Assembly: GCA_000635495.1 (NCBI GenBank)
Contig: JFLW01000001.1
Span: 62,001 to 126,000, forward strand
Reading direction: 5' to 3'
Length of the DNA stretch: 64,000 nt
Origin: Prochlorococcus sp. scB243_495K23
Lineage (GTDB): Bacteria; Cyanobacteriota; Cyanobacteriia; PCC-6307; Cyanobiaceae
In this document: positions 1-64,000 of the stretch, in pieces
How positions within the stretch are numbered: the first letter of the stretch is position 1
Layout of the letters: each line of letters starts with the position of its first letter
Made by a program: the position numbers and the translations under genes
The notes under the pieces: model-generated
Told to the model about the DNA's origin: nothing
Databases searched by the model: none
The model's input: only the letters and a program-made list of their open reading frames with translations

Positions 1-66
1 TGCAATTTTTTCTGCGTTTCCATTTGTTCTTGACTTTTTTGCAAGTTGTGAAAAATGGTTTGCCAC
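1..66 (-). CDS. def: Peptide deformylase, 5' end only (probable)
   Basis: The first 66 bases read on the minus strand as 22 codons from a GTG start to the window edge, beginning MANHFSQLAKKSRTNG. This lysine-rich lead-in resembles the N-terminal extension of picocyanobacterial peptide deformylases, which remove the formyl group from nascent proteins. The catalytic motifs lie outside the window, so the call rests only on the N-terminus and on recollection of an S9-peptidase gene lying divergently beside def in this lineage. It is transcribed away from the peptidase gene, with about 80 bases of shared promoter space. Another gene with a similar start cannot be excluded. Confidence 0.5.
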   Translation of the reverse strand, partial: MANHFSQLAKKSRTNGNAEKIA

Positions 67-146
67 GTTAAAAAAAAGGTTTTTACTTCAGAGTTTAGCT
101 ATAAAAATACTAGCACTTTAATTTGCATTCTCTATATTTTTTTTAA

Positions 147-2072
147 ATGAGTAATGATGATCAGTTAAAAGTTAGGCAAACTGTATCTAAAAAAAAATCT
201 TTTAAAGAATTAACTATTGTTAGGAATATCATTTTTTGGGTTGATTTTGTTGGTGAAGATCAAAATGAAAATGCTATTTTTGCAAGACCATTTAATGAAA
301 AAGAGGCTTTTCCGCAGAAATTAACAAGTAAAAAATATAATATTAAAAATAACTTTCATGGATATGGTGGTAAATCTTATAAATGTATATATTTAAAAAA
401 TAATTTTTATTTGATATGGATAGATCAGATTACCAACGCAGTATGGTTTCAAATTTTTAAAGAGGAAGAATCAAATTATAGAATTCAAAAAAGATATCTC
501 GATTCAGTTCAAGAACCGAGACAACTATCTAAATCAATTGATGGAAATTTCGATTCTTCATTTGTTATTTCTCAAAAAAATTTTTTGTATGGTATTTGTG
601 AAATAAAAAATAGAGATTATTTATTTTCTTTAAACTTAAAAAAAACTAAACAAGATATTTACCGAATAAAAAAATTTAAAAATTTTGCTGGAGAATTATC
701 TTCTAATACTTCTGTTAGCTTACTTTCTTGGGTCGAGTGGGATTATCCATACATGCCCTGGGAGAAAAATGATCTTTGTTTTGCTCAAATTGACTTAGAT
801 GGAGAGATAACAAAAATAAAAAAATTCTCAGATAAGCTAATTAATGCCAAAAAAAAAGTTTCTTTTTTTCAACCTTATTGGATAAGTGAAACTCTTTTAG
901 TATGTTCTGAAGATAGTTCTGGATGGTGGAACTTATTGTTTTTAGAAGCTAGTAAAATTGAGAATATTTTTATTAAAAAAAGAGTAGAGAGAAATTTTGT
1001 TGAATATGGAGTACCTCAGTGGGTCTCAGGAATAACATTTTTTTCAGGGGATATAAAAGATTTATTTTGTTTAGCAAAAAAAGAAAATAATTTAGTAGTT
1101 GAACAATATAAAGATCTTCAATTCGTTAAAGAATTTTCTACTCCTTTTACCTCAATAAGTGATTTTAGTGTTTTTGAGAAGAAAGTAGTTATGAAAGGCC
1201 ATGGATATGATTTTCTTGGAAATTTTCTTGAAATTGATTGTAAAAAGGAAGTTTTATCAAATGTTTTTGAGGAAATAAATGCTGAATATATAAAAGATTC
1301 TTCAAAACCCGAATCTTTTTGGTTTAAAGGTTTTGAAGCTCAATCAACCCATTCTTTTCTTTATAGGCCGCTTGTTGAAAATTTTAGAAAGCCACCGCTC
1401 CTTGTTAGAGCACATAGCGGACCAACTTCATGTTTTGACGGATCATATAATTCTGAAGTTCAATATTGGACGTCGAAGGGATTTTTTGTTGCTGAAGTCA
1501 ATTATGGAGGATCATCGGGATATGGCAAAGCATATAGAGAGAGATTGAATCATAAATGGGGTATTGTTGATTCTTATGATTGCAATGCATTAGCTCTTGA
1601 ATTGATTAAATCAAAGAAAGTTGATAGTGAAAAAGTAGTAATTTTTGGAAATAGTGCTGGTGGGTTAACTGCCCTGAATTGTTTATTATATGGGTCTATT
1701 TTTAAAGCAGCAATTTGTAAATATCCTGTTATTGATTTGAAGGATATGCACTACAACACTCATAGGTTTGAAAAAGATTATTTAAATTCTTTGGTAGGAG
1801 ATTATGCAAAAAATCACGATGATTATATAAATAGATCACCGATAAGTCATATTAACAATATAAAAAAACCTATCTTATTGTTTCATGGAAAAAAAGATAC
1901 AGTTATTTCTTATAAACAAACTTTAAGAATTCAAGAAACTTTGATTCAGAATAATAAATATTCAGAAGTTATTTTTTTTGATAATGAAGGGCATGGTTTT
2001 AGAAATATTGAAAATAGAGAAGTAGTAATGCAAAAATCTCAGGAATTTTTAAAAAATGCTTTGAATATTTAA
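147..2072 (+). CDS. S9 family prolyl oligopeptidase-type peptidase
   Basis: A 641-residue soluble protein with no signal peptide, matching the acylaminoacyl-/dipeptidyl-peptidase branch of family S9, which cleaves short peptides or removes blocked N-terminal residues in the cytoplasm. Residues 1 to about 380 would be the beta-propeller that restricts access to the active site. The alpha/beta hydrolase half carries the nucleophile motif GNSAGG (Ser503), the acid in HGKKD (Asp584) and the histidine in EGHGF (His616), so the triad is complete and correctly ordered. The upstream KAYRERLNHKWG stretch before the nucleophile is typical of S9C enzymes. The gene converges with sufS and overlaps its end by 4 bases. 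The natural substrate cannot be told from sequence. Confidence 0.9.
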   Translation: MSNDDQLKVRQTVSKKKSFKELTIVRNIIFWVDFVGEDQNENAIFARPFNEKEAFPQKLTSKKYNIKNNFHGYGGKSYKCIYLKNNFYLIWIDQITNAVWFQIFKEEESNYRIQKRYLDSVQEPRQLSKSIDGNFDSSFVISQKNFLYGICEIKNRDYLFSLNLKKTKQDIYRIKKFKNFAGELSSNTSVSLLSWVEWDYPYMPWEKNDLCFAQIDLDGEITKIKKFSDKLINAKKKVSFFQPYWISETLLVCSEDSSGWWNLLFLEASKIENIFIKKRVERNFVEYGVPQWVSGITFFSGDIKDLFCLAKKENNLVVEQYKDLQFVKEFSTPFTSISDFSVFEKKVVMKGHGYDFLGNFLEIDCKKEVLSNVFEEINAEYIKDSSKPESFWFKGFEAQSTHSFLYRPLVENFRKPPLLVRAHSGPTSCFDGSYNSEVQYWTSKGFFVAEVNYGGSSGYGKAYRERLNHKWGIVDSYDCNALALELIKSKKVDSEKVVIFGNSAGGLTALNCLLYGSIFKAAICKYPVIDLKDMHYNTHRFEKDYLNSLVGDYAKNHDDYINRSPISHINNIKKPILLFHGKKDTVISYKQTLRIQETLIQNNKYSEVIFFDNEGHGFRNIENREVVMQKSQEFLKNALNI

Positions 2073-3322
2073 GAATTTATTTTTAGAAAATCAATAGTAT
2101 CTTTTAATTTTTCTATAAAAATATCAATTTCTTCCTTATTGGTTGTGAAATTCATGCTGATTCTAGCTGTTGATTTAATTCCTATGTATCTGTGAAGAGG
2201 TTGACAGCAATGGTGGCCACTTCTGATGCAAATTCCTTTTGAATCAAGAATTTCAGCAATATCATTTGAATGTATATTTTTTATATAAAAGGTGGCAAGT
2301 GAGGCTCTGTATGGATCTATCTCCGGCGATGGTCCTATGATTTCAATATTTTCTATTTGATTTAATTTTTCAAATAAATATCTAGTAATAGTCTTTTCAT
2401 ATTCATGAATTTCATTCAATCCAATATTGTTAATATAATTAATTGCTTCTGCAAGACCTATTGCTTCTGCAATGGCTGGAGTTCCAGCTTCAAATTTGTG
2501 TGGTAGCTCTGCCCAAGTACTTGTCTCTTCAAAAACATCTTGAATCATTTCGCCACCTCCAAAGAGAGGAGGAATTTTTTCTAGGATTTCTTTTCTTGAC
2601 CAGAGGAAACCAATACCTGTAGGACCGCATAGTTTATGTCCCGATCCAGCTAAAAAATCTATATTAAGATCAATCACATCCAGTTTTTGATGAGCCAAAC
2701 TTTGGCATGCATCTATTAAAACTAAAGAACCTTTTTGTTTAGCTAATTTAGTTATTTCTTTGATTGGATTACAGCAACCTAGAGTATTACTAATATGTAC
2801 CAGGCTAACAAGTTTAGTTCTAGATGTTAGTTTTGATTTAAAGTCTTCTAAATCTAATTTCCCATCTTTATCTATACCTGTAAATTTTAATTTGCATTTA
2901 TTTTTTGCTGCAACCATTTGCCATGGAACAATATTACTATGATGCTCCATTATTGATAAGAGAATTTCATCATTTTCTTTTAATGAATATTCGCCCCATG
3001 ATTTAGCTACTAGATTGATTGCCTCAGTTGCATTTCTTGTGAAAATAATTTCTTTTGCTGAATTCGCTTTTATATATTTGCTAGTTAAATATCGTGCATT
3101 TTCAAATTCTTCTGTTGCTTTAGCACTTAATTGATGTGCCCCTCTATGTACATTGGCATTAAAGTTTTTGTAATATTCATCAATTTTTTTTAAGACTTGT
3201 ACTGGTTTTTGTGTGGTCGCAGCATGATCTAAATAAATAATTTGCTCATTACTTTTTAAGTTCTTATTTAAAAGAGGAAAGTCTTTTTTTGTTATTTCAG
3301 CAAAATTTTGAATCGTTTCCAT
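2069..3322 (-). CDS. sufS: Cysteine desulfurase SufS
   Basis: Class V PLP enzyme of 417 residues that takes sulfur from cysteine, leaving alanine, and feeds it to the SufBCD scaffold. The PLP lysine is Lys230 in GSGHKLCGPTG. The persulfide cysteine is in RSGHHCCQP (Cys372), the group II form seen in SufS rather than the longer loop of IscS. The EHHSNIVPW stretch near residue 126 is also characteristic. It is the last gene of sufBCDS; its ATG overlaps the sufD stop as TAATG, so translational coupling is likely. No SufE gene lies in the operon. Two adjacent cysteines at the active loop (CC) are a small variation on the usual CA. Confidence 0.96.
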   Translation of the reverse strand: METIQNFAEITKKDFPLLNKNLKSNEQIIYLDHAATTQKPVQVLKKIDEYYKNFNANVHRGAHQLSAKATEEFENARYLTSKYIKANSAKEIIFTRNATEAINLVAKSWGEYSLKENDEILLSIMEHHSNIVPWQMVAAKNKCKLKFTGIDKDGKLDLEDFKSKLTSRTKLVSLVHISNTLGCCNPIKEITKLAKQKGSLVLIDACQSLAHQKLDVIDLNIDFLAGSGHKLCGPTGIGFLWSRKEILEKIPPLFGGGEMIQDVFEETSTWAELPHKFEAGTPAIAEAIGLAEAINYINNIGLNEIHEYEKTITRYLFEKLNQIENIEIIGPSPEIDPYRASLATFYIKNIHSNDIAEILDSKGICIRSGHHCCQPLHRYIGIKSTARISMNFTTNKEEIDIFIEKLKDTIDFLKINS

Positions 3323-4539
3323 TAATTCTCATTTAAAAGTTTATCAAGCAAATCCCATCTATCTTTTGAAATGGGAATAAATGAAATTACTTCTTGAAAG
3401 TAAGAACTTAATTGTAGTTTACTTGCTTCTGTTAATGTGATCCCTCTTGTTCGCATATAAAAAAGTTCTTCTTCATTTAGTTGCGAAATTGTGGCTCCAT
3501 GTTTGCATTTGACGTCATCAGCAATTATTTCTAATTGAGGTTTGGTATCTATTTGTGCGAGATTTGATAAAAGTAAATTTCTGCTTAATTGGGAAGCATC
3601 GGTTCTCTGGGCAATTTTCGGAACTATTATTGAACCTTCAAATATTGCATGTGATTTATCATCAGCAAGTGATTTATTAATTTGATCTAGAAATCCATTT
3701 GGGCCATTAAATTCTATTTTTGTATAGGTTGAAATTTGCTCATCTTTTTTTGTTATTTGCATACCTTTTATATTTGTTTTAGCGTTTCCCGCAGATTGTT
3801 TAATACTAATTTCAAATCTCGCGTAATTAAATTTGAAATGTAAAGATCCTAAGTTGTATGCACTATTTTTTTGCTGAATTACATTGAGAGAATTTAATAG
3901 ATTGGATCTGCTTTCACCGAAAGAAACAACACCATGATTTACGGAACTATTTTCTTTCAAGCAAAAGAACGTTGATTGAGATAATGAAGAGTTTTCTTTA
4001 CCAAGATTTACTTGTAATAAGTCAACATCACAATTCTTTTCTAAAAATATTACGAGGGTTTTTGCGTTTAAAGAATTACTTGATGCATGACTAAAAATTT
4101 CAATTGGAGGAATTTTTGATCCATTTATTTTTAATCCCAAAATATTATTTTTACAACTTAAAGACAGATTTAGTAGGTCACTCCAATTTTCGTTTTGGTT
4201 AAAAAAAGATATCTGTTCCTTGATATATTTTTTTAATTCATCCTCACTTAATTGCTGTATTGAATAATTTTTCTCTATTAATTTAATTTCGCAATTCTCA
4301 CCAATTATTAATCTAATAGTACTTTGAGAATTTTTCGGATATGGTATATCAAATTTTGAATCTTTTTCATTAACTGAGTAATCTAAAAAGTTTGACAATT
4401 TTGATTTATTTGAAAGTCTCCATAGTTCACTTTTAGGATTAGGGAGAGGACTTGATTGTAATTTATGAAGACAGATTTTTTGTATTTCTGTTAGGTTCTC
4501 ATTCGATTTATTAGTTTTTATTTTTTCAATAATTTCCAT
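3322..4539 (-). CDS. sufD: Fe-S cluster assembly scaffold subunit SufD
   Basis: A 405-residue SufB/SufD-family protein. SufD partners SufB and the ATPase SufC in the SufBC2D complex on which Fe-S clusters are built, important here because photosystem I and ferredoxin use large amounts of Fe-S. The C-terminal half shows the family beta-helix core and the conserved HGATISQLNEEELFYMRTRG stretch, paralleling the equivalent segment of SufB. The N-terminal third is low in similarity, as usual for SufD. It starts 4 bases after the sufC stop and ends overlapping sufS by one base, so all four genes should be one transcript. Confidence 0.95.
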   Translation of the reverse strand: MEIIEKIKTNKSNENLTEIQKICLHKLQSSPLPNPKSELWRLSNKSKLSNFLDYSVNEKDSKFDIPYPKNSQSTIRLIIGENCEIKLIEKNYSIQQLSEDELKKYIKEQISFFNQNENWSDLLNLSLSCKNNILGLKINGSKIPPIEIFSHASSNSLNAKTLVIFLEKNCDVDLLQVNLGKENSSLSQSTFFCLKENSSVNHGVVSFGESRSNLLNSLNVIQQKNSAYNLGSLHFKFNYARFEISIKQSAGNAKTNIKGMQITKKDEQISTYTKIEFNGPNGFLDQINKSLADDKSHAIFEGSIIVPKIAQRTDASQLSRNLLLSNLAQIDTKPQLEIIADDVKCKHGATISQLNEEELFYMRTRGITLTEASKLQLSSYFQEVISFIPISKDRWDLLDKLLNEN

Positions 4540-4543
4540 TTGT

Positions 4544-5329
4544 TTAGGTCTTTTTTATAAAATTATCAGTCCATTCATACCCTTTTTCCTCAAGCTCTAG
4601 AGCAAGATCACTCTCACCAGTTTTTATAATTTGTCCGTCAGACATAACATGAACATAATTTGGTTTAATTTCATCTAATAATCTTTGATAGTGGGTAATA
4701 AGTATAATTCCTGTTTCTGCATTAGATATTTTTTTAATTCCTGATGCCACTATTCTTAGAGCATCGATATCTAGACCAGAATCTGTCTCATCTAATATTG
4801 CTATCTTGGGCTCAAGTAAAGCCATTTGTAGAATCTCATTTCTCTTTTTTTCACCTCCAGAAAAGCCTTGGTTTACACTCCTTGATAGGAATGCGTGATC
4901 CATTTGCACAATTTCTAACTTTTCTTTAACTAATTCTTCAAAATCAAAAGTATCCAATTCTTCTTTGTTAAGGAATTTCCTTCTAGCATTAGTTGAAACT
5001 CTAAGAAACTCAAGATTACTTACACCTGGAATCTCAATTGGATATTGAAAACCAAGAAAAATCCCTGATTGAGATCTCTCTTCAGGTTCTAGAGAGTTGA
5101 TGTTTTCACCTAAAAATTTAATGTCGCCATTTGTAATATTATACGAGGGGTGTCCTGCAATGATTTTCGAAAGAGTACTTTTGCCACATCCATTTCTTCC
5201 CATAATGGCATGGATTTCTCCAGGATAGACAGTAAGTGAAACCCCTTTTAAAATTGGAAGACTATCAGTGGATGCAGAGAGATTTTCAACTTCTAAAATT
5301 GGATCTGATTCTTTCATTTTACTTTGCAT
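4544..5329 (-). CDS. sufC: Fe-S assembly ATPase SufC
   Basis: ABC-type ATPase of 261 residues without membrane segments. Walker A is GRNGCGKST (44-52), the signature is GFSGGEKKR (about 156-164) and Walker B is [12 protein letters not shown] (about 177-188); the ETDSGLD form is typical of SufC rather than transporters. SufC powers conformational change of the SufBD scaffold during cluster formation. The protein could start at Met1 or at Met5, since ATG codons occur at both; Met5 fits the usual SufC length slightly better. It follows sufB by 21 bases and precedes sufD by 4. Confidence 0.97.
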
Positions 5330-5350
5330 TTCAGTTTAGAAATTGATTAA

Positions 5351-6793
5351 TTAACCTACTGATCCCTCTAGTTTAAGTGCCAGTAACTTATCTGCTTCAG
5401 CAGCAAATTCCATAGGTAATTGATTAAATACATCTCTGCAAAACCCGCTGACCATCATAGATACTGCCTCCTCAAATTCTATACCTCTGCTTTGGAGATA
5501 AAAAAGTTGGTCTTCTGAGATTCTACATGTGCTTGCTTCATGCTCAATTTCAGAATTGGGTTGTTGAGATTTGATGTAAGGGAATGTATTTGCAGAAGCT
5601 TGATCCCCTATTAACATTGAATCACATTGACTGTAATTTCTTGATCCTGTAGCTTTTGTTCCCATTTTAACAAGACCTCTATAGCTATTTTTTGATTTAC
5701 CTGCACTGATACCTTTGCTAACAATAGTTGATTTGGTCTTAGGACCAATATGGATCATTTTTGTGCCTGTATCTGCTTGCTGAAGATTGTTAGTGAGAGC
5801 CACTGAATAGAATTCTCCTACAGATTCTTCCCCTAAAAGGAGACAGCTAGGATATTTCCATGTAATTGCAGACCCTGTTTCAACTTGAGACCAGCTAATT
5901 TTACTTCTCTTACCTAAACATTTTCCTCTCTTGGTGACAAAATTAAAAATTCCGCCAATACCTTCTTCATCACCAGCATACCAATTTTGTACTGTTGAAT
6001 ATTTTATTGATGCGTCATCTAATGCTATAAGCTCCACAACTGCTGCATGTAGGGTATTTGTATCAAACATTGGAGCTGTACAACCTTCTAAATAACTTAC
6101 AGAACTTGATTCTTCAGCAATGATTAGTGTTCTTTCGAATTGTCCTGAATCTCCACTATTAATTCTGAAGTAGGAAGATAGATCCATAGGGCAGGTAACA
6201 CCTTTTGGGATATAAACAAAAGAACCATCACTAAAAACTGCAGAATTTAGTGCTGCAAAATAATTATCACTAGCTGGAACTACTGTACCTAAGTATTTTT
6301 CGATCAAATCTGGGTGATTTTTTACTGCTTCACTAATTGAGCAAAATATTACTCCATGTTCAGCAAGTTCTTCTCTAAAAGTTGTGGCTATAGAAACACT
6401 ATCAAAAACAGCATCTACTGCTACATTTGTGAGTTTTTTTTGCTCGGTGAGGGGTATTCCTAATTTGTCAAAAGTCTCAAGAAGTTTGGGATCAACTTCA
6501 TCTAAGCTAGAAATTTTCTCTTTTTGCTTAGGAGCAGAGTAATAAATAATATCTTGATAATCAATTTTTTTATATCCTAATGCTGCCCAATCAGGCTCTT
6601 TCATTTTTTGCCATTTTTTAAAGGCTTTTAATCTAAAATCGAGAAGAAACTTTGGCTCTTCTTTTTTCTGCGAAATTAATTTTATAATATTTTCATTTAA
6701 TCCCTTTTCTATTTTTTCAGTTTCAATGTCAGTAACGAAACCATATTTGTAAGGCTCTTTTACAACATCTTTAACTAGATTTTCGTTGACCAT
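5351..6793 (-). CDS. sufB: Fe-S cluster assembly scaffold SufB
   Basis: A 480-residue SufB, the subunit on which the nascent Fe-S cluster is built. Recognisable stretches include [19 protein letters not shown], the YLEGCTAP motif with its conserved cysteine, the [11 protein letters not shown] segment and the C-terminal [20 protein letters not shown] stretch. Length and N-terminal [11 protein letters not shown] fit the cyanobacterial family. It is the first gene of the minus-strand sufBCDS operon and is divergent from a small hypothetical gene with about 95 bases between the two starts, where the operon promoter should lie. No SufR repressor gene is adjacent. Confidence 0.97.
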
Positions 6794-6888
6794 GTTATCA
6801 AAAATAACTTATTACAATTAGCTTTATATACTTTAACGAAAGATAACCCCAGTATTGAGTTTTTTTTCTTTATTAAAACTAAAAATTA

Positions 6889-7242
6889 ATGTCTAATCAT
6901 CTTGATCCTTTGTCTAACCCATTAAACATAGAAACTATTCAAGAAATTGATAATCTTGATCTACCTTTAATGCAGAAACATCATTTAAGAATACTCGCTC
7001 ATTGCCTTCAAATTTTAAAAATTATCAATGTAGATAATAGTTTGGAATATCAAAATAAAAATCACCTGAGAGAATGGTGTGATAACCAATCCAAAAAATT
7101 TGATGATAAAAAATTTAGTGATCTTTTTTATGAGCAGTTAGATTCCACTTCGAAAAAATTAAGTACTTTTTCAAAAAAAATAGGAAAAAGTATTGAGGAT
7201 TTAGAAATAGATGATTTAGTACTTCTAGTTGAACAACGCTGA
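6889..7242 (+). CDS. Hypothetical protein divergent to suf operon
   Basis: A 117-residue, mostly helical, charged protein with no signal peptide or membrane segment. I do not recognise a domain. It has an Ile/Leu-rich central helix (HHLRILAHCLQILKII) followed by a lysine-rich stretch and a short acidic C-terminus (EDLEIDDLVLLVEQR). Only two cysteines are present, so it is not the three-cysteine winged-helix SufR repressor that many cyanobacteria carry in this divergent position. Its placement allows co-regulation with the suf genes through the shared 95-base promoter region, but a role in iron-sulfur biology is inference only. Confidence 0.7.
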   Translation: MSNHLDPLSNPLNIETIQEIDNLDLPLMQKHHLRILAHCLQILKIINVDNSLEYQNKNHLREWCDNQSKKFDDKKFSDLFYEQLDSTSKKLSTFSKKIGKSIEDLEIDDLVLLVEQR

Positions 7243-7515
7243 ATTCCCTTTTAGTTAACTGATCCCGAAGAAAAAATATATTTTTGTTGAGTCGTTAACA
7301 AATTCAGGTAATAAAATTTAAAAAAAAAGAAAATTAATTTACATTTCAAAAAGATCTGAAAATTAATTAATTTCATTGATACCAACTGTTTTGAAGAGAA
7401 ATATCAATTTTTAGAATTTTTTAGTAGTCAGAGGATCCTGACGACAGGCTAAAAAGACACACAATTCCTAAAAAAAAAGAACATACTGATCCCAAACAAA
7501 AACGGAGATTTTAAA
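7243..7515. other. Gene-free leader upstream of the DUF4912 gene
   Basis: About 270 bases with no supportable ORF, unusually long for this genome. It contains a small hairpin-capable sequence at 7427-7442 (GTCAG, six-base loop, CTGAC) that is GC-rich for its surroundings, and a 9-base direct repeat ACTGATCCC at 7258-7266 and 7485-7493 near its two ends. It may hold a distant promoter with a long 5' untranslated region or a small RNA, but I cannot name either. Confidence 0.35.
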
Positions 7516-8616
7516 GTGGCTGATGGGATTATGAATAAAGATCAATTACTCTCACTAACCCTCAGACAATTACGTCAAGAAGCAAGTAGATTATCGGTTC
7601 CGCTGTACAGTCGCAAAACGAAAGCTGTTTTAGTTGATTTAATACTTAAATATCAAGAAAAATCTACAAAAAAAACATACACTATACCTCTTGAGTCAAA
7701 ATCTGAAGAAACTCATGAGTCCAATGTTGCCAACAGTAGTGAAGAAGTGAAAACAAATGTAGTTTTCCTACCCCGAGATCCAGATTGGGCTTATGTTTTT
7801 TGGCAAATTTCTGATGCAGATAGAGAAAAAGCACAATCTTTGGGAGCTAATAAATTATGTTTACGATTATTTGATGCCTCTGGTTCTGAAGGAAGCAACT
7901 TGAATCAAGGAACACTAAGGGAGATTGCAGTTGATAGTTATAGTACCGAGTGGTACTTGCCAATCCCACTCGCTGATAGAGATTATAAAGTTGAATTAGG
8001 TTATAAATATGGTTTTAACTGGATGTCATTGGCGTTTTCTTCGATAAGTCATGTTCCTGGTTCTCATCCTTCTGAGCAAATTCTTGATAAATTCGTACCT
8101 TTTAATTTAGATTCTACTTCTGAGTCAATCCCAGATATTTCTAATCCTGTTGTTTCAGAACAAAATGGTATGCATGAAAGGTTATACCAAGCAGCAACTA
8201 ATATTCCTCTCAGAAGAAAAGTTGGTTCTGAAGAATTTATGGAAAATGTAAAATCAACAAACCTCAGTGATAATCTTACAGATTCAGGTGCTGGTAAATG
8301 GTCATCAGGTTTAAATGATTCTGGAAGCGGAATTGTTAAAAATAGATCTTTTTGGCTCGTTGCTGATGCTGAATTAATTGTTTACGGAGCTACAGAGCCT
8401 TCTGCAAAACTGACAATAGGTGGAGAAGATGTACCTCTTGCTGCAGATGGTACTTTTAGAATTCAAGTTCCATTTAGAGACGGGACTCAAAAATATGATA
8501 TTAAAGCTGTTGATGTATCTGGTGAGCAAGAAAAAAGTATATCAATGAAATTTGATAGAACTACACCACTTGACGATACTAATGAAAAAGATAATGCTGA
8601 GACTGAATGGTTTTAA
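7516..8616 (+). CDS. DUF4912 protein with N-terminal SAP/Rho-like domain
   Basis: A 366-residue soluble protein starting at GTG. Residues about 8-48 (LRQLRQEASRLSVPLYSR) resemble the SAP/Rho-N helical fold that often binds nucleic acid. Residues about 85-190 match DUF4912, with FLPRDPDWAYVFWQIS as the clear marker, followed by a poorly conserved linker rich in Ser and Asn. The C-terminal 90 residues (SFWLVADAELIVYGATEP onward) look like a small beta-sandwich ending in an acidic tail. DUF4912 has no established biochemical role that I know of. The gene sits behind a long untranslated region and is followed 12 bases later by a tiny membrane-protein gene. Confidence 0.8.
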   Translation: MADGIMNKDQLLSLTLRQLRQEASRLSVPLYSRKTKAVLVDLILKYQEKSTKKTYTIPLESKSEETHESNVANSSEEVKTNVVFLPRDPDWAYVFWQISDADREKAQSLGANKLCLRLFDASGSEGSNLNQGTLREIAVDSYSTEWYLPIPLADRDYKVELGYKYGFNWMSLAFSSISHVPGSHPSEQILDKFVPFNLDSTSESIPDISNPVVSEQNGMHERLYQAATNIPLRRKVGSEEFMENVKSTNLSDNLTDSGAGKWSSGLNDSGSGIVKNRSFWLVADAELIVYGATEPSAKLTIGGEDVPLAADGTFRIQVPFRDGTQKYDIKAVDVSGEQEKSISMKFDRTTPLDDTNEKDNAETEWF

Positions 8617-8628
8617 TAAATTAAATTA

Positions 8629-8799
8629 ATGCTGAAAAAAATTGTAGCTTTTACTCCATTGTTTGGGGCATTAACGTTTCCACTAATAGTTCCAATTACA
8701 ATTTCTAAGTTTGGTGTTAACTACGGAATTCTTAGTGCATTATTAATTTCTTCATTATGGTTTATCGCTATGTTAAGAACTTCCGAAATGCCTCATTAA
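8629..8799 (+). CDS. Small two-helix membrane protein
   Basis: A 56-codon ORF starting with ATG 12 bases after the DUF4912 gene, reading MLKKIVAFTPLFGALTFPLI and continuing with a second hydrophobic stretch (ILSALLISSLWFIAM). Two transmembrane helices with positive charge at the N-terminus are predicted by eye. It is oriented and spaced like the second gene of an operon, and ends 33 bases before pgm. No family name is known to me; small membrane proteins of this kind are common in picocyanobacterial genomes and are often missed by gene callers. Confidence 0.65.
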   Translation: MLKKIVAFTPLFGALTFPLIVPITISKFGVNYGILSALLISSLWFIAMLRTSEMPH

Positions 8800-8832
8800 T
8801 TTAGTTAGATTTTTGGAAGTTTTTTTAAAAAT

Positions 8833-10470
8833 ATGAACCAAGTTAGTGTAATTAATATTAATTCTCCTTTTCTAGATCAAAAACCAGGTACCTCTGGATT
8901 AAGAAAAAGTACTTTAAAGTTTCAGGAAGATCATTATCTAGAAGTTTTTATTGAAGCAATCTTACAATCATTAGAAGATTTACAAGGTTCAACATTAGTA
9001 GTTGGTGGTGATGGTAGATATGGCAATATTGAAGCAATAGAAAAAATTGTCCAAATATGCATTGCCCATAAAGTTCAAAAGGTTATTGTTCCAAAATACG
9101 GTTTATTATCTACTCCTGCGACATCACATTTAATTAGAAAAGAAAACGCTATTGGTGGAATTATTCTTTCTGCAAGCCATAATCCTGGTGGGATTGATGG
9201 CGATTTTGGAGTGAAATTGAATATCTCTAATGGTGGCCCAGCTCCTGAGATAATTACTAATAAGATTTTCAAGGCTTCACAATTACTAACTAGTTATAAA
9301 ATTTGTAAGATTCAATTACCTGATTTTAGTGAATATGGAACTTATCCTTACGACGAAACTACCTTAGAAATTATTGATGGATTAACAGATTATTCTAATT
9401 TGATGGAGAAAATTTTTGATTTTGATCAAATTAGTGATTTTTTAAAAAAAGACTTCTCGTTAATCTTTGATGCAATGAATGCGGTTACAGGCCCATATGC
9501 AAAAAATATTTTTGTTGAAAAAATGGGTCTCTCACCTGATTGTGTCATGAATGGTTATCCTTTAAAAGATTTTGGTGGGCTACATCCTGATCCTAATCTT
9601 ACTTACGCATCCCACTTGGCTGATTTGTTATTAAATAAAAAATCTTATAGTTTTGGTGCTGCATGCGATGGAGATGGAGATAGGAATATGATTTTAGGAA
9701 GTGGATGTTTTGTAAATCCTAGTGATAGCCTCGCAGTTATCACTGCTAATACAAAATGTGTCCCCGGATATAAAGATGGTATTACAGGTGTGGCACGATC
9801 TATGCCAACTAGCTCAGCGGTTGATAATGTTGCTAGAGCATTAAATATACCTTGTTTCGAGACACCTACTGGCTGGAAGTTCTTTGGAAATCTTTTAGAT
9901 TCTAATTTAATTACTTTATGTGGAGAAGAAAGTTTTGGAACAGGCAGTAATCATGTGAGAGAGAAAGATGGACTATGGGCAGTTTTGTATTGGTTACAAG
10001 TTTTAGCTGAGAAAAAATCTTCGGTAAGTGATTTGATGCAGAATCATTGGAAACAGTTTGGTAGGAATTATTATTCAAGACATGATTATGAGGCAATTCC
10101 CGCAAATATTGCTAATCAAATCTTTGGTAATTTAACTTCTATGCTCGAAAATTTAAAAGGAAATAGTTTTGCTGGCCATTTAGTTAAAGTTGCAGATAAC
10201 TTTTCATATTTAGATCCCGTTGATAATTCCATAAGTGAAAATCAAGGTTTAAGGTTGGTCCTTGATGATAATTCTCGAGTAATTGTGCGCCTTTCAGGAA
10301 CTGGAACTAAGGGTGCAACATTAAGACTTTACTTCGAGAAATTTTTCAATCCTCAACAGAATCTTTCGTTAAATCCTCAGATTGCTTTGAAACCTCTAAT
10401 AGATGATTTAGATGCTTTATTGAATATTTCAAAACTTACTCAAATGGAAACTCCTACAGTAATTACATAG
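8833..10470 (+). CDS. pgm: Phosphoglucomutase
   Basis: A 545-residue alpha-D-phosphohexomutase that interconverts glucose-1-phosphate and glucose-6-phosphate, linking glycogen and sugar-nucleotide synthesis to central carbon metabolism. The phosphoserine loop is LSASHNPGG (Ser115), the Mg-binding loop is CDGDGDRN, the sugar-binding loop is GEESFGTGSNH, and the phosphate-binding C-terminal loop is RLSGTGTKGATLR. The long form with EKDGLWAVLYWLQ is characteristic of true phosphoglucomutase rather than the shorter PMM/PGM or GlmM enzymes. It precedes rarA by 33 bases on the same strand. Confidence 0.95.
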   Translation: MNQVSVININSPFLDQKPGTSGLRKSTLKFQEDHYLEVFIEAILQSLEDLQGSTLVVGGDGRYGNIEAIEKIVQICIAHKVQKVIVPKYGLLSTPATSHLIRKENAIGGIILSASHNPGGIDGDFGVKLNISNGGPAPEIITNKIFKASQLLTSYKICKIQLPDFSEYGTYPYDETTLEIIDGLTDYSNLMEKIFDFDQISDFLKKDFSLIFDAMNAVTGPYAKNIFVEKMGLSPDCVMNGYPLKDFGGLHPDPNLTYASHLADLLLNKKSYSFGAACDGDGDRNMILGSGCFVNPSDSLAVITANTKCVPGYKDGITGVARSMPTSSAVDNVARALNIPCFETPTGWKFFGNLLDSNLITLCGEESFGTGSNHVREKDGLWAVLYWLQVLAEKKSSVSDLMQNHWKQFGRNYYSRHDYEAIPANIANQIFGNLTSMLENLKGNSFAGHLVKVADNFSYLDPVDNSISENQGLRLVLDDNSRVIVRLSGTGTKGATLRLYFEKFFNPQQNLSLNPQIALKPLIDDLDALLNISKLTQMETPTVIT

Positions 10471-10503
10471 AATTGAAAGTAATGATTTTTTGATTTTATT
10501 TAT

Positions 10504-11793
10504 ATGCATTCAGAAAATTTATTTACTAATTATTCTCAAATAGAAAACAATGCGCCTTTGGCAGATAAATTAAGACCAAAGAATTTGGAAGATTTTTTTG
10601 GTCAACAACTAATCCTGAATGATAATTCGCTTTTAAGAAGTGCAATATTAAACGATAAGATTAGTAATTTTATTTTTTCTGGCCCTCCGGGTGTTGGCAA
10701 AACTACTCTAATTGAAATTATTTCTTTTAATACGCGGTCAAAATTAATTAAGTTAAATGCAGTATTATCAAGTGTTAAAGAATTAAGAAATGAAATCGCT
10801 AATGCAAAAGATAGATTAATAAATTCAAAAAGAAAAACAATTTTATTTATCGATGAGGTTCATAGATTTACATCAGTTCAGCAAGATGCTTTATTACCTT
10901 CAATAGAAAATGGAACTATAACTTTTATTGGTGCTACAACCGAAAACCCTTTCTTTGCTGTTAATAAAGCGTTGGTTAGCAGGTCTCGGATTTTTACATT
11001 ACTTCCTCTGGCAGAAAATGATTTGCAGAAAATAATACAAAAAGTTATTACTCACTATTCAAAACAAAAAGATTCAAAAAAGGTTTATTTAACTCAAGAT
11101 GCTATAAGTCATTTAATTAAATTTTCTGGCGGAGATGCAAGGACATTAATCAATGCGCTAGAGATGGCTATAGAAACAACTGCTGAAAATGATGCTAAAG
11201 AAATCAATATTAATCTCTCAATAGCCGAGGATGCACTACAAAAGAAAAATATTGTTTACGATAAAAATGGTCAAAATCATTACGATGTAATAAGTGCTTT
11301 TATCAAGTCCATAAGAGGTTCTGATCCAGATGCAACTTTATTCTGGCTTGCGAATATGCTGGAGGCTGGTGAAGATCCTAATTTTATTTTTAGAAGACTA
11401 CTTATTTCTGCCAGTGAAGATATTGGAATAGCTGATCCAAATGCCATAGTAGTTGTACAATCCTGTTGTGATGCTTTTGATAGAGTTGGTTTTCCAGAAG
11501 GATTATATTTTTTAACGCAGGCTTCTTTATATTTAGCTATTTCTCCAAAAAGTAATAGTACGAAAAGTATTTTTAGAGCAATTGAAAGAATCAAATCTAT
11601 AAATTCTTTTGATGTCCCACTTCATTTAAAAAATAATTCTAATAGTTATGTCAATCCTCATAATTATCCAGGTAATTGGGTCGCACAAGAATATCTTCCT
11701 AAATCTTTAAGAGGTTTAAAAATTTGGGAGCCAAATAATAATGGATGGGAAAAAACTCAATATGAAGAACTGCTTAGAAGAAAAGAAAATTAA
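10504..11793 (+). CDS. rarA: Replication-associated recombination ATPase RarA/MgsA
   Basis: A 429-residue AAA+ ATPase related to clamp-loader subunits; RarA acts at stalled replication forks. The N-terminus has the LADKLRPKNLEDFFGQ box, Walker A is GPPGVGKTT (60-68), Walker B is FIDEVHRF and sensor 1 is GATTENPFF. The C-terminal MgsA domain is evident from YDVISAFIKSIRGSDPDA and the SASEDIGIADPNA stretch. Some bacteria and cyanobacteria carry RarA as a fusion; here it stands alone. Its 3' end overlaps the phosphopantetheinyl transferase gene convergently by 4 bases. Confidence 0.95.
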   Translation: MHSENLFTNYSQIENNAPLADKLRPKNLEDFFGQQLILNDNSLLRSAILNDKISNFIFSGPPGVGKTTLIEIISFNTRSKLIKLNAVLSSVKELRNEIANAKDRLINSKRKTILFIDEVHRFTSVQQDALLPSIENGTITFIGATTENPFFAVNKALVSRSRIFTLLPLAENDLQKIIQKVITHYSKQKDSKKVYLTQDAISHLIKFSGGDARTLINALEMAIETTAENDAKEININLSIAEDALQKKNIVYDKNGQNHYDVISAFIKSIRGSDPDATLFWLANMLEAGEDPNFIFRRLLISASEDIGIADPNAIVVVQSCCDAFDRVGFPEGLYFLTQASLYLAISPKSNSTKSIFRAIERIKSINSFDVPLHLKNNSNSYVNPHNYPGNWVAQEYLPKSLRGLKIWEPNNNGWEKTQYEELLRRKEN

Positions 11794-12446
11794 AAATTTT
11801 TCGAACAACAAATAATCTCAGGATTAAAAGAAGTTTTTTCTTCGTAGGCTAAAGCGATAGTCCAATTATGGAAGTTAATCTGTGAATAATTTAAATGTAT
11901 GTTTTTCTTATTATGAATTAACTCTTTTGGCTTTTCAAAAAATTGCCAATATTTAATGTCTTTAGCTATTTTTCCATGATCCCATTTTATAGCCGCTTCA
12001 ACAGCACACCATTGATTTAATATCATATTTTTTGTTAAATAATTATTATGCTTTGATTTATTGGTATGAAAAAAATATTTTTTTGCAAATTTTAAATGGT
12101 TAAAATCTCTATCTGTTCTCTCAATATCAATCCCTATTTTGCTTTTATGCCAGACTATAGTAATGGCATCTTTACAATGACTTAAACTGATATTTCCCAT
12201 GCCACATGGTAAAATTGGAGGCTCTCCAGGTTGAGCATTAATTGGAATTTCTAGAGGGTCTAAATCAAAAAGTGTTGAAAGTGATTTTCGCAAATAAGCT
12301 CTTGTTTCTAAGAAAATCTTTGATCTTGACTTTGTTAGGTTTTTTGCAGTTTTAATTTCTTCTATAGTTGCGACATCTTGCACACCTTTGATCTCATAAA
12401 ACCAAATTTTTGGTATTTTATATTCATACTCATTTAATAATTTCAA
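11790..12446 (-). CDS. 4'-phosphopantetheinyl transferase (Sfp-like)
   Basis: A 218-residue Sfp/HetI-type enzyme that transfers the phosphopantetheine arm of coenzyme A to acyl carrier protein. It shows the substrate-binding GEPPILPCGMGNISLSHC region, the Mg-binding IGIDIE motif and a WCAVEAAIK motif corresponding to WxxKExxxK. The usual lysine before the glutamate is valine here, while the Mg-ligand glutamate is kept. The start is TTG; no ATG occurs in frame before residue 120 or so. That TTG shares its first base with the ATG of the divergent bcp gene, so there is no intergenic space. No AcpS-type enzyme is seen in the window. Confidence 0.88.
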   Translation of the reverse strand: MKLLNEYEYKIPKIWFYEIKGVQDVATIEEIKTAKNLTKSRSKIFLETRAYLRKSLSTLFDLDPLEIPINAQPGEPPILPCGMGNISLSHCKDAITIVWHKSKIGIDIERTDRDFNHLKFAKKYFFHTNKSKHNNYLTKNMILNQWCAVEAAIKWDHGKIAKDIKYWQFFEKPKELIHNKKNIHLNYSQINFHNWTIALAYEEKTSFNPEIICCSKNF

Positions 12447-12913
12447 TGGCTCTTAAGGTTGGCGACAAAGCACCAGAATTTAAATTAAAAGATTCTTTTG
12501 AGAAAGAAGTTTCTCTCAATGATTTCAAAGGTAAAAGAATAATACTATATTTTTATCCAAAAGATAATACTCCAGGATGTACTAAAGAAGCATGTAATTT
12601 TAAAGAGAATTGGGATTTACTCCAAAAAAATAATATTGTTGTGCTTGGTATTAGTAAAGATAATGCATCCTCTCATCAGAAGTTTATAGAAAAATTTAAT
12701 TTACCTTTTATTCTTTTAACTGATCCTGAACCTTTCAAAGTTTCTTCTGATTACGATAGCTATGGACTGAAAAAATTCATGGGAAAAGAATATATGGGAA
12801 TGATGAGAAATACTTTTTTAATTGATACTGAAGGAAACATAGAAAAAATTTACTTAAAGGTAAAAGCAGCTATAATGGCTGATCATATAATTGCAGACCT
12901 TGGGTTAAGCTAA
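12446..12913 (+). CDS. bcp: Peroxiredoxin, BCP/PrxQ type
   Basis: A 155-residue thiol peroxidase that reduces hydrogen peroxide and organic peroxides with thioredoxin as donor. The start is set at the ATG of MALKVGDKAPEF, which is the family N-terminus; a 12-residue upstream extension in the same frame would run through the neighbouring gene. The peroxidatic cysteine is Cys45 in FYPKDNTPGC and the resolving cysteine is Cys50 in TKEAC, the five-residue spacing of atypical two-cysteine PrxQ proteins. It is divergent from the PPTase gene with overlapping start codons and converges on the coaX-like gene with 4 bases of overlap. Confidence 0.95.
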   Translation: MALKVGDKAPEFKLKDSFEKEVSLNDFKGKRIILYFYPKDNTPGCTKEACNFKENWDLLQKNNIVVLGISKDNASSHQKFIEKFNLPFILLTDPEPFKVSSDYDSYGLKKFMGKEYMGMMRNTFLIDTEGNIEKIYLKVKAAIMADHIIADLGLS

Positions 12914-13599
12914 TTTTTTATGGACAGGTGGTGAATAATCATTCCCTCCATAACTAAGTTAGGAGCATTAATAATATTTTCTTTTTTAGTTGTTAGAGAT
13001 TTTGTGAGTAATTGAGAGTCTCCTCCACATATTATTAAAATATCCTTTTCGGGATTGAATAAACTATTAATCACGCCAGTAAGAGAGTTGATTACTCCTT
13101 TTAAGATTGCTTCTTCTGTATTAATTAAAAAATCTTTGATCGGAATATCATATTTTTTGGGAACTTTAAGATTTTTTGTATTTTGTTCCATTGATTTTAA
13201 TTGTGTTAGAAAACCTGGAATAAGTTGACCTCCAATAATAGATCCATTTGAATTCAATTTTGTTATTGATAATATTGTTCCAAAATCTGCAACTAGCAAA
13301 TCTTTTTTTAAAGGGTTTTCAATAATTTTTAAAGCGGCAATAGAGGCAAGAGCTCTATCAACTCCCAAATAATCAGGAAGATTTGATAATTGGATATCTT
13401 TAGTCTTTATTTCATTTTCTTTTTTCAGCAAAAAATTTGGTAGTTTTCCTACAGAAGCCCAAATTAATTGATCAAGATCTATATTTTCGGGAACTTTTTG
13501 ATCTTTTTTGGTATGGAAGAATTGTGATTCATTATTAGAATATTTTGCCCAATGAAGCCTACTATTGCCTACTAATAAAAAATTTATATCTGAGACCAT
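12910..13599 (-). CDS. coaX: Type III pantothenate kinase-like protein (CoaX)
   Basis: A 229-residue protein of the ASKHA kinase fold resembling type III pantothenate kinase, the first step of coenzyme A synthesis. It shows VGNSRLHWA at the N-terminus (phosphate 1 region), LGVDRALASIAA, the catalytic-type VADFGTILSI, GGQLIPGF and the GGDS adenosine motif. The first motif of characterised CoaX proteins is DxGNT; here the Asp position is Leu, which is a real departure though cyanobacterial members may share it. It follows cysH by 15 bases on the same strand. Function as pantothenate kinase is likely but the missing aspartate leaves doubt. Confidence 0.78.
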   Translation of the reverse strand: MVSDINFLLVGNSRLHWAKYSNNESQFFHTKKDQKVPENIDLDQLIWASVGKLPNFLLKKENEIKTKDIQLSNLPDYLGVDRALASIAALKIIENPLKKDLLVADFGTILSITKLNSNGSIIGGQLIPGFLTQLKSMEQNTKNLKVPKKYDIPIKDFLINTEEAILKGVINSLTGVINSLFNPEKDILIICGGDSQLLTKSLTTKKENIINAPNLVMEGMIIHHLSIKN

Positions 13600-13614
13600 C
13601 CTTCTATGATCAAT

Positions 13615-14337
13615 TTAATCATTAGTATGAATTCCACATTCTTGTTTAATCCCCCCAAATCTCGTATCTCTGCCTTTTATTTCGATACCATCAGGACTGC
13701 TTGAATGCCAATCTCCTACAGAAGAATAACCTTTGAGAAAAAGTGGATGGGCAGGTAAGTTATTCTCTTTCATATAATAAAAAATATCTTTATTTGTCCA
13801 ATTTAATAAAGGTCTTAAAGATAGTCTTTGACGAATTACGTCTAGGAATTTCATTTTTTTTCGATTTTCTGTTTGACTTGATCGAACACCGCTTGCCCAA
13901 CAATAAATATTAAATTTTTCTAGCCCATTATCTAAAGGTTTTATCTTTCTTAACTCATGATACTTATCTAAATCACTCCCTTTATTTGTTTCCCAAAGTT
14001 TTCCGTATTTAGCCTCCATTCTTGCTGGAGAGAATTCACTTTGCAGAACTTCTACTTCTAATGATAAATCTTCAATAAGTTTTTCAGCGTAATGGTATGT
14101 TTCTGGAGGTAGGTAACCTGTGTCTATCCAAAATATTTTGATTTTTTTTTGTAGAAATAATTTACTAACCATATTCAAAAGGACTGATGATTGTATGCCA
14201 AAACTTGTTGTAATAGCAAATTGATTATCAAACTTTTCATAACCCCAAGTAAGCATTTCTTGAGGCTTCATATCTACTAGCTCTTGATTATATTTCCTTA
14301 AGTTAGGTTGAATATCTTTGTGGATGTTTTCAATCAT
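13615..14337 (-). CDS. cysH: Phosphoadenylyl-sulfate reductase
   Basis: A 240-residue thioredoxin-dependent reductase that makes sulfite from activated sulfate. It has the phosphosulfate-binding ITTSFGIQSSVLL start of the ATP-pyrophosphatase-like fold, the RPLLNWT segment and the C-terminal catalytic motif KQECGIH (Cys234). Only a single cysteine (YCWASG) occurs where 4Fe-4S APS reductases carry a CC pair, so this is the PAPS type without a cluster. It is the upstream gene of a probable cysH-coaX pair and is divergent from the NDH-2 gene with about 95 bases between. The cysK gene further on completes cysteine synthesis. Confidence 0.94.
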   Translation of the reverse strand: MIENIHKDIQPNLRKYNQELVDMKPQEMLTWGYEKFDNQFAITTSFGIQSSVLLNMVSKLFLQKKIKIFWIDTGYLPPETYHYAEKLIEDLSLEVEVLQSEFSPARMEAKYGKLWETNKGSDLDKYHELRKIKPLDNGLEKFNIYCWASGVRSSQTENRKKMKFLDVIRQRLSLRPLLNWTNKDIFYYMKENNLPAHPLFLKGYSSVGDWHSSSPDGIEIKGRDTRFGGIKQECGIHTND

Positions 14338-14432
14338 TCTTCAATTTGATTATGAGTTTAATTTTATTTCGCTCAATTTAAAAATTATTCGTATAGTTTA
14401 ATAATACATTTACGCATAACAATATTTCTCTA

Positions 14433-15626
14433 ATGAAATCAATACAAAAACCAATAGTAATAGTTGGAGCAGGTTTTGCAGGTATGACATTTGCTTTGAA
14501 TTTAAAGAATCTTAATCCTTCTTTACCGATTCTTGTTGTTGATTCTGAAACTAACTTTATATTTAAACCTTTAATGTATGAAGTTTTAAGTAAAGAAATA
14601 AGAAATTGGGAAGCCACCCCAAAATTTGAAAATATTTTTTCTGATGCGGGTGTAACTTTTTTAAGAAATTGTTTAACCAAGATTTCCTTCAAAGAAAATA
14701 TTGTTGAATTTAGTGACGAATTAAAATTAAGTTATCAGTATCTCGTTATCTGTACAGGATCTATTCCAAATAGTTTTTTTATAAAAGGTGTAGATGAAAA
14801 TTGTTATTTTTTTAATGATGTTCATGATTTAAATAAATTAAATTCTTTTTTAAAAAAATCACAAGATACTGCGTTGCATAAAAAGTTATTCATAGTTGGA
14901 GGTGGTCCCTCTGGCATCGAGTTGGCTTGCAAAATTAAAGATATATTTACAGACCAATTTGAAATTAATGTAATAGAAAAATCAAACGAAATCCTCAATA
15001 AAAACAAAATTTTTAATAGAGAACAAGCAGAGAAGGCATTAGAAAAAAGAAAAATCAACGTTCTTTTGAATTCCACAGTTAAAGAAGTCTCAGAAACTAA
15101 GATTAGTATTTCTAGTGAGGTTGGAATAACTTCCTTGGATAAAGATATTGTTATTTGGACAGCAGGTGTTAAACCTAATTTGTCTTACTTAGAAACTGAT
15201 CAAATAACAAAAAAATTTGGACGAATTTTAGTTAATAATAATTTCCAAATTGAAAACCATAAAAACTGTTTCGCTATTGGTGATATTTCAGTTATTGAAG
15301 GAATGGAGGATTTACCTATAACTGCTCAGGTCGCTATGCAGGAAGGAAATCATCTTGCTAATAATTTAGAACTTTTAATTCAAGGAAAAGATCCTTTACC
15401 CTTTGAATTTCAAGACAACGGGGAAATGATTAGCTTAGGAATTGGCGAAGCTTCAATTTCTGGGCTTGGAGTTACTTTATTTGGGAAATTGGCTTTTGAG
15501 GCAAGAAGACTTATATATGCTTCTAAGTTGCCTGATATTACTGAAAGCTTAAAATCTGCGTCTTCATGGATATTCCAAAAAAAATCTATTTTTAAAAAGT
15601 TTCTTAAAAAAGATTATTCGAATTAA
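14433..15626 (+). CDS. ndbB: Type II NAD(P)H dehydrogenase
   Basis: A 397-residue flavoprotein of the NDH-2 family, a non-proton-pumping enzyme passing electrons from NAD(P)H to quinone at the membrane surface. The FAD-binding motif is GAGFAGMTFAL near residue 11 and the NAD(P)H-binding motif is GGGPSGIELA near residue 155. The late FAD contact CFAIGDIS and the QVAMQEGNHLANN stretch are as expected. The C-terminus (FGKLAFEARRLIYASKLPD) is an amphipathic segment suited to membrane association. The symbol follows cyanobacterial usage; whether it is NdbA, NdbB or NdbC by function cannot be told. Confidence 0.88.
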   Translation: MKSIQKPIVIVGAGFAGMTFALNLKNLNPSLPILVVDSETNFIFKPLMYEVLSKEIRNWEATPKFENIFSDAGVTFLRNCLTKISFKENIVEFSDELKLSYQYLVICTGSIPNSFFIKGVDENCYFFNDVHDLNKLNSFLKKSQDTALHKKLFIVGGGPSGIELACKIKDIFTDQFEINVIEKSNEILNKNKIFNREQAEKALEKRKINVLLNSTVKEVSETKISISSEVGITSLDKDIVIWTAGVKPNLSYLETDQITKKFGRILVNNNFQIENHKNCFAIGDISVIEGMEDLPITAQVAMQEGNHLANNLELLIQGKDPLPFEFQDNGEMISLGIGEASISGLGVTLFGKLAFEARRLIYASKLPDITESLKSASSWIFQKKSIFKKFLKKDYSN

Positions 15627-15675
15627 ACTTTTTTGAAATATTGTTTTTGGGTATATTGAGTTAAATAAGTTTTGT

Positions 15676-17484
15676 ATGAATTTAATTTCAGTAGTTAGTG
15701 ATAATTTTGATGCGTTTATAACGGTAGTTGTATTAATAATGTCAATAATTTTGTTTATTAGAAATACTATTGCACCAGAATTGACTGGTTTGTTATGTGT
15801 TGGAATATTTATATCTACTGGGGTTCTTTCTCCTGAAAAAGCTTTAGCTGGATTTGGTAGCCCTTCTTTAATTACCCTTATGGGTTTATTTGCAGTTTCC
15901 TCAGCATTATTTAAAAGTGGTGCCTTAGACAGAGTAAGAGAATTGATTTCTTCTGAAAGTATTCGAACTCCAAGGAAATTAATTTCTTTAATAACTTTTT
16001 TGATTGCTCCAATATCTGGAATTGTACCTAATACTCCAGTAGTAGCATCTTTGTTACCTTTAATTGAAAGTTGGTGCGAGCGAAGAAATATATCACCATC
16101 AAAAGTTTTATTACCTCTTTCTTTTGCTACTTTACTCGGTGGAACTCTGACATTATTAGGCAGTTCAGTAAATCTTCTTGTAAGTGATATTAGTCAACAA
16201 TTAGGTTATGGAGGTTTGGAATTATTTAGTTTGACTTCAATAGGAATTCCTGTTTGGCTTATAGGTACAATCTATATGATTCTAGTTTCTGACATACTTT
16301 TGCCAGATAGAGGGAGAGATAAGGAGTTCATTAAAAATGGTGATATGAATATATATTTTACCGAAGTTACTATTCCCTCTACTTCAGAATTAGTTGGACA
16401 ATCTGTCAGAAATAGTAGATTGCAAAGACGATTTGACGTTGATGTTCTGGAATTGCAACGAAATGGAAAAGTTATTCTTCCTCCTTTGGCTGATAGAAAG
16501 ATTGAGCCGGATGATAGATTAATAATCCGCGTTACTAGGGCAGACTTATTTAGGCTGCAGCAGGAACATACAATTCTGTTAGGAGAAAACAAAACATCTT
16601 TCGATGGGGCTAATGTTTTATCAGATGATGAAGGTACTAAGACCTTTGAAGCCTTGTTACCAGCTGGTTCAACTTTAGCCGGTGCAAGTTTGAGAGAATT
16701 AAGATTTAGGCAGCGTCATAATGCAACAGTTTTAGCATTAAGAAGAGGTCAACAAACTGTTCAGGAGAGATTAGGTCAAGCTGTTTTAAGGGCTGGAGAT
16801 GTTTTATTATTGCAAGCACCGTTAGATTCAATAAGAGGTTTGCAAGCTAGTAATGATTTACTTATTTTAGATCAATTCGAAGATGACTTACCTTTTTTGA
16901 TAAAAAAACCTATATCGATTGCAATTGCAATAGGAATGGTGGTTTTGCCTTCGGTTTCTAGTATTCCATTAGTAGGTTCAGTTCTTTTGGCTGTGATTGC
17001 AATGGTTGCTTGCGGATGTTTAAGACCTGCAGAGATACAAAAATCAATTAGGTTAGACGTCATTTTATTGCTGGGATCTTTATCGTGTTTTAGCGTGGCT
17101 ATGCAGATAACTGGATTAGCAGATGTAATTGCAGTAAATCTAAACTTTGCCCTTAACGGAATGCCTCTTTATTTTGCACTAGTCGTAATTTTTGTATCTA
17201 CAGTTATTCTTACGCAATTTATAAGTAATGCTGCTTCGGTTGCTTTGATTTTACCTGTTGCTATTGAATTTTCAAATGTTTTAGAAATTTCACCAAGCGC
17301 TTTAATAATGCTTGTTTTATTCGGTGCAAGTCAATCTTTCTTGACTCCAATGGGTTATCAAACAAATTTAATGGTTTATGGTCCTGGAAGATATAGATTT
17401 TTTGATATCGCAAAATACGGAGCTGGATTAACATTTATAATGTCATTTACTGTTCCAGCATTGATAATTTTAAATTACGGGTAA
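15676..17484 (+). CDS. SLC13/DASS-type anion:Na+ symporter with two TrkA_C domains
   Basis: A 602-residue membrane protein with about five N-terminal and six C-terminal transmembrane helices separated by a cytoplasmic insert of roughly 200 residues (about 225-410). The insert contains two TrkA_C/RCK-type modules, marked by VGQSVRNSRLQRRFDVDVL and ASLRELRFRQRHNATVLAL. Pore motifs include FGSPSLITLMGLF, SGIVPNTPVVASLLP and FISNAASVALILPVA. This architecture occurs in bacterial sodium/sulfate or related anion symporters. It begins an operon with ktrB 4 bases downstream and ktrA next. The nearby cysH favours sulfate as the substrate, which is inference only. Confidence 0.88.
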   Translation: MNLISVVSDNFDAFITVVVLIMSIILFIRNTIAPELTGLLCVGIFISTGVLSPEKALAGFGSPSLITLMGLFAVSSALFKSGALDRVRELISSESIRTPRKLISLITFLIAPISGIVPNTPVVASLLPLIESWCERRNISPSKVLLPLSFATLLGGTLTLLGSSVNLLVSDISQQLGYGGLELFSLTSIGIPVWLIGTIYMILVSDILLPDRGRDKEFIKNGDMNIYFTEVTIPSTSELVGQSVRNSRLQRRFDVDVLELQRNGKVILPPLADRKIEPDDRLIIRVTRADLFRLQQEHTILLGENKTSFDGANVLSDDEGTKTFEALLPAGSTLAGASLRELRFRQRHNATVLALRRGQQTVQERLGQAVLRAGDVLLLQAPLDSIRGLQASNDLLILDQFEDDLPFLIKKPISIAIAIGMVVLPSVSSIPLVGSVLLAVIAMVACGCLRPAEIQKSIRLDVILLLGSLSCFSVAMQITGLADVIAVNLNFALNGMPLYFALVVIFVSTVILTQFISNAASVALILPVAIEFSNVLEISPSALIMLVLFGASQSFLTPMGYQTNLMVYGPGRYRFFDIAKYGAGLTFIMSFTVPALIILNYG

Positions 17485-17488
17485 TATC

Positions 17489-18892
17489 GTGAATTTCACA
17501 AGTAAGGTTTATAAGTTAAAAGATGCTTACAAAAAGTTATCTGTACCTCAATTTACTATTGTTACAGGCTTATTTATTATTTGCCTTGGAACTTTAATTT
17601 TGAGCTCTCCATTATGCTCTTCTTCAAAGGTTGGTTTGTGGGAAGCATTTTTTACATCTACTTCTGCAATAACCGTTACTGGCTTAACCATAATAGATAT
17701 TGGTGTTGATTTAAATTTCTTTGGCCAAGTTTTTTTAGCTTTTATGCTTTTATCAGGTGGTCTAGGGTTAATGGCCATTACAACATTTTTACAAGGGTTT
17801 GTTGTAAAGGGAACAAAGCTAAGAACTAGATTAGATAAAGGAAAGACTTTAGATGAATTTGGAGTTGGAGGAATTGGTCGAACTTTTCAAAGCATTGCTA
17901 TTACTGCAATTAGTATTATTTCCTTGGGCGCAATTGTCTTATATTCTTTTGGATTTGTAGATATTCAGAATAATTGGGAAAGACTATGGTCCTCTATTTT
18001 TCACAGCATTTCTGCATATAACAATGCAGGATTTTCGTTAATGTCAAATAGTCTTCAAGATTATAGAACAAATTATTTGGTGAATAGTGTTTTTGTTTTT
18101 CTTATTGTTATGGGTGGATTGGGATGGCGGGTTCTTGATGATATTTGGAGTCATAAAAAAAATCTTTCTTATAAGAAATTGAGCCTTCATTCCAGGCTAG
18201 TTATTAGGACAAGTTTGTCTCTAATATTATTCGGATCATTAGGATTCTTTATCACTGAATCATTGCTAAATAGTCAATTTTTTAATGATTTAAATTTCTT
18301 TGAACGGATAATTTCATCTATCTTCGAAACAGTTAGTGCAAGAACTGCAGGCTTTACAAATTTTCCGATTTCTTTAAACTCTATCTCAGATACTGGCCTC
18401 TTATTATTAATGACGCTTATGTTTATTGGAGCAAGTACAGGGGGTACTGGTGGAGGCATAAAAACAACAACATTTATTGCTTTAATGGCTGCAACTAGAT
18501 CAACTTTAAGAGGTCAGAAAGATGTAATTATTAGCAATAGATTAATTTCAGATAAAGTTATTCTAAAGGCAGTTGGAATCACAGTTGGATCTTTGCTTTT
18601 TGTTCTTTTAATGGCAATGTTGCTTAGTACAACTAATACTTTTGTTAAAAAAGAATCATTCACATTCCTAGAAATTCTGTTCACTTGCATATCTGCATTT
18701 GCAACAGTTGGTTTTGATATTGGTTTAACCGCAAAATTAAATCATTTTGGTCAATTTATTATTATTGTGGGAATGTTTGTTGGCAGACTTGGAATCCTTT
18801 TGCTTTTAAGTGCACTTTGGCAGGCTCTTTATAAGAGTAGAATAGATAGGCAAAAGAGAATTGGCTATCCTAGGGCTGATCTATATGTTTAG
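17489..18892 (+). CDS. ktrB: Ktr/Trk K+ uptake membrane subunit
   Basis: A 467-residue KtrB/TrkH-family channel-like transporter starting at GTG 4 bases after the SLC13 gene. The four pore loops each retain the filter glycine: TVTGLTII, NNAGFSL, ARTAGFTN and ATVGFDI. The glycine- and threonine-rich gating segment GASTGGTGGGIKTTT in the third repeat is present. KtrB takes up K+, often coupled to Na+, when bound to the cytoplasmic RCK ring KtrA, encoded 18 bases downstream. It should serve turgor and salt adaptation in seawater. No KtrE/KtrC-type third subunit is adjacent. Confidence 0.94.
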   Translation: MNFTSKVYKLKDAYKKLSVPQFTIVTGLFIICLGTLILSSPLCSSSKVGLWEAFFTSTSAITVTGLTIIDIGVDLNFFGQVFLAFMLLSGGLGLMAITTFLQGFVVKGTKLRTRLDKGKTLDEFGVGGIGRTFQSIAITAISIISLGAIVLYSFGFVDIQNNWERLWSSIFHSISAYNNAGFSLMSNSLQDYRTNYLVNSVFVFLIVMGGLGWRVLDDIWSHKKNLSYKKLSLHSRLVIRTSLSLILFGSLGFFITESLLNSQFFNDLNFFERIISSIFETVSARTAGFTNFPISLNSISDTGLLLLMTLMFIGASTGGTGGGIKTTTFIALMAATRSTLRGQKDVIISNRLISDKVILKAVGITVGSLLFVLLMAMLLSTTNTFVKKESFTFLEILFTCISAFATVGFDIGLTAKLNHFGQFIIIVGMFVGRLGILLLLSALWQALYKSRIDRQKRIGYPRADLYV

Positions 18893-18910
18893 CATTGACT
18901 GAGTTTTATT

Positions 18911-19615
18911 ATGGCTGATTGGTGGCAGTGGTCTCAAAAGAGAGAAAATGAAGTACTAACTTTTGCAGTTGTCGGCGTTGGAAGATTTGGAACCGCTGTT
19001 TGTAGAGAACTTATTAGTAATGGTGCTGATGTTTTGGCTGCAGATTATTCGGAAAAAGCTATTGATGATTTAAGGCAATTAGAACCTTCGATAGAAGCGA
19101 GAGTTGTAGATTGTACTGATGAAGAGTCTATGAAGGAATCGGGAATTCTCGAAATGAATACTGTTGTAGTGGGTATTAGTGAACCTATTGAAGCAAGTAT
19201 AACTACAACTCTTATTGCTAAGGATAGTGAAGGTAGCAAAGTGAAAAGAGTAATAGCGAGAGCTACCAGTGACTTGCACGAAAAAATGTTAAAAAGAGTA
19301 GGTGCAGATAAAGTTGTTTTCCCATCTAGGATGCAAGGAGAAAGATTAGGTTTAGAACTAGTAAGACCAAACCTAATCGAAAGATTGGAACTAGATAATC
19401 AAACTGGTATAGATGAAATAACTGTTCCAGAGGAATTTATTGGAAGATCTTTAAGAGATTTAAATTTGAGGAAAAATTATTTAGTAAATGTTCTTGCTGC
19501 AGGACCGGCTGAAGAGTTAACAGTTAATCCTCCAGCAAAATATATTTTGGAAAGAGGAAATATTTTGGTAGTCATGGGTAAAACTGTAGATTTACAGAAA
19601 TTGCCTCAAAATTAA
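18911..19615 (+). CDS. ktrA: K+ uptake regulatory subunit (RCK), KtrA/TrkA
   Basis: A 234-residue peripheral protein with an N-terminal RCK-N Rossmann domain (VGVGRFGTAVCREL, about residues 22-35) and a C-terminal RCK-C domain (IDEITVPEEFIGRSLRDL, about 160 onward). Such proteins form an octameric ring under KtrB and gate it in response to ATP/ADP or NAD(H). The unusual Trp-rich lead (MADWWQWSQK) precedes the Rossmann fold. As third gene of the SLC13-ktrB-ktrA run it is most likely cotranscribed. It converges with the ribbon-helix-helix gene, separated by only 6 bases. Confidence 0.94.
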   Translation: MADWWQWSQKRENEVLTFAVVGVGRFGTAVCRELISNGADVLAADYSEKAIDDLRQLEPSIEARVVDCTDEESMKESGILEMNTVVVGISEPIEASITTTLIAKDSEGSKVKRVIARATSDLHEKMLKRVGADKVVFPSRMQGERLGLELVRPNLIERLELDNQTGIDEITVPEEFIGRSLRDLNLRKNYLVNVLAAGPAEELTVNPPAKYILERGNILVVMGKTVDLQKLPQN

Positions 19616-19621
19616 TTATTT

Positions 19622-19924
19622 TTAATCAGATTTTTTATAGTATCTAATCCTTTGAGGAGCTCTTTTTAATCTTCTGACGCTTTGTTTTTCAAGTTCATCT
19701 CTAAATTTATCAGTATTTAAATTATTTTCTGAAACAGGTGATTTACTTTCTTTTTCGAAATATTTTTTTATACCCTCTTGTATTAAGACTTTTGCCATAT
19801 TACTTACCGTCCTAGATTCATTATCGGCCAAAATAGTTAATTGCTCACATATTAATTCTGGAAGAACTACTTGAATTCTGGGGGATTTAGGCTTCCCATT
19901 AGTTGAGTTTTGGCGGGTAGCCAT
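19622..19924 (-). CDS. Ribbon-helix-helix (CopG/Arc-like) DNA-binding protein
   Basis: A 100-residue basic protein. After a lysine/proline-rich tail, residues about 17-60 show the short beta-strand and two-helix pattern of ribbon-helix-helix regulators: RIQVVLPELICEQLTILAD, a turn (NESRTVSN), then MAKVLIQEGIKKYFEK. The C-terminal part is charged and ends with a very basic segment. RHH proteins bind as dimers to inverted or direct repeats, and the 117-base divergent spacer before the next gene holds exactly such repeats, suggesting autoregulation. No toxin-like partner is encoded next to it on the same strand. Confidence 0.75.
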   Translation of the reverse strand: MATRQNSTNGKPKSPRIQVVLPELICEQLTILADNESRTVSNMAKVLIQEGIKKYFEKESKSPVSENNLNTDKFRDELEKQSVRRLKRAPQRIRYYKKSD

Positions 19925-19947
19925 GTGTCAAGGTTGATAACTGTTAC

Positions 19948-20000
19948 TTATTAGTATACACAGTTAGTCAAGGATACTATCTTTGTGTATATTATTAGTA
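19948..20000. promoter_or_regulatory. Candidate operator in divergent promoter
   Basis: The spacer between the RHH gene and the divergent gene at 20042 contains an exact 8-base inverted repeat, TATACACA at 19955-19962 and TGTGTATA at 19984-19991, and overlapping it an exact 9-base direct repeat TTATTAGTA at 19948-19956 and 19992-20000. The repeat arms lie about 29 bases apart, near three helical turns. A site like this could bind two dimers of the adjacent RHH protein. The repeats are seen directly; operator function is inference. Confidence 0.5.
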
Positions 20001-20041
20001 AGGAAATTTATGTCCGTATCAATTAATTGTTTTATTGTCCC

Positions 20042-20380
20042 ATGAAAAATTCAAGAAAAATTGATTCTCCTAAAAGGTCGATAATTGATAAACCAAAAAA
20101 AAGATTAGTCAATTCTGATTCTCAAGATAATGAAAATAGTGACGTTTTGGTATCAGCTGTAATTAGTCCATATTTGTTAACTCATCTTCACCATATTCTT
20201 CAGCAGTCTGAGTATTATGCCCAAAAAGATGGTAGAAAATCTCACGCAGCTAACTTTGCGAAACTAAGAAAAGTTTTATGTTTAGACGCAAGAAGTATGG
20301 CAGATGCCTCTGCAAAAGAGATAAAAGATGTAGAAAATGATTTATCTAATAATAAATATAATGAACAAAATGTAGCTTGA
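20042..20380 (+). CDS. Conserved hypothetical basic protein
   Basis: The likely start is the ATG of MKNSRKIDSPKRS, giving 112 residues; an upstream in-frame ATG adds five residues (MFYCP) that look non-coding. A very basic, disordered N-terminus of about 30 residues is followed by a helical core with VISPYLLTHLHHILQQSEYY and a conserved-looking HAANFAKLRKVL segment, then an acidic helical tail. No domain known to me. It is divergent from the RHH gene and shares its repeat-bearing promoter, and a Nif11-like gene follows 34 bases later on the same strand. A nucleic-acid role is possible from the basic tail, no more. Confidence 0.65.
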   Translation: MKNSRKIDSPKRSIIDKPKKRLVNSDSQDNENSDVLVSAVISPYLLTHLHHILQQSEYYAQKDGRKSHAANFAKLRKVLCLDARSMADASAKEIKDVENDLSNNKYNEQNVA

Positions 20381-20414
20381 AGTAATAATCTATTAATAAA
20401 TTGATTTTTAAAAA

Positions 20415-20645
20415 ATGTCCAGTAATGCTGAAAAGCTCTATGAGTTAATAGCCAACGACTCCAAAAAGAAGCAAAGTCTGTTTATGACAGCCTTAACTAA
20501 TCCTAAAAAAGCTTTAGATAAAATATGCGATATTGGCAAAGAGTTAGATATTTCTGTGACTAAAGAAGAGGTTATTGAATATTTAAGTACTATTGATGAT
20601 GAGGCAACTAAAATGTGGTTAATCAAGGCTCGAGGAGGTCTTTAG
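20415..20645 (+). CDS. Nif11-like leader-type peptide, 76 residues
   Basis: A 76-residue helical peptide. AEKLYELIANDSKKKQSLF, then ALTNPKKALDKICDIGKELD and VTKEEVIEYLS match the Nif11 pattern (repeated helix, DP/NP turn, then the G.E.I.V/IS..E stretch). In prochlorosins and nitrile-hydratase-like leader peptides this domain ends in a GG or GA cleavage motif followed by a core peptide. Here the protein ends KARGGL, so the GG is present but only one residue follows. No lanthionine synthetase or peptidase-ABC exporter is nearby. Its 3' end overlaps the small antisense gene by 23 bases. Confidence 0.6.
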   Translation: MSSNAEKLYELIANDSKKKQSLFMTALTNPKKALDKICDIGKELDISVTKEEVIEYLSTIDDEATKMWLIKARGGL

Positions 20646-20799
20646 GAAAAGGTTTCGAATAATTATTATTTGGATTAGGAATAGGTTTTATTCTTTTGTT
20701 GTAGCCACCTCCACCAGCCAAAGTCCAAAAAAACCAATAACTTGGAATTGCAAGAGCTGCAGCTATGAAAATCACTACAATTTGTTCTATTCTTTTCAT
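20623..20799 (-). CDS. Small single-helix membrane protein, 58 residues
   Basis: An ATG-started minus-strand ORF of 58 residues with one strong hydrophobic helix (IVVIFIAAALAIPSYWFFW, residues 7-25), a glycine hinge (AGGGGY) and a basic, Pro/Asn-rich C-terminal tail that would face the cytoplasm or lumen. Its last seven codons plus stop overlap the end of the Nif11-like gene on the opposite strand. The composition (hydrophobic anchor followed by polar tail) is typical of real small cyanobacterial membrane proteins rather than chance, but I know no family name. Confidence 0.6.
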   Translation of the reverse strand: MKRIEQIVVIFIAAALAIPSYWFFWTLAGGGGYNKRIKPIPNPNNNYSKPFPKDLLEP

Positions 20800-20871
20800 A
20801 ATTTAATTTTATTCCACAAAATATTTTTTAGTAAATAAGCCACAGATTTTGTAAATTCTATTTTTAAAACA

Positions 20872-22497
20872 GTGATTAGATTTGAAGGTGTAAGCAAAAT
20901 TTATTCTACAGATGTTGTCTTAAAAAATATTAGTTGGGAGATTAAGAAAGGAGAAAAAGTTGGCTTAGTTGGTTCTAATGGTGCAGGTAAATCAACCCAA
21001 TTTAAGATTTTAATTGGAGAGGAAGAGCAAACAAGTGGAACGATCATCAAAGAGGGAAATCCTAAAATTGCCCATTTAAAGCAAGAGTTTGATTGTAATT
21101 TGAATTTTTCAGTGAGACAGGAATTAGAAAGTTCTTTTAAAGATATACAAATTGTTGCCATCAAACTTTTAGAAATTGAGAATAAAATGAAATCGTTGGA
21201 TACAAAAAAAAATTCCGATGAACTTGAAATATTTGTAAATCAACTCGCAAAATATCAAGCAAAATTTGAAGCTTTAGGTGGTTATAAAATGCAATCTGAT
21301 GTAGAAAAAATATTACCAAAATTAGGCTTTTCTTTAGAAGATGCTGATAAATTAGTTGGCAACTTCTCAGGTGGTTGGCAGATGAAAGTTGCACTTGGAA
21401 AAATAATCTTACAAAAACCTGATTTACTTTTACTTGATGAACCAACCAATCATTTAGATTTAGAAACTATTTTTTGGTTGGAAGAATATTTATCATCGCT
21501 TAAAATTGCAGTTATAATCATCAGTCATGATAGATATTTCTTAGATAAATTATGTAAAAAAATAATTTTTGTAGATAGAGGAACATCTGAAACATATAAT
21601 GGGAACTATTCTTTTTTTGTTGAACAAAAATCTTTGAATGAAGAATCACAAAATAAGGCATATCAATTACAACAAAAAGAAATTGAATTACAGAAGAGGT
21701 ATATAGATAGATTTAGAGCTAGTGCAACTCGAAGTTCTCAAGCAAAGAGTAGAGAAAAACAATTAAAAAAGATTTCTAAAATTGAGGCTCCCATAGCAAA
21801 ATCAAAAAGTCCTGTTTTTAACTTTCCAGAGTGCCCACGCTCAGGAAAATTAGTTCTAAATATCAAAAATTTGTCTCATAGTTTCGAGGATAAAATTCTT
21901 TTTTTAGATATTAATTTAAAGATTTCTTCTGGGGAGAAAATCGCAATATTGGGACCTAATGGCTGCGGCAAATCTACATTGCTCAAAATTATTATGAAAA
22001 AAATATATCCTGAGATTGGGGAAATTAATCTTGGTAATCATAATATCATTACTAGCTATTATGAACAAAATCAGGCTGAAGCACTTTCACTTGACGAAAG
22101 GGTTATTGATTTAATATGTAATAAGTCTCCTGAATGGTCCCAAAAAAAAGTTAGAACATTTTTAGGGGGTTTTGGCTTTCAAAATGAAACTGTTTTTAAA
22201 TATATTAAACAACTCAGTGGAGGAGAAAAGGCAAGATTAGCATTGGCGCTCATGATTATTAATCCTAGTAATTTCCTTCTTTTGGACGAACCAACTAATC
22301 ATTTGGATCTGCAATCTAAGGAAAATTTAGAATTAGCGATTAAAAATTATAAAGGTTCAGTATTAATCATTTCTCATGATCGGTATTTTATTTCAAAGGT
22401 TGCAAATAGAATTATTGAAATTAAAGATTCAAAGTTAATTTCATATGGTGGTAATTACGAATATTTTTTAGAAAAAACTCAAAGCCAAAAAATTTGA
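20872..22497 (+). CDS. ABC-F family ATPase (Uup/EttA-like)
   Basis: A 541-residue protein of two ABC cassettes and no membrane segments, starting at GTG. Cassette 1 has GSNGAGKST and NFSGGWQMKVALG; cassette 2 has GPNGCGKST and QLSGGEKARLALA; both have the LLLDEPTNHLDL Walker B typical of ABC-F. The linker between them (about 255-325) is lysine- and glutamine-rich, and corresponds to the P-site tRNA interaction motif region. ABC-F proteins bind the ribosome and relieve stalled translation or tune it to ATP level; Uup also affects DNA transposition. The exact subfamily cannot be fixed here. Confidence 0.92.
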   Translation: MIRFEGVSKIYSTDVVLKNISWEIKKGEKVGLVGSNGAGKSTQFKILIGEEEQTSGTIIKEGNPKIAHLKQEFDCNLNFSVRQELESSFKDIQIVAIKLLEIENKMKSLDTKKNSDELEIFVNQLAKYQAKFEALGGYKMQSDVEKILPKLGFSLEDADKLVGNFSGGWQMKVALGKIILQKPDLLLLDEPTNHLDLETIFWLEEYLSSLKIAVIIISHDRYFLDKLCKKIIFVDRGTSETYNGNYSFFVEQKSLNEESQNKAYQLQQKEIELQKRYIDRFRASATRSSQAKSREKQLKKISKIEAPIAKSKSPVFNFPECPRSGKLVLNIKNLSHSFEDKILFLDINLKISSGEKIAILGPNGCGKSTLLKIIMKKIYPEIGEINLGNHNIITSYYEQNQAEALSLDERVIDLICNKSPEWSQKKVRTFLGGFGFQNETVFKYIKQLSGGEKARLALALMIINPSNFLLLDEPTNHLDLQSKENLELAIKNYKGSVLIISHDRYFISKVANRIIEIKDSKLISYGGNYEYFLEKTQSQKI

Positions 22498-22607
22498 TTA
22501 CTTTCTATAAAATTTACAATTGGCTAAGTAAGATCACTCATTTATCTTTACATAGTTAACCGTCCTTGATTAATCTTAAAAATACAAAATAGTTTTTAAT
22601 AATTTAA

Positions 22608-22751
22608 ATGAAAAATTACGATTTCCAAGAAAAACATTTTCAAATTTCTGATCCTATTGAAAGTTACTTTGAATGCATTATTTCCTGCGATATAAGGGAT
22701 GGTAGATGTATTTCTAGATGTGTGGAAATACTTAAAGGGAATGACAATTAA
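22608..22751 (+). CDS. Small four-cysteine protein, 47 residues
   Basis: A 47-codon ORF with ATG start, reading MKNYDFQEKHFQISDPIESY and then a compact FECIISCDIRDGRCISRCVE block. The four cysteines are at 23, 27, 34 and 38, that is CX3C-X6-CX3C. The even spacing suggests a helical hairpin with either a metal site or two disulfides (a CHCH-like twin-CX3C spacing). It lies in the gap between the ABC-F gene and the convergent htrA gene, ending 5 bases before the htrA stop. I recall similar short proteins in other marine picocyanobacteria, but have no function for it. Confidence 0.65.
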   Translation: MKNYDFQEKHFQISDPIESYFECIISCDIRDGRCISRCVEILKGNDN

Positions 22752-22756
22752 ATTTT

Positions 22757-23896
22757 TTAATTATTTTGTAGATTTGTAATATCAGTTGGTATTACTTTTA
22801 ATTTAATAAATTTATTTTTACGCTTCAATAATATATTTACTTGTTTTTTGATACCATTTTTACTAATTTGTTCTATTACGTCTGATGCAGTTTTAATATT
22901 TTTATTGCCTATTTTAATTAAAATATCATCTATCTTGATTCCACTTTTTTCAGCTGGACTGTTCGGTACTACATATCCAACTTTTACGACAATATTTTTT
23001 CTCTCAAAAATACTTTCTTCTATTAGGCTAATTCCAATCATAGGATGTATTACTTTCCCATTTTTTAAAAGTTGATAGGCAATTTCTTTAGCTTTATTAA
23101 TTGGGATTGCGAAACTCAAACCAGCTCCTGGACCTGATCTTATTAATGTATTGATACCAATTACCTCTCCATCGCTATTCAACAGCGGACCTCCAGAATT
23201 GCCAGGATTAATAGCAGCATCTGTTTGTATCAGTTCAAGTTTTTTATCATATATTCCTAATTGAGTTACGTTTCTATTTAGATTACTAATAATACCAAGC
23301 GTAACTGTGTTTTCTAGTCCAAATGGATTTCCAACTGCAATAGCCCAATCACCAACTTTAATCTTTTCAGAATCGCCCAATTTTGCTTTTGGCCAAGGTC
23401 CTTTCCCTTCAATCTTTAGCACAGCCAAATCAGTAAAAGGGTCTTGGCCTATCAGTTTAGCGTTTAATTTTTTGCCATTGGTTAAACCAACAATTACCTT
23501 ATCTGTGCCATTTACTACATGAGCATTGGTCATTACAAGTTCATCTTCAAATATAAATCCACTGCCTTGGTTTTGCTCTATTCTTGGTCGATTTTCGTTG
23601 GGAAAATCTAATCCAAAAAATCTTTCAAAATATGGGTCTAAAAATAGTTGAGAATTTCTTGGAAAATTTCTTTTTTTAACATATCTTTGAGTATCAATTG
23701 TCACTACAGCTGCACCGGTTCTTTCTACAGCTTTAGTTATAAAAGATTTGTTCGAATATAAATTAACTTCATTAATTTTTGTTTTGCTTAATGGTTGGGA
23801 TATTATTTTTGCAGGATATCTAATCCCCACTGTAATTAATGAGACAATTAGTAATAGCTTTTGGATGTCTCTTTTCAATTTTGATTTTTTATGCAC
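22757..23896 (-). CDS. HtrA/DegP-type periplasmic serine protease
   Basis: A 379-residue trypsin-like protease with an N-terminal membrane anchor or signal (IQKLLLIVSLITVGIRYPA, about 11-29). The triad is complete: His126 in MTNAHVVNG, Asp156 in FTDLAVLKI and Ser234 in NPGNSGGPLL. One PDZ domain follows (about 275-365; PNSPAEKSGIKIDDILIKIG). The single PDZ and length are those of the cyanobacterial HhoA/HhoB/HtrA group, which degrade or refold damaged proteins in the periplasm or thylakoid lumen under light and heat stress. Which of the three it corresponds to is not decidable by eye. Confidence 0.93.
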   Translation of the reverse strand: MHKKSKLKRDIQKLLLIVSLITVGIRYPAKIISQPLSKTKINEVNLYSNKSFITKAVERTGAAVVTIDTQRYVKKRNFPRNSQLFLDPYFERFFGLDFPNENRPRIEQNQGSGFIFEDELVMTNAHVVNGTDKVIVGLTNGKKLNAKLIGQDPFTDLAVLKIEGKGPWPKAKLGDSEKIKVGDWAIAVGNPFGLENTVTLGIISNLNRNVTQLGIYDKKLELIQTDAAINPGNSGGPLLNSDGEVIGINTLIRSGPGAGLSFAIPINKAKEIAYQLLKNGKVIHPMIGISLIEESIFERKNIVVKVGYVVPNSPAEKSGIKIDDILIKIGNKNIKTASDVIEQISKNGIKKQVNILLKRKNKFIKLKVIPTDITNLQNN

Positions 23897-24051
23897 TTCG
23901 AGAGATTTAATAAACTATATCAGTGTTATTTAAATATAACTACTAATTAAATTTATTGAATCTAGAGAAAAATTTAATAACTTAAAGTAGCTAAATTTCT
24001 TTTTTTCGAGCTATGATGTTTAACATATAACTAACTAAACTTATAAGTTTA

Positions 24052-24315
24052 ATGACTATTCTATTTCCAATAATATATTCTGCAGCCTTAACTTATTTAG
24101 TTTGGAAAGCTTTTAAAGTTATGTCTAATGGTTGGGGTATATCCGATAATAAAAATCAACGATTGAGTACTTCCAGTTTTAAACAAAAAAAGTATACAAT
24201 TCATCCAGAACTTTTAGATAAATCAGGAAATATAACAAATGAGGAACTACTAACAGTGAGATTTTCGAATGAAAATGACACTACATTAGAAGAAAAAGGC
24301 TCAACAACTGATTAA
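24052..24315 (+). CDS. DUF2973-like membrane-anchored protein
   Basis: An 87-residue protein with one N-terminal hydrophobic helix (ILFPIIYSAALTYLVWKAF, about 3-21) followed by a polar, disordered tail rich in Ser, Lys and Thr. This layout resembles DUF2973, a small family of picocyanobacteria and other cyanobacteria with no known role; the match is from overall look, so the family name is tentative. It is followed 24 bases later by another conserved small protein in the same direction, probably one transcript. Confidence 0.65.
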   Translation: MTILFPIIYSAALTYLVWKAFKVMSNGWGISDNKNQRLSTSSFKQKKYTIHPELLDKSGNITNEELLTVRFSNENDTTLEEKGSTTD

Positions 24316-24339
24316 TCAAATTAGATCAAAGGAAAAAAA

Positions 24340-24723
24340 TTGGAATTAAGAACAAAAATTGTCTCAGCGGTAATAAGATCTCTCAAGTTGCCACCAAGGT
24401 TTCGTTTAAAAATGGTTAAAGAAGATCCAGTGAGACTTGAACTAAGTCTTACTCCTTCTTACGGCAAAAATCCAATAATTGTTGGTATAGTGGAATCTTT
24501 AGACTTAGTCGCTCGAAGAGATAGAGAAGGTAGACTACCCAGAGATCTTCAAGGGACTTGGGACTGGACTGTAAGACATGGAAAAGTTAGTACTGGAGGT
24601 TGGAATCCCATGTTGAAAGAAGCATTGCAAACAATGTTTGATACAGGATTGCCAGCGATTGTATTTGAGGAGTTAACTGGAGATGAGTATCGACCTGTTG
24701 ATGGTGTTAGACATGTTAAATAA
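24340..24723 (+). CDS. Conserved hypothetical protein, 127 residues
   Basis: A 127-residue soluble basic protein starting at TTG (MELRTKIVSAVIRSLKLPPR). The conserved-looking part contains RLELSLTPSYGKNPIIVGIVESLDLVARRDRE-type sequence, LQGTWDWTVRHGKVSTGGWN and VFEELTGDEYRPVDGVRHV; the GTWDW and GGWNP aromatic motifs suggest a defined fold. I recognise it only as a protein common in marine picocyanobacteria, with no assigned function. Position between DUF2973-like and hli genes gives a photosynthetic or stress context at best. Confidence 0.7.
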   Translation: MELRTKIVSAVIRSLKLPPRFRLKMVKEDPVRLELSLTPSYGKNPIIVGIVESLDLVARRDREGRLPRDLQGTWDWTVRHGKVSTGGWNPMLKEALQTMFDTGLPAIVFEELTGDEYRPVDGVRHVK

Positions 24724-24792
24724 ATAATTAATTATTCATCATAAATTCTCCCTTTAAACGTTAAAATAATCTGATAAATAATCTAGTTAATT

Positions 24793-24939
24793 ATGAATAA
24801 TGACAATCAACCAAGATTTGGCTTCGTAAATTTTGCAGAAACTTGGAATGGCCGCATGGCAATGATGGGTATTTTGATTGGACTTGGAACTGAATTAATT
24901 ACTGGACAAAGTATTCTTCGACAAATTGGAATAGGTTAG
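24793..24939 (+). CDS. hli: High-light-inducible protein (Hli/SCP), 48 residues
   Basis: A 48-residue single-helix member of the chlorophyll a/b-binding superfamily. The signature is ETWNGRMAMMGILIGLGTE, carrying the chlorophyll-ligating Glu and Asn-Gly-Arg and the AMMG helix packing motif. Hli proteins bind pigment, associate with photosystem II assembly complexes and protect against excess light; high-light Prochlorococcus carry many copies. The short form without long N-terminal tail is among the smallest. It is followed within 5 bases by a convergent zinc-ribbon gene. No clear RpaB HLR1 box is visible upstream. Confidence 0.92.
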   Translation: MNNDNQPRFGFVNFAETWNGRMAMMGILIGLGTELITGQSILRQIGIG

Positions 24940-24943
24940 TATT

Positions 24944-25285
24944 TTACTTAATTTCTTCTGCTTCCACTTCAATGGTACTTTCATTAGGCTTTTTATCTAG
25001 TTCATTTTTCTTATTTATATTCTCTAAATCTGCACCGCAATTCATGCAGGTTCCACTTAAACCTAATGATATTGCTCCACAATTACTGCATGTATTAATT
25101 TTAGATTTGTAAGAGTTAAAACCAATAAATACTAAAACTAATAATAGAAGAGGAATTAAAAATAAAAGAAGTAGGATATTTCCAACAAAGCTAATGAAAA
25201 AGTTAAATCCAAAAATTGGAATAACAATAAGTATGATTAATGAGTAGGTAAGAAGATTTTTATTAGCTTTTAGAAAATAATTCAC
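24944..25285 (-). CDS. Membrane protein with zinc-ribbon tail
   Basis: A 113-residue protein with two adjacent hydrophobic helices (LLTYSLIILIVIPIFGFNFF and FVGNILLLLFLIPLLLLVLV, about 11-54) and then a cytoplasmic zinc-ribbon-like module CSNCGAISLGLSGTCMNCG (about 71-89), with two CxxC pairs 11 residues apart. The C-terminus is acidic and Lys/Glu-rich. Zinc ribbons on small membrane anchors may serve protein-protein contact. It follows the YihY gene by 11 bases and is likely cotranscribed with it. No function is known to me. Confidence 0.75.
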   Translation of the reverse strand: MNYFLKANKNLLTYSLIILIVIPIFGFNFFISFVGNILLLLFLIPLLLLVLVFIGFNSYKSKINTCSNCGAISLGLSGTCMNCGADLENINKKNELDKKPNESTIEVEAEEIK

Positions 25286-25296
25286 CTTAGTTGTCC

Positions 25297-26226
25297 TTAT
25301 CTGTGCTTTCTTTTTTTATTCACTAAAGTCATACTAGCAATTACTACACTCCAACACTGTCCAAAATATAAAATCACTCCTAATAGCCACACCCATAAAG
25401 TAAGTACAAGAAAACCTCCAATAAAACCGTAAGCTTGAAATCTTACTCCTAGTGAGAGAATACTTTTACTTACTGCTAGGTTCAAAGTGGTTAGGCCAAT
25501 TCCAATAAGAAAAGATCCAGGTAACAGTGGTTTCAATGGAACTTTTCTACTGGGTAAAAGTGCTTGTAATAAAAGAGCCATTAAAGAAAAGCCAATTAGT
25601 GGTATTGCAAACTTACCAACTTGTAATAGGGGCAACTTTAATAATAAATCAGAAATAAGATTATTAGATTTTGAAATATTTTCTAAAACGTTACTTGGGA
25701 TCATCCTAAGATTTGCACTAATTTGATCTAGTACCATTAAAAAACCAATAAAGAATACTATTAAAAAGGCTTCAACTCTATTTCGGAGAAACTTCGAAGC
25801 TTGCACTCTCCAAGCAGCATTAACTTTTTTAGAAGGAATTTCGTCCTCCCAAAGCCTATCCGAACCTCTTTGAAGAGATAGATATGCATTTCCCGCGGTA
25901 AAAAGCAAAAACATAGCCCCAAGAATACCTGCTCCAAAACCTTGATCTATCAAATTAAATAATGTTGTTTCTACTAACTCAACTACTGAAGGAGGTAAAA
26001 TCTGTGCAGCAATGGTAATTATTTGTTGATCTAATCCTTCTTGTTTTCCTAAGAACCATGAAGCTATTGAAAGAGAAATTAGAAGGATGGGAAAAAATGA
26101 TTGAAGTGTGTAGTATGCAAATGCAGCGCTTAAATCAACACAATCAGATTTGCTCCATCGCTCACAAGCTCCCCATAAACTTTTCAGTATCCATGTTGAG
26201 CTTCTCTGCATATTAATTTTCTTCAA
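25297..26226 (-). CDS. YihY/UPF0761 family inner-membrane protein
   Basis: A 309-residue polytopic protein with about six transmembrane helices. The family N-terminus is clear: LSAAFAYYTLQSFFPILLISLS, preceded by a cytoplasmic basic segment, and the middle AGNAYLSLQRGSDRLWE motif (about 110-126) is typical. Once labelled ribonuclease BN by mistake, the family has no nuclease domain and its job, perhaps a transporter or envelope factor, is open. It lies upstream of the zinc-ribbon protein on the minus strand. The start ATG gives a short basic leader (MKKINMQRSSTW). Confidence 0.85.
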   Translation of the reverse strand: MKKINMQRSSTWILKSLWGACERWSKSDCVDLSAAFAYYTLQSFFPILLISLSIASWFLGKQEGLDQQIITIAAQILPPSVVELVETTLFNLIDQGFGAGILGAMFLLFTAGNAYLSLQRGSDRLWEDEIPSKKVNAAWRVQASKFLRNRVEAFLIVFFIGFLMVLDQISANLRMIPSNVLENISKSNNLISDLLLKLPLLQVGKFAIPLIGFSLMALLLQALLPSRKVPLKPLLPGSFLIGIGLTTLNLAVSKSILSLGVRFQAYGFIGGFLVLTLWVWLLGVILYFGQCWSVVIASMTLVNKKRKHR

Positions 26227-26302
26227 ATATTTTATTTATTTACTTAATTTTTATTGTATCTGATTAAGAAATTTTTCAAGCAATTTTTTATTTATGATGC
26301 AA

Positions 26303-27118
26303 CTATTTTTCTAATAATAAATTGCCCCATGGCTTTAAAATTTCAAATTTTTCTACAGATCTGCAAGCAATTAATGGAAAATTAACATCGCTCAAGTCTT
26401 CTCCTGAAACTAAATCTAAAGGATCTGCTTCTAACCACTCTATAGAACAATTGAGTTCTTCTAATAGCAGCCAGGCTGCTGCAATATCCCATATCTTAGG
26501 GGTTGACTCTATTGCTCCGAAAGTTTGTCCCATTGCTACACTCGTAAGATTTAAACTCGATACACCTAAGAGTCTGATTTTGCCAGGAAATACTGAGGTT
26601 GGTTTTTTTTGTAAAATTTTTATTGATCTACTACATAAAGAAATGCATTCACTTTGACGATTAATTTGGCTGGGATCTATTTTCTTGTTATTTAACCAAA
26701 CCCCTTTACCTTTAATGGATAAAAACTTTTTTTTCAATGAAGGAATTATTAAAAAAGAAGATTGTGGTTTACCATTAACGAACCTTGCTACAGATATAGA
26801 CCAGTAAGGAATACCTGCAGCAAAATTTGTTGTCCCATCGAGTGGATCGACCACCCAGTAAGCTTTTGAATTTGGAATTAACTTCTGCCCTTCTTCACTA
26901 AGGACGCCTTCACCTGGAGCTATTGAAGCTAAGCCATCTACGATTGTTTTGTCACTCCATAAATCACAACTTGTTAATAATGATCCATCTGCTTTATTGC
27001 TGGCGCTAATATTTCCAAAATCTTTTGTTTGACGTTGACTAACCAATTCAAATAAATAATTTAATTCACTTAGTTGCTTATTAGTTAAATTTGGTGGATT
27101 CATCTTTATATATTGCAA
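26303..27118 (-). CDS. Inositol monophosphatase family protein
   Basis: A 271-residue Mg-dependent phosphatase of the IMPase/FBPase-like fold. The metal-binding core is WVVDPLDGTTNFAAGIPYW (residues about 90-108) with the upstream glutamate in LSEEGQ and the C-terminal IWDIAAAWLLLEE motif holding the third metal aspartate. Members act on inositol phosphate, histidinol phosphate, NADP(H) or PAP; the substrate is not set by sequence. The gene overlaps the TolC-like gene by 13 bases if translation begins at the first ATG; a second ATG five codons later (MNPPNLTNK) would avoid the overlap and is an alternative start. Confidence 0.88.
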   Translation of the reverse strand: MQYIKMNPPNLTNKQLSELNYLFELVSQRQTKDFGNISASNKADGSLLTSCDLWSDKTIVDGLASIAPGEGVLSEEGQKLIPNSKAYWVVDPLDGTTNFAAGIPYWSISVARFVNGKPQSSFLIIPSLKKKFLSIKGKGVWLNNKKIDPSQINRQSECISLCSRSIKILQKKPTSVFPGKIRLLGVSSLNLTSVAMGQTFGAIESTPKIWDIAAAWLLLEELNCSIEWLEADPLDLVSGEDLSDVNFPLIACRSVEKFEILKPWGNLLLEK

Positions 27119-28533
27119 ATAGACTCTGTATCTTTAATTTTAGTATTATTACTATCCAAACAATTTTGACTTATATCAAGCAAGGTTAATCTTTCTAATT
27201 CATCTATATTCAGATTGTAATTATATATTGCATTAATATTTTTTGATTTCGCCTTACTTAATTCACTTTGCCTTACAAGAACATCTTTTAGAGTTGATAT
27301 TCCGACATCATATCTAAGTCTGGAAAGCCTTACGGACTCTTTGCTAGATTCAATTTCTTTAAGAGAAGAGATTATTTTTTCTTCATTTAATTTAAGATTT
27401 AAATAGGCTTTACTAATACTTGTGGTTAAAACATTTTTTAGATTTTCATAAGCATATTTTTCGGATTCCGCATCTGCTATTTTTGATTTGTAGGAGTTCT
27501 TACTTTGTCCGCCATCAAAAATACTCCATACAAAATTTAGACTTATGGTATTTGTATAATTAGATCCAGATTTTTCAGAGTCGATATTAGTTACTAGAGA
27601 GTCACCTTTTGAAAATGTACTAGATAATGAATTACTGATATAGATATTTGGCTTATTTTGAGCTAAAAAGCTCTCTGCTTGGCTTTTTTTGATTGATTTT
27701 TGAAGAATAATGTTTTTTAAGGAAAGATTTTTATCCAAACCTTCATTAATATTCTTATTCAATTTATGATTCCAAAACCCTATTAGATTTTGCTCTTTAT
27801 TAGTTTCGATATCTCCCTTAATATTAAGAATCTCTTTTAGAGAAATTTTATTAATTTCATGTTCTATTTTCTTTTCATTAAGTGATTGTTGATCTCGAGA
27901 TAATTGAGCTTCTGCTTCAAGAACTTCAAATTTTGTACCAATTCCAGTATCTAATTTCGCTTTAGCATTTTCTAAACTTGTAATTGATAAATCAAGAGTA
28001 AATTTTTTATTTTGAATATCTTGATATGACTTTTTGTATTTGTGATATCTGATTCTTGCTTCTTGAATTAAATCTTTTTTCTTAATCTCATAATTATTTT
28101 CTGCAATTTTGTAATTTGTTTTGGCAATTTTAATTTCAGATCCTATTAACGGGGCAATTACATCCCATTTAATATTAAGGGAGGGATTAGCCGTAAATTG
28201 TGATGTTTTTAAAGTAGGTGAATTGCTATTGTACTTTTTACCTGCGACATATTTTGGTAACCCATTGGCTTGAAAATCTAAGGATGGGTATCTTTTGGCA
28301 ATTTGACTGGAAAGATTAAAACTTGAAGAGGCTACTAGGTTTTGTAATGATTTTAATTCTTGATTATTTAATACAAGTTTTTCTATTTCTTGATAATCAA
28401 CAAAAGTAATATTTGATTTTTCTTCTAAAATATTATCAATGTAATTTTTTGTTTCGTTTGACAGAACATTAAAGGTATTTATACTTAGAGTAAGTGGCAA
28501 TAATAAGAAAGGATTTATTATTCTTCTAAGCAT
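27106..28533 (-). CDS. TolC-like outer-membrane efflux protein
   Basis: A 475-residue outer-membrane factor with a signal-like N-terminus (IINPFLLLPLTLSINTFNVL, about 4-23) and two repeats of long helical hairpins. The family markers TGIGTKFEVLEAEAQL (about 197-212) and YDVGISTLKDVLVRQSELSKA (about 400-420) are the equivalent positions in each half. Such trimers form the outer-membrane channel for type I secretion and RND pumps. No inner-membrane partner or adaptor gene is adjacent in this window, so it probably serves several exporters. It lies between IMPase and DUF512 genes on the same strand. Confidence 0.9.
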   Translation of the reverse strand: MLRRIINPFLLLPLTLSINTFNVLSNETKNYIDNILEEKSNITFVDYQEIEKLVLNNQELKSLQNLVASSSFNLSSQIAKRYPSLDFQANGLPKYVAGKKYNSNSPTLKTSQFTANPSLNIKWDVIAPLIGSEIKIAKTNYKIAENNYEIKKKDLIQEARIRYHKYKKSYQDIQNKKFTLDLSITSLENAKAKLDTGIGTKFEVLEAEAQLSRDQQSLNEKKIEHEINKISLKEILNIKGDIETNKEQNLIGFWNHKLNKNINEGLDKNLSLKNIILQKSIKKSQAESFLAQNKPNIYISNSLSSTFSKGDSLVTNIDSEKSGSNYTNTISLNFVWSIFDGGQSKNSYKSKIADAESEKYAYENLKNVLTTSISKAYLNLKLNEEKIISSLKEIESSKESVRLSRLRYDVGISTLKDVLVRQSELSKAKSKNINAIYNYNLNIDELERLTLLDISQNCLDSNNTKIKDTESICNI

Positions 28534-28558
28534 GTTTTATATTTTCGAAAATATTCGA

Positions 28559-29938
28559 TTAACCAATCAAAGTATTAATAATATCATTTGAATCATCAAG
28601 AACGTGAATTTTAGTATTTAATTTATTTTCAACTTCTTGAATATTTTTATCATCTAAAAATAAATCAGTATTAATTTTTAACATAATAGATGGTATGTAA
28701 ACAGCTTCTCCTAAATCCTTATCTTTCAGCCCGTAAATAAGATCTTCTCCAGTAAGAAGACCTGTAACAACTTGATCTTGACCCCAATAAATACTTGGCA
28801 AACCATATAAATTAATTGTTAATCCATAAATTAAGTTTAATTTCTTAACTGTAGGAATTAGGGCTTCATAAACTAATTTACCAACAATCCAACTAACTTT
28901 TTTTGGCTTTTTTACTTTTTGGGGAAGGTTTTGAGTTTTTTCTCTTAATGCTTCTAGAAAGTTTCTAATAGTCCCAACTCCATTAGATTCTTGTGGCATA
29001 TTTTCGTAGGTTTTGTAACTAGGTAAATTTGTACCAGCAATTAAATACCATTCGTCTGCTAGCCAACAAAAACGAGTCCCAAGAGTATTTTGTAGAGAGG
29101 CTTGAATTCTTTCTACTTGTTTAATAGTTTTTTTTGCGTATTTTGGGCTGATTGATTTCAATCCATCATTTTCAGGTCTAAATTTTGTAAGTCCTACAGG
29201 AACTATTGCGACTGACAGAACTGTTTGAGAGGTTTTTTTGTAGAATTCAGCAAGTTCCAAAATTGATTTCTCAAGAATATCCCCATCATTTATATCTGGA
29301 CAAACAACAATTTGAGCATGTATTTGAATAGAGTTTTTTTCAAACCACGAAATTTGATCAAGTATCACTCCTGCTTTTTGATTTTTTAATAATTTTTCTC
29401 TTATGGCTGGATCAGTAGCATGAACTGAAATAAAAAGTGGAGATAGTTTTTGCATAGCAATTCTTTCCCAGTCTTCTTTTTTTAAATTCGTAAGAGTTAA
29501 ATAAGAGCCATATAGGAAACTTAATCTATAATCATCATCTTTTATATATAGGCTTTTTCTTTTACCACTTGGCTGTTGATCAATAAAACAAAATGGACAT
29601 CTATTATTGCACTGCTTGATTGAATCAAATAATGCATCTTTAAAATTTAAACCTAAATTAACGTCTTGATCTTTTTCAATATTTATATTGTGAATCTCAT
29701 GATTTTTATCTAAAACTGATATATCTAAAATTTCTTCACTAATCAGAATCTGATAATCAATTAAATCTCTTGGTTTTTTCCCATTAATACTAATAATTGA
29801 ATCACCTGATTCAAATCCTATTTCTTCAGCGATAGAATTAGCTTCAATACTTTCAATTTCTGCAGGGTTTATTTTATAATTAATATTAGGAACTAAAAGA
29901 TCAATGGGATCTTCCGTGTAATTAATTTCTTGCCACAC
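28559..29938 (-). CDS. DUF512 radical-SAM-like Fe-S protein with N-terminal PDZ
   Basis: A 459-residue protein with an N-terminal PDZ-like domain (residues about 25-75, AEEIGFESGDSIISINGKK), a cysteine cluster CNNRCPFCFIDQQPSGKRK (Cys110, Cys114, Cys117) of radical-SAM type, and a C-terminal DUF512 domain. This fits a family conserved through oxygenic phototrophs and other bacteria whose reaction is not known. The C(x3)C(x2)C spacing is the canonical site for a 4Fe-4S cluster and S-adenosylmethionine. In the same direction as the TolC-like gene, 25 bases upstream of it. Confidence 0.87.
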   Translation of the reverse strand: MWQEINYTEDPIDLLVPNINYKINPAEIESIEANSIAEEIGFESGDSIISINGKKPRDLIDYQILISEEILDISVLDKNHEIHNINIEKDQDVNLGLNFKDALFDSIKQCNNRCPFCFIDQQPSGKRKSLYIKDDDYRLSFLYGSYLTLTNLKKEDWERIAMQKLSPLFISVHATDPAIREKLLKNQKAGVILDQISWFEKNSIQIHAQIVVCPDINDGDILEKSILELAEFYKKTSQTVLSVAIVPVGLTKFRPENDGLKSISPKYAKKTIKQVERIQASLQNTLGTRFCWLADEWYLIAGTNLPSYKTYENMPQESNGVGTIRNFLEALREKTQNLPQKVKKPKKVSWIVGKLVYEALIPTVKKLNLIYGLTINLYGLPSIYWGQDQVVTGLLTGEDLIYGLKDKDLGEAVYIPSIMLKINTDLFLDDKNIQEVENKLNTKIHVLDDSNDIINTLIG

Positions 29939-29984
29939 AATTTAAGACCAAATACTCTTATTTATATTTATTCTAAACTTATAT

Positions 29985-30107
29985 ATGACTCAAAGTGTAT
30001 TAAATACTTTTAAAAAACTAAATATAGGTATGAAATTATGGGCTTTTTATTTATTAAAATATGACATTCGCAGTTTTTTAAAACACGATTTAGATTACTT
30101 AAAATAA
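29985..30107 (+). CDS. Possible small protein, 40 residues
   Basis: An ATG-started ORF of 40 codons, MTQSVLNTFKKLNIGMKLWA and then FYLLKYDIRSFLKHDLDYLK, ending 9 bases before the DUF3120 start. It is amphipathic and basic with a short aromatic hydrophobic centre. The size and composition could arise by chance in AT-rich DNA; placement just ahead of a cotranscribed gene supports it weakly. No homolog known to me. Confidence 0.35.
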   Translation: MTQSVLNTFKKLNIGMKLWAFYLLKYDIRSFLKHDLDYLK

Positions 30108-30116
30108 CTTTTTTCA

Positions 30117-30884
30117 TTGAAAGAATTAATTACAAAAAATTTAGAAGTAAAAGATAATTTCAACTATGAATCCCATAAGGTAGTTGATTCATACAAAAAT
30201 AGTTTTTTATCAAATCCTATATCTTTAAGATTGTGGTCTTCTTTTTTTGTAATTTTACCTATTTTTGTTCAAGCCCCTTGGGTTAGATTAGAACCAATAA
30301 GTGCTCTTTGTTTTACTTTTGTTATTGTCCTAGTGGCAATTGTTTTGAATCAGAAAGGATCAAATAAGTGGTTTATTGTCAGTTCATTATTACTCGGTAT
30401 ATCAGGTAGTTGGCTTGGTGGATGTTTGTTCTGGGGATGGTTAAGTCCATTTCCTATCCTACACATACCTGTTGAAGCTGTAGTTCTCCCATTAGCTTTA
30501 ATTGGATTAGGTACTAATTGGAAAATAGGTTCAAGTTTTTATATCTCTTCTTTATTAGGAACCGCAGTTACCGACATTACAATATTTTTAATCGGAATCA
30601 TGGATCAATGGAGGCAGGTAATTACAGCAGATTCTGAAAATGCACCCATAATTCTTCAAAAAACTTCAGAGAGTCTTATTCAAATAAAATCATTATCTAT
30701 TATCGTTTTTGTTGCTCTTATACTTTGGTTTATTTCAAAAGAAATTTTAGATTCTGGCACAATTAATACTAATAGTGGTAAAGCACTCCTAGTTTCTGGT
30801 TACGTAATTCAGACGACATTAATTGTTGATGGTATTTTTATTGTTTTAGCAATTCTGCAACCAACTTTTAGTGGATTGGTTTAA
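30117..30884 (+). CDS. DUF3120 membrane protein
   Basis: A 255-residue protein with a polar N-terminus (about 35 residues) and six or seven hydrophobic helices, matching my recollection of DUF3120, a cyanobacterial family often directly upstream of nadB. Conserved-looking stretches are FVQAPWVRLEPISALCFT and GGCLFWGWLSPFPILHIPVE. The start is TTG. Its stop overlaps the ATG of nadB as TAATG, so the two are almost certainly cotranscribed and translationally coupled. A transport role related to NAD precursor synthesis is an inference from the linkage alone. Confidence 0.82.
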   Translation: MKELITKNLEVKDNFNYESHKVVDSYKNSFLSNPISLRLWSSFFVILPIFVQAPWVRLEPISALCFTFVIVLVAIVLNQKGSNKWFIVSSLLLGISGSWLGGCLFWGWLSPFPILHIPVEAVVLPLALIGLGTNWKIGSSFYISSLLGTAVTDITIFLIGIMDQWRQVITADSENAPIILQKTSESLIQIKSLSIIVFVALILWFISKEILDSGTINTNSGKALLVSGYVIQTTLIVDGIFIVLAILQPTFSGLV

Positions 30885-32551
30885 TGTTAAGGCCTCCATT
30901 TTCGCAAGAACCGATACCAATAAATAATTGGGATGTAATCGTTATAGGCGCTGGAGCAGCTGGCCTTATGACTTGTCTTGAATTACCCTCAAATTTAAAA
31001 GTGCTTCTTTTAAATAGAAATACTAGTAAGGTCTCTTCCAGTAGATGGGCTCAAGGAGGAATTGCATCTGTTGTTAGACAGGATGATTCATTTGATCTTC
31101 ATGCTGAGGATACTTTAAAAGCAGGCGATGGACTATGTGATTTTCAAGCTGTAGAAATGCTAGTTAAAGAAGCTCCCGGTTGTGTAAAAAGGTTACAGAA
31201 TTTAGGGATGATTTTTGATCAAAGTTCTGATCAACTAGCTACTACCTTGGAAGCAGCCCATTCACGAAGAAGAGTCTTACATGTTAAGGATCGTACTGGA
31301 CGAGCATTAGTTGAAGTTCTAGAAGATCATATTGAGAATCAAAAAAATATTCTTCACTGCAGGGGTGTAAGAGTAACTGAACTTCTCATTGAAAATAAAG
31401 AATGTAGAGGAGTTCAGGTTCTTGATGGAGCAAATTTATATTGGATTAAATCTAGAGCTGTTGTTTTGGCTACAGGTGGGGGTGGGCACTTGTTTACAAA
31501 TACAACAAATCCTGCTCAATCCTCTGGTGAAGGGATTGCTCTTGCATGGAAAGCAGGAGCTGCTATCGAAGATTTAGAGTTCGTGCAATTTCATCCAACA
31601 GCTTTAAAATTTTATGGTGCACCTTGCTTCTTAATATCTGAGGCACTCAGAGGGGAAGGAGCGATTTTAGTTGATAAAAATGGTGAAAGTCCAGTTAAAA
31701 ATCTTGAAAATCGTGATCTAGCTACAAGAGATCAGGTCAGTAGAGCAATTATGAAAAATATGTATGATAATAATGTAGATCATGTTGGCTTAGATCTTAG
31801 GTATATTGATCCAGAAAAAATTGTAGAGCGCTTCCCCACGATCTTAAGTCGATGTCAGGATTATGGCGTTAACCCTTTAAATGAGGTTATTCCCGTAGCT
31901 CCTGCAGCTCATTATTGGATGGGAGGTGTTAAAACTGATTTAAATGCTTCTTCAACAAGAAAAGGATTATATGCCGTTGGAGAAGTTGCTTCTACAGGTG
32001 TGCATGGTGCTAATAGACTAGCAAGTAATTCACTGATGGAGTGTCTTGTTTTCGCAAGAAAAATGTCTTCAATAGTTTTGAATGACATTTCTAAAGTTAA
32101 AAAATTTAATAGATCATTTCAAGATTTTGATATTGAAGATTCTAAAGAAGATCAAATTTCTATAATTGCTGAAAAAATTGATGAACTAAGAAAACTATGT
32201 TGGTTAAATTTAGGTGTATCGCGAAATAAGGTAAATATGAGTAAATTTTTTAATTACATTCAAAATGATATAGATAAATTAAATAAAAATGATTTACTAA
32301 ATAGTCTTGAAAAAATAAAATTTGATCAAAAAATAAAACTTAGTGAACGCAATAGAAGAGCATTAAATCTTTTACTTGATTTGAAGAATAGACAAATAAC
32401 CACTATAACTTTATTAAAAGCTTGTCTATTTAGAGAGGAAAGTAGAGGAGGGCATTATAGAGATGATTTTCCTGATAAAGATAAGAATTGGGAATGCCAT
32501 ACTAGACAACAGTTATATCAAAAAATTCAAAAAAGATTTATTAAAAATTAA
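30884..32551 (+). CDS. nadB: L-aspartate oxidase
   Basis: A 555-residue flavoprotein that oxidises aspartate to iminoaspartate, the first step of de novo NAD synthesis. The FAD-binding motif is GAGAAGLMTCLEL near residue 23; SSRWAQGGIASV, HSRRRVLHVKDRTG and the covalently-associated active-site region FVQFHPTAL are present, as is APAAHYWMGGVKTDLNA, and the NRLASNSLMECLVF segment. The C-terminal RESRGGHYRDDFP motif closes the family pattern. It converges on the VKOR gene with about 11 bases of overlap. NadA and NadC are not in the window. Confidence 0.96.
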   Translation: MLRPPFSQEPIPINNWDVIVIGAGAAGLMTCLELPSNLKVLLLNRNTSKVSSSRWAQGGIASVVRQDDSFDLHAEDTLKAGDGLCDFQAVEMLVKEAPGCVKRLQNLGMIFDQSSDQLATTLEAAHSRRRVLHVKDRTGRALVEVLEDHIENQKNILHCRGVRVTELLIENKECRGVQVLDGANLYWIKSRAVVLATGGGGHLFTNTTNPAQSSGEGIALAWKAGAAIEDLEFVQFHPTALKFYGAPCFLISEALRGEGAILVDKNGESPVKNLENRDLATRDQVSRAIMKNMYDNNVDHVGLDLRYIDPEKIVERFPTILSRCQDYGVNPLNEVIPVAPAAHYWMGGVKTDLNASSTRKGLYAVGEVASTGVHGANRLASNSLMECLVFARKMSSIVLNDISKVKKFNRSFQDFDIEDSKEDQISIIAEKIDELRKLCWLNLGVSRNKVNMSKFFNYIQNDIDKLNKNDLLNSLEKIKFDQKIKLSERNRRALNLLLDLKNRQITTITLLKACLFREESRGGHYRDDFPDKDKNWECHTRQQLYQKIQKRFIKN

Positions 32552-33476
32552 GATCTCCCTGATAGTCGGTTTTTGTTGCTAATTCATTTAAGTCACGCGT
32601 GCCACTAATAATTTCTCCATTTATTTCCCAAGAAGGAAATCCACTGATTCCTTTCGTTTGGCATAGCTCATACTCATTATCTTTGCCATCTTTAGCACAT
32701 TCAACTACTTTTAATTCTTTAACTGCTTCCTTACCAAATAATTGTTTCTGATCATGGCAATGCGGGCACCAGTATGCACTATACATAACAATATTGTTTT
32801 CACTTAAAAATTTTGCAAACTTTACCTTCTGGGGAGAGCTTGAAGTGGTAATTATTGGCGATACATTTTCAGTGGGGATTACAACATCAATAGCATTAGA
32901 TGGGTCAACGTTTGTTGACCAAATTAGACCCCCCAGCAGGACACTAATGGCTATAATGAAACCCCTAAAAATCATAGGTTCTCTACTTTCGAACTTTGCT
33001 CCAATCATAGAAATTATAAAGATAGAAAACGATAAAATTGCTGAAAGTATACAAAAAAAACAATATGCTTGAATCTTAAAAAACATTATATTTATCAATA
33101 AAAAGCTAAATGTTGATGACGCACAAGAAATTAGAAATACTAACCACCATAAAAACTTGTTTAGTTTTTCTTTTGGAGAAATTAAATTAAGCGAGAGTAT
33201 TATAGTGACAACTAATATTGATAAATATGTTATGAATCCAGCTAATGAGAGAGGTATATTAACTTGATTATTTTCAAATAAAGTACCCCAAGGACTATTT
33301 AAAACTGTTTCACAACCATTTTGTATCCCTGGGCATGAAAGCGAAGTAAATAATCCCCAGTTTTTTAAAGTAATCGAACCTGTATCAACTATGCCTATAG
33401 TGCTAAGAATCGCGATTATGATTTTTGGCCATTTCAAATCTTTTTTATTTCTTATGTTTAAAGTCTTAAGGGCCAT
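32541..33476 (-). CDS. VKOR-thioredoxin fusion, disulfide-forming enzyme
   Basis: A 311-residue protein. Residues about 20-190 are a vitamin K epoxide reductase domain of five transmembrane helices; the loop cysteines are in SCPGIQNGC (Cys48, Cys55) and the quinone-reducing pair is YCFFC (Cys139, Cys142). Residues about 215-311 form a thioredoxin-like domain with AYWCPHC (Cys237, Cys240). Such fusions occur in cyanobacteria and act as DsbA/DsbB equivalents, oxidising thiols in the periplasm or lumen. It is convergent with nadB. Confidence 0.92.
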   Translation of the reverse strand: MALKTLNIRNKKDLKWPKIIIAILSTIGIVDTGSITLKNWGLFTSLSCPGIQNGCETVLNSPWGTLFENNQVNIPLSLAGFITYLSILVVTIILSLNLISPKEKLNKFLWWLVFLISCASSTFSFLLINIMFFKIQAYCFFCILSAILSFSIFIISMIGAKFESREPMIFRGFIIAISVLLGGLIWSTNVDPSNAIDVVIPTENVSPIITTSSSPQKVKFAKFLSENNIVMYSAYWCPHCHDQKQLFGKEAVKELKVVECAKDGKDNEYELCQTKGISGFPSWEINGEIISGTRDLNELATKTDYQGDLNF

Positions 33477-33581
33477 ACAAAAAGAAAGTTTGTTATTTAC
33501 ATTATTTATCCTAATATTATCTTGGCATGATAGTGATATACGAAATGCTGTTTAAATCTTTTAATTCTTATTTTTCTAGTT

Positions 33582-34946
33582 GTGAAAGAAAATAGTCTCG
33601 ATGTTAAAGAAAAAAAACTATCTAAGGTTGCATTCAGTCATGTTGGTTGTGAGAAAAATCTTGTTGATACTGAACATATGCAAGGCTTATTAGATAAAGA
33701 GGGTTATGAAGTTGACAGCAATATAAATGATGCAAATGTTGTTGTTGTAAATACTTGCAGTTTTATTGAAACAGCTAGAGAAGAATCTATTAGAAAAATT
33801 CTAGAATATACAAATCAAGGAAAGGAAGTAATAGTTGCAGGCTGTATGGCTCAGCATTTTAAAGATGAGCTTATAAAAGAAATCCCTGAAATAAAAGGTT
33901 TGGTTGGAACAGGAGATTATCAAAAGATAGTCAAGGTTTTAGACAGAGTAGAAAAAGGGGAAATCGTTCAAGAAGTTTCAAAAATACCTGAATTTATTGC
34001 AGATGAAGAAATGCCTCGTTTTGTAGATAAAAATAAATTTGTTGCTTTTCTTCGCATTGCTGAAGGATGTAACTACAATTGCGCTTTTTGTATTATTCCC
34101 AAGTTGAGAGGTCCTCAAAGAAGTAGAACAATAGAATCTATAGTTTCAGAAGCCAAAAGTCTTGCAAAAAAGGGTATTCAAGAAATTATTTTAATTAGTC
34201 AAATAACAACTAATTATGGTCAAGATATTTATGGAAAACCATCATTAGCCAAACTTTTGAATGAGCTTTCTAAAGTTCCAATTCCTTGGATAAGGATACA
34301 TTATGCTTATCCAACAGGTTTAACTGATGAAGTTATTAGAGCTTTCAAAGATTCAAAGAATATTGTGCCTTACTTTGATTTGCCACTTCAGCATAGTCAT
34401 CCAGATGTGTTGAAGAGTATGAATAGACCTTGGCAAGCTTCTTTGAATGAATCAATTTTGGAGAAAATTAGAGAAGAAATTCCATCTGCTGTATTAAGAA
34501 CTAGTCTCATCGTTGGTTTCCCAGGAGAAAAAAAAGAACATTTTGAACATCTTTTAGAATTTTTGGATAGGCACAAATTTGATCATGTGGGAGTGTTTAT
34601 TTTTTCTCCTGAGGAAGGAACTGCAGCTTTTCATTTGCCAAATAAAGTATCTCCAGAGGTTGCAGAGGCAAGAAAAGATAACGTTATTTCAGTTCAACAA
34701 AATATCTCAAAAGACAAAAATCAGTCATATGTTGGTTCAAAAATGGAGATTTTGGTAGAAAAAATATCAGAAAATAACGAATTAATAGGTCGGTCTTACA
34801 ATTTCGCTCCTGAAATTGACGGAACTGTAATTTTATCTGTTAAAGATAAAATTGATTTGAAAAATTATATTGGTAAATTTGTTGAAGCAAATATTTCTTT
34901 TGCAGATGAATATGATTTGTATGGAAAGACTATTAAAATTTTGTAG
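33582..34946 (+). CDS. rimO: Ribosomal protein S12 methylthiotransferase RimO
   Basis: A 454-residue radical-SAM enzyme that adds a methylthio group to Asp of ribosomal protein S12. The N-terminal UPF0004 domain has the three cluster cysteines Cys23 ([13 protein letters not shown]), Cys59 (VVNTCSFI) and Cys88 (VAGCMAQ); the SAM cluster is CNYNCAFC (163-170). The Thr-Glu pair in LVDTEHM identifies the RimO branch over MiaB. A C-terminal TRAM domain is in place. Translation starts at GTG. The gene is divergent from VKOR with about 105 bases between. Confidence 0.95.
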
Positions 34947-34950
34947 TTTT

Positions 34951-35043
34951 TTAAATTAATTTAACTGCTCTTAAGAGCTTATCTAATGCGAAAGCAGCTC
35001 CAAAACCAAAACCAATAAATGCAAAATAGAAAATGATGTTCAT
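34951..35043 (-). CDS. petL: Cytochrome b6f complex subunit PetL (probable)
   Basis: A 30-residue minus-strand ORF, MNIIFYFAFIGFGFGAAFAL continuing to the ending LLRAVKLI. It is one transmembrane helix with a small basic tail. The tail (LxxxLRAxKLI) resembles the C-terminal LNKIRLI/LRAIKLI of PetL, the single-helix subunit of the cytochrome b6f complex encoded as ycf7 in chloroplasts. The reading is by similarity in size and C-terminal pattern; at 30 residues no independent confirmation is possible by eye. It sits alone 4 bases past rimO, in the opposite direction. Confidence 0.6.
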   Translation of the reverse strand: MNIIFYFAFIGFGFGAAFALDKLLRAVKLI

Positions 35044-35107
35044 TAATTTTTTTATTTTTATTTAATTTAACATCAGATGAAAAGATTAGATTTTTTCGTT
35101 TAATTTC

Positions 35108-35494
35108 TTAATCTTGGATATATGGTAATTTTTTGTATAAACATACTTCTGCTTTTTGTAGTTCCCGGCCTAAATATAGAGCATGGTCGAATCTGGTGAT
35201 TAAGTCGTTTCTTTCTTCAGTGATTAATATTCCAAGTTGTTTTGCACTAATACCTTCAAAAACTTCATTACTAACTCTTTTATTTTCAGAGTCGCATTTG
35301 ATTGGTTCATTTGTTTCTGGGTCAAGCGCATATCCATCATCATTAATATTATTTAGATAGTGCTCCAAAATTATTTTATTTTCTACTAAATCTACTTTTA
35401 TAATAAAATAACCGTTTGGATCTAAGTCTATATATCGGTTGGATAGATTATCATCAATATTTATTTTTTCATCGAAACTTTTACTAGAATCCAT
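35108..35494 (-). CDS. DUF4346 protein
   Basis: A 128-residue acidic protein showing RYIDLDPNGYFIIKVD near residue 20, LDPETNEPI in the middle and HALYLGRELQKAEVCLYK at the end, the hallmarks of DUF4346. The same domain occurs elsewhere C-terminal to thymidylate-synthase-like or dihydropteroate-related proteins in cyanobacteria and archaea; alone it has no known role. Upstream sits the GNAT gene, in the same direction, with about 60 bases between. Confidence 0.8.
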   Translation of the reverse strand: MDSSKSFDEKINIDDNLSNRYIDLDPNGYFIIKVDLVENKIILEHYLNNINDDGYALDPETNEPIKCDSENKRVSNEVFEGISAKQLGILITEERNDLITRFDHALYLGRELQKAEVCLYKKLPYIQD

Positions 35495-35554
35495 TCTTAG
35501 AAGTTAATAAAAACTATATTACTAATATAATCTTTGGTAAAGCTAAATAATTTT

Positions 35555-36709
35555 TTATTTAAAGGGTATAGATTTATTTTCAATATCAATTTCCATCTTA
35601 GTTTGTTTATTAACTTCATTTAGCCAAGGATAAATTATATTTTCCATATTTTTATCAAACCACTTATGCAAGCTAATGGTGCTTTTCGCAAAAAAACCCC
35701 TCCTTCTTTTATGTTTCCCGCCTGCTCCAGGATCAAATAAATGGATACTATTTTTTATTGCCCATTCAATTGGCTGGTAGTAGCATAATTCAAAATGTAA
35801 ATTAGATATTTCTTCTTGACTACCCCAATATCTACCCCATAAGTTTTTTTTATTTTTAACGCACATCGACATAGCAAAAATATCATTTGAATCATTTTTT
35901 GATGCGCTAAAAAGTAAAAGATTTTTTTTATTATCAAGAATTTTTTCGAAAAATGTAGGAGTTAAATATTTACTTCCCCAGACTCCCCACCTTGAACAAT
36001 GCTGTTCATAAAAATCATGCATTTTTTCGAGCATTTCTTGATTGATATCAATGTCATTAAAAATTTTTATTTTAATATCTTGTTTAGTAATTGATTTCCT
36101 CTCTTTTTTTATATTTTTTCTCTGATTAGAGTTAAATCTTGACAGAAAATCATCAAACGTTTTTTCTCCATTACTCCTCCATTCACTGCTGGAATTTATC
36201 CATTCATGGTATCCCAAAGATTTAAGATGGTCCCCCCAGCTTTCATCAATATATAAAAAATTACAACTTAAAATTTTGTTTGTAATTGCGAAGCTTTCGA
36301 TATGATTTATTAGTAAATTTGTAATCTCTTTCTTATCTTCATTTTTTTTATATAGAAATTGATATCCATTTACAGGACTATAAGGACTCATTCCAATTAA
36401 TTTAGGGTAATAATTTAAATTCAGCTCTTGAGCCAATCTTGCAAATGATTGATCAAAAATGAATTCTCCATAGCTATGATTTTTTAAAAAAAGTGGAGCA
36501 ATTCCTAATATTTCTTCATTTTTATAAGCAACAAAATATAGAGGTTGCCAACCAGTTTCTCTTGAGACACTTTTTGATATTTCAAGGTTTTTAAGCCAAG
36601 TCCATTCATAGAATGGATTATTGATTTCATTTATTAATTCATTCCATATCTCCTTGGAGATTTCCTTAATTGACAATTTGACTTCAACTTTATGTATTTT
36701 TTGGTTCAT
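35555..36709 (-). CDS. FemAB/GNAT-like acyltransferase (DUF482 type)
   Basis: A 384-residue protein of the peptidoglycan-biosynthesis/FemAB-like acyltransferase group (DUF482). A GNAT-like fold is implied by YFVAYKNEEILGIAPLFLK and the C-terminal half holds the family motifs RKNIKKERKSI, GRYWGSQ, FELCYYQPIEWAI and FDPGAGGKHKRRRGF. Related proteins transfer amino acids or acyl groups to cell-wall or other acceptors, but for the cyanobacterial group the substrate is unknown. It is the third gene of a minus-strand run behind PTPS and a RibD_C reductase, starting 17 bases after the reductase. Confidence 0.85.
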   Translation of the reverse strand: MNQKIHKVEVKLSIKEISKEIWNELINEINNPFYEWTWLKNLEISKSVSRETGWQPLYFVAYKNEEILGIAPLFLKNHSYGEFIFDQSFARLAQELNLNYYPKLIGMSPYSPVNGYQFLYKKNEDKKEITNLLINHIESFAITNKILSCNFLYIDESWGDHLKSLGYHEWINSSSEWRSNGEKTFDDFLSRFNSNQRKNIKKERKSITKQDIKIKIFNDIDINQEMLEKMHDFYEQHCSRWGVWGSKYLTPTFFEKILDNKKNLLLFSASKNDSNDIFAMSMCVKNKKNLWGRYWGSQEEISNLHFELCYYQPIEWAIKNSIHLFDPGAGGKHKRRRGFFAKSTISLHKWFDKNMENIIYPWLNEVNKQTKMEIDIENKSIPFK

Positions 36710-36726
36710 TTATTATTGAATTTATT

Positions 36727-37377
36727 TCAAATTTTTTTGTAATGAATATGGATTTCATTATTCATTAAATTTTTAACTGATTTTATTTCCCATAGTCTTT
36801 TGAGATTAAAAATCTCATTTGTTTTTTCTGGAGGGATCCATGTATATTTACCTCCAATAATTTGTGGAATTATTGTAATTTTTATATCTGTTATGAGATC
36901 CTCTTTTATGAATGAATTTATAAGTTTTGCACCTCCTAAAAGAGCTAGATCATTTATTCCTTGTTTTTTAAGTGAAATTAAAGTTTTACTCCATGAATCT
37001 TCAAAAAAGAGTTGTTTCTCGAAGTCATTATTTGACGAATTATCAACTTTACTTGAGCTTATTAGCCATCTTCTAATTGGTTGACGAAAGTATTTCCAAT
37101 CACTGTTAAATTTTTTGCTATTTGAAGCAACTATAGAAATTGGTTGTTTTTTTGATATTGTTACTTCGTCATTACCATTGAGATTTTTAATTAGGTAAGT
37201 TGATTGATGAGCTATTAAAGTACCTAAACCAAAAATGGTGGCGTCCACTATTGATAAGTGTTGATTTAACATTTTTTTATCTTCTTCGCTTCCAAGATGC
37301 GATTCTCCACCTCCAGGAAATGCAATCCTCCCATCAAGACTAGAAGCTATAACAATTATTACTCTTGGGATACTCAA
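36727..37377 (-). CDS. RibD_C / dihydrofolate-reductase-like reductase
   Basis: A 216-residue protein of the DHFR-like RibD C-terminal domain family. It shows PRVIIVIASSLDGRIAF at the start, LGSEEDKKML, and the NADPH-binding GVNDLALLGGAKLINSF-like region (INDLALLGGAKLINSF) and a late IIPQIIGGKYTWI. No deaminase domain of RibD/RibG is attached. The reductase substrate could be a diaminouracil, a pterin or dihydrofolate. Its ATG overlaps the stop of the PTPS-like gene by 4 bases, which strengthens a pterin role. Genuine folA was not seen in this window. Confidence 0.82.
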   Translation of the reverse strand: MSIPRVIIVIASSLDGRIAFPGGGESHLGSEEDKKMLNQHLSIVDATIFGLGTLIAHQSTYLIKNLNGNDEVTISKKQPISIVASNSKKFNSDWKYFRQPIRRWLISSSKVDNSSNNDFEKQLFFEDSWSKTLISLKKQGINDLALLGGAKLINSFIKEDLITDIKITIIPQIIGGKYTWIPPEKTNEIFNLKRLWEIKSVKNLMNNEIHIHYKKI

Positions 37378-38300
37378 GTTTGTGAGATTAAACTATTTTC
37401 AAATTTCAACTTCAATGAATTGGTTAGCTTTTGATCAACATAAATTTCTGCAGCATTATTTGGGCTCTCTTGGAGTCTTATTTTGTGTAATGTTGCGCCA
37501 AGTTCATGTATTGGATTTTTAAGAATATCAGAAATATATAAAGCTATATTTTCAGCAGTTGGAACACAATTTTGGAAAAATTCGATGTCTTTATTTAGAA
37601 AAGTATGATCTAGTTGTTCAACAACCAAGTCATTAATTATCTCATGGAGCGCAGATAAGTCGCAAACCATTCCCGTTCTTTTATCAATGTCTCCTTTTAC
37701 AGTTATATCGACAAGATAGTTATGACCATGTCCATTAACTCTGGCACATTTCCCATAGATTTTTTTATTTTCATCAAAGGAAATCTCTTCTTTTGCAAGT
37801 CTATGTGCGGCTGCAAAATGAGTTTGTACTGTTAAAAATGCTTCCATGTTTTTTCCAAAATAATCTGCCCATAAATTTGGGTTTTCATAAAGCCTTAGAC
37901 TTGTAAGAGGTAAATCGTCCTTTAGACGACTCCAAATAACTTTTACTAATGCTTCAGTTGTTGGAAGTATACCCTCTTGATTATTAACATTAAATTCAGG
38001 CCAGACATCATTTAAAAAACGAAAATCTAATTGTCCAGTAACCTTATCTTTAATAGAGTGTTTTACATCAGAGAGATTAAGTACCATTCCATCAGAGTCT
38101 AGTTCTCCACCCATTGAAACAATAAGTTCATAATTATGACCATGACCTGGTGCAATACTGCACTTTCCAAAAAGAGATAAATTTTCTTCTGGGCTTTTTT
38201 CAGGCAGCCAATAACGGTGACTAGAACTAAAGCAGGCACGTCGAGTTATGACGCATTCACGTCCTTTTCCATGAGATGGTTTGGATTGTGTAGAAGTCAT
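37374..38300 (-). CDS. Two-domain 6-pyruvoyltetrahydropterin synthase/QueD protein
   Basis: A 308-residue protein made of two tandem PTPS-like domains. Domain 1 (about 17-150) has zinc ligands His28, His53, His55 and Cys47 in CSIAPGHGHNY; domain 2 (about 157-300) has His166, Cys185 in CARVNGHGHNY and His191, His193. The catalytic Asp-His pair is intact in domain 2 (QLDHTFLN, Asp231-His232) but is QLDFRFLN in domain 1, with His replaced by Phe. PTPS and QueD convert dihydroneopterin triphosphate to pterin or 7-deazaguanine precursors. It is first in the reductase-acyltransferase run and divergent to aroK. Confidence 0.88.
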   Translation of the reverse strand: MTSTQSKPSHGKGRECVITRRACFSSSHRYWLPEKSPEENLSLFGKCSIAPGHGHNYELIVSMGGELDSDGMVLNLSDVKHSIKDKVTGQLDFRFLNDVWPEFNVNNQEGILPTTEALVKVIWSRLKDDLPLTSLRLYENPNLWADYFGKNMEAFLTVQTHFAAAHRLAKEEISFDENKKIYGKCARVNGHGHNYLVDITVKGDIDKRTGMVCDLSALHEIINDLVVEQLDHTFLNKDIEFFQNCVPTAENIALYISDILKNPIHELGATLHKIRLQESPNNAAEIYVDQKLTNSLKLKFENSLISQT

Positions 38301-38350
38301 ACCTGTCTGCGATAATACTATCTTAAGGTTTTAAATACGCTTTTGTCTTT

Positions 38351-38908
38351 ATGGAACAATCCATTATCGAAAAAACAGTTCGTGCTATTAAGGGCAGAAG
38401 CATATTTTTAATAGGAATGATGGGTTCTGGTAAGTCACAAACTGGTTTGAAGCTGGCTGAATTATTGAAGTATAAATACATTGATTTAGATTCATTAATA
38501 GAGAAGTTGGCAAAAAAATCTATCAATCAAATTTTTAATGATGAAGGAGAAGATAATTTCCGCGAATTAGAAACAAAGTGCCTTAAAGAAACTATCAAAA
38601 TTCCTTCATTAGTAATCTCAACTGGGGGAGGAATAGTCACTAAATCGGAAAACTGGGGAATCTTAAGGCAGGGAATAATTGCTTGGATAGATCTCGACAA
38701 GGATATAGCAATTGAAAGATTGAAAAATGAAATTGAAAATAGGCCACTCCTTCAGGGAAAGAATCTAAATGATTTATATATGAGCATTTTTCAATCTAGA
38801 GAAAATTTGTATTCTCAAGCAGATTTAAAAATTCAAGTAAAAAAGGAAAATATTGAAGAAGTTGCTATGAAAATAATTAATGCAATTTATAAAGAAATAA
38901 TTAGTTAA
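38351..38908 (+). CDS. aroK: Shikimate kinase
   Basis: A 185-residue kinase that phosphorylates the 3-hydroxyl of shikimate, leading to chorismate and aromatic amino acids. Walker A is LIGMMGSGKSQTG (about 21-32), the shikimate-binding FREWE-like segment reads NFRELETKCLKE, and the STGGGIV loop and the RPLLQG lid segment follow. Length and order are canonical. It is divergent from the PTPS gene with about 50 bases of shared promoter, and its 3' end overlaps the downstream convergent gene by 4 bases. Confidence 0.95.
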   Translation: MEQSIIEKTVRAIKGRSIFLIGMMGSGKSQTGLKLAELLKYKYIDLDSLIEKLAKKSINQIFNDEGEDNFRELETKCLKETIKIPSLVISTGGGIVTKSENWGILRQGIIAWIDLDKDIAIERLKNEIENRPLLQGKNLNDLYMSIFQSRENLYSQADLKIQVKKENIEEVAMKIINAIYKEIIS

Positions 38909-39162
38909 TCTGGCTCAATTCTTACTGCAAACCATTTGATAACGTATCCTAATTTTATTTCTAATTCATAAGTGCTTTCCAATAATTCTTCAAAAAATTC
39001 CTGATCAGGATCTTCTATATTTTGATATATTGTTTGTGTTTCTGTCTTACTAAGCCAATTCTTCAACCATAAAATTGCTTCTTGCTTTGATACAATTTTT
39101 TCCTTTGAATCTGGCTCTAATAATACATAATGATCTGATGCTCTTATTAGTGGATTTGACAT
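38905..39162 (-). CDS. Small hypothetical protein, 85 residues
   Basis: An 85-residue acidic soluble protein, MSNPLIRASDHYVLLEPDSK at the start, then ILWLKNWLSKTET and a hydrophobic/aromatic tail (IKWFAVRIEPD). The pattern and conserved-looking DQEFFEELLESTYELEIKLG block suggest a real compact domain. No family known to me. Its start codon is one base from the start codon of the divergent lumenal protein gene, leaving no room for a promoter outside coding sequence. Confidence 0.6.
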   Translation of the reverse strand: MSNPLIRASDHYVLLEPDSKEKIVSKQEAILWLKNWLSKTETQTIYQNIEDPDQEFFEELLESTYELEIKLGYVIKWFAVRIEPD

Positions 39163-39163
39163 A

Positions 39164-39871
39164 ATGAAAATTCTTCTTGGATTAATTCTTTGCTTGGTTT
39201 TTCAAGGAATCTTTCTAGAAAGATCTTTTGCTCTAGTTGATTCTAACGTACGAGAGTTTTTGGAAAATCGTGTAAATCAATGGCCAGAATTATATTTGCC
39301 AAATTTTAAATTATCGGATACTTCTAAGGATTTAATTTATCCTAAATGGTTCGAGGGTAATTGGCTTGTTACTTCTCAAGATATAGTTAATGATTCAGAA
39401 GAGCCAGTTATTTATGAAGTAAATTTCTTTAAGAATGATTCAGATTTAATTGTTGGTAATCGTGCAAAAAATTCCGAATCTATTGGAAAGGCAATATTTG
39501 GTGAAACCTTAATCAAAGTTGTAAATGATCCTCAATCTATTAATAATCAAATTACTTATTTAAAAGATGATTTTTATATTGATTCAAGAATTACAGGGAG
39601 AAATCAGATCCAAGATAATGATATTTTTTTCGCAGATGAGCTAGTTATACAGACAGCACATAAGCCAGGCGCTTCAAGGATTAATCAGGTAGAGACCATT
39701 AGTAAATTTCAAAAATGTTCCGAAGAAATATTGGAAGTTGATAATTCAATCAAACCATCAATTTGTGGAGTGCAATATGTTGCTTCTTATGGTTCAAAAG
39801 TTGGTGATCCTTCTATTCATGCTATCAAAACAAATAAATATAAATTAAAGTTTGAATTTATTGAGAGTTAG
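39164..39871 (+). CDS. Exported, probably lumenal conserved protein
   Basis: A 235-residue protein with an N-terminal signal sequence (MKILLGLILCLVFQGIFLER then a probable cleavage near SFALVD). The mature part is polar and mostly beta-sheet: PKWFEGNWLVTSQDIV, NQITYLKDDFYIDSRITG and KPGASRINQVETISKFQ. It looks like a conserved cyanobacterial/plant-type lumen protein (I think of the DUF6816 group, but I am not sure). Its 3' end overlaps the GST gene by 14 bases. A thylakoid-lumen or periplasm location follows from the signal only. Confidence 0.72.
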   Translation: MKILLGLILCLVFQGIFLERSFALVDSNVREFLENRVNQWPELYLPNFKLSDTSKDLIYPKWFEGNWLVTSQDIVNDSEEPVIYEVNFFKNDSDLIVGNRAKNSESIGKAIFGETLIKVVNDPQSINNQITYLKDDFYIDSRITGRNQIQDNDIFFADELVIQTAHKPGASRINQVETISKFQKCSEEILEVDNSIKPSICGVQYVASYGSKVGDPSIHAIKTNKYKLKFEFIES

Positions 39872-40583
39872 CACTAAAAAGATATTCTTCTAAGTTATTC
39901 CTCCACATAAAAAGATTTTCTAAATAAGGGTTATTTATGTATTCTTGGCTCCCCTCTCCTGAAAGAATTGGTCCTGCAGACTTTGGAAATTTAATAAGAG
40001 ATAATTGAGCAGCAATTGAAATATCTGCAATTGATAAACTATCTCCAACTAAATATTTCTTGTTGATCAAGGATTTTGATAAAGTTTCCAGTAATTTTTG
40101 GAGTTCTAAATTATCTTTAGAAGACAAAACTACATTAGAAATTTTACTAAGATTTTCAAAAGGTAATTTATCAACAATACTTTTAACTGAAGAAGGTATT
40201 TCATCTGGAAGTAATGCAGTTCTTAGCTGTGGATTTTCTATTGCAGATTTTATTAAAGCTTTTCTACAAGTTGTAGCCATTGTAGTATCTGCCCAGTCTT
40301 CAATTAGTTTGCATTGTGCAAATAATATTGGATCATCCGGAAAAAGTGGATTGTTTTCATTTTTTTTGTCTATATATTCGCAAATAGTTGAAGAGTCATT
40401 AATTACTTGATCATTACTATCGACTATTATAGGTACTTGTTTTTGACCTGATAATTTAAAGATTTCAAATTGGCCTATTCCAGGTGTTACTTCTTCAACT
40501 CGATATTGTAGTTTTTTTGCATGAAGAGCCATTCTTGTTTTTAAACAAAAAGCACTATGCCTAAATTGATATAATGTAATCAT
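39858..40583 (-). CDS. Glutathione S-transferase-like protein
   Basis: A 241-residue protein with an N-terminal thioredoxin-fold domain (ITLYQFRHSAFCLKTRMAL, Cys13) and the conserved KQVPIIVDSN cis-proline and DSSTICEYI segments, followed by an all-helical C-terminal domain with SIADISIAAQLS (the DxxL/N-capping box region). GSTs conjugate glutathione to electrophiles or serve as reductases; the CxxK/Cys form here may act as an Omega/Lambda-like thiol transferase. Prochlorococcus makes glutathione, so the activity is plausible. Substrate unknown. Confidence 0.88.
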   Translation of the reverse strand: MITLYQFRHSAFCLKTRMALHAKKLQYRVEEVTPGIGQFEIFKLSGQKQVPIIVDSNDQVINDSSTICEYIDKKNENNPLFPDDPILFAQCKLIEDWADTTMATTCRKALIKSAIENPQLRTALLPDEIPSSVKSIVDKLPFENLSKISNVVLSSKDNLELQKLLETLSKSLINKKYLVGDSLSIADISIAAQLSLIKFPKSAGPILSGEGSQEYINNPYLENLFMWRNNLEEYLFSANSQ

Positions 40584-40637
40584 GCTGTTTAATGTTTGTT
40601 AAAACTTAGCTAAAAAAGTAATCTATTTGTGGAGCTG

Positions 40638-40847
40638 ATGGGCGAATTTTTCTCTAATGTTGCGAGATATCCAAAGTATTTGATATCCATCATTGTAGGG
40701 GGACTTGTTGCTTTGCTTGAACCTTTATTCAAGAATAGATCAAATCCACTCACAATAGTAGGTTTGATATCTTCTGTCTTAAGTGCTTTCATAACTGTTT
40801 ATTTTGTCTTGCAAGCGATGACAAACCCAATAAATTTACAACCATAA
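40638..40847 (+). CDS. DUF751 / Ycf33-like membrane protein
   Basis: A 69-residue protein beginning at the ATG of MGEFFSNVARYPKYLIS; an in-frame GTG three codons earlier is the alternative start. It has two hydrophobic helices (YLISIIVGGLVALLEPLF and LTIVGLISSVLSAFITVYF) joined by a basic turn (KNRSNP). The pattern matches Ycf33/DUF751, conserved in cyanobacteria and some plastids, implicated loosely in cyclic electron flow. The stop overlaps the rbfA ATG by one base, so it leads the rbfA-hemD run. Confidence 0.82.
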   Translation: MGEFFSNVARYPKYLISIIVGGLVALLEPLFKNRSNPLTIVGLISSVLSAFITVYFVLQAMTNPINLQP

Positions 40848-41239
40848 TGCCAAATAATTACCGTCTTGCAAAAGTTTCTTCTCTTTTGAAGAAAGAAATA
40901 ACCCTTATTTTGCAGAATGATTTAGAAAATGATCTTATTAGAGATCATTTCGTCAATATTTCTAAGATTGATTTATCAGGTGATTTGCAACACTGTAAAA
41001 TTTATATAACCTCAACTGCTCAAGAGAAAGTGAGGAAAGAAATTGTATCAAACTTGAATACTGCTAAAAGCTCTATAAGGCATAGTTTAGGAAAAAGAAT
41101 TGAGATGAGAAGAGTTCCAGAGATAATTTTTAAGGACGATGTAGTTCTTGATAAAGGATTATCAGTCTTGAAACTTCTCGATGAATTAAAAAATAAAAAT
41201 CAAAATCATAATGTTGAGGACAAGGATGCCAAAAGTTGA
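40847..41239 (+). CDS. rbfA: Ribosome-binding factor A
   Basis: A 130-residue KH-like protein needed for late maturation of the 30S subunit and cold adaptation. It shows YRLAKVSSLLKKEITLIL at the start, INISKIDLSGDLQHCKIYITS-type core (ISKIDLSGDLQHCKIYI) and the RHSLGKRIEMRRVPEIIF motif, followed by LDKGLSVLKLLDEL and a hydrophilic tail. Size is normal. It shares one base with the Ycf33-like gene and runs into hemD, which probably begins inside its last codons. Confidence 0.95.
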   Translation: MPNNYRLAKVSSLLKKEITLILQNDLENDLIRDHFVNISKIDLSGDLQHCKIYITSTAQEKVRKEIVSNLNTAKSSIRHSLGKRIEMRRVPEIIFKDDVVLDKGLSVLKLLDELKNKNQNHNVEDKDAKS

Positions 41240-42023
41240 TCTACCCCTTGATCAAAGAAATATAATTATTACTCGATCAAAAGAAGGCATATTGGATATA
41301 AAAAAGATATTTATAAGCAAGGGCGCTAATGTATATGATTTACCTGCAATAAGTATTACTGATCCTGATGATTTGAATCCTCTTGATGAAGCCTTAAATC
41401 AAATAAATGATTTTCATTGGATTATTTTTTCCAGTAGTAATGGGATCAAATTTGTGGATAAAAGACTTAGATACTTTAATAGTTCATTAAAAGAATGTTC
41501 TAAAAAAACAAAAATCGCCGTAGTCGGAGAAAAAACCTCAAAAACTCTTGATGATTTTGGGATTAAGGCTGATTTCATACCTCCAGAATTTGTTGCTGAA
41601 AGTTTAATTGATAATTTCCCAGTATCTGGTTATGGACTTCGAGTTTTTGTACCAAGAGTTCAAACAGGTGGTAGGGATTTAATTGCAGATCAATTTAGAA
41701 AGGCTGGTTCTCGTGTATTTGAGGTTGCTGCATATGAAACTAGATGTCCTAAATCAATTCCGGAAGAAACAATTGATATTATTTCTAATCGAAAAGTCGA
41801 TGCGATTATTTTCTCAAGCGGTAAAACCGTAGTAAATGCTGCTTTTTTACTAGAAAAAAAACTTGGTAGACAATGGTTAGAATATTTTGAACAAATTAAA
41901 TTATTAACTATTGGACCTCAGACAACAAAAATATGTAACAAGATTTTTGGAAGAGTTGATAGTCAGGCACAAAAATATACTTTTGAAGGACTACTAGATG
42001 TAGCAATTAATATTTTTAATTAG
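41226..42023 (+). CDS. hemD: Uroporphyrinogen-III synthase
   Basis: A 265-residue enzyme that cyclises hydroxymethylbilane with ring D inversion, the precursor of chlorophyll, haem and corrin. The start is put at the ATG of MPKVDLPLDQRNIIITRS, 14 bases inside rbfA, since the five residues before it look like rbfA read in another frame. Markers are WIIFSSSNGIKFV, VVGEKTSKTLDDFG, FVPRVQTGGRDLIADQF, and DAIIFSSGKTVVNA and LLTIGPQTTKIC in the second half. HemD is very divergent in sequence and these are the family-conserved spots. Convergent overlap of 8 bases with the next gene. Confidence 0.9.
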   Translation: MPKVDLPLDQRNIIITRSKEGILDIKKIFISKGANVYDLPAISITDPDDLNPLDEALNQINDFHWIIFSSSNGIKFVDKRLRYFNSSLKECSKKTKIAVVGEKTSKTLDDFGIKADFIPPEFVAESLIDNFPVSGYGLRVFVPRVQTGGRDLIADQFRKAGSRVFEVAAYETRCPKSIPEETIDIISNRKVDAIIFSSGKTVVNAAFLLEKKLGRQWLEYFEQIKLLTIGPQTTKICNKIFGRVDSQAQKYTFEGLLDVAINIFN

Positions 42024-42483
42024 AAAAATTTTTATAGTTCTTTTCAACTAAATCTTTGAACCTATCAATATTGGTCTGTAATTCGTTTGTAACCATTTTT
42101 CCTAAAATATTTTCTTCCATAAACCGAGCAATCATTTTTGGTAGTTCATAAGTTATTGCTAAATTTACTGTTGTGATTTGATCAGTTTTACTTTCGAAAA
42201 CTACTGATCCCTCAGTTGGTAAACCTCCTATTGATTTCCATTTAAGTTTGCTTTTTTCAACCCTTTCTGTAATTTGAGCTTTCCATTTAAACCGAAAGCC
42301 ATTTGCAGCTAAAGTCCATTCTGTTAAATCTGGTAACGTATTAGTTTCTTCGTCAACTGTTTTTACAGATTCAATCCAGCTCATCCAAAGTGACATTGAG
42401 TCTAAATCGCTCCATGTGTCCCATACATTTTCAAGAGGCGCATTAACAACTGTTATTACGTCATGTTTTAGCCAAGTACCCAT
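42016..42483 (-). CDS. SRPBCC/polyketide-cyclase-like protein
   Basis: A 155-residue protein with the START/SRPBCC helix-grip pattern: VITVVNAPLENVWDTWSDLD at the N-terminus, WTLAANGFRFKWKAQITE in the sheet, SVVFESKTDQITTVNLAI, and a long C-terminal helix (MVTNELQTNIDRFKDLVEK). Such proteins hold a hydrophobic ligand. It is transcribed with zds, 3 bases downstream of the zds stop, and a close zds-SRPBCC pairing hints at a carotenoid-binding or carotenoid-delivery role, which is inference. Confidence 0.85.
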   Translation of the reverse strand: MGTWLKHDVITVVNAPLENVWDTWSDLDSMSLWMSWIESVKTVDEETNTLPDLTEWTLAANGFRFKWKAQITERVEKSKLKWKSIGGLPTEGSVVFESKTDQITTVNLAITYELPKMIARFMEENILGKMVTNELQTNIDRFKDLVEKNYKNFSN

Positions 42484-42486
42484 TAA

Positions 42487-43941
42487 TTAACTTACTGCAA
42501 GATTTTTTGCTAACTCGGCTTTCTTCTCTAAAATTGCCGCGGCAGCTAAATGACCACTCATTGTAGCTCCCTCCATAGAGTCTATATAATCTTGTTTTGT
42601 ATAACTACCAGCCATGAAGAAATTAGATATAGATGTTTTTTGATCGGGTCTGAAAGGTTCCATACCGGGAGCTTCTCTATAAAGTGATTGTGGAATTTGT
42701 ACCACGTTACTCCAAAGCAATTTAAGGTTTTTTGAGGATGGGAAAAGACGGCGAACCTCTTTATCAATCTCTTTTGTAATTCTTTCTGTGGATCTTCCCA
42801 TCCATCTATCGCCAGGAGTTAAAACACATTGGAGAAGCGATCCCATATCTTTTTTTCTATAGTCTGCTGGACTTGCTAGTGCTAAATCAGCAAAACAACT
42901 GAAAGAGGCATCAGCAGAATAAAGAAGGTTATCTAGTCCAATTGGTTCGTTTCCAGTATTATCTTTTTGTAATTCAGTAACCCAACCGTCATATCTTAAT
43001 TGGATTGTGGCAACAGCTACAGCTCTAAGTTTTTTTAAACCTTCAAATTCTTTAAATTGATACCATTCTTTTGGAATTATTTTTTTTATTCCAGGGACAT
43101 CACAGGCAGCTAGAAATTTATCTGCAAACACTGCCTTAATTCCTTCAGGAGAAGATATTTTTAATTGATTTACTGAATAAGCGGAAGATTCCTTTTCATA
43201 AATGATTTCTTCTACCTTATGATTAAGATGTATTTTTGCTCCTTTGTTTGTGATGTAGTCGACGATAGGTTGCGTTAGCCACTTATGTGGGGAACCTTTT
43301 AAAAGATTAAGTTTTGAGGCTTCTGTTTTTGAAGCAAACATCATGAATATAGTTAGCATGCATCTTGCTGAAATATCTTTGCAATTAATAAAACCTAATG
43401 CATATGCGATAGGATCCCACATTCTTTCTAAACTTTTTTCGCTTCCACCATGGTTTAAAAACCATTCTCTAAAACTGATTTTATCTAGATCTCTAATTAT
43501 TTTCATTGCGCCTTCATAGTCTATCAATCCTCTAACGATTGGACTTGTTCCTAAAGCTAAGGCATTTCTGAACTTATCTACCCAAGTAAGTTGTTCGGTG
43601 GTAAAAAAAGCTTTAAGTCCGTTAAAAGGAGCACCTAAAGGGAATCTGAAGTCTAACGATTTTAAATTACCACCATTATTGATAAATAGATGAGTATGGT
43701 CTTTCGGGAGTAAATTGTCTAGAGCTCCCACTTTTTTCATTAATTTAAAAAGATTTGCATAATTGTAAAAAAATACATGTAAACCCATTTCTATGTGGTT
43801 GCCATCCTTATCTTCCCAACTGCCTACTTTACCTCCCCAAAATGACCTGCTCTCGTAAATTTCTACTTCGTGGCCTTCATCAACTAAATTGACTGCTGCT
43901 GTAAGACCAGCTAATCCAGAACCAACTATTGCAATTTTCAC
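42487..43941 (-). CDS. zds: Zeta-carotene desaturase
   Basis: A 484-residue CrtQ/Zds-type FAD-dependent desaturase converting zeta-carotene to lycopene in the plant-type pathway of oxygenic phototrophs. The FAD motif is [14 protein letters not shown] (about 6-19) with [16 protein letters not shown] after it; [18 protein letters not shown] and the C-terminal [18 protein letters not shown] are diagnostic of the PDS/ZDS family, and the former region of Zds rather than phytoene desaturase. It lies divergent from the IscA/SufA-type gene with about 100 bases between starts. Confidence 0.95.
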
Positions 43942-44040
43942 TTTTTCTTAAAATTATAACAAATCAAGTTTGTATAACGTTTGTTCTATGCATCCTATCG
44001 ATTAAGTTTTTATATTATTAATAGTAGAACCCCCTTGTTT

Positions 44041-44433
44041 ATGGAAAATGTAGAAGTTAAACAGGAAATTAAAAATTCTGATGATGGCAAAGGTATCCTA
44101 ATTACGAATGATGCTATAGAACAAATTTCAAATTTATTGAAGGGCCAAAGTGATAAAAAAGCACTAAGGGTAGGAGTAAGATCTGGCGGTTGTAGTGGGA
44201 TGAGTTATACGATGGATTTTATAGGAACTGATGAAATAAATCCCGATGATAAAGTTTATGATTATTCATTAAAAGTTGATCAAAGCTTTCAAGTTGTTTG
44301 TGATCCCAAAAGTCTTTTATATATTTATGGAATGCAGTTAGATTTTAGTAAGGAATTAATTGGAGGTGGCTTTAATTTTGTAAATCCCAATGCGTCTCAA
44401 ACTTGCGGTTGTGGAAGCTCTTTTGCAGTTTAA
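44041..44433 (+). CDS. Fe-S carrier, IscA/SufA (A-type)
   Basis: A 130-residue A-type protein that accepts and hands over 2Fe-2S or 4Fe-4S clusters. The start is the ATG of MENVEVKQEI; a 20-residue in-frame upstream stretch reads as non-coding. The three cluster cysteines are Cys51 in SGGCSGM and Cys122 and Cys124 in TCGCGSS, all present. It is divergent from zds, and the suf operon lies 38 kb away in the window. Whether it acts as SufA or as IscA cannot be judged, since the lineage has more than one. Confidence 0.93.
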   Translation: MENVEVKQEIKNSDDGKGILITNDAIEQISNLLKGQSDKKALRVGVRSGGCSGMSYTMDFIGTDEINPDDKVYDYSLKVDQSFQVVCDPKSLLYIYGMQLDFSKELIGGGFNFVNPNASQTCGCGSSFAV

Positions 44434-44439
44434 TAAATA

Positions 44440-44868
44440 ATGAATAACGAAATTAATCCCATCGAAGAGGATTTTAATGCAGCTTTATCAAGATATAAAG
44501 CAAGGCAAGATTTAATTCCAATCGTTCAAGATTTTCAAAAAATTATACAGCAAATTCCAAATCATTTTGCTGCTTGGACTTGTTTATCATGGCTTCAATT
44601 ACTTTTGAAAAATAATGAAGAAGCTTTGTCAGCAGCCAGACAAGCTGTTCGATTAAATCAGCAAGATCCACAAGCAAGAATGAATTTGTCTTTAGCTCTT
44701 TTGGCTACTAATAATAAAGGTGTTAGGGATCATATTGAGTTAATAAAAAAAATGTCTATGATGATGCCAGATGTGAAAAGTGAGTTGAAAGAATCTGTTG
44801 AAGACGGATTAAGTAGATATCCAGATTGGCCTGAGTTAACTAAAGTAAAAAAATGGTTGGAATTTTAA
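44440..44868 (+). CDS. TPR-like protein
   Basis: A 142-residue helical protein with repeat-like helices fitting tetratricopeptide units: HFAAWTCLSWLQLLLKNNEE and ALSAARQAVRLNQQDPQARM, NLSLALLATN. The C-terminal helix reads KSELKESVEDGLSRYPDWPE. TPRs mediate protein contact. It lies 6 bases after the A-type Fe-S gene and 1 base before the LpxB-like gene, so the three are likely one transcript. Partner unknown. Confidence 0.75.
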   Translation: MNNEINPIEEDFNAALSRYKARQDLIPIVQDFQKIIQQIPNHFAAWTCLSWLQLLLKNNEEALSAARQAVRLNQQDPQARMNLSLALLATNNKGVRDHIELIKKMSMMMPDVKSELKESVEDGLSRYPDWPELTKVKKWLEF

Positions 44869-44869
44869 A

Positions 44870-46072
44870 TTGTTTAAGATTTTAATTTTAAGTAATGGGC
44901 ATGGAGAAGATCTATCTGGCAGTCTTATAGCTAAACAATTCGTAAAAAGTGGTTATTCTGTTCATGCTTTACCAATTGTTGGTATGGGAAACCATTACGA
45001 AAAAGAAAAAATTAAGATTATCGGTAAAACTAAGGAATTTAGAACAGGAGGAATTGGTTATAATTCCTTTAAGGGAAGACTTACTGAGATATTAGGAGGA
45101 GAAATATTTTATCTTCTAAAAAGATTATATTTAACTTTTAAAATAAGAAAAAAATATGATCATTTTGTTGCAGTTGGAGATATTGTGCCAGTTTTTTTTG
45201 CTTGGGTTTGTAAGAAAGATTTTTTTACATATCTAGTTGCTTATTCCAGCCATTATGAAGGGAAGTTGAAATTACCATGGCCTTCTAAATTTTTCTTGCT
45301 CTCACAAAAAGCAAAAAAAATATATACGAGAGATTCCCTTACAGCTAATGATTTAACATTGCAATTAAAAAAGAAAGTGTCTTTTTTAGGTAACCCATTT
45401 ATGGATAAGTTTTTCCCTAGAAACAAAGAATTAAATAAAGATGAATTTAGTATTGGATTATTTCCAGGAAGTAGATTCCCCGAGATTTTAGATAATTTTG
45501 TTTTGATTTTAAAGGTATTAGAGGCATTGTCAGATTTAAGATATTTTCAAAAAATTCAGTTTAATTTTGCAATAGTTAATGCTCTATCTTCATCAAAAAT
45601 AAAGGAGATATTTCAAAAAAGAGGATGGTTAAAAATAGAAAATATAAAAGATAATAATCTCTTGAAATTCCAATATAAATTTTTAGAAGTGAATATATAT
45701 TGGAATAATTTTGACAAAATATTATTGAAAAGTAGATGCTGTATTAGCATGGCAGGAACAGCAGCAGAGCAAGCGATTGGATTAGGAAAACCGGTTATTC
45801 AGATTGAAGGTAAAGGTCCACAATTTACAAAAACTTTTGCAGAAGCACAAAGACGTTTGCTAGGAAAATATGTTTTTTGTGCCACTAAATATAAAGACAA
45901 AAATGATCAAATCAATCAGACAATTAAATTGATCATAAAAATAATATACCTTATACAGCTAAATGAGAAGTTTATGATCTCATGTAATGAAAATGCTAAA
46001 AAAAGACTGGGTGAAAACAAAGCTTGTCTTAAAATGGTTGATGATATGAATATCGTTATAAAAAATGACTAA
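44870..46072 (+). CDS. LpxB-like glycosyltransferase-family protein
   Basis: A 400-residue protein starting at TTG, resembling the cyanobacterial lipid-A-disaccharide-synthase-related family. N-terminal MFKILILSNGHGEDLSGSLI and HALPIVGMGNHYEK are like the LpxB GGEPSGD-type start; the C-terminal Rossmann half shows LFPGSRFPEILDN and the nucleotide-sugar SMAGTAAEQAIGLGKPVIQI motif. Picocyanobacteria have a simplified lipid A, so the acceptor of this family is uncertain. It continues the IscA-TPR run and overlaps the following small membrane gene by 8 bases. Confidence 0.85.
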   Translation: MFKILILSNGHGEDLSGSLIAKQFVKSGYSVHALPIVGMGNHYEKEKIKIIGKTKEFRTGGIGYNSFKGRLTEILGGEIFYLLKRLYLTFKIRKKYDHFVAVGDIVPVFFAWVCKKDFFTYLVAYSSHYEGKLKLPWPSKFFLLSQKAKKIYTRDSLTANDLTLQLKKKVSFLGNPFMDKFFPRNKELNKDEFSIGLFPGSRFPEILDNFVLILKVLEALSDLRYFQKIQFNFAIVNALSSSKIKEIFQKRGWLKIENIKDNNLLKFQYKFLEVNIYWNNFDKILLKSRCCISMAGTAAEQAIGLGKPVIQIEGKGPQFTKTFAEAQRRLLGKYVFCATKYKDKNDQINQTIKLIIKIIYLIQLNEKFMISCNENAKKRLGENKACLKMVDDMNIVIKND

Positions 46073-46334
46073 GGAGAATAATCAAAATAAGTTAAGACAA
46101 ATTATCGATAATTTGTTATTGATAAATTTATTTACAGTCATTTTTTTTGCAATATTTTTCATCTTTGCAATAATCATGCAATTTAATGGGATTTTTATTT
46201 TTATTAATTTTATTCAGATAGTTTGGAATCCTCTTGTAGTTCCATTGATAACAATTCTTATTATTGGTGCTTTAGTAAACGGTATTAATTCTTGGTGGAG
46301 GCGTAAATTGCTTTCTCAAGAAGAGGATATTTAA
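46065..46334 (+). CDS. Small two-helix membrane protein, 89 residues
   Basis: An 89-residue protein with an acidic/lysine start, two hydrophobic helices (LLINLFTVIFFAIFFIFAII and VPLITILIIGALVNGI) and a basic cytoplasmic end (SWWRRKLLSQEED). It overlaps the LpxB-like gene by 8 bases and the convergent epimerase gene by 50 bases at the 3' end. The hydrophobic pattern makes it a credible membrane protein; no family known to me. The long convergent overlap with the epimerase gene is notable. Confidence 0.65.
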   Translation: MTKENNQNKLRQIIDNLLLINLFTVIFFAIFFIFAIIMQFNGIFIFINFIQIVWNPLVVPLITILIIGALVNGINSWWRRKLLSQEEDI

Positions 46335-47211
46335 AATTATAATTTTTGATTTTACTGCTAATTACTTTTTGTCCTTCTAAAACAACTTTCGCTCCATCTC
46401 CTAACAATATTTTTAAAACCGCTCCAGGCACTGGAAGTAAATTAGGTCTATTCAGACATTTGCCTAAAGTCTGAGAAAATTCTCTCATTAATACTGGATT
46501 TGGTGCAACAGCATTAAATACTCCCGAATACTTTTTATCAACTAATGCTTGAATAATTAAAGCACATAAATCAGTTCTATGAATCCAACTCATCCATTGC
46601 TTACCATCTCCAATTGGTCCACCTAATCCAACTTTAAATATAGGGAGCATTTTTCCTAATGCTCCTCCGTCTTTCTCTAGAACAATCCCAATTCTAAAAA
46701 TAACTAACCTTGAGAAAAATGGTTTTTCAGCGGCGACAGCCTCCCATTTTTTGCAAAGATTAGATAAAAAGTCTTTTCCTCCAGGACTATTTTCAGTGAA
46801 TTCACTAGACAAACTTGTACCGTAATAACCTATAGCTGATCCATTTATAATGACTTTTGGGTTGATTTTTAAATTTTTCAGGGTCTTCATCATAAATTTC
46901 GTGGTGTTAATACGACTATTTTCAATCTCCTGTTTTTGTTCAGAAGTCCATTTTTTTTCTGCTATGGGTTCACCCATCAAGTTAATAATTCCATCTGTCT
47001 CTCTTAAAATATTTAGAAGATTTTCGTTATTCCAGTTTTTTTCTTTTGATAAATCTATTTGAAAAAATTTAAACTTATTGAAATCTAAATCAAGCTTTAA
47101 TTTACTAATTGGTTTTCTACTTACAATGTATATTTCATGATTTTCATTGAGTAGTGTTGGTACTAATTCTTTACCAACAAATCCAGTGCAGCCAAGTAGT
47201 AAAAGACGCAT
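46285..47211 (-). CDS. TIGR01777-family NAD-dependent epimerase
   Basis: A 308-residue short-chain dehydrogenase-like protein of the YfcH/SulA-homolog family. N-terminal Rossmann motif is LLGCTGFVGKEL; the family motifs NLMGEPIAEKKWT, GSAIGYYGT (with the catalytic Tyr region), FRIGIVLEKDGGALGKMLPIFKVGLGG-like stretch (IGIVLEKDGGALGKM), WIHRTDLC and NAVAPNP are all readable. Roles in sugar epimerisation or, in cyanobacteria and plastids, division-associated effects have been suggested, unproven. Its 3' end overlaps the divergent-side small membrane gene. Confidence 0.9.
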   Translation of the reverse strand: MRLLLLGCTGFVGKELVPTLLNENHEIYIVSRKPISKLKLDLDFNKFKFFQIDLSKEKNWNNENLLNILRETDGIINLMGEPIAEKKWTSEQKQEIENSRINTTKFMMKTLKNLKINPKVIINGSAIGYYGTSLSSEFTENSPGGKDFLSNLCKKWEAVAAEKPFFSRLVIFRIGIVLEKDGGALGKMLPIFKVGLGGPIGDGKQWMSWIHRTDLCALIIQALVDKKYSGVFNAVAPNPVLMREFSQTLGKCLNRPNLLPVPGAVLKILLGDGAKVVLEGQKVISSKIKNYNFKYPLLEKAIYASTKN

Positions 47212-47347
47212 ATCTTATAGATGTTTATCATTTAAGGCTATTAAATTTTTTAGACGTTTGTAATTATTATTCCGTTATAAATTTTTTTCAATAGTTTTCA
47301 AACAAGTTTTTGTATAATGAATTTCAAATAACTTTCTTGAATTTATT

Positions 47348-47584
47348 ATGACAGATTCTATTCAAAAGAAGCCTCTCAAGAAAGGAAGCTTAGTTTTTGT
47401 CGATAGAGAAAATTATATAAAAAGTATCGAAGCGCTAGCCAGTGATGATGATCTACCTAATTATGTCTTTGAAGGTCCTGGAGAGATTCTTTCAGTCAAA
47501 GATGAATATGCTCAGGTTCGATGGCGCAGACCTGTTCCAGATGTTTGGTTGAAATTAGATCAACTTAAAGAATATACTCAATAA
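47348..47584 (+). CDS. ndhO: NDH-1 complex subunit O
   Basis: A 78-residue peripheral subunit specific to the photosynthetic NDH-1 (cyclic electron flow and CO2 uptake). The LKKGSLVFVDRENYIKSIEA start and the RWRRPVPDVWLKLDQLKEY end match NdhO. It stands alone, with about 135 bases to the epimerase start, divergent, and convergent with the DnaJ-type gene. The rest of the NDH-1 genes are outside this window. Confidence 0.93.
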   Translation: MTDSIQKKPLKKGSLVFVDRENYIKSIEALASDDDLPNYVFEGPGEILSVKDEYAQVRWRRPVPDVWLKLDQLKEYTQ

Positions 47585-47595
47585 AATTTTTATAT

Positions 47596-48273
47596 CTAAA
47601 AGTTTTTATTTTTTTTCTCTATAGACATCTTTGATTGTATTCTTTTTGCTTCTTTGATCATTTCTTTGCCATCAAATAAATAATTATCTACGTATCCTTG
47701 TGTATATCTATCAAATTCTGATAGCGCATCTTTAACTTGTGAAAAACAATGATAAAGATCGAGGCCTAAAGCTGAAATAGACTTTGGAACTATTTTTTTG
47801 TTATAAATTTTTTCAACTTTTTCTATTTTCTTTTGTGAAAGAATAATATAACTGCAAAAATTTTCCATTAGTTCGTCATCATATGGATCCGCAGATAGTT
47901 CTTTTATTTCGCTATTCAAAGGTTTAATGATTTGACTAATTAATCTATTTATCGGACTATAAATTTCTTTAATCCATGTTTCAACTTCTTTGTCCTTAAT
48001 TGAAGAATTATGTTTTTTTGAATTAAATTTCTCTTCCCAATTTTCATTTAATGAATCAAATGATGAGCTGGAAAAGGAAAAACTGCTATCGTATTGTTTC
48101 TTTTTAATAGGGTCATTTAGAGTTTCCCAGGCATTTTGTATTGCAAGAAATCGTTCTTTCTCGCCGCCTGCATCTGGATGATGTTGTTTGACTAAAGAGC
48201 GATATGAAGATTTAATTTCACTTCTGGTTGCATTTTGTTTGAGACCTAATTCTTCATATAAATTTTTTTCCAT
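47596..48273 (-). CDS. DnaJ-domain protein
   Basis: A 225-residue protein whose first 65 residues are a J domain: LYEELGLKQNATRSEIKSSY, the HPD tripeptide in VKQHHPDAGG and the following helices. J domains stimulate Hsp70 ATPase. There is no zinc-finger or Gly/Phe region of classical DnaJ, and the C-terminal 130 residues are helical and specific to marine cyanobacteria as far as I recall. It recruits DnaK to some unidentified client. Immediately upstream of cysK in the opposite orientation to ndhO, with 16 bases to cysK's stop. Confidence 0.85.
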   Translation of the reverse strand: MEKNLYEELGLKQNATRSEIKSSYRSLVKQHHPDAGGEKERFLAIQNAWETLNDPIKKKQYDSSFSFSSSSFDSLNENWEEKFNSKKHNSSIKDKEVETWIKEIYSPINRLISQIIKPLNSEIKELSADPYDDELMENFCSYIILSQKKIEKVEKIYNKKIVPKSISALGLDLYHCFSQVKDALSEFDRYTQGYVDNYLFDGKEMIKEAKRIQSKMSIEKKNKNF

Positions 48274-48289
48274 TTTTATAAATTATGCA

Positions 48290-49258
48290 TTAAAGATAAC
48301 CATCTTTTCTGGCTTGAATTGAAGTATTAGACTCAAACATTGCTGTTGATAAATATCTTTCGCCAAAACTTGGAAGAATAACTATCAATCTTTTATTCAT
48401 TAGTTCTTTTCTTTTGCCGATTTTTATAGTTGCTGCTAAAGCTGCACCGCTGCTGATGCCAGATAAAAGGCCTTCCAATCTAGCTAATAAACGCCCATAA
48501 TAAAATGCTTCATCGTCATCTATTTTTATAATTTCATCAATTAATTTAGTATTAAGAACTTTAGGTACAAAACCCGCGCCAATGCCTTGAATCGAATGAG
48601 ATCCTGCTTTTTCTCCGGAAATCACAGCACTTTTTTTGGGCTCTACGGCATAAATTTTGCAATTTGGATTAACTTTTTTCAAAAAACGTGCACAACCAGT
48701 AATTGTTCCTCCTGTGCCAACTCCTGTAACTAGTCCATCTAAATTGTTATTGGATTGGGACCATATTTCTTGAGCCGTCGTTCTTTCATGAATATCTGGA
48801 TTAGCAAAATTTTCAAACTGATTAAATTGATAGCTATTTGCAATGGTTGAAGACAACTCATTAGCTAAATCTAAAGCTCCTTTCATTCCGTCTTTCCCAG
48901 GTGTTAGCTGTAATTCAGCTCCATATGCTCTCAACATTGCCCTTCTCTCAATACTCATCGTATCCGGCATAGTTAATATCAATTTATAGCCTTTTGCCGC
49001 GGCAACCATTGCTAATGCGATGCCAGTATTTCCACTAGTTGCTTCAATTAACGTTGTTTCATCTGGTGTTATCAATCCTTCTTCTTCAGCTTTACATAAC
49101 ATTGAATAAGCTATTCGATCCTTAACGGACGCTGATGGATTGAAACTTTCTAGTTTGGCTATTATTTCTGGATAACAATCAAAATACTTTCTGATGCGAT
49201 TTAATTTAACTAATGGGGTATTTCCAACTAGAGAAGTTATATCATTTGCTATTTCCAT
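48290..49258 (-). CDS. cysK: Cysteine synthase (O-acetylserine sulfhydrylase)
   Basis: A 322-residue PLP enzyme making cysteine from O-acetylserine and sulfide. The start is placed at MEIANDITSLVGNTPLVKLN because the 27 residues before it in the same frame (MRKLYKRTLN...) look like leader sequence, though ATG codons at 49300 and 49339 could extend it. The PLP lysine is Lys46 in FNPSASVKDRIA, the substrate loop is EATSGNTGIALA, and the phosphate-binding loop is GVGTGGTITG. This pairs with cysH earlier in the window in the sulfur assimilation route. The CBS domain of long CysK/CBS proteins is absent. Confidence 0.95.
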   Translation of the reverse strand: MEIANDITSLVGNTPLVKLNRIRKYFDCYPEIIAKLESFNPSASVKDRIAYSMLCKAEEEGLITPDETTLIEATSGNTGIALAMVAAAKGYKLILTMPDTMSIERRAMLRAYGAELQLTPGKDGMKGALDLANELSSTIANSYQFNQFENFANPDIHERTTAQEIWSQSNNNLDGLVTGVGTGGTITGCARFLKKVNPNCKIYAVEPKKSAVISGEKAGSHSIQGIGAGFVPKVLNTKLIDEIIKIDDDEAFYYGRLLARLEGLLSGISSGAALAATIKIGKRKELMNKRLIVILPSFGERYLSTAMFESNTSIQARKDGYL

Positions 49259-49403
49259 GAAATTATTTTTAAAATCCAAAATAAAATCTCCTTCATTCAT
49301 AATAATTGTATTTAAAGTTCTTTTATATAATTTTCTCAAAAGAATTTAATTTAAATAACTTCTTGCTGAAAAATATTTAGTAATATAAGAGGTAGTTTTT
49401 ATT

Positions 49404-49682
49404 ATGATTATGTATTCGTTGGAACTAAGTCTGAGATATTCACCTTTTCCGATATCAATTCAGAAGAAAGAATTTGATGATGTTAAAGGAATTTATGATG
49501 AAATAAAAAGTTCTATGAATGAAACTTTAGAATCATCAAACTTGATCGAATTAAAGTGTGACAAAGTGCAAGATAAATTAATTGCTGTAAGAGCTAAAGA
49601 AATCATTTCTGTTCAGATATATGAAAAATCTTCAGTAGCAGGAGGAGCTAAAAGACCAGGATTTTCTCTCAACATAGATTGA
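49404..49682 (+). CDS. Conserved small protein overlapping the EcfA-like gene
   Basis: A 92-residue protein with SLELSLRYSPFPISIQKKEF at the start and a C-terminal AVRAKEIISVQIYEKSSVAGGAKRPGF segment. The mixed alpha/beta pattern and the length look like a small ferredoxin-like fold domain. An alternative start is the ATG two codons later (MYSLELSL). It lies just before the ATP-binding gene, which begins after its stop by the preferred ATG or overlaps it by 4 bases if a TTG is used. Known to me only as a conserved cyanobacterial hypothetical. Confidence 0.65.
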   Translation: MIMYSLELSLRYSPFPISIQKKEFDDVKGIYDEIKSSMNETLESSNLIELKCDKVQDKLIAVRAKEIISVQIYEKSSVAGGAKRPGFSLNID

Positions 49683-49690
49683 TAGAATTA

Positions 49691-50365
49691 ATGCGAGATT
49701 TCCTTGAAAATGAAATACCTCATATTAACTTCAAAGATGTTTCTTTTTCATATCCTGGAGAAAAAGAAAATTTAATTTTTAAATGTAATTTATCAATAAA
49801 AAAACATGGATTTTGGATGGTCGTAGGTAAAAACGGGAGTGGAAAAAGTACTCTTTTAAAATTAATTAATGGAATAATTAAACCCAAAAATGGTGTTATC
49901 TACTCTAATGCAAATATTGGCATGGTTTTTCAAAACCCTGATCATCAAATATTGATGCCAAATTGTAGAAGTGAACTTCTGATTAATATTAATCAGAATA
50001 TAAGTCAAAATGAAATTAATAAAAAAATTGAATATGTGCTTGATCAAGTAGGAATGGCTGGTTTTGAAAAACGGCCAGTTCATACTTTGAGCGGTGGACA
50101 AAAACAACGCTTAACTATTGCAAGCGCTCTGATTAGTAATAGAAATTTTATTCTCTTAGATGAGCCTACAGCGTTACTTGATCAAACTAGCCAATTAAAA
50201 GTTCTGCAAACTATTAAAAATCTTACAAGTGACAATAAAAAACCTTTATCGGCTTTGTGGATTACTCATCGTTATGAAGAATTAACTTATGCTGATGCAG
50301 TAGCAGAGTTGAAAAATGGTATTTTATCTAGCTGGCAAGAACCATCAAAATTTCAATATAATTAA
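49691..50365 (+). CDS. ABC transporter ATP-binding protein (EcfA/CbiO-like)
   Basis: A 224-residue ATPase. Walker A is GKNGSGKST, the Q-loop region is GMVFQNPDHQI, the signature is TLSGGQKQRLTIAS and Walker B is FILLDEPTALLDQ. The GMVFQNPDHQI and RPVHTLSGG pattern is that of ECF-transporter energising ATPases (CbiO/EcfA), with a shortened C-terminus. No EcfT or S-component gene is adjacent. It starts by ATG at 49691; an earlier TTG at 49679 would add four residues. Substrate unknown, a metal or vitamin most likely by family. Confidence 0.85.
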   Translation: MRDFLENEIPHINFKDVSFSYPGEKENLIFKCNLSIKKHGFWMVVGKNGSGKSTLLKLINGIIKPKNGVIYSNANIGMVFQNPDHQILMPNCRSELLININQNISQNEINKKIEYVLDQVGMAGFEKRPVHTLSGGQKQRLTIASALISNRNFILLDEPTALLDQTSQLKVLQTIKNLTSDNKKPLSALWITHRYEELTYADAVAELKNGILSSWQEPSKFQYN

Positions 50366-50414
50366 CCCTTGTACTTGTCATAAGGTACTTTAAAGAGCTA
50401 AATTCATTTTATAT

Positions 50415-50486
<72 letters not shown>

Positions 50487-50510
50487 TTTATAAATCCCAA
50501 AAAGTTATCC

Positions 50511-50542
50511 AAAGTCACCTATAAAAAAGGTGACTTTTTTAT
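50511..50542 (+). terminator. Intrinsic terminator after tRNA-Asn
   Basis: A 10-base perfect stem, AAAGTCACCT at 50511-50520 and AGGTGACTTT at 50528-50537, with a seven-base A-rich loop and a run of T residues through the 3' arm to 50540. It is the clearest terminator in the window and sits 25 bases after the tRNA 3' end. Confidence 0.8.
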
Positions 50543-50605
50543 TTCTTTGACTTTTTTTGCCAAATAGTGGTTAGCCGAAGATATAATCAAGTATATTTAT
50601 TATAC

Positions 50606-50707
50606 TTTTAAGAACAGTATATAGAACATTTAGTATTATCCAATATAACTAGTTGATAGATTATTAATTAAAAAAAAGTATTTTAAGAACAGTAACTAGA
50701 ACGTTTA
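50606..50707 (+). repeat. Pair of 27-nt direct repeats
   Basis: Two copies, 50606-50632 and 50681-50707, start with TTTTAAGAACAGTA, differ at two adjacent bases, continue TAGAAC, differ at one base and end TTTA. That makes 24 of 27 matches, with 75 bases from start to start. Inside each copy GAAC occurs twice 12 bases apart. They occupy a gene-free stretch between tRNA-Asn and the orphan coiled-coil gene, where no ORF is supportable. A protein-binding site is one possibility; the origin is unknown. Confidence 0.6.
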
Positions 50708-50817
50708 TAAAATTCTCCACAAAAGTGAAAAACAAGCTCTTTGATTTATTTTCATTTTTTAAAATTAAGACATATTTTCGTTTATATACTTTGAATTACT
50801 ACACCATTCAGGAAATT

Positions 50818-51177
50818 TTAGTCATCCCACATATCCTTTTTCTCTTGATCTAAATTATTTCTTTCAAGTAATTCTATTCTTTGCTTCTGAGAATCTATTT
50901 CTGTTTCAATTACGTTTTTATCGTCAATATATTTTGTTTGTATTTCTAAAATATTTATTTCAAATTGTTCTCCAAAAAAATCTGACATTTCTCTCCATGC
51001 TTCTATTTCCTCTTCTTTGCCAATAGTATCGTTTATCTGATGTGAAATAATTTCTAATACATATTCTTTGAGTTCTTGATGACTCATCGATTCAACTTTT
51101 TTTTGAATGTAAAGTTCTTTCAGAGTTTCTAGTTGTTTTTTTGATAAATCAGAATAGATAATAGACTTCTTTTTCAT
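50818..51177 (-). CDS. Orphan coiled-coil protein, 119 residues
   Basis: A 119-residue, charged, entirely helical protein with no signal. A basic start (MKKKSIIYSDLSKKQLETLK) leads into a Glu/Lys-rich helix and the C-terminal half has heptad-like spacing (IDSQKQRIELLERNNLDQEK), suggesting a coiled coil. Nothing recognisable otherwise. It is flanked by gene-free DNA on both sides (270 and 400 bases), unusual for this genome, next to the repeat pair and tRNA-Asn. The call as a real gene rests on length, an ATG start and biased composition. Confidence 0.6.
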   Translation of the reverse strand: MKKKSIIYSDLSKKQLETLKELYIQKKVESMSHQELKEYVLEIISHQINDTIGKEEEIEAWREMSDFFGEQFEINILEIQTKYIDDKNVIETEIDSQKQRIELLERNNLDQEKKDMWDD

Positions 51178-51579
51178 AGATACTTAAATTTTTTTTAATA
51201 TAGACAAAATTATGCGTTTAAACATTTTGGATAAATGAAAAATTTTAAACTTAATTAATTACTATTTGATTACTGAAAAAATCCATTTAATTCAATTTTT
51301 CTAAACTTATAATTGCAATCTGAATACAATATTCTTCCAATTTGAACCATTATTTGTTTCTATTAATCCTTTGATTATTAAGAAAAAGTCAATAGAATCG
51401 AAAGAAATTCTAAAATTTCAAATTTATTAAAATTTGCAATTTCTATCTAATCCATTGCTATCACAAAGTTATTTGATAATTCTAATTGATAAAATTGTTT
51501 ACAGTAATTCAGCAATCTTTATAAATTCTTGAGAGAATCGTAGTACTAAAATTTAATTTTAATTTAATAGTTTATAAAT
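51178..51579. other. 400-bp gene-free region upstream of rpaA
   Basis: No ORF, tRNA or recognised RNA. It is AT-rich with short runs of A and T. Near the rpaA end, TTTACAGTAATTCAG at about 51498 contains one TTTACA half-site such as occurs in HLR1-type RpaB boxes, but no second half-site at the usual spacing. The length points to a long 5' leader or several promoters for rpaA. Confidence 0.4.
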
Positions 51580-52362
51580 ATGAAAATTTCAATCCTCCTA
51601 ATTGAAGACGATCGTGATATGCGTGATTTGGTGGCTAGACATTTAGAACATTCTGGTTTCGATGTCCAAAAAGCTGAAGATGGAATTAAAGGACAAGCAT
51701 TAGCTCTTCAATATTCACCAGATTTAATACTTTTGGATTTAATGCTACCAAGTGTTGATGGTTTAACTTTATGCCAGCGATTAAGAAGAGACGAAAGAAC
51801 ATCAAATATACCAATTTTGATGATAACTGCGTTAGGCGGCCTTAAAGATAAAGTTACTGGGTTTAATTCTGGAGCAGATGATTACATTACTAAACCATTC
51901 GATTTAGAAGAATTATATGTACGCATAAAAGCTTTATTAAGAAGAACCAACAGAGCACAATTAAATTCTACTAACCAGCAAGAAATATTAAATTATGGCC
52001 CTTTAACTCTTGTTCCGGAAAGATTTGAAGCTATATGGTTTGAATCTCCTGTTAGGTTAACGCATCTTGAATTTGAACTTCTTCATTGTCTTTTGCAGAG
52101 ACATGGCCAAACTGTATCTCCAGCACTAATTCTTAAAGAAGTATGGGGATATGAACCTGATGATGATATTGAGACAATAAGAGTTCATATCAGACATTTA
52201 CGCACTAAACTTGAACCTGATCCACGCAAACCTGTTTATATAAAAACTGTATATGGTGCTGGATATTGTCTTGAGTTACCTATTGGATCTCAAGTGGAAG
52301 TTGCTAGGCAAGAGTTCATGCAAGCAAGAAATCCTGACTTGATAAATTCTGCGGTAGATTAA
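51580..52362 (+). CDS. rpaA: Response regulator RpaA
   Basis: A 260-residue OmpR/PhoB-type regulator. The receiver (1-125) has acidic pocket Glu9-Asp10, phospho-acceptor Asp53 in LILLDLMLP, and Lys in TKPFDLEEL. The winged-helix output domain (about 135-235) includes [20 protein letters not shown] and [20 protein letters not shown]. These stretches match cyanobacterial RpaA, the master output of the KaiABC clock through the SasA kinase, and in other species linked to phycobilisome-photosystem coupling. In Prochlorococcus KaiA is lost and the clock is an hourglass. No kinase is adjacent. Confidence 0.92.
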
Positions 52363-52364
52363 TC

Positions 52365-53327
52365 TCATATATCCTCCATTGAAATTTTTAAAAAAGCTAT
52401 TTCCCATGCCAACCTTGGTTGAATGTTTTTTCTTAAGAAGTATTTTAAATTTTCAAGTTTTTTAACTAAACCGATATTTTTTGTTTTTCTCCACCAAATT
52501 GTTTGAATTAAATTTACTAGACAAATCTGTTGAAAAATTTCTAATTTTTCAGATATTGTTTTAGATATTTCTAATATTTCCAGACTATTTTTAATTGGAG
52601 AATCCAATTTACTTATAATTTCATCTGAAAAATCATTCCAAATTTCAATATTTTTCAATAATTGATTTGGAGATCCATTCGCTGAGTTTATTAAATCTTC
52701 AAATTTTAAATTTGTATTTATCTTTGATTTAGAAGTATTTAAATATTCTTTTAAAATTGACTTTATTTTTTTACTAGAAAAAGATCGAAATCTGACGATT
52801 TGACATCTTGAGATAATCGTATCTAAGAGAAGATTTAATTTAGATGTTAGTAAAATAAAAATGCCGTTACTAGGTTCTTCTAAGGTTTTTAAAAGGCAAT
52901 TTGAGGCTGCTTCGTTTAAGAGATGTGCATCAATAATTAAAACAATTTTTTTTTCTGAGTTTATTGATTTTTGACCAAGAAAAGTTTTGATATTACGTAT
53001 TTGAGCAATTTTAATAATCTCAGATCCACTTTTTACTGTTTTTTCAAGATCTGAACTTCCTGCACTTTTTGTTGATGTAAGAGAATTAGGTTCAATAATT
53101 AAAAAATCAGGATGGTTATTGTTTGTAATTCTCTCTTCAACATTTTCGCTTGGTGAAGACTGTTTGAAAATCTCTTTTATAAATTGAAGAGCAGTTTGTT
53201 TTTTGCCTAATCCTTCAGCACCATAAAATATATAACCATTAGCTAATGATTTGTTTTTAATTATGTTCTTAAGAAAGGTATTGACTTCTTCATTCAAGAA
53301 AAAATTGTTTTTTTTAACCTCAATCAT
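52365..53327 (-). CDS. holB: DNA polymerase III delta-prime subunit
   Basis: A 320-residue clamp-loader subunit. The Walker A-like loop is [14 protein letters not shown] (about 35-48), degenerate as usual for delta-prime; the [20 protein letters not shown] sensor/Walker B helix and [13 protein letters not shown] then the SRCQIVRFR arginine-finger motif follow. The SRC motif contributes to ATP hydrolysis in neighbouring subunits. Its ATG overlaps the tmk stop by 4 bases, so it is coupled to tmk. The four-cysteine zinc site of the longer tau/gamma subunits is not present. Confidence 0.92.
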
Positions 53328-53962
53328 TTGTTATTAGAAAAATTGTTTAGTAAAGTCTCTTTAATTTGATTAGAAATAGTTTTAATATTTTGTGAAGCAG
53401 ATATTACTTTCCAGTTTTTTTGTTTGGCAATTAGTTTGAAGCCTTCATTTACTTTTTCTAAAAATCTAATACCTTCTGATTCTATTCTGTCTGGAATTTC
53501 ATTTTTTCTTCGAAATATGCTCTCTTCTGGAGAAATTTCTAAGAAAAAAGTGAGATCTGGTGATGCTCCTTGACACACAATAGATTCAATATTTTTAATT
53601 ATTTCTAAATTTATATTTCTTCCATAACCTTGATAAGCAAGTGTCGAATCGGAAAATCTATCACTTATTACCCAATCATTGTTATTTAAAGCAGGTGAAA
53701 TAATTTTGGAAACGTGTTCAGCTCTATCCGCTGAATAAAGCAATAATTCTGCAAGAGATGAAGGCTTATTATTTTCATTATTTTCAAGAATCAGTCCTCT
53801 CAGTTTTTTTCCTAAGAGACTGCCCCCAGGCTCTCTAGTCGTGATTAATTTTGACCCTTTCTTTATTAGACCACTATTAGGAAGCCATTTAGATAGTTCA
53901 TCTATTTGGGTAGTTTTACCACATCCATCAATACCCTCAATAACGATAAATTTTCCTTTCAT
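53324..53962 (-). CDS. tmk: Thymidylate kinase
   Basis: A 212-residue dTMP kinase. The P-loop is [11 protein letters not shown] (about 9-19), the DRF motif is [18 protein letters not shown] and the ITTREPGG segment carries the catalytic Arg. Length is normal. It starts directly after the P-type ATPase stop codon (adjacent, no gap) and overlaps holB by 4 bases, so ATPase, tmk and holB are probably one transcript. Confidence 0.95.
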
Positions 53963-56257
53963 TTAATCCAAAGATAAAGCATTAATTACAACTGTAATAG
54001 AGCTAATAGCCATCAATAATGCTGCTAATGAGGGAGTAAGAAGAATGCCGTATTTAGGGAATAAAATGCCGGCGGCTAAAGGTATAGCTAATAAGTTGTA
54101 ACCAAAAGCCCATGTTAGATTTTGCTTTATTTTTCTTATAGTTTTTTTTGCAAGATTCAAGGCGTAAGGTAATCCATTTAGTTGATCTCCCATTAATACT
54201 ACATCTGCATTTGCCTTGGCTATTTGAGTACCAGATCCTACCGCAATTCCTAAGTCTGAGGATGCTAAGGCTGGGACATCATTAATACCATCACCAATCA
54301 TTGCCACTTTGTTATTAATTTTTAAATTTTCTATATTCTTTAGCTTCATTTCAGGAAGAAGATCCCATTTTACTTCTGTTTCTTTACAACCAATTTTTTT
54401 TGCTAAAGCTAAAACCGTTTGTTTCCTATCGCCACTTAAAATGTTAATTTTAAATTTGTTTTCTCTCAAATTTTGAACTGTTTTAATTGAATCTTCTCTG
54501 AGTAAATCTCCTAGCAAAATAAAGCCCAATAACTTATCTTTGATACTTACTCCAATGATAGTGTTCGTTTTTGTTTCTTCATTTTCAATGATTTTTTTTG
54601 CCTCACTATCAATAATTATTCCTTTGCTTAGTAGCCATTCAATGTTTCCAATATTAATAAGTCCATCAATTGATTCAAGTTCTCCAGAAATACCTCGCCC
54701 AGAATGAGTAAAAATTTTCTTTATTTGAAATAAACTTAAATTTTGCTTTTTTGCCTCTTGAATTAAGGCATCTGCGATTGGATGTCTGCTTTCCTTTTCT
54801 AAACTGGCAGCTATTTTTAATAAAAATGAATGATCATCACAATTTTTATAATCAACAATGAAAGGCTTCCCTTTTGTTAAAGTGCCTGTCTTATCAAAAA
54901 TAATTTGATTAATTTTTGAAGCCATCTCTATTTTGTCCCCGCCTTTAAATAAAACGCCCTTTTTTGCTGCTTTACCTGATGCGACAGTTATTACTGTTGG
55001 GGTGGCTAATCCTAATGCACAAGGACAAGCTATTACTAAAACAGCAATTGACAATTGTATGGCTAAACTAAGGAAATTCTCAGCATTACTACCAAGCGAA
55101 CTATGAAGTGTATGGCTTGAGTGAGTGATTAATTGATAATTATGACTTAATAAATCTGGCCAAATGTTTCTTGCCCCCTTCCACCAAAAGAAGAAAGTTA
55201 ACGTAGCAAAAATAAGCACAAAGTAAGTAAATTTGCCTGCAATTTCATCGGCAATTCTTTGAATGCGAGGTTTTCTAGCATTTACAGACTCAATAAGATT
55301 TACAAGTTTTGCAAGAGAAGAATCCCCTCCAACATTTTGTACTTTAAGTCTAAGAGTTGAATTAAGATTTAAAGACCCACTAGATAGATTTTCGCCTTCT
55401 TTTACCTCGATAGGTTTGGATTCTCCAGTGATATGTGAAACATCAATATATGAATTACCTTGAGTAACAATGCAGTCAGCAGGTACTCTGTCTCCAGCTA
55501 AAACTTGAATCTCTTGATTTGGTCTTAAAGTGTTTACTCTTATTGATTTTATTTGATTATCTTCTGTGTAGATATTTGCCATTTCAGGTTGAAGATCTAA
55601 TAACTCTCCAATGGATGAACCAGTTTGGTATCTTGCTCTTTCCTCTAAGAAACGCCCAATCAATATGAAGCCTAACAGCATTACTGGTTCATTAAAAAAA
55701 CAAGGAAAACCAGTAGCAGGAAATATTAAGGATAGAAGACTTGTTATATATGCGCTTGTTACTCCAAGAGCTACTAGAGAATCCATATCAGGACGGTTCT
55801 TAATAAATGATTTAAACCCATTAATAATTATTCCTCTGCCAGGAAATACAAGAGCTAATGTTGCTAATGAAGCGTGAAAAAATATATTACCTAATATCGG
55901 AAAATTTATATATCTTCCTTCTGCTAGATGACCTAAACCTGAAAATAATAAAAGTAATAAAGCAAAAGTTAGTTTTTTCCATTGATTATTCCACTTCTTT
56001 TTTTTTTCTAATTCTGCCTTGTTTATTTTTTTTGAAAAATCATTTATGTAAATCTTTGATGGGAAACCATTTTCTTTTAGATTTTTGAGAACTGCTTCTA
56101 TCTCTATATGTTTCTGAGTAATTTCAAAATATGCACTTTCAGTCAGTAAGTTAACAGAAACATTTTCAATACCATCAGAATTATTTAAGATTTTTTCAAC
56201 AGTACTAACACAACCTCCGCACTTCATTCCTGAAATATTTAATTGAATGCTTTCCAT
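53963..56257 (-). CDS. ctaA: Copper P1B-type ATPase
   Basis: A 764-residue heavy-metal pump. N-terminal metal-binding domain GMKCGGCVSTVEKI (Cys13, Cys16), then eight membrane segments. The channel motif is CPCALGLATPT, the phosphorylation motif is DKTGTLTKGKP, the hinge is GDGINDVPALA. The membrane motifs YN in WAFGYNLLAI and MAISSITVV near the end are those of Cu(I)-specific IB-1 pumps. In cyanobacteria CtaA/PacS pumps move copper for plastocyanin and oxidase; the symbol chosen between them is inference. First gene of the ATPase-tmk-holB run and divergent from ycf3. Confidence 0.92.
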   Translation of the reverse strand: MESIQLNISGMKCGGCVSTVEKILNNSDGIENVSVNLLTESAYFEITQKHIEIEAVLKNLKENGFPSKIYINDFSKKINKAELEKKKKWNNQWKKLTFALLLLLFSGLGHLAEGRYINFPILGNIFFHASLATLALVFPGRGIIINGFKSFIKNRPDMDSLVALGVTSAYITSLLSLIFPATGFPCFFNEPVMLLGFILIGRFLEERARYQTGSSIGELLDLQPEMANIYTEDNQIKSIRVNTLRPNQEIQVLAGDRVPADCIVTQGNSYIDVSHITGESKPIEVKEGENLSSGSLNLNSTLRLKVQNVGGDSSLAKLVNLIESVNARKPRIQRIADEIAGKFTYFVLIFATLTFFFWWKGARNIWPDLLSHNYQLITHSSHTLHSSLGSNAENFLSLAIQLSIAVLVIACPCALGLATPTVITVASGKAAKKGVLFKGGDKIEMASKINQIIFDKTGTLTKGKPFIVDYKNCDDHSFLLKIAASLEKESRHPIADALIQEAKKQNLSLFQIKKIFTHSGRGISGELESIDGLINIGNIEWLLSKGIIIDSEAKKIIENEETKTNTIIGVSIKDKLLGFILLGDLLREDSIKTVQNLRENKFKINILSGDRKQTVLALAKKIGCKETEVKWDLLPEMKLKNIENLKINNKVAMIGDGINDVPALASSDLGIAVGSGTQIAKANADVVLMGDQLNGLPYALNLAKKTIRKIKQNLTWAFGYNLLAIPLAAGILFPKYGILLTPSLAALLMAISSITVVINALSLD

Positions 56258-56378
56258 ATTTTTTACTATTGAAGCAAATTAATGCTTGACCTATTTTTTA
56301 ACTATAATAATAAATGTAATAGACTTTTTAAATAGTTATTTTTTAAATTACTATATTAATTTTATTAGTTTTAGAACG

Positions 56379-56900
56379 GTGCCTAGTAATCAAAACAGAG
56401 ACAATTTTATCGATAAAGCTTTTACTGTTATTGCTGAATCAATAGTAAAAATAATGCCTATTGCAGAGAAAGAAAAAAAAGCATACATATATTATAGAGA
56501 TGGCCTAGCTGCACAAAATAATGGGGATTATTCGGAAGCATTAGAGTATTACAAAGAGAGTTTACTACTTGAAGAAAATAAAATTGATAGGGGTGAGACT
56601 CTAAAAAATATGGCAATAATATATATGAGTAATGGTGAAGAGGATCTGTCTATTGAAACTTATGAAAAAGCATTAGTAGAAAATCCCAAACAGCCATCAT
56701 GCCTTAAAAATATAGGTTTGATTTATGAAAAAAGGGGAAGATATGCTGAGCAAAATGGTGATCTAGATCAGAGAGATATTTGGTTCGATAAAGCTGCGGA
56801 AGTCTGGTCTAAAGCAGTTAGATTATATCCAGGTGGTTATCTAGATATTGAAAATTGGTTGAAAAACTCAGGAAGAAGTTCAATAGATATGTATCTCTAA
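56379..56900 (+). CDS. ycf3: Photosystem I assembly protein Ycf3
   Basis: A 173-residue protein with three TPR units, starting with GTG at [16 protein letters not shown]; the earlier in-frame hydrophobic stretch is a spurious extension. The TPR cores are [40 protein letters not shown] and [20 protein letters not shown]. Ycf3 assists assembly of the PsaA/PsaB core. The 173-residue length matches cyanobacterial Ycf3. It is divergent from the copper ATPase with about 120 bases between starts. Confidence 0.95.
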
Positions 56901-56905
56901 TTTTT

Positions 56906-58267
56906 TTAAACTGATAAAGAATAGTCAACTGCTTCTTTAATATTTGATATTTCTTTGATATTTATTAAATTTTGAAAATTATTATTTAGTTCCTCCTCTA
57001 GTTTTGGCACTACGATATTTTCGATCCCTAGTCTTACAGCTTCTTCTATCTTTGTTCGAAGGTTATTCGATTTTCTAACCTGACCGCTCAAACCCAATTC
57101 CCCAATAAATGAGCTACTGGCCAAAGGAGGAATATTTTTCAAACTTGATAAAATTGATATTGCAACACCTAAGTCAGATGAAGGATCATTAATCTCAAAA
57201 CCCCCACCAGTAGCAACATAACAATCAAATTCAGATAATTTTATCCCTACGTGTTTTTCAATAACAGCTAGGATTTGATGCAATCTATTTATGCTTATTC
57301 CAGTTGTAGTCCGTCTTGGGTTACTGTAGAAAGTTTTATTTACCAATGCTTGTATATCAACTGCTAATGGTCGAGTGCCTTCATTTGTAATCGTAGTTGT
57401 TACACCTGAAATGTTTTCTTTATTTGTAAAAATTGAACTTGGGTTTTTTATCTCTCGTAAACCCTCTTCAAGCATTTCAAAAATTCCAATCTCGAAGGTA
57501 GATCCAAATCGATTTTTTATACTTCTTAGTAATCTATGTGAGGAAATATTATCTCCTTCAAAGTTTATTACTGTATCAACTAAATGCTCTAAAGTTTTAG
57601 GGCCAGCTAAAGCACCATCTTTAGTTACATGACCAATTATTAGAAGCGCAATATTATTGTCTTTGGCAAGATTTTGTAATTCAGATGAACATGCTCTAAC
57701 TTGAGAAACCGATCCTGGAGAACTTTGCATTTCATGATTATGGATGGCTTGAATGCTATCAATAATTGCGAAACTTGGATTGACACGTTTGATCTCTTCA
57801 ATAATTAGGGATAAATTAGTTTCTGCAAAAATTTTTAAATCAAAACTGTTTTGATTTAATCTTTCCCATCTAATTTTTACTTGTTCTAAAGATTCTTCTG
57901 CAGTTATGTATAAAACTTTCTCTTTAAGAGATATTTTTCCTGCTGATTGAAGAACTATTGTGCTTTTACCTATCCCTGGTTCTCCTCCAAGTAGAACAAC
58001 AGATCCAGGTACTATTCCTCCTCCAAGAACTCGATCAAATTCCTTAAAACCACTCGTGAATCTTGATATTTTTTTTGATGAGATCTCATTAAATGGTATA
58101 GATTTTTTACTGTTTTTGATATCTTTTATTTCTTGATATTTAGAGCTCTTACTTTTTATTTCTTCAACAATAGAATTCCATGAGTTGCAATTAAGGCATT
58201 TTCCAAAGTATTGAGAAGTTTCAGATCCACAATTCTGACAAATAAAAGTCGATAATTTGCTAGACAT
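56906..58267 (-). CDS. radA: DNA repair protein RadA
   Basis: A 453-residue RecA-like branch-migration ATPase. The N-terminal zinc finger is CQNCGSETSQYFGKCLNCNSW, Walker A is LLGGEPGIGKST, the RadA-specific motif is KNRFGST, and the C-terminal Lon-protease-like domain begins near residue 290 with DLGVAISILSSL and IGELGLSGQVR. RadA processes recombination intermediates. It converges with ycf3 (5 bases apart) and is divergent from rpaB with about 107 bases. Confidence 0.96.
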   Translation of the reverse strand: MSSKLSTFICQNCGSETSQYFGKCLNCNSWNSIVEEIKSKSSKYQEIKDIKNSKKSIPFNEISSKKISRFTSGFKEFDRVLGGGIVPGSVVLLGGEPGIGKSTIVLQSAGKISLKEKVLYITAEESLEQVKIRWERLNQNSFDLKIFAETNLSLIIEEIKRVNPSFAIIDSIQAIHNHEMQSSPGSVSQVRACSSELQNLAKDNNIALLIIGHVTKDGALAGPKTLEHLVDTVINFEGDNISSHRLLRSIKNRFGSTFEIGIFEMLEEGLREIKNPSSIFTNKENISGVTTTITNEGTRPLAVDIQALVNKTFYSNPRRTTTGISINRLHQILAVIEKHVGIKLSEFDCYVATGGGFEINDPSSDLGVAISILSSLKNIPPLASSSFIGELGLSGQVRKSNNLRTKIEEAVRLGIENIVVPKLEEELNNNFQNLINIKEISNIKEAVDYSLSV

Positions 58268-58374
58268 TAAGTTTCTGAATGAAGGAATGGAACTAGAATG
58301 TTTGGGATATTGCCCCTCTACAAGTTAGATTAGGTTAATAATAAATTCTCTTACTGATTAGCTAATAGAAACAA

Positions 58375-59121
58375 ATGGCTCTATCTAGTCAAACTAAAGA
58401 AACTATACTGGTCGCAGATGACGAGGCAAGTATTAGAAGAATTCTGGAGACACGTCTCTCCATGATTGGCTACAAAGTTGTAACTGCAAGTGATGGTAAA
58501 GAAGCACTAAAGTTATTTAAAGATTATGAACCTGATTTAGTAGTGCTTGACGTCATGATGCCAAAGCTAGATGGATATGGAGTTTGTCAAGAATTAAGGA
58601 AAGATTCTGATGTGCCAATTGTTATGTTAACTGCATTAGGAGATGTCGCAGATAGGATAACAGGTTTAGAATTAGGGGCTGATGATTATGTAGTAAAACC
58701 ATTCAGCCCAAAGGAATTAGAAGCTAGAATTAGGTGTGTTCTTAGAAGAATCGACAAAGAACAAATTCCTGGAATGCCTAATTCAGGATTAATTTTGGTA
58801 ACGGATATAAAAATTGACACAAATCGAAGACAAGTTTTTAAAAGCGATGAGAGAATAAGATTAACTGGAATGGAATTTAGTCTCTTAGAGCTTTTGGTAA
58901 GTAGGTCAGGAGAGCCATTTAGTAGAGGAGAGATCTTGAAAGAAGTTTGGGGATACACCCCCGAGAGGCATGTAGACACGAGAGTCGTGGATGTTCATAT
59001 ATCAAGATTAAGATCAAAACTTGAGGCTGATCCAGCAAATCCTGAATTAATTTTGACAGCAAGGGGTACAGGATATCTTTTTCAACGGATTGTTGATATT
59101 GCACCTTTTGATGGTAAATAA
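58375..59121 (+). CDS. rpaB: Response regulator RpaB
   Basis: A 248-residue OmpR-type regulator, essential in cyanobacteria and known as Ycf27 in algal plastids. Receiver has Asp15-Asp16, phospho-acceptor Asp59 in VVLDVMMPKLDG, TALGD and VKPFSPKELEAR. The winged-helix C-terminus shows RLTGMEFSLLELLVSRSGEP and WGYTPERHVDTRVVDVHISR. RpaB binds HLR1 sites in high-light genes such as hli and is controlled by the kinase NblS, which is not in the window. The stop TAA is directly followed by the ATG of plsX. Confidence 0.94.
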   Translation: MALSSQTKETILVADDEASIRRILETRLSMIGYKVVTASDGKEALKLFKDYEPDLVVLDVMMPKLDGYGVCQELRKDSDVPIVMLTALGDVADRITGLELGADDYVVKPFSPKELEARIRCVLRRIDKEQIPGMPNSGLILVTDIKIDTNRRQVFKSDERIRLTGMEFSLLELLVSRSGEPFSRGEILKEVWGYTPERHVDTRVVDVHISRLRSKLEADPANPELILTARGTGYLFQRIVDIAPFDGK

Positions 59122-60540
59122 ATGGGGAAAGAAACAGCGCAAAAAATTAACAAGTCCAGAGCTATTAGAAGATTAGTTATCTGGTACAAAAGAAATTCAG
59201 CTGTCACTTCAATAGTAGATACTGCTGCTAGTTCTGCCGCAACGGCTAGTAATGTTGCGGGTAATGTTGTTTCTGGTGCTGGTTCTGTTGTGACCACTGC
59301 TAGTAATGTTGCGAGTAATGTTGCAGGTAATGTTGCAGGTAATGTAGTTTCAAGCGCTGAATCTGTTGTGAATACTGCCAGCAGTGTTGTTTCAAATGCT
59401 AGCTCAATAGCGAAAAATACATTACAGCCATTAGTTTTTGACCCATTAAAAAGATTACAAAATAGCGATAATATTTTAGATAAGGTCGAAGACATTCAAT
59501 CTAAAAGAATTTGGATTGCAGTTGATGGTATGGGTGGAGATTATGCTCCCGGTCCAATTCTAGAAGGTTGCCTCGAAGCAATAAGTAGATTCCCAATAAA
59601 TATAAAGTTTGTCGGCAAAATTGAAAAAGTTAAAGATGCAGCAGAAAAAACTGGTTTAGCAGAATTATTAGAAAATGAAATTAATAATAATCGTATTGAA
59701 TTAATTGATAGTGGAGAGCCTATCGGGATGAATGAAGAAGCTACTGCAGTCAGAAAAAGGAAAAATGCAAGTATAAACGTTGCAATGGACTTAGTGAGAA
59801 ATAATAAAGCTGAAGCTGTTTACTCAGCTGGTAATTCAGGTGCCATGATGGCTTCTGCCATATTTAGAATTGGAAGATTGAAAGGGATTGATAGACCAGC
59901 TATAGGAGCATTATTTCCAACAAGGGATCAAACACGCCCAGTATTAGTTTTAGATGTTGGTGCAAATACTGATTGTAAGCCATCTTATCTGCATCAATTT
60001 GCTCTTCTCGGTAATATATATGCAAAAGATGTCTTACAAGTAAAAAAACCAAGAATAGGCCTTCTAAATATTGGAGAAGAAGAATGCAAAGGTAATGAAT
60101 TATCCCTAAAAACATTTGAATTATTATCTTCTGAAAAAAGTTTTGATTTTGGAGGTAATTGTGAAGGGCGAGATGTATTATCAGGTAGCTTCGATGTAGT
60201 AGTCTGTGATGGATTTACTGGAAATATATTATTAAAATTTCTTGAATCTGTGGGAGGAGTTTTATTAGATATTTTGAGATCTGAGCTGCCACGTGGAAGG
60301 CGGGGGAAAGTTGGTTCAGCTTTTTTAAGAAGTAATCTACTCAGAATTAAGAAAAGGTTAGATCATGCCGAACATGGAGGAGCTTTATTACTTGGGGTGA
60401 ATGGTATTTGCGTTATTGGTCATGGAAGTAGCAAATCTTTATCAGTAGTTAGTGCTCTTCGATTGGCTCACTCTGCAGTGAATCATGGTGTTATGGATAA
60501 TTTAAATCAACTGCAAAAGCTTCAAGTTTTAAATTCATAA
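59122..60540 (+). CDS. plsX: Phosphate acyltransferase PlsX with long repetitive N-terminal extension
   Basis: A 472-residue protein. Residues about 129-472 are PlsX (RIWIAVDGMGGDYAPGP, the GADGAMMAS-like SAGNSGAMMAS, and GGALLLGVNGICVIGHGSS), which converts acyl-ACP to acyl-phosphate for PlsY. Residues 1-128 are an added segment: a basic helix (KSRAIRRLVIWYKRN) then about 70 residues of Val/Ala/Ser/Asn/Gly repeats on an 11-residue period (such as TASNVASNVAG), then a linker. Its ATG directly follows the rpaB stop. PlsX in most bacteria is about 330-350 residues, so the extension is additional and is continuous in frame with no internal start clearly better. Confidence 0.93.
   Translation: MGKETAQKINKSRAIRRLVIWYKRNSAVTSIVDTAASSAATASNVAGNVVSGAGSVVTTASNVASNVAGNVAGNVVSSAESVVNTASSVVSNASSIAKNTLQPLVFDPLKRLQNSDNILDKVEDIQSKRIWIAVDGMGGDYAPGPILEGCLEAISRFPINIKFVGKIEKVKDAAEKTGLAELLENEINNNRIELIDSGEPIGMNEEATAVRKRKNASINVAMDLVRNNKAEAVYSAGNSGAMMASAIFRIGRLKGIDRPAIGALFPTRDQTRPVLVLDVGANTDCKPSYLHQFALLGNIYAKDVLQVKKPRIGLLNIGEEECKGNELSLKTFELLSSEKSFDFGGNCEGRDVLSGSFDVVVCDGFTGNILLKFLESVGGVLLDILRSELPRGRRGKVGSAFLRSNLLRIKKRLDHAEHGGALLLGVNGICVIGHGSSKSLSVVSALRLAHSAVNHGVMDNLNQLQKLQVLNS
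59209..59427 (+). repeat. Degenerate tandem repeat encoding 11-residue amphipathic units in PlsX
   Basis: The DNA contains an exact 15-base repeat, GCTAGTAATGTTGCG, at 59245-59259 and 59299-59313 (54 bases apart), and an exact 12-base tandem AATGTTGCAGGT at 59317-59328 and 59329-59340. These underlie protein repeats of TASNVAGNVVS, TASNVASNVAG, NVAGNVVSSAE and SVVNTASSVVS type. The array looks like expansion by slippage, so copy number may vary among strains. Confidence 0.75.
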
Positions 60541-60593
60541 AACATATTGAGTCAAATTTATGTTTGACTAATATAAGTAACTAAAAAACTCTT

Positions 60594-61601
60594 TTGGAAG
60601 GAATAAATTTTAATCAGATTGGAGTGTCATTCAAGGGAAGTGGAAGTTATGTACCTGATCAAATCCTAACCAATCAAAAAATTAGTCAAAAGGTTGATAC
60701 AAGCAATGAATGGATACAATCTAGAACTGGTATTTCTGAGAGAAGAATCTCGAGCGTAGAAGATAATGTTACCGAGATGGGTTATAAGGCTGCTCTAACT
60801 GCTATAGAAATGGCTAATTGGGATATTAAAACGATTGATTTGATTGTTTTAGCTACTTCTACTCCGCATGATTTATTTGGATCAGCCCCCTCTATTCAAG
60901 CTAAATTAGGTGCAGCTAATGCTGTAGCTTTCGATTTAACTGCAGCTTGTAGTGGCTTTTTATTTGCCTTAATAACAGCTTCACAATTTTTAAAAGGGGG
61001 TAGTTTTAAAAGGGCTATTGTTATTGGAGCAGATCAATTATCAAGTTTTGTTGATTGGAATGATAGAAGAAGTTGTATTCTCTTTGGAGATGGTGCCGGT
61101 GCATTAGCAATTGAAGCCACAAATGAATTTGATAATTTTATAGGTTTTGATATGAGAACTGATGGGGGGAGGGGTTCTTTTCTTAATCTTCCATCAAAAA
61201 ATAATAAGGATTCAATAGTCGATGAAATTGACTTTTTAAGTGGAGGTTTTTCTCCAATTCAGATGAATGGTCAGGAAGTTTATAAATTCGCAGTTAAAGA
61301 AGTCCCCCTAATTCTTCAAAAGTTGTTGAAAAAAATGAATTACAATTCTAATCAAGTTGATTGGCTCTTGTTGCATCAAGCTAATCAAAGAATATTGGAT
61401 TCTGTAGGAGAAAGGTTAAAAATTCCCAGAGAAAAGATTCTTAGCAATTTAGAAAAATATGGCAATACGTCAGCAGCAACAATTCCACTAATGATGGATG
61501 AGGCTGTAAGAGATTATAGAATTAAACAAAATGATATTATTGCTACAAGTGGTTTCGGTGCTGGGCTAAGTTGGGGTGCAGCCCTAATTAAATGGGGTTA
61601 A
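60594..61601 (+). CDS. fabH: 3-oxoacyl-ACP synthase III
   Basis: A 335-residue thiolase-fold enzyme that condenses acetyl-CoA with malonyl-ACP to start fatty acid synthesis. The catalytic cysteine is Cys119 in DLTAACSGFLFAL; the histidine is in LLHQANQRILDSVGE and the asparagine in KYGNTSAATIPLMM. The start is TTG 53 bases after plsX. Normal length, and the GFGAGLSWGAALI motif closes it. Confidence 0.95.
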   Translation: MEGINFNQIGVSFKGSGSYVPDQILTNQKISQKVDTSNEWIQSRTGISERRISSVEDNVTEMGYKAALTAIEMANWDIKTIDLIVLATSTPHDLFGSAPSIQAKLGAANAVAFDLTAACSGFLFALITASQFLKGGSFKRAIVIGADQLSSFVDWNDRRSCILFGDGAGALAIEATNEFDNFIGFDMRTDGGRGSFLNLPSKNNKDSIVDEIDFLSGGFSPIQMNGQEVYKFAVKEVPLILQKLLKKMNYNSNQVDWLLLHQANQRILDSVGERLKIPREKILSNLEKYGNTSAATIPLMMDEAVRDYRIKQNDIIATSGFGAGLSWGAALIKWG

Positions 61602-61619
61602 AAACAAAATAGGATCATT

Positions 61620-62516
61620 ATGACAGTTGCATGGGTATTCCCTGGACAGGGTTCGCAAAAAATTGGAATGGCAAAACAAATAGAAAATCTGCCGATCACA
61701 AAAGAGAGGTTTGGTTATGCTTCTGAGATATTTGAGAGAAATTTATTTGAAATTTGTGAATTAAATACTGAGCCAACAAATCCCCTTCTTGATCTAAATA
61801 ACACAAGAAATACACAAATTTGTCTTTTTTTAGTTGAATCAATTTTATTAGATGCATTAAAGGAAAATGGGTTTAAACCAACTTATGTTGCAGGACATAG
61901 TCTTGGAGAAATCACTGCACTTTATTGTGCGGATGTTTTTTCATTCGAAGATTGTGTTTATCTTATAAAAGAAAGGTCTCAATTAATGGTCAATGCTGGG
62001 AAAGGATCTATGGCAGCAGTAATTGGTTTTGATAGAAATCAACTTGATTTATTAGTGCAAAAAATAGATGATATTGTAATTGCTAATGATAATAGCTCTT
62101 CCCAAGTTGTCTTATCAGGATCTACTGAAGCCTTAGATAATTTATCGAGAGAAATTGCTTGTAAAAGATTCTTGAAATTAAATGTTTCAGGAGCATTTCA
62201 TTCGCCATTTATGAATGAACCTTCATCAAAATTTTGTGAATATTTAAAAAAGATTAAATTTAACAATCCCTCTTTCCCTGTAATAAGTAATTATGAACCT
62301 TCACTGTGTAGCGATCCAAACGAGCTTAAAATTAGATTAGAAAAGCAAATGTGCAATGGAGTGAGGTGGCGAGAAACTATGGATTTAATGGCAAAAGATA
62401 GTGATCTTCATATTGTCGAAATTGGCCCTTCTAATGTACTAAGCGGTTTAGGAAAAAGACATCTTAAAGATGTAAAAATTTCTCAAGTTTCATCTTCTGA
62501 TCAAATATCTTATTAA
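61620..62516 (+). CDS. fabD: Malonyl-CoA:ACP transacylase
   Basis: A 298-residue acyltransferase that loads malonyl groups on ACP. FPGQGSQKIGM is the N-terminal motif, GHSLGEITAL holds the nucleophile Ser94, and GAFHSPFMNEP contains the partner His about 100 residues later. The GSMAAVIGF stretch and the late EIGPSNVLSGLG motif complete the family. It begins 18 bases after fabH and should be cotranscribed with it and with plsC. Confidence 0.95.
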   Translation: MTVAWVFPGQGSQKIGMAKQIENLPITKERFGYASEIFERNLFEICELNTEPTNPLLDLNNTRNTQICLFLVESILLDALKENGFKPTYVAGHSLGEITALYCADVFSFEDCVYLIKERSQLMVNAGKGSMAAVIGFDRNQLDLLVQKIDDIVIANDNSSSQVVLSGSTEALDNLSREIACKRFLKLNVSGAFHSPFMNEPSSKFCEYLKKIKFNNPSFPVISNYEPSLCSDPNELKIRLEKQMCNGVRWRETMDLMAKDSDLHIVEIGPSNVLSGLGKRHLKDVKISQVSSSDQISY

Positions 62517-62521
62517 TTTGT

Positions 62522-63142
62522 ATGAAAAATCATACTATTCAAAAATTAATCTATGAATTAGTTAGCAAGCTTTTTGTATTTCCTATTTATAAATTTGTAT
62601 TTAAAGGTCATTTAATAGGTAGAGACAATATTCCGCAAAAAGATTCTTTTATCATGGTTTCTAATCATGGTTCTTTACTTGACCCTCCTTTATTAGGACA
62701 TGCCCTTGGACGTAATATATCTTTCATGGCCAAGGCAGAGCTTTTTAGAATCCCTTGCCTCGGCTTTATTATCAAGGCTTGTGGAGCGTATCCTGTAAAA
62801 AGAGGAATTGCTGATAAAAACACAATTAAAACAGCATGTAAGAAATTATCAGATGATAATTGTATTGGAATTTTTATTGATGGCACTCGTCAAAAAAATG
62901 GTCGAGTGAATAAGCCCAAACAAGGTGCAGCATTATTAGCCTTTAAAAATCAAAAATTATTATTGCCTGTTGCAATAGTTAATTCACATAGACTAATAAG
63001 ATTTAGATACTTTATTCCTTTGTTTTCAAAAATAGTTATTAAAGTGGGGAACCCTGTTCAACCTCCAAAAAGTTCATCAAGACATGATCTGAATGATGTA
63101 ACAATGCACCTTCAAGATAAAATTAATAAATTGATTGGATGA
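62522..63142 (+). CDS. plsC: 1-acyl-glycerol-3-phosphate acyltransferase
   Basis: A 206-residue membrane-associated PlsC. The catalytic motif is SNHGSLLDPPLLG (His49, Asp54; HX4D), the second motif is KRGIADKNT, and motif III reads GIFIDGTRQKNG where most PlsC proteins have a Glu (PEGTR); here it is Asp. It adds the second acyl chain to make phosphatidic acid, acting after PlsX/PlsY. It lies 5 bases after fabD and 4 bases from the end of tsaB, which is convergent. The first 30 residues form a hydrophobic/amphipathic anchor. Confidence 0.92.
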   Translation: MKNHTIQKLIYELVSKLFVFPIYKFVFKGHLIGRDNIPQKDSFIMVSNHGSLLDPPLLGHALGRNISFMAKAELFRIPCLGFIIKACGAYPVKRGIADKNTIKTACKKLSDDNCIGIFIDGTRQKNGRVNKPKQGAALLAFKNQKLLLPVAIVNSHRLIRFRYFIPLFSKIVIKVGNPVQPPKSSSRHDLNDVTMHLQDKINKLIG

Positions 63143-63146
63143 ATAT

Positions 63147-63800
63147 TTAGTTAATTGGAGAAATAGGGTAAAGAGGCAAAACTTTTTTCCAGGAATCTAT
63201 ATTTGAATTTAATAAATTTTTATTTGATAAATCTAATAGTTCTTTCAAATCTTTTTTATCATCATAAGTAGCTTCAAAAGAAAGTTCTTTACTATCAAGT
63301 TCTTTGACAACTTTTGGTAAAATTGTTTCTCGAATGATTAGATCCGAGGAGTTTTTTTCGTTACCACAAATTTCATATTTACCTGCAATAAAACCCTTAC
63401 GTTTTAAATTTTTGAAAATCCAGAATGCTTTTTTGTTTTTTAAGATATTGTTTTTTGATGCGATTCTTTGTGCCATTATTTCAAATGAACTAAAACTGTC
63501 TAGAGGGCAATTTATTTGTTGTGCGATAGTTCTTGCTAAAACTACAATTAGTCGTGAAGCATTAAAATTTGCTGGCCCTATGCTGACAGATAACTTATTT
63601 ATTTTTTGTAAATTTTCTTTGGAAATGAATTTGTTAAGATCATTGATTAAGTTGTTGCAAAGGTCATTATCAAATTTCTTGATAAACAATTCATCAGATT
63701 TTAGGTCATTGTTTTTTCTATACCCAAAGCCAAAAGAATTATCTGTGCTATGAATCACTAATGTAGAGTAATTTTCTCTCTGATTGCGTTTATTTGTCAT
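63147..63800 (-). CDS. tsaB: tRNA t6A synthesis protein TsaB (YeaZ-like)
   Basis: A 217-residue ASKHA-fold protein of the TsaB/YeaZ family, which supports TsaD in making threonylcarbamoyladenosine on tRNAs. It has STLVIHSTDNSFGFGYRKNN at the start and the family LSVSIGPANFNASRLIVVLA and RTIAQQINCPLDSFSSFEIM segments. The zinc and ATP residues of TsaD are missing, as for TsaB. The TsaD-like pattern GPGSFTGLR of well-studied TsaB proteins reads GPANFNASR here, a divergence common in this lineage. It overlaps nothing and follows the ycf34 gene by 9 bases. Confidence 0.82.
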   Translation of the reverse strand: MTNKRNQRENYSTLVIHSTDNSFGFGYRKNNDLKSDELFIKKFDNDLCNNLINDLNKFISKENLQKINKLSVSIGPANFNASRLIVVLARTIAQQINCPLDSFSSFEIMAQRIASKNNILKNKKAFWIFKNLKRKGFIAGKYEICGNEKNSSDLIIRETILPKVVKELDSKELSFEATYDDKKDLKELLDLSNKNLLNSNIDSWKKVLPLYPISPIN

Positions 63801-63809
63801 CTATTACCT

Positions 63810-64000
63810 TTAAACAGGTAATTCCATACCTGGATTAAACTTAGACCATTTACCAAATTCATTTTCAAAACTTTCACAAGATTGAACATCCCAATCAGTT
63901 TTATAATCACCATTATTATCTTTAACTATATTGACATGAATGAATGGATTTTTTGCTTTAAAATCAGGTAGATCACAAATATGATCAACATCATGATTAT
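63810..64000 (-). CDS. ycf34: Ycf34, 3' part (cut by window edge)
   Basis: The last 63 codons of a minus-strand gene, entering from the window edge, with the stop TAA complement at 63810-63812. It reads NHDVDHICDLPDFKAKNPFI, KTDWDVQSCESFENEFGKW and SKFNPGMELPV. The WDV-CxSF and the GKW-PGMxxPV ending are characteristic of Ycf34, a small Fe-S-binding protein of cyanobacteria and red-lineage plastids linked to photosynthetic electron transport. The N-terminal cysteine-rich part is beyond the window. It precedes tsaB on the same strand. Confidence 0.75.
   Translation of the reverse strand, partial: NHDVDHICDLPDFKAKNPFIHVNIVKDNNGDYKTDWDVQSCESFENEFGKWSKFNPGMELPV

Follow-up and report, generated by a model that had tools for sequence, protein, structure and literature searches.

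The PlsX protein encoded in the window (the whole 64,000-nucleotide stretch of DNA that was analysed) carries a 128-residue N-terminal extension. This extension is genuine and conserved, and its translation is almost certain. Among the genomes searched it was confined to the GTDB family of Prochlorococcus, and in that family the hairpin tip of the PlsX core has an arginine at a position that is nearly always hydrophobic in other cyanobacteria. We read the extension as a putative membrane-docking arm that took over the hydrophobic part of PlsX membrane attachment in this picocyanobacterial family; on the sequence evidence set out below, the chances that this reading is right seem to us evenly balanced.

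The plsX locus

The features referred to in the text are the following, all in window coordinates.

58375-59121, plus strand: rpaB response regulator, directly upstream of plsX (NF045944 RpaB)
59122-60540, plus strand: plsX, encoding a 472-aa phosphate acyltransferase extended at its N terminus (PF02504, NF010419/PRK13845)
59155-59196, plus strand: basic/aromatic motif SRAIRRLVIWYKRN, predicted helix, residues 12-25 (family pattern, charge, pN/pS)
59197-59421, plus strand: neutral, weakly amphipathic repeat, predicted helix, residues 26-100 (99-degree peak, lags, pN/pS)
59298-59345, plus strand: 12-base tandem, 4 copies (Tandem Repeats Finder, length classes)
59422-59460, plus strand: LQPLVFDPLKRLQ motif, residues 101-113 (end pattern, pN/pS)
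59461-59505, plus strand: variable linker to the core, residues 114-128 (pN/pS 0.375)
60286-60327, plus strand: tip of the helical hairpin of the core, LPRGRRGKVGSAFL, residues 389-402 (gap-free alignment to PDB 6A1K)

The gene product belongs to PlsX by its Pfam domain PF02504, which begins at residue 132 (E 1.1e-101; 340.6 bits against a curated cut-off of 29.1), by TIGR00182 (364.4 bits, curated cut-off 243.4) and by NCBIfam PRK13845/NF010419 (886.5 bits, cut-off 729). The PRK13845 model, of 440 positions, takes in the N-terminal extension, with residues 2-67 of the protein lying on model positions 3-68. Because this model covers the N-terminal part, the extension is already recorded in a curated family. 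The name and description of PRK13845, as returned, are silent on the role and structure of the extension, on its helical pattern and on the residue at the tip, and among the matches listed in a search of open-access literature on PlsX there was no title on the extension. The tip change in the family is new here, beside the already modelled extension.

Directly upstream lies rpaB (385 bits with the NF045944 RpaB profile, cut-off 330), and the ATG of plsX abuts its stop codon in the window. The distance from the rpaB stop to the basic motif of plsX was 19-57 bases in 205/205 family loci measured, 4 of the 209 family loci being omitted because they have no basic motif. One locus outside the family (L207) also has rpaB, but its PlsX is without the extension. 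For many family members the only possible plsX start codon is TTG or GTG, and plsX and the 3' end of rpaB would then overlap. The ORFs that follow plsX at 60594-62516 look by eye like fabH and fabD, and we take the region to be a fatty-acid/phospholipid gene cluster; PlsY is encoded in the same genome. An antisense ORF of 137 aa (59082-59495, minus strand) overlies the extension. Stop-free antisense frames over the repeat were near-general (63/63 Prochlorococcus-like stretches and 62/63 other stretches), so this ORF is explained by codon make-up alone.

Layout of the extension

The first-pass annotation had proposed a 128-residue extension with a basic helix ahead of a repeat. Residues 1-128 do precede the core, the peptides quoted from the extension are present in the translation, and the basic segment was placed at residues 12-25. 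The layout runs from the basic/aromatic RAIRRLVIWYKRN through a neutral predicted helix of variable length, with V/A on one face and S/T/N/G on the other, to the near-invariant LQPLVFDPLKRLQ, a loose linker and the PlsX core. Net charge was +5 to +6 in 18-residue windows starting at residues 1-13. Among 178 distinct family extensions, the basic motif pattern was found in 174 and the LQPLVFDPLKRLQ end pattern in 171, the two patterns missing 4 and 7, respectively. The interval between these flanking motifs ranges from 31 to 100 residues across the family.

AF2 gave a pLDDT of 78 for residues 11-20 when the extension was modelled by itself, about 47-50 over the repeat in the same kind of model, and 29-49 for the extension in the full model. 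A confident fold for the extension was dropped as a candidate, both AF2 runs being of low confidence over it. The low-confidence helices that AF2 draws over the arm would be expected for a segment that folds only on a surface, and equally for disorder.

Repeat units and length alleles

The repeat had been described as an array on an 11-residue period. This did not hold: residue identity at lag 11 was 10/64 (0.16 vs 0.17 expected), a value reached by 2939 of 5000 shuffles, i.e. at chance, and on this lag analysis an 11-mer unit was rejected. At lags 4, 7, 18 and 26 identity was 0.32, 0.31, 0.32 and 0.41, values reached by 0, 8, 13 and 0 of 5000 shuffles, respectively. The array is composed of 4-residue (VA..) and 7-residue (VV..A..) modules. 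The underlying DNA repeats were found as described: a 15-base exact repeat is located at 59245 and 59299, 54 bases apart, and Tandem Repeats Finder returned the 12-base tandem at 59298-59345 in 4 copies. This tandem is the likely source of 4-residue length alleles.

Variation in repeat number, which had also been anticipated, was evident from the length classes among relatives. In 81 close loci (the copy in the window and 80 others, 6 of them titled Synechococcaceae and the rest Prochlorococcus), the extension was 124 aa long in 37, 128 in 42, 132 in 1 and 146 in 1. Length therefore changes in steps of 4 and 18 residues, not 11.

Helical periodicity and amphipathicity

The helical pitch claimed for the hydrophobic pattern was confirmed, with a peak at 99 degrees per residue (3.64 residues per turn), although a 75-residue stretch is too short to tell 11/3 from 18/5. 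The peak was the same on three hydrophobicity scales and was reached by 0/2000 shuffles and by 0/2516 75-residue windows from the 45 ORFs of at least 200 aa in the window, with the extension of PlsX itself cut away. V, A and I fall on one helix face, and N, S, G and T with the few charges fall on the opposite face. The pattern is family-wide: after removal of duplicates and of stretches shorter than 30 aa, 125/126 distinct repeat stretches peaked at 95-105 degrees, and the pattern held at third-position GC contents from 0.04 to 0.98. The 20 distinct lengths of the interval between the flanking motifs are also in helical register with one another (R 0.67; 0/20000 random sets), a statistic to be read with the caveat that tandem duplication of a periodic sequence favours register by itself and that co-inherited lengths are not independent.

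The repeat has no aromatic residues, a charged fraction of 0.04, a hydrophobic fraction of 0.45 and, taken as a whole, a hydrophobic moment at the 3-11 angle of 0.258. The lipid-binding discriminant D, for which the usual threshold in such scans is about 0.68, was about -0.1 to 0.3 in 18-residue windows in mid-repeat and about 2 at the basic motif. Since the repeat alone is weak by such HeliQuest-type measures, primary contact is more likely to be made by the conserved basic motif.

Selection on the extension

The repeat is under purifying selection near the level of the core. In the 81 close loci, pN/pS was 0.170 for residues 1-11, 0.081 for the basic motif, 0.089 for repeat residues 39-96 (indels in the repeat alignment add some uncertainty to this value), 0.375 for the linker and 0.062 for the core. 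The lowest value among the segments compared was 0.007, for residues 97-113, which hold LQPLVFDPLKRLQ.

Distribution in cyanobacteria

PRK13845 scored over its cut-off in 58/386 cyanobacterial genomes, a set that coincides with the 58 genomes from the window's GTDB family. Among the matches listed, none from another family begins before model position 79. A profile built from the extension alignment matched only plsX of the window's family (6/146 genomes) and nothing in the 140 cyanobacterial genomes outside it. Within the window's own genome no further extension-like module turned up, even with E values as high as 10 allowed; Pfam gave sub-threshold matches only over the extension, and a PDB profile search gave weak matches only (best E 0.045). 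With the own-genome, 140-genome, Pfam and PDB searches all without such a match, we rejected a separate module common to other proteins.

When the core alone was used as query in 399 genomes of the order, PlsX was found in 373; the 26 genomes without a match include 5 of the 269 best-quality genomes. Every genome among the matches listed belongs to the window's family, and the ORFs were mostly 429-490 aa. Relatives that start at the PlsX core, named by the first-pass annotation as the case that would speak against the extension, were not seen among the matches listed and inspected. For G546, G703 and G689, the copy sits at the start of a contig. The short copies away from contig ends were those of G583 (L172; 356 aa) and G693 (L173; 407 aa), both from single-contig assemblies; in each the extension is present but broken by frameshifts, and clean loss of the extension was rejected as an explanation. 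These frameshifts are probably read errors in the repeat. G529 was also considered as a broken copy, and this too was rejected: its core has a masked stretch, and its Arg-rich N-terminal stretch is retained.

Deep members of the family differ in the arm. L164 and L167-L170 have the basic motif and no repeat, and in genera g149 (L171, L308, L309) and g158 (L307) an Arg-rich RRIRRIRRL replaces the basic motif and there is no V/A repeat. These last four may represent the state from which the arm began. In a tree of 59 rows chosen from 272 loci, the split between the family and the outside was supported 100/100, the deep inner forks were partly unresolved, and L171 was on a long branch.

The hairpin tip of the PlsX core

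The tip region was extracted by BLAST from 272/272 loci. By gap-free alignment to 6A1K, Arg393 of the window protein (60298-60300) occupies the position of Leu254 in B. subtilis PlsX. This position is Arg in 209/209 family loci (184/184 distinct cores, some genomes being counted more than once among the loci), and also in G529. In other cyanobacterial PlsX it is L, I, W, V or M in 62/63, with Trp in 13 and Thr in the single exception (L228). A further 24 relatives in the phylum, from 25 genomes of which one (G018) gave no usable match, had a bulky hydrophobic residue in 21 and A, P or S in 3, with none charged, the distant tips being aligned less surely; the three with A, P or S have no PlsX extension. 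E. faecalis PlsX has Val at this position in the alignment. The core tip has become PRGRRGK in place of PxG[L/I/W]xG, and with Arg393 the window protein does not have the bulky hydrophobic tip anchor of the Bacillus type.

In B. subtilis, a nine-residue helix at the hairpin tip attaches PlsX to the membrane (PMC6702220). The same study reports that PlsX becomes cytosolic with L254A, L254D, L258A or L258S and mostly so with L254W, that K257A and T255W slow growth, and that L254E, L258E and A261D leave localisation unchanged, for which the authors invoke snorkelling; they also describe the tip as poorly conserved outside Bacillus (PMC6702220). As summarised in a review, Glu mutants of the hairpin loop lose liposome co-sedimentation and still bind phosphatidylglycerol, though only superficially (PMC10146087). 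The B. subtilis rules are not directly transferable, because L254W is mostly cytosolic there, yet Trp is common at this position in cyanobacteria. Arg393 may weaken rather than abolish tip contact, since the long charged side chain of L254E is tolerated, and the side chain of Arg, likewise long and able to snorkel, could leave tip binding in place.

The arginine tip also occurs without the repeat, in L164 and L167-L170, which keep the basic motif, and in L171 and L307, which have the Arg-rich stretch. The repeat is therefore not needed for the tip change. Gain of the arm and change of the tip both map to the single family branch, so their coincidence is one event and not a statistical association.

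A proposed membrane-docking arm and its alternatives

The first-pass annotation had suggested a lipid-sensing or membrane-docking tail. We retain membrane docking as the best reading, given the family-wide amphipathicity, the purifying selection and the tip change, and we drop the 11-mer as its unit. Lipid sensing was not supported, and we found no evidence for it. As the family gained an arm and lost a hydrophobic tip residue, the anchor may have moved. In the mechanism that we propose, the basic, Trp/Tyr-containing helix at residues 12-25 would bind the anionic membrane surface, and the neutral 75-residue helix would then lie along that surface through its weak Val/Ala face, making many small contacts. 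LQPLVFDPLKRLQ would terminate the helix and set a fixed relation to the core, whose tip, PRGRRGK, would make a mainly electrostatic contact. Attachment would be at two points, the electrostatic tip and an N-terminal arm giving hydrophobic contact, with two arms per enzyme because PlsX is a dimer. PlsX would in this way be kept beside PlsY, and acyl-phosphate would not need to cross the cytosol. The hydrophobic contact would have shifted from the core tip to the N-terminal arm, first to the basic helix and later to the repeat helix.

A fuller history is doubtful, and we put it forward tentatively. In it, Arg replaced the hydrophobic tip residue while the basic helix arose at the rpaB-plsX junction; a perilipin-like helix built by slippage was then added and became longest in Prochlorococcus, and the minisatellite would now tune the membrane tie of phospholipid synthesis. 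If true, this would amount to a natural experiment, with a membrane anchor of known structure abandoned and a new one grown instead. It would also provide a bacterial counterpart of the weak, long amphipathic helices of the perilipin type, with natural length variants for testing, and a handle on the hand-over of acyl-phosphate from PlsX to PlsY. Ocean phototrophs of the Prochlorococcus type are very abundant, and their membranes are poor in phospholipid.

In a serious rival reading, if on balance an unlikely one, the conserved motifs serve to dock a protein. Under this alternative, RAIRRLVIWYRRN and LQPLVFDPLRRLQ would bind PlsY, acyl carrier protein, a fatty-acid synthase enzyme or a thylakoid protein, with the repeat as a stiff, helical spacer whose length can be tuned. 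The near-absence of amino acid change in LQPLVFDPLKRLQ and the invariant alignment columns make the flanking motifs more sequence-specific than lipid binding requires, the distance between them varies more than threefold with register kept, and the deep members have the first motif and no repeat. A mere spacer would need neither the purifying selection nor the hydrophobic face seen in the repeat, however, and basic/aromatic composition, such as that of the first motif, is typical of interfacial helices.

Helical oligomerisation, in which the Val/Ala faces of arms within or between PlsX dimers pack as a small-residue bundle, appears improbable to us. Where 4-residue modules follow one another, the VA..VA.. 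pattern drifts round the helix, with breaks at variable positions, and sequence relatives in the PDB are limited to the weak ones noted above. A period near 3.64 would nevertheless suit lipid and hendecad-type packing equally, small residues permit close packing, and AF2 draws long helices, from single-chain runs that are blind to dimers.

The extension could also be a functionless by-product of slippage, in which a 12-base minisatellite grew within a disordered tail that tolerated it. The tandem, the length alleles and the low AF2 confidence fit such an origin, but the selection and periodicity results largely refute it and leave it very unlikely: pN/pS in the repeat is near that of the core, the same helical pattern is seen across nearly the whole range of third-position GC, and the frame is intact in the family loci inspected, save the two frameshifted single-contig assemblies and the contig-end copies. 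That the extension is untranslated, with a start at or near the core, is scarcely credible: many relatives need a TTG or GTG start, which makes their start annotation unsure, and the window has two in-frame GTG codons inside the repeat (residues 57 and 83), but there is no in-frame ATG, GTG or TTG between residue 83 and Met137, inside the core, codon-level purifying selection runs from residue 1 on, and the curated family model takes in the extension.

Comparison with known systems

The tip of the window protein and that of B. subtilis PlsX (residues 253-261, PDB 6A1K) share the same fold position and align without gaps, with Lys257 kept and Leu258 replaced by Val. They differ in that Leu254 and Thr255 are both Arg in the window protein, and the solved B. 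subtilis chain has no N-terminal extension, the alignment starting at its residue 3.

Sensors of the ALPS type carry bulky hydrophobic residues (F, W, L) on an uncharged helix rich in S, T and G. The PlsX repeat resembles them in its near-absence of charge (4%), but I, L, M, F, W and Y make up 2.7% of it and aromatics 0, so it does not have the composition of such a packing-defect sensor.

Alpha-synuclein has a true 11-mer repeat. Its N-terminal region spans 89 residues with a hydrophobic fraction of 0.47 and a charged fraction of 0.24 (PMC5889406). The putative PlsX arm would be like it as a long, surface-lying amphipathic helix of similar length and hydrophobic fraction (0.47 vs 0.45 here), and unlike it in that both the 0.24 charged fraction and the 11-mer are absent.

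The giant amphipathic helix of perilipin 4 has 968 residues, a moment of 0.257 (mean over helices), an aromatic fraction of 0.002 and a charged fraction of 0.15 (PMC5889406). The PlsX repeat shares with it a weak moment (0.257 vs 0.258 here, computed differently), almost no aromatics and a repetitive sequence. It differs in having no 11-residue unit, much less charge (0.04 vs 0.15), 75 vs 968 residues and a strongly basic helix ahead of the repeat, and we claim no homology. Because 66 residues of perilipin 4 by themselves stayed entirely in the cytosol (PMC5889406), the arm would probably act only through its basic helix together with dimer avidity. Set against the class of 3-11 helices to which synuclein and perilipin belong, the PlsX repeat is without the 11-residue sequence unit but, with a period of about 98-100 degrees per residue, does share their hydrophobic face.
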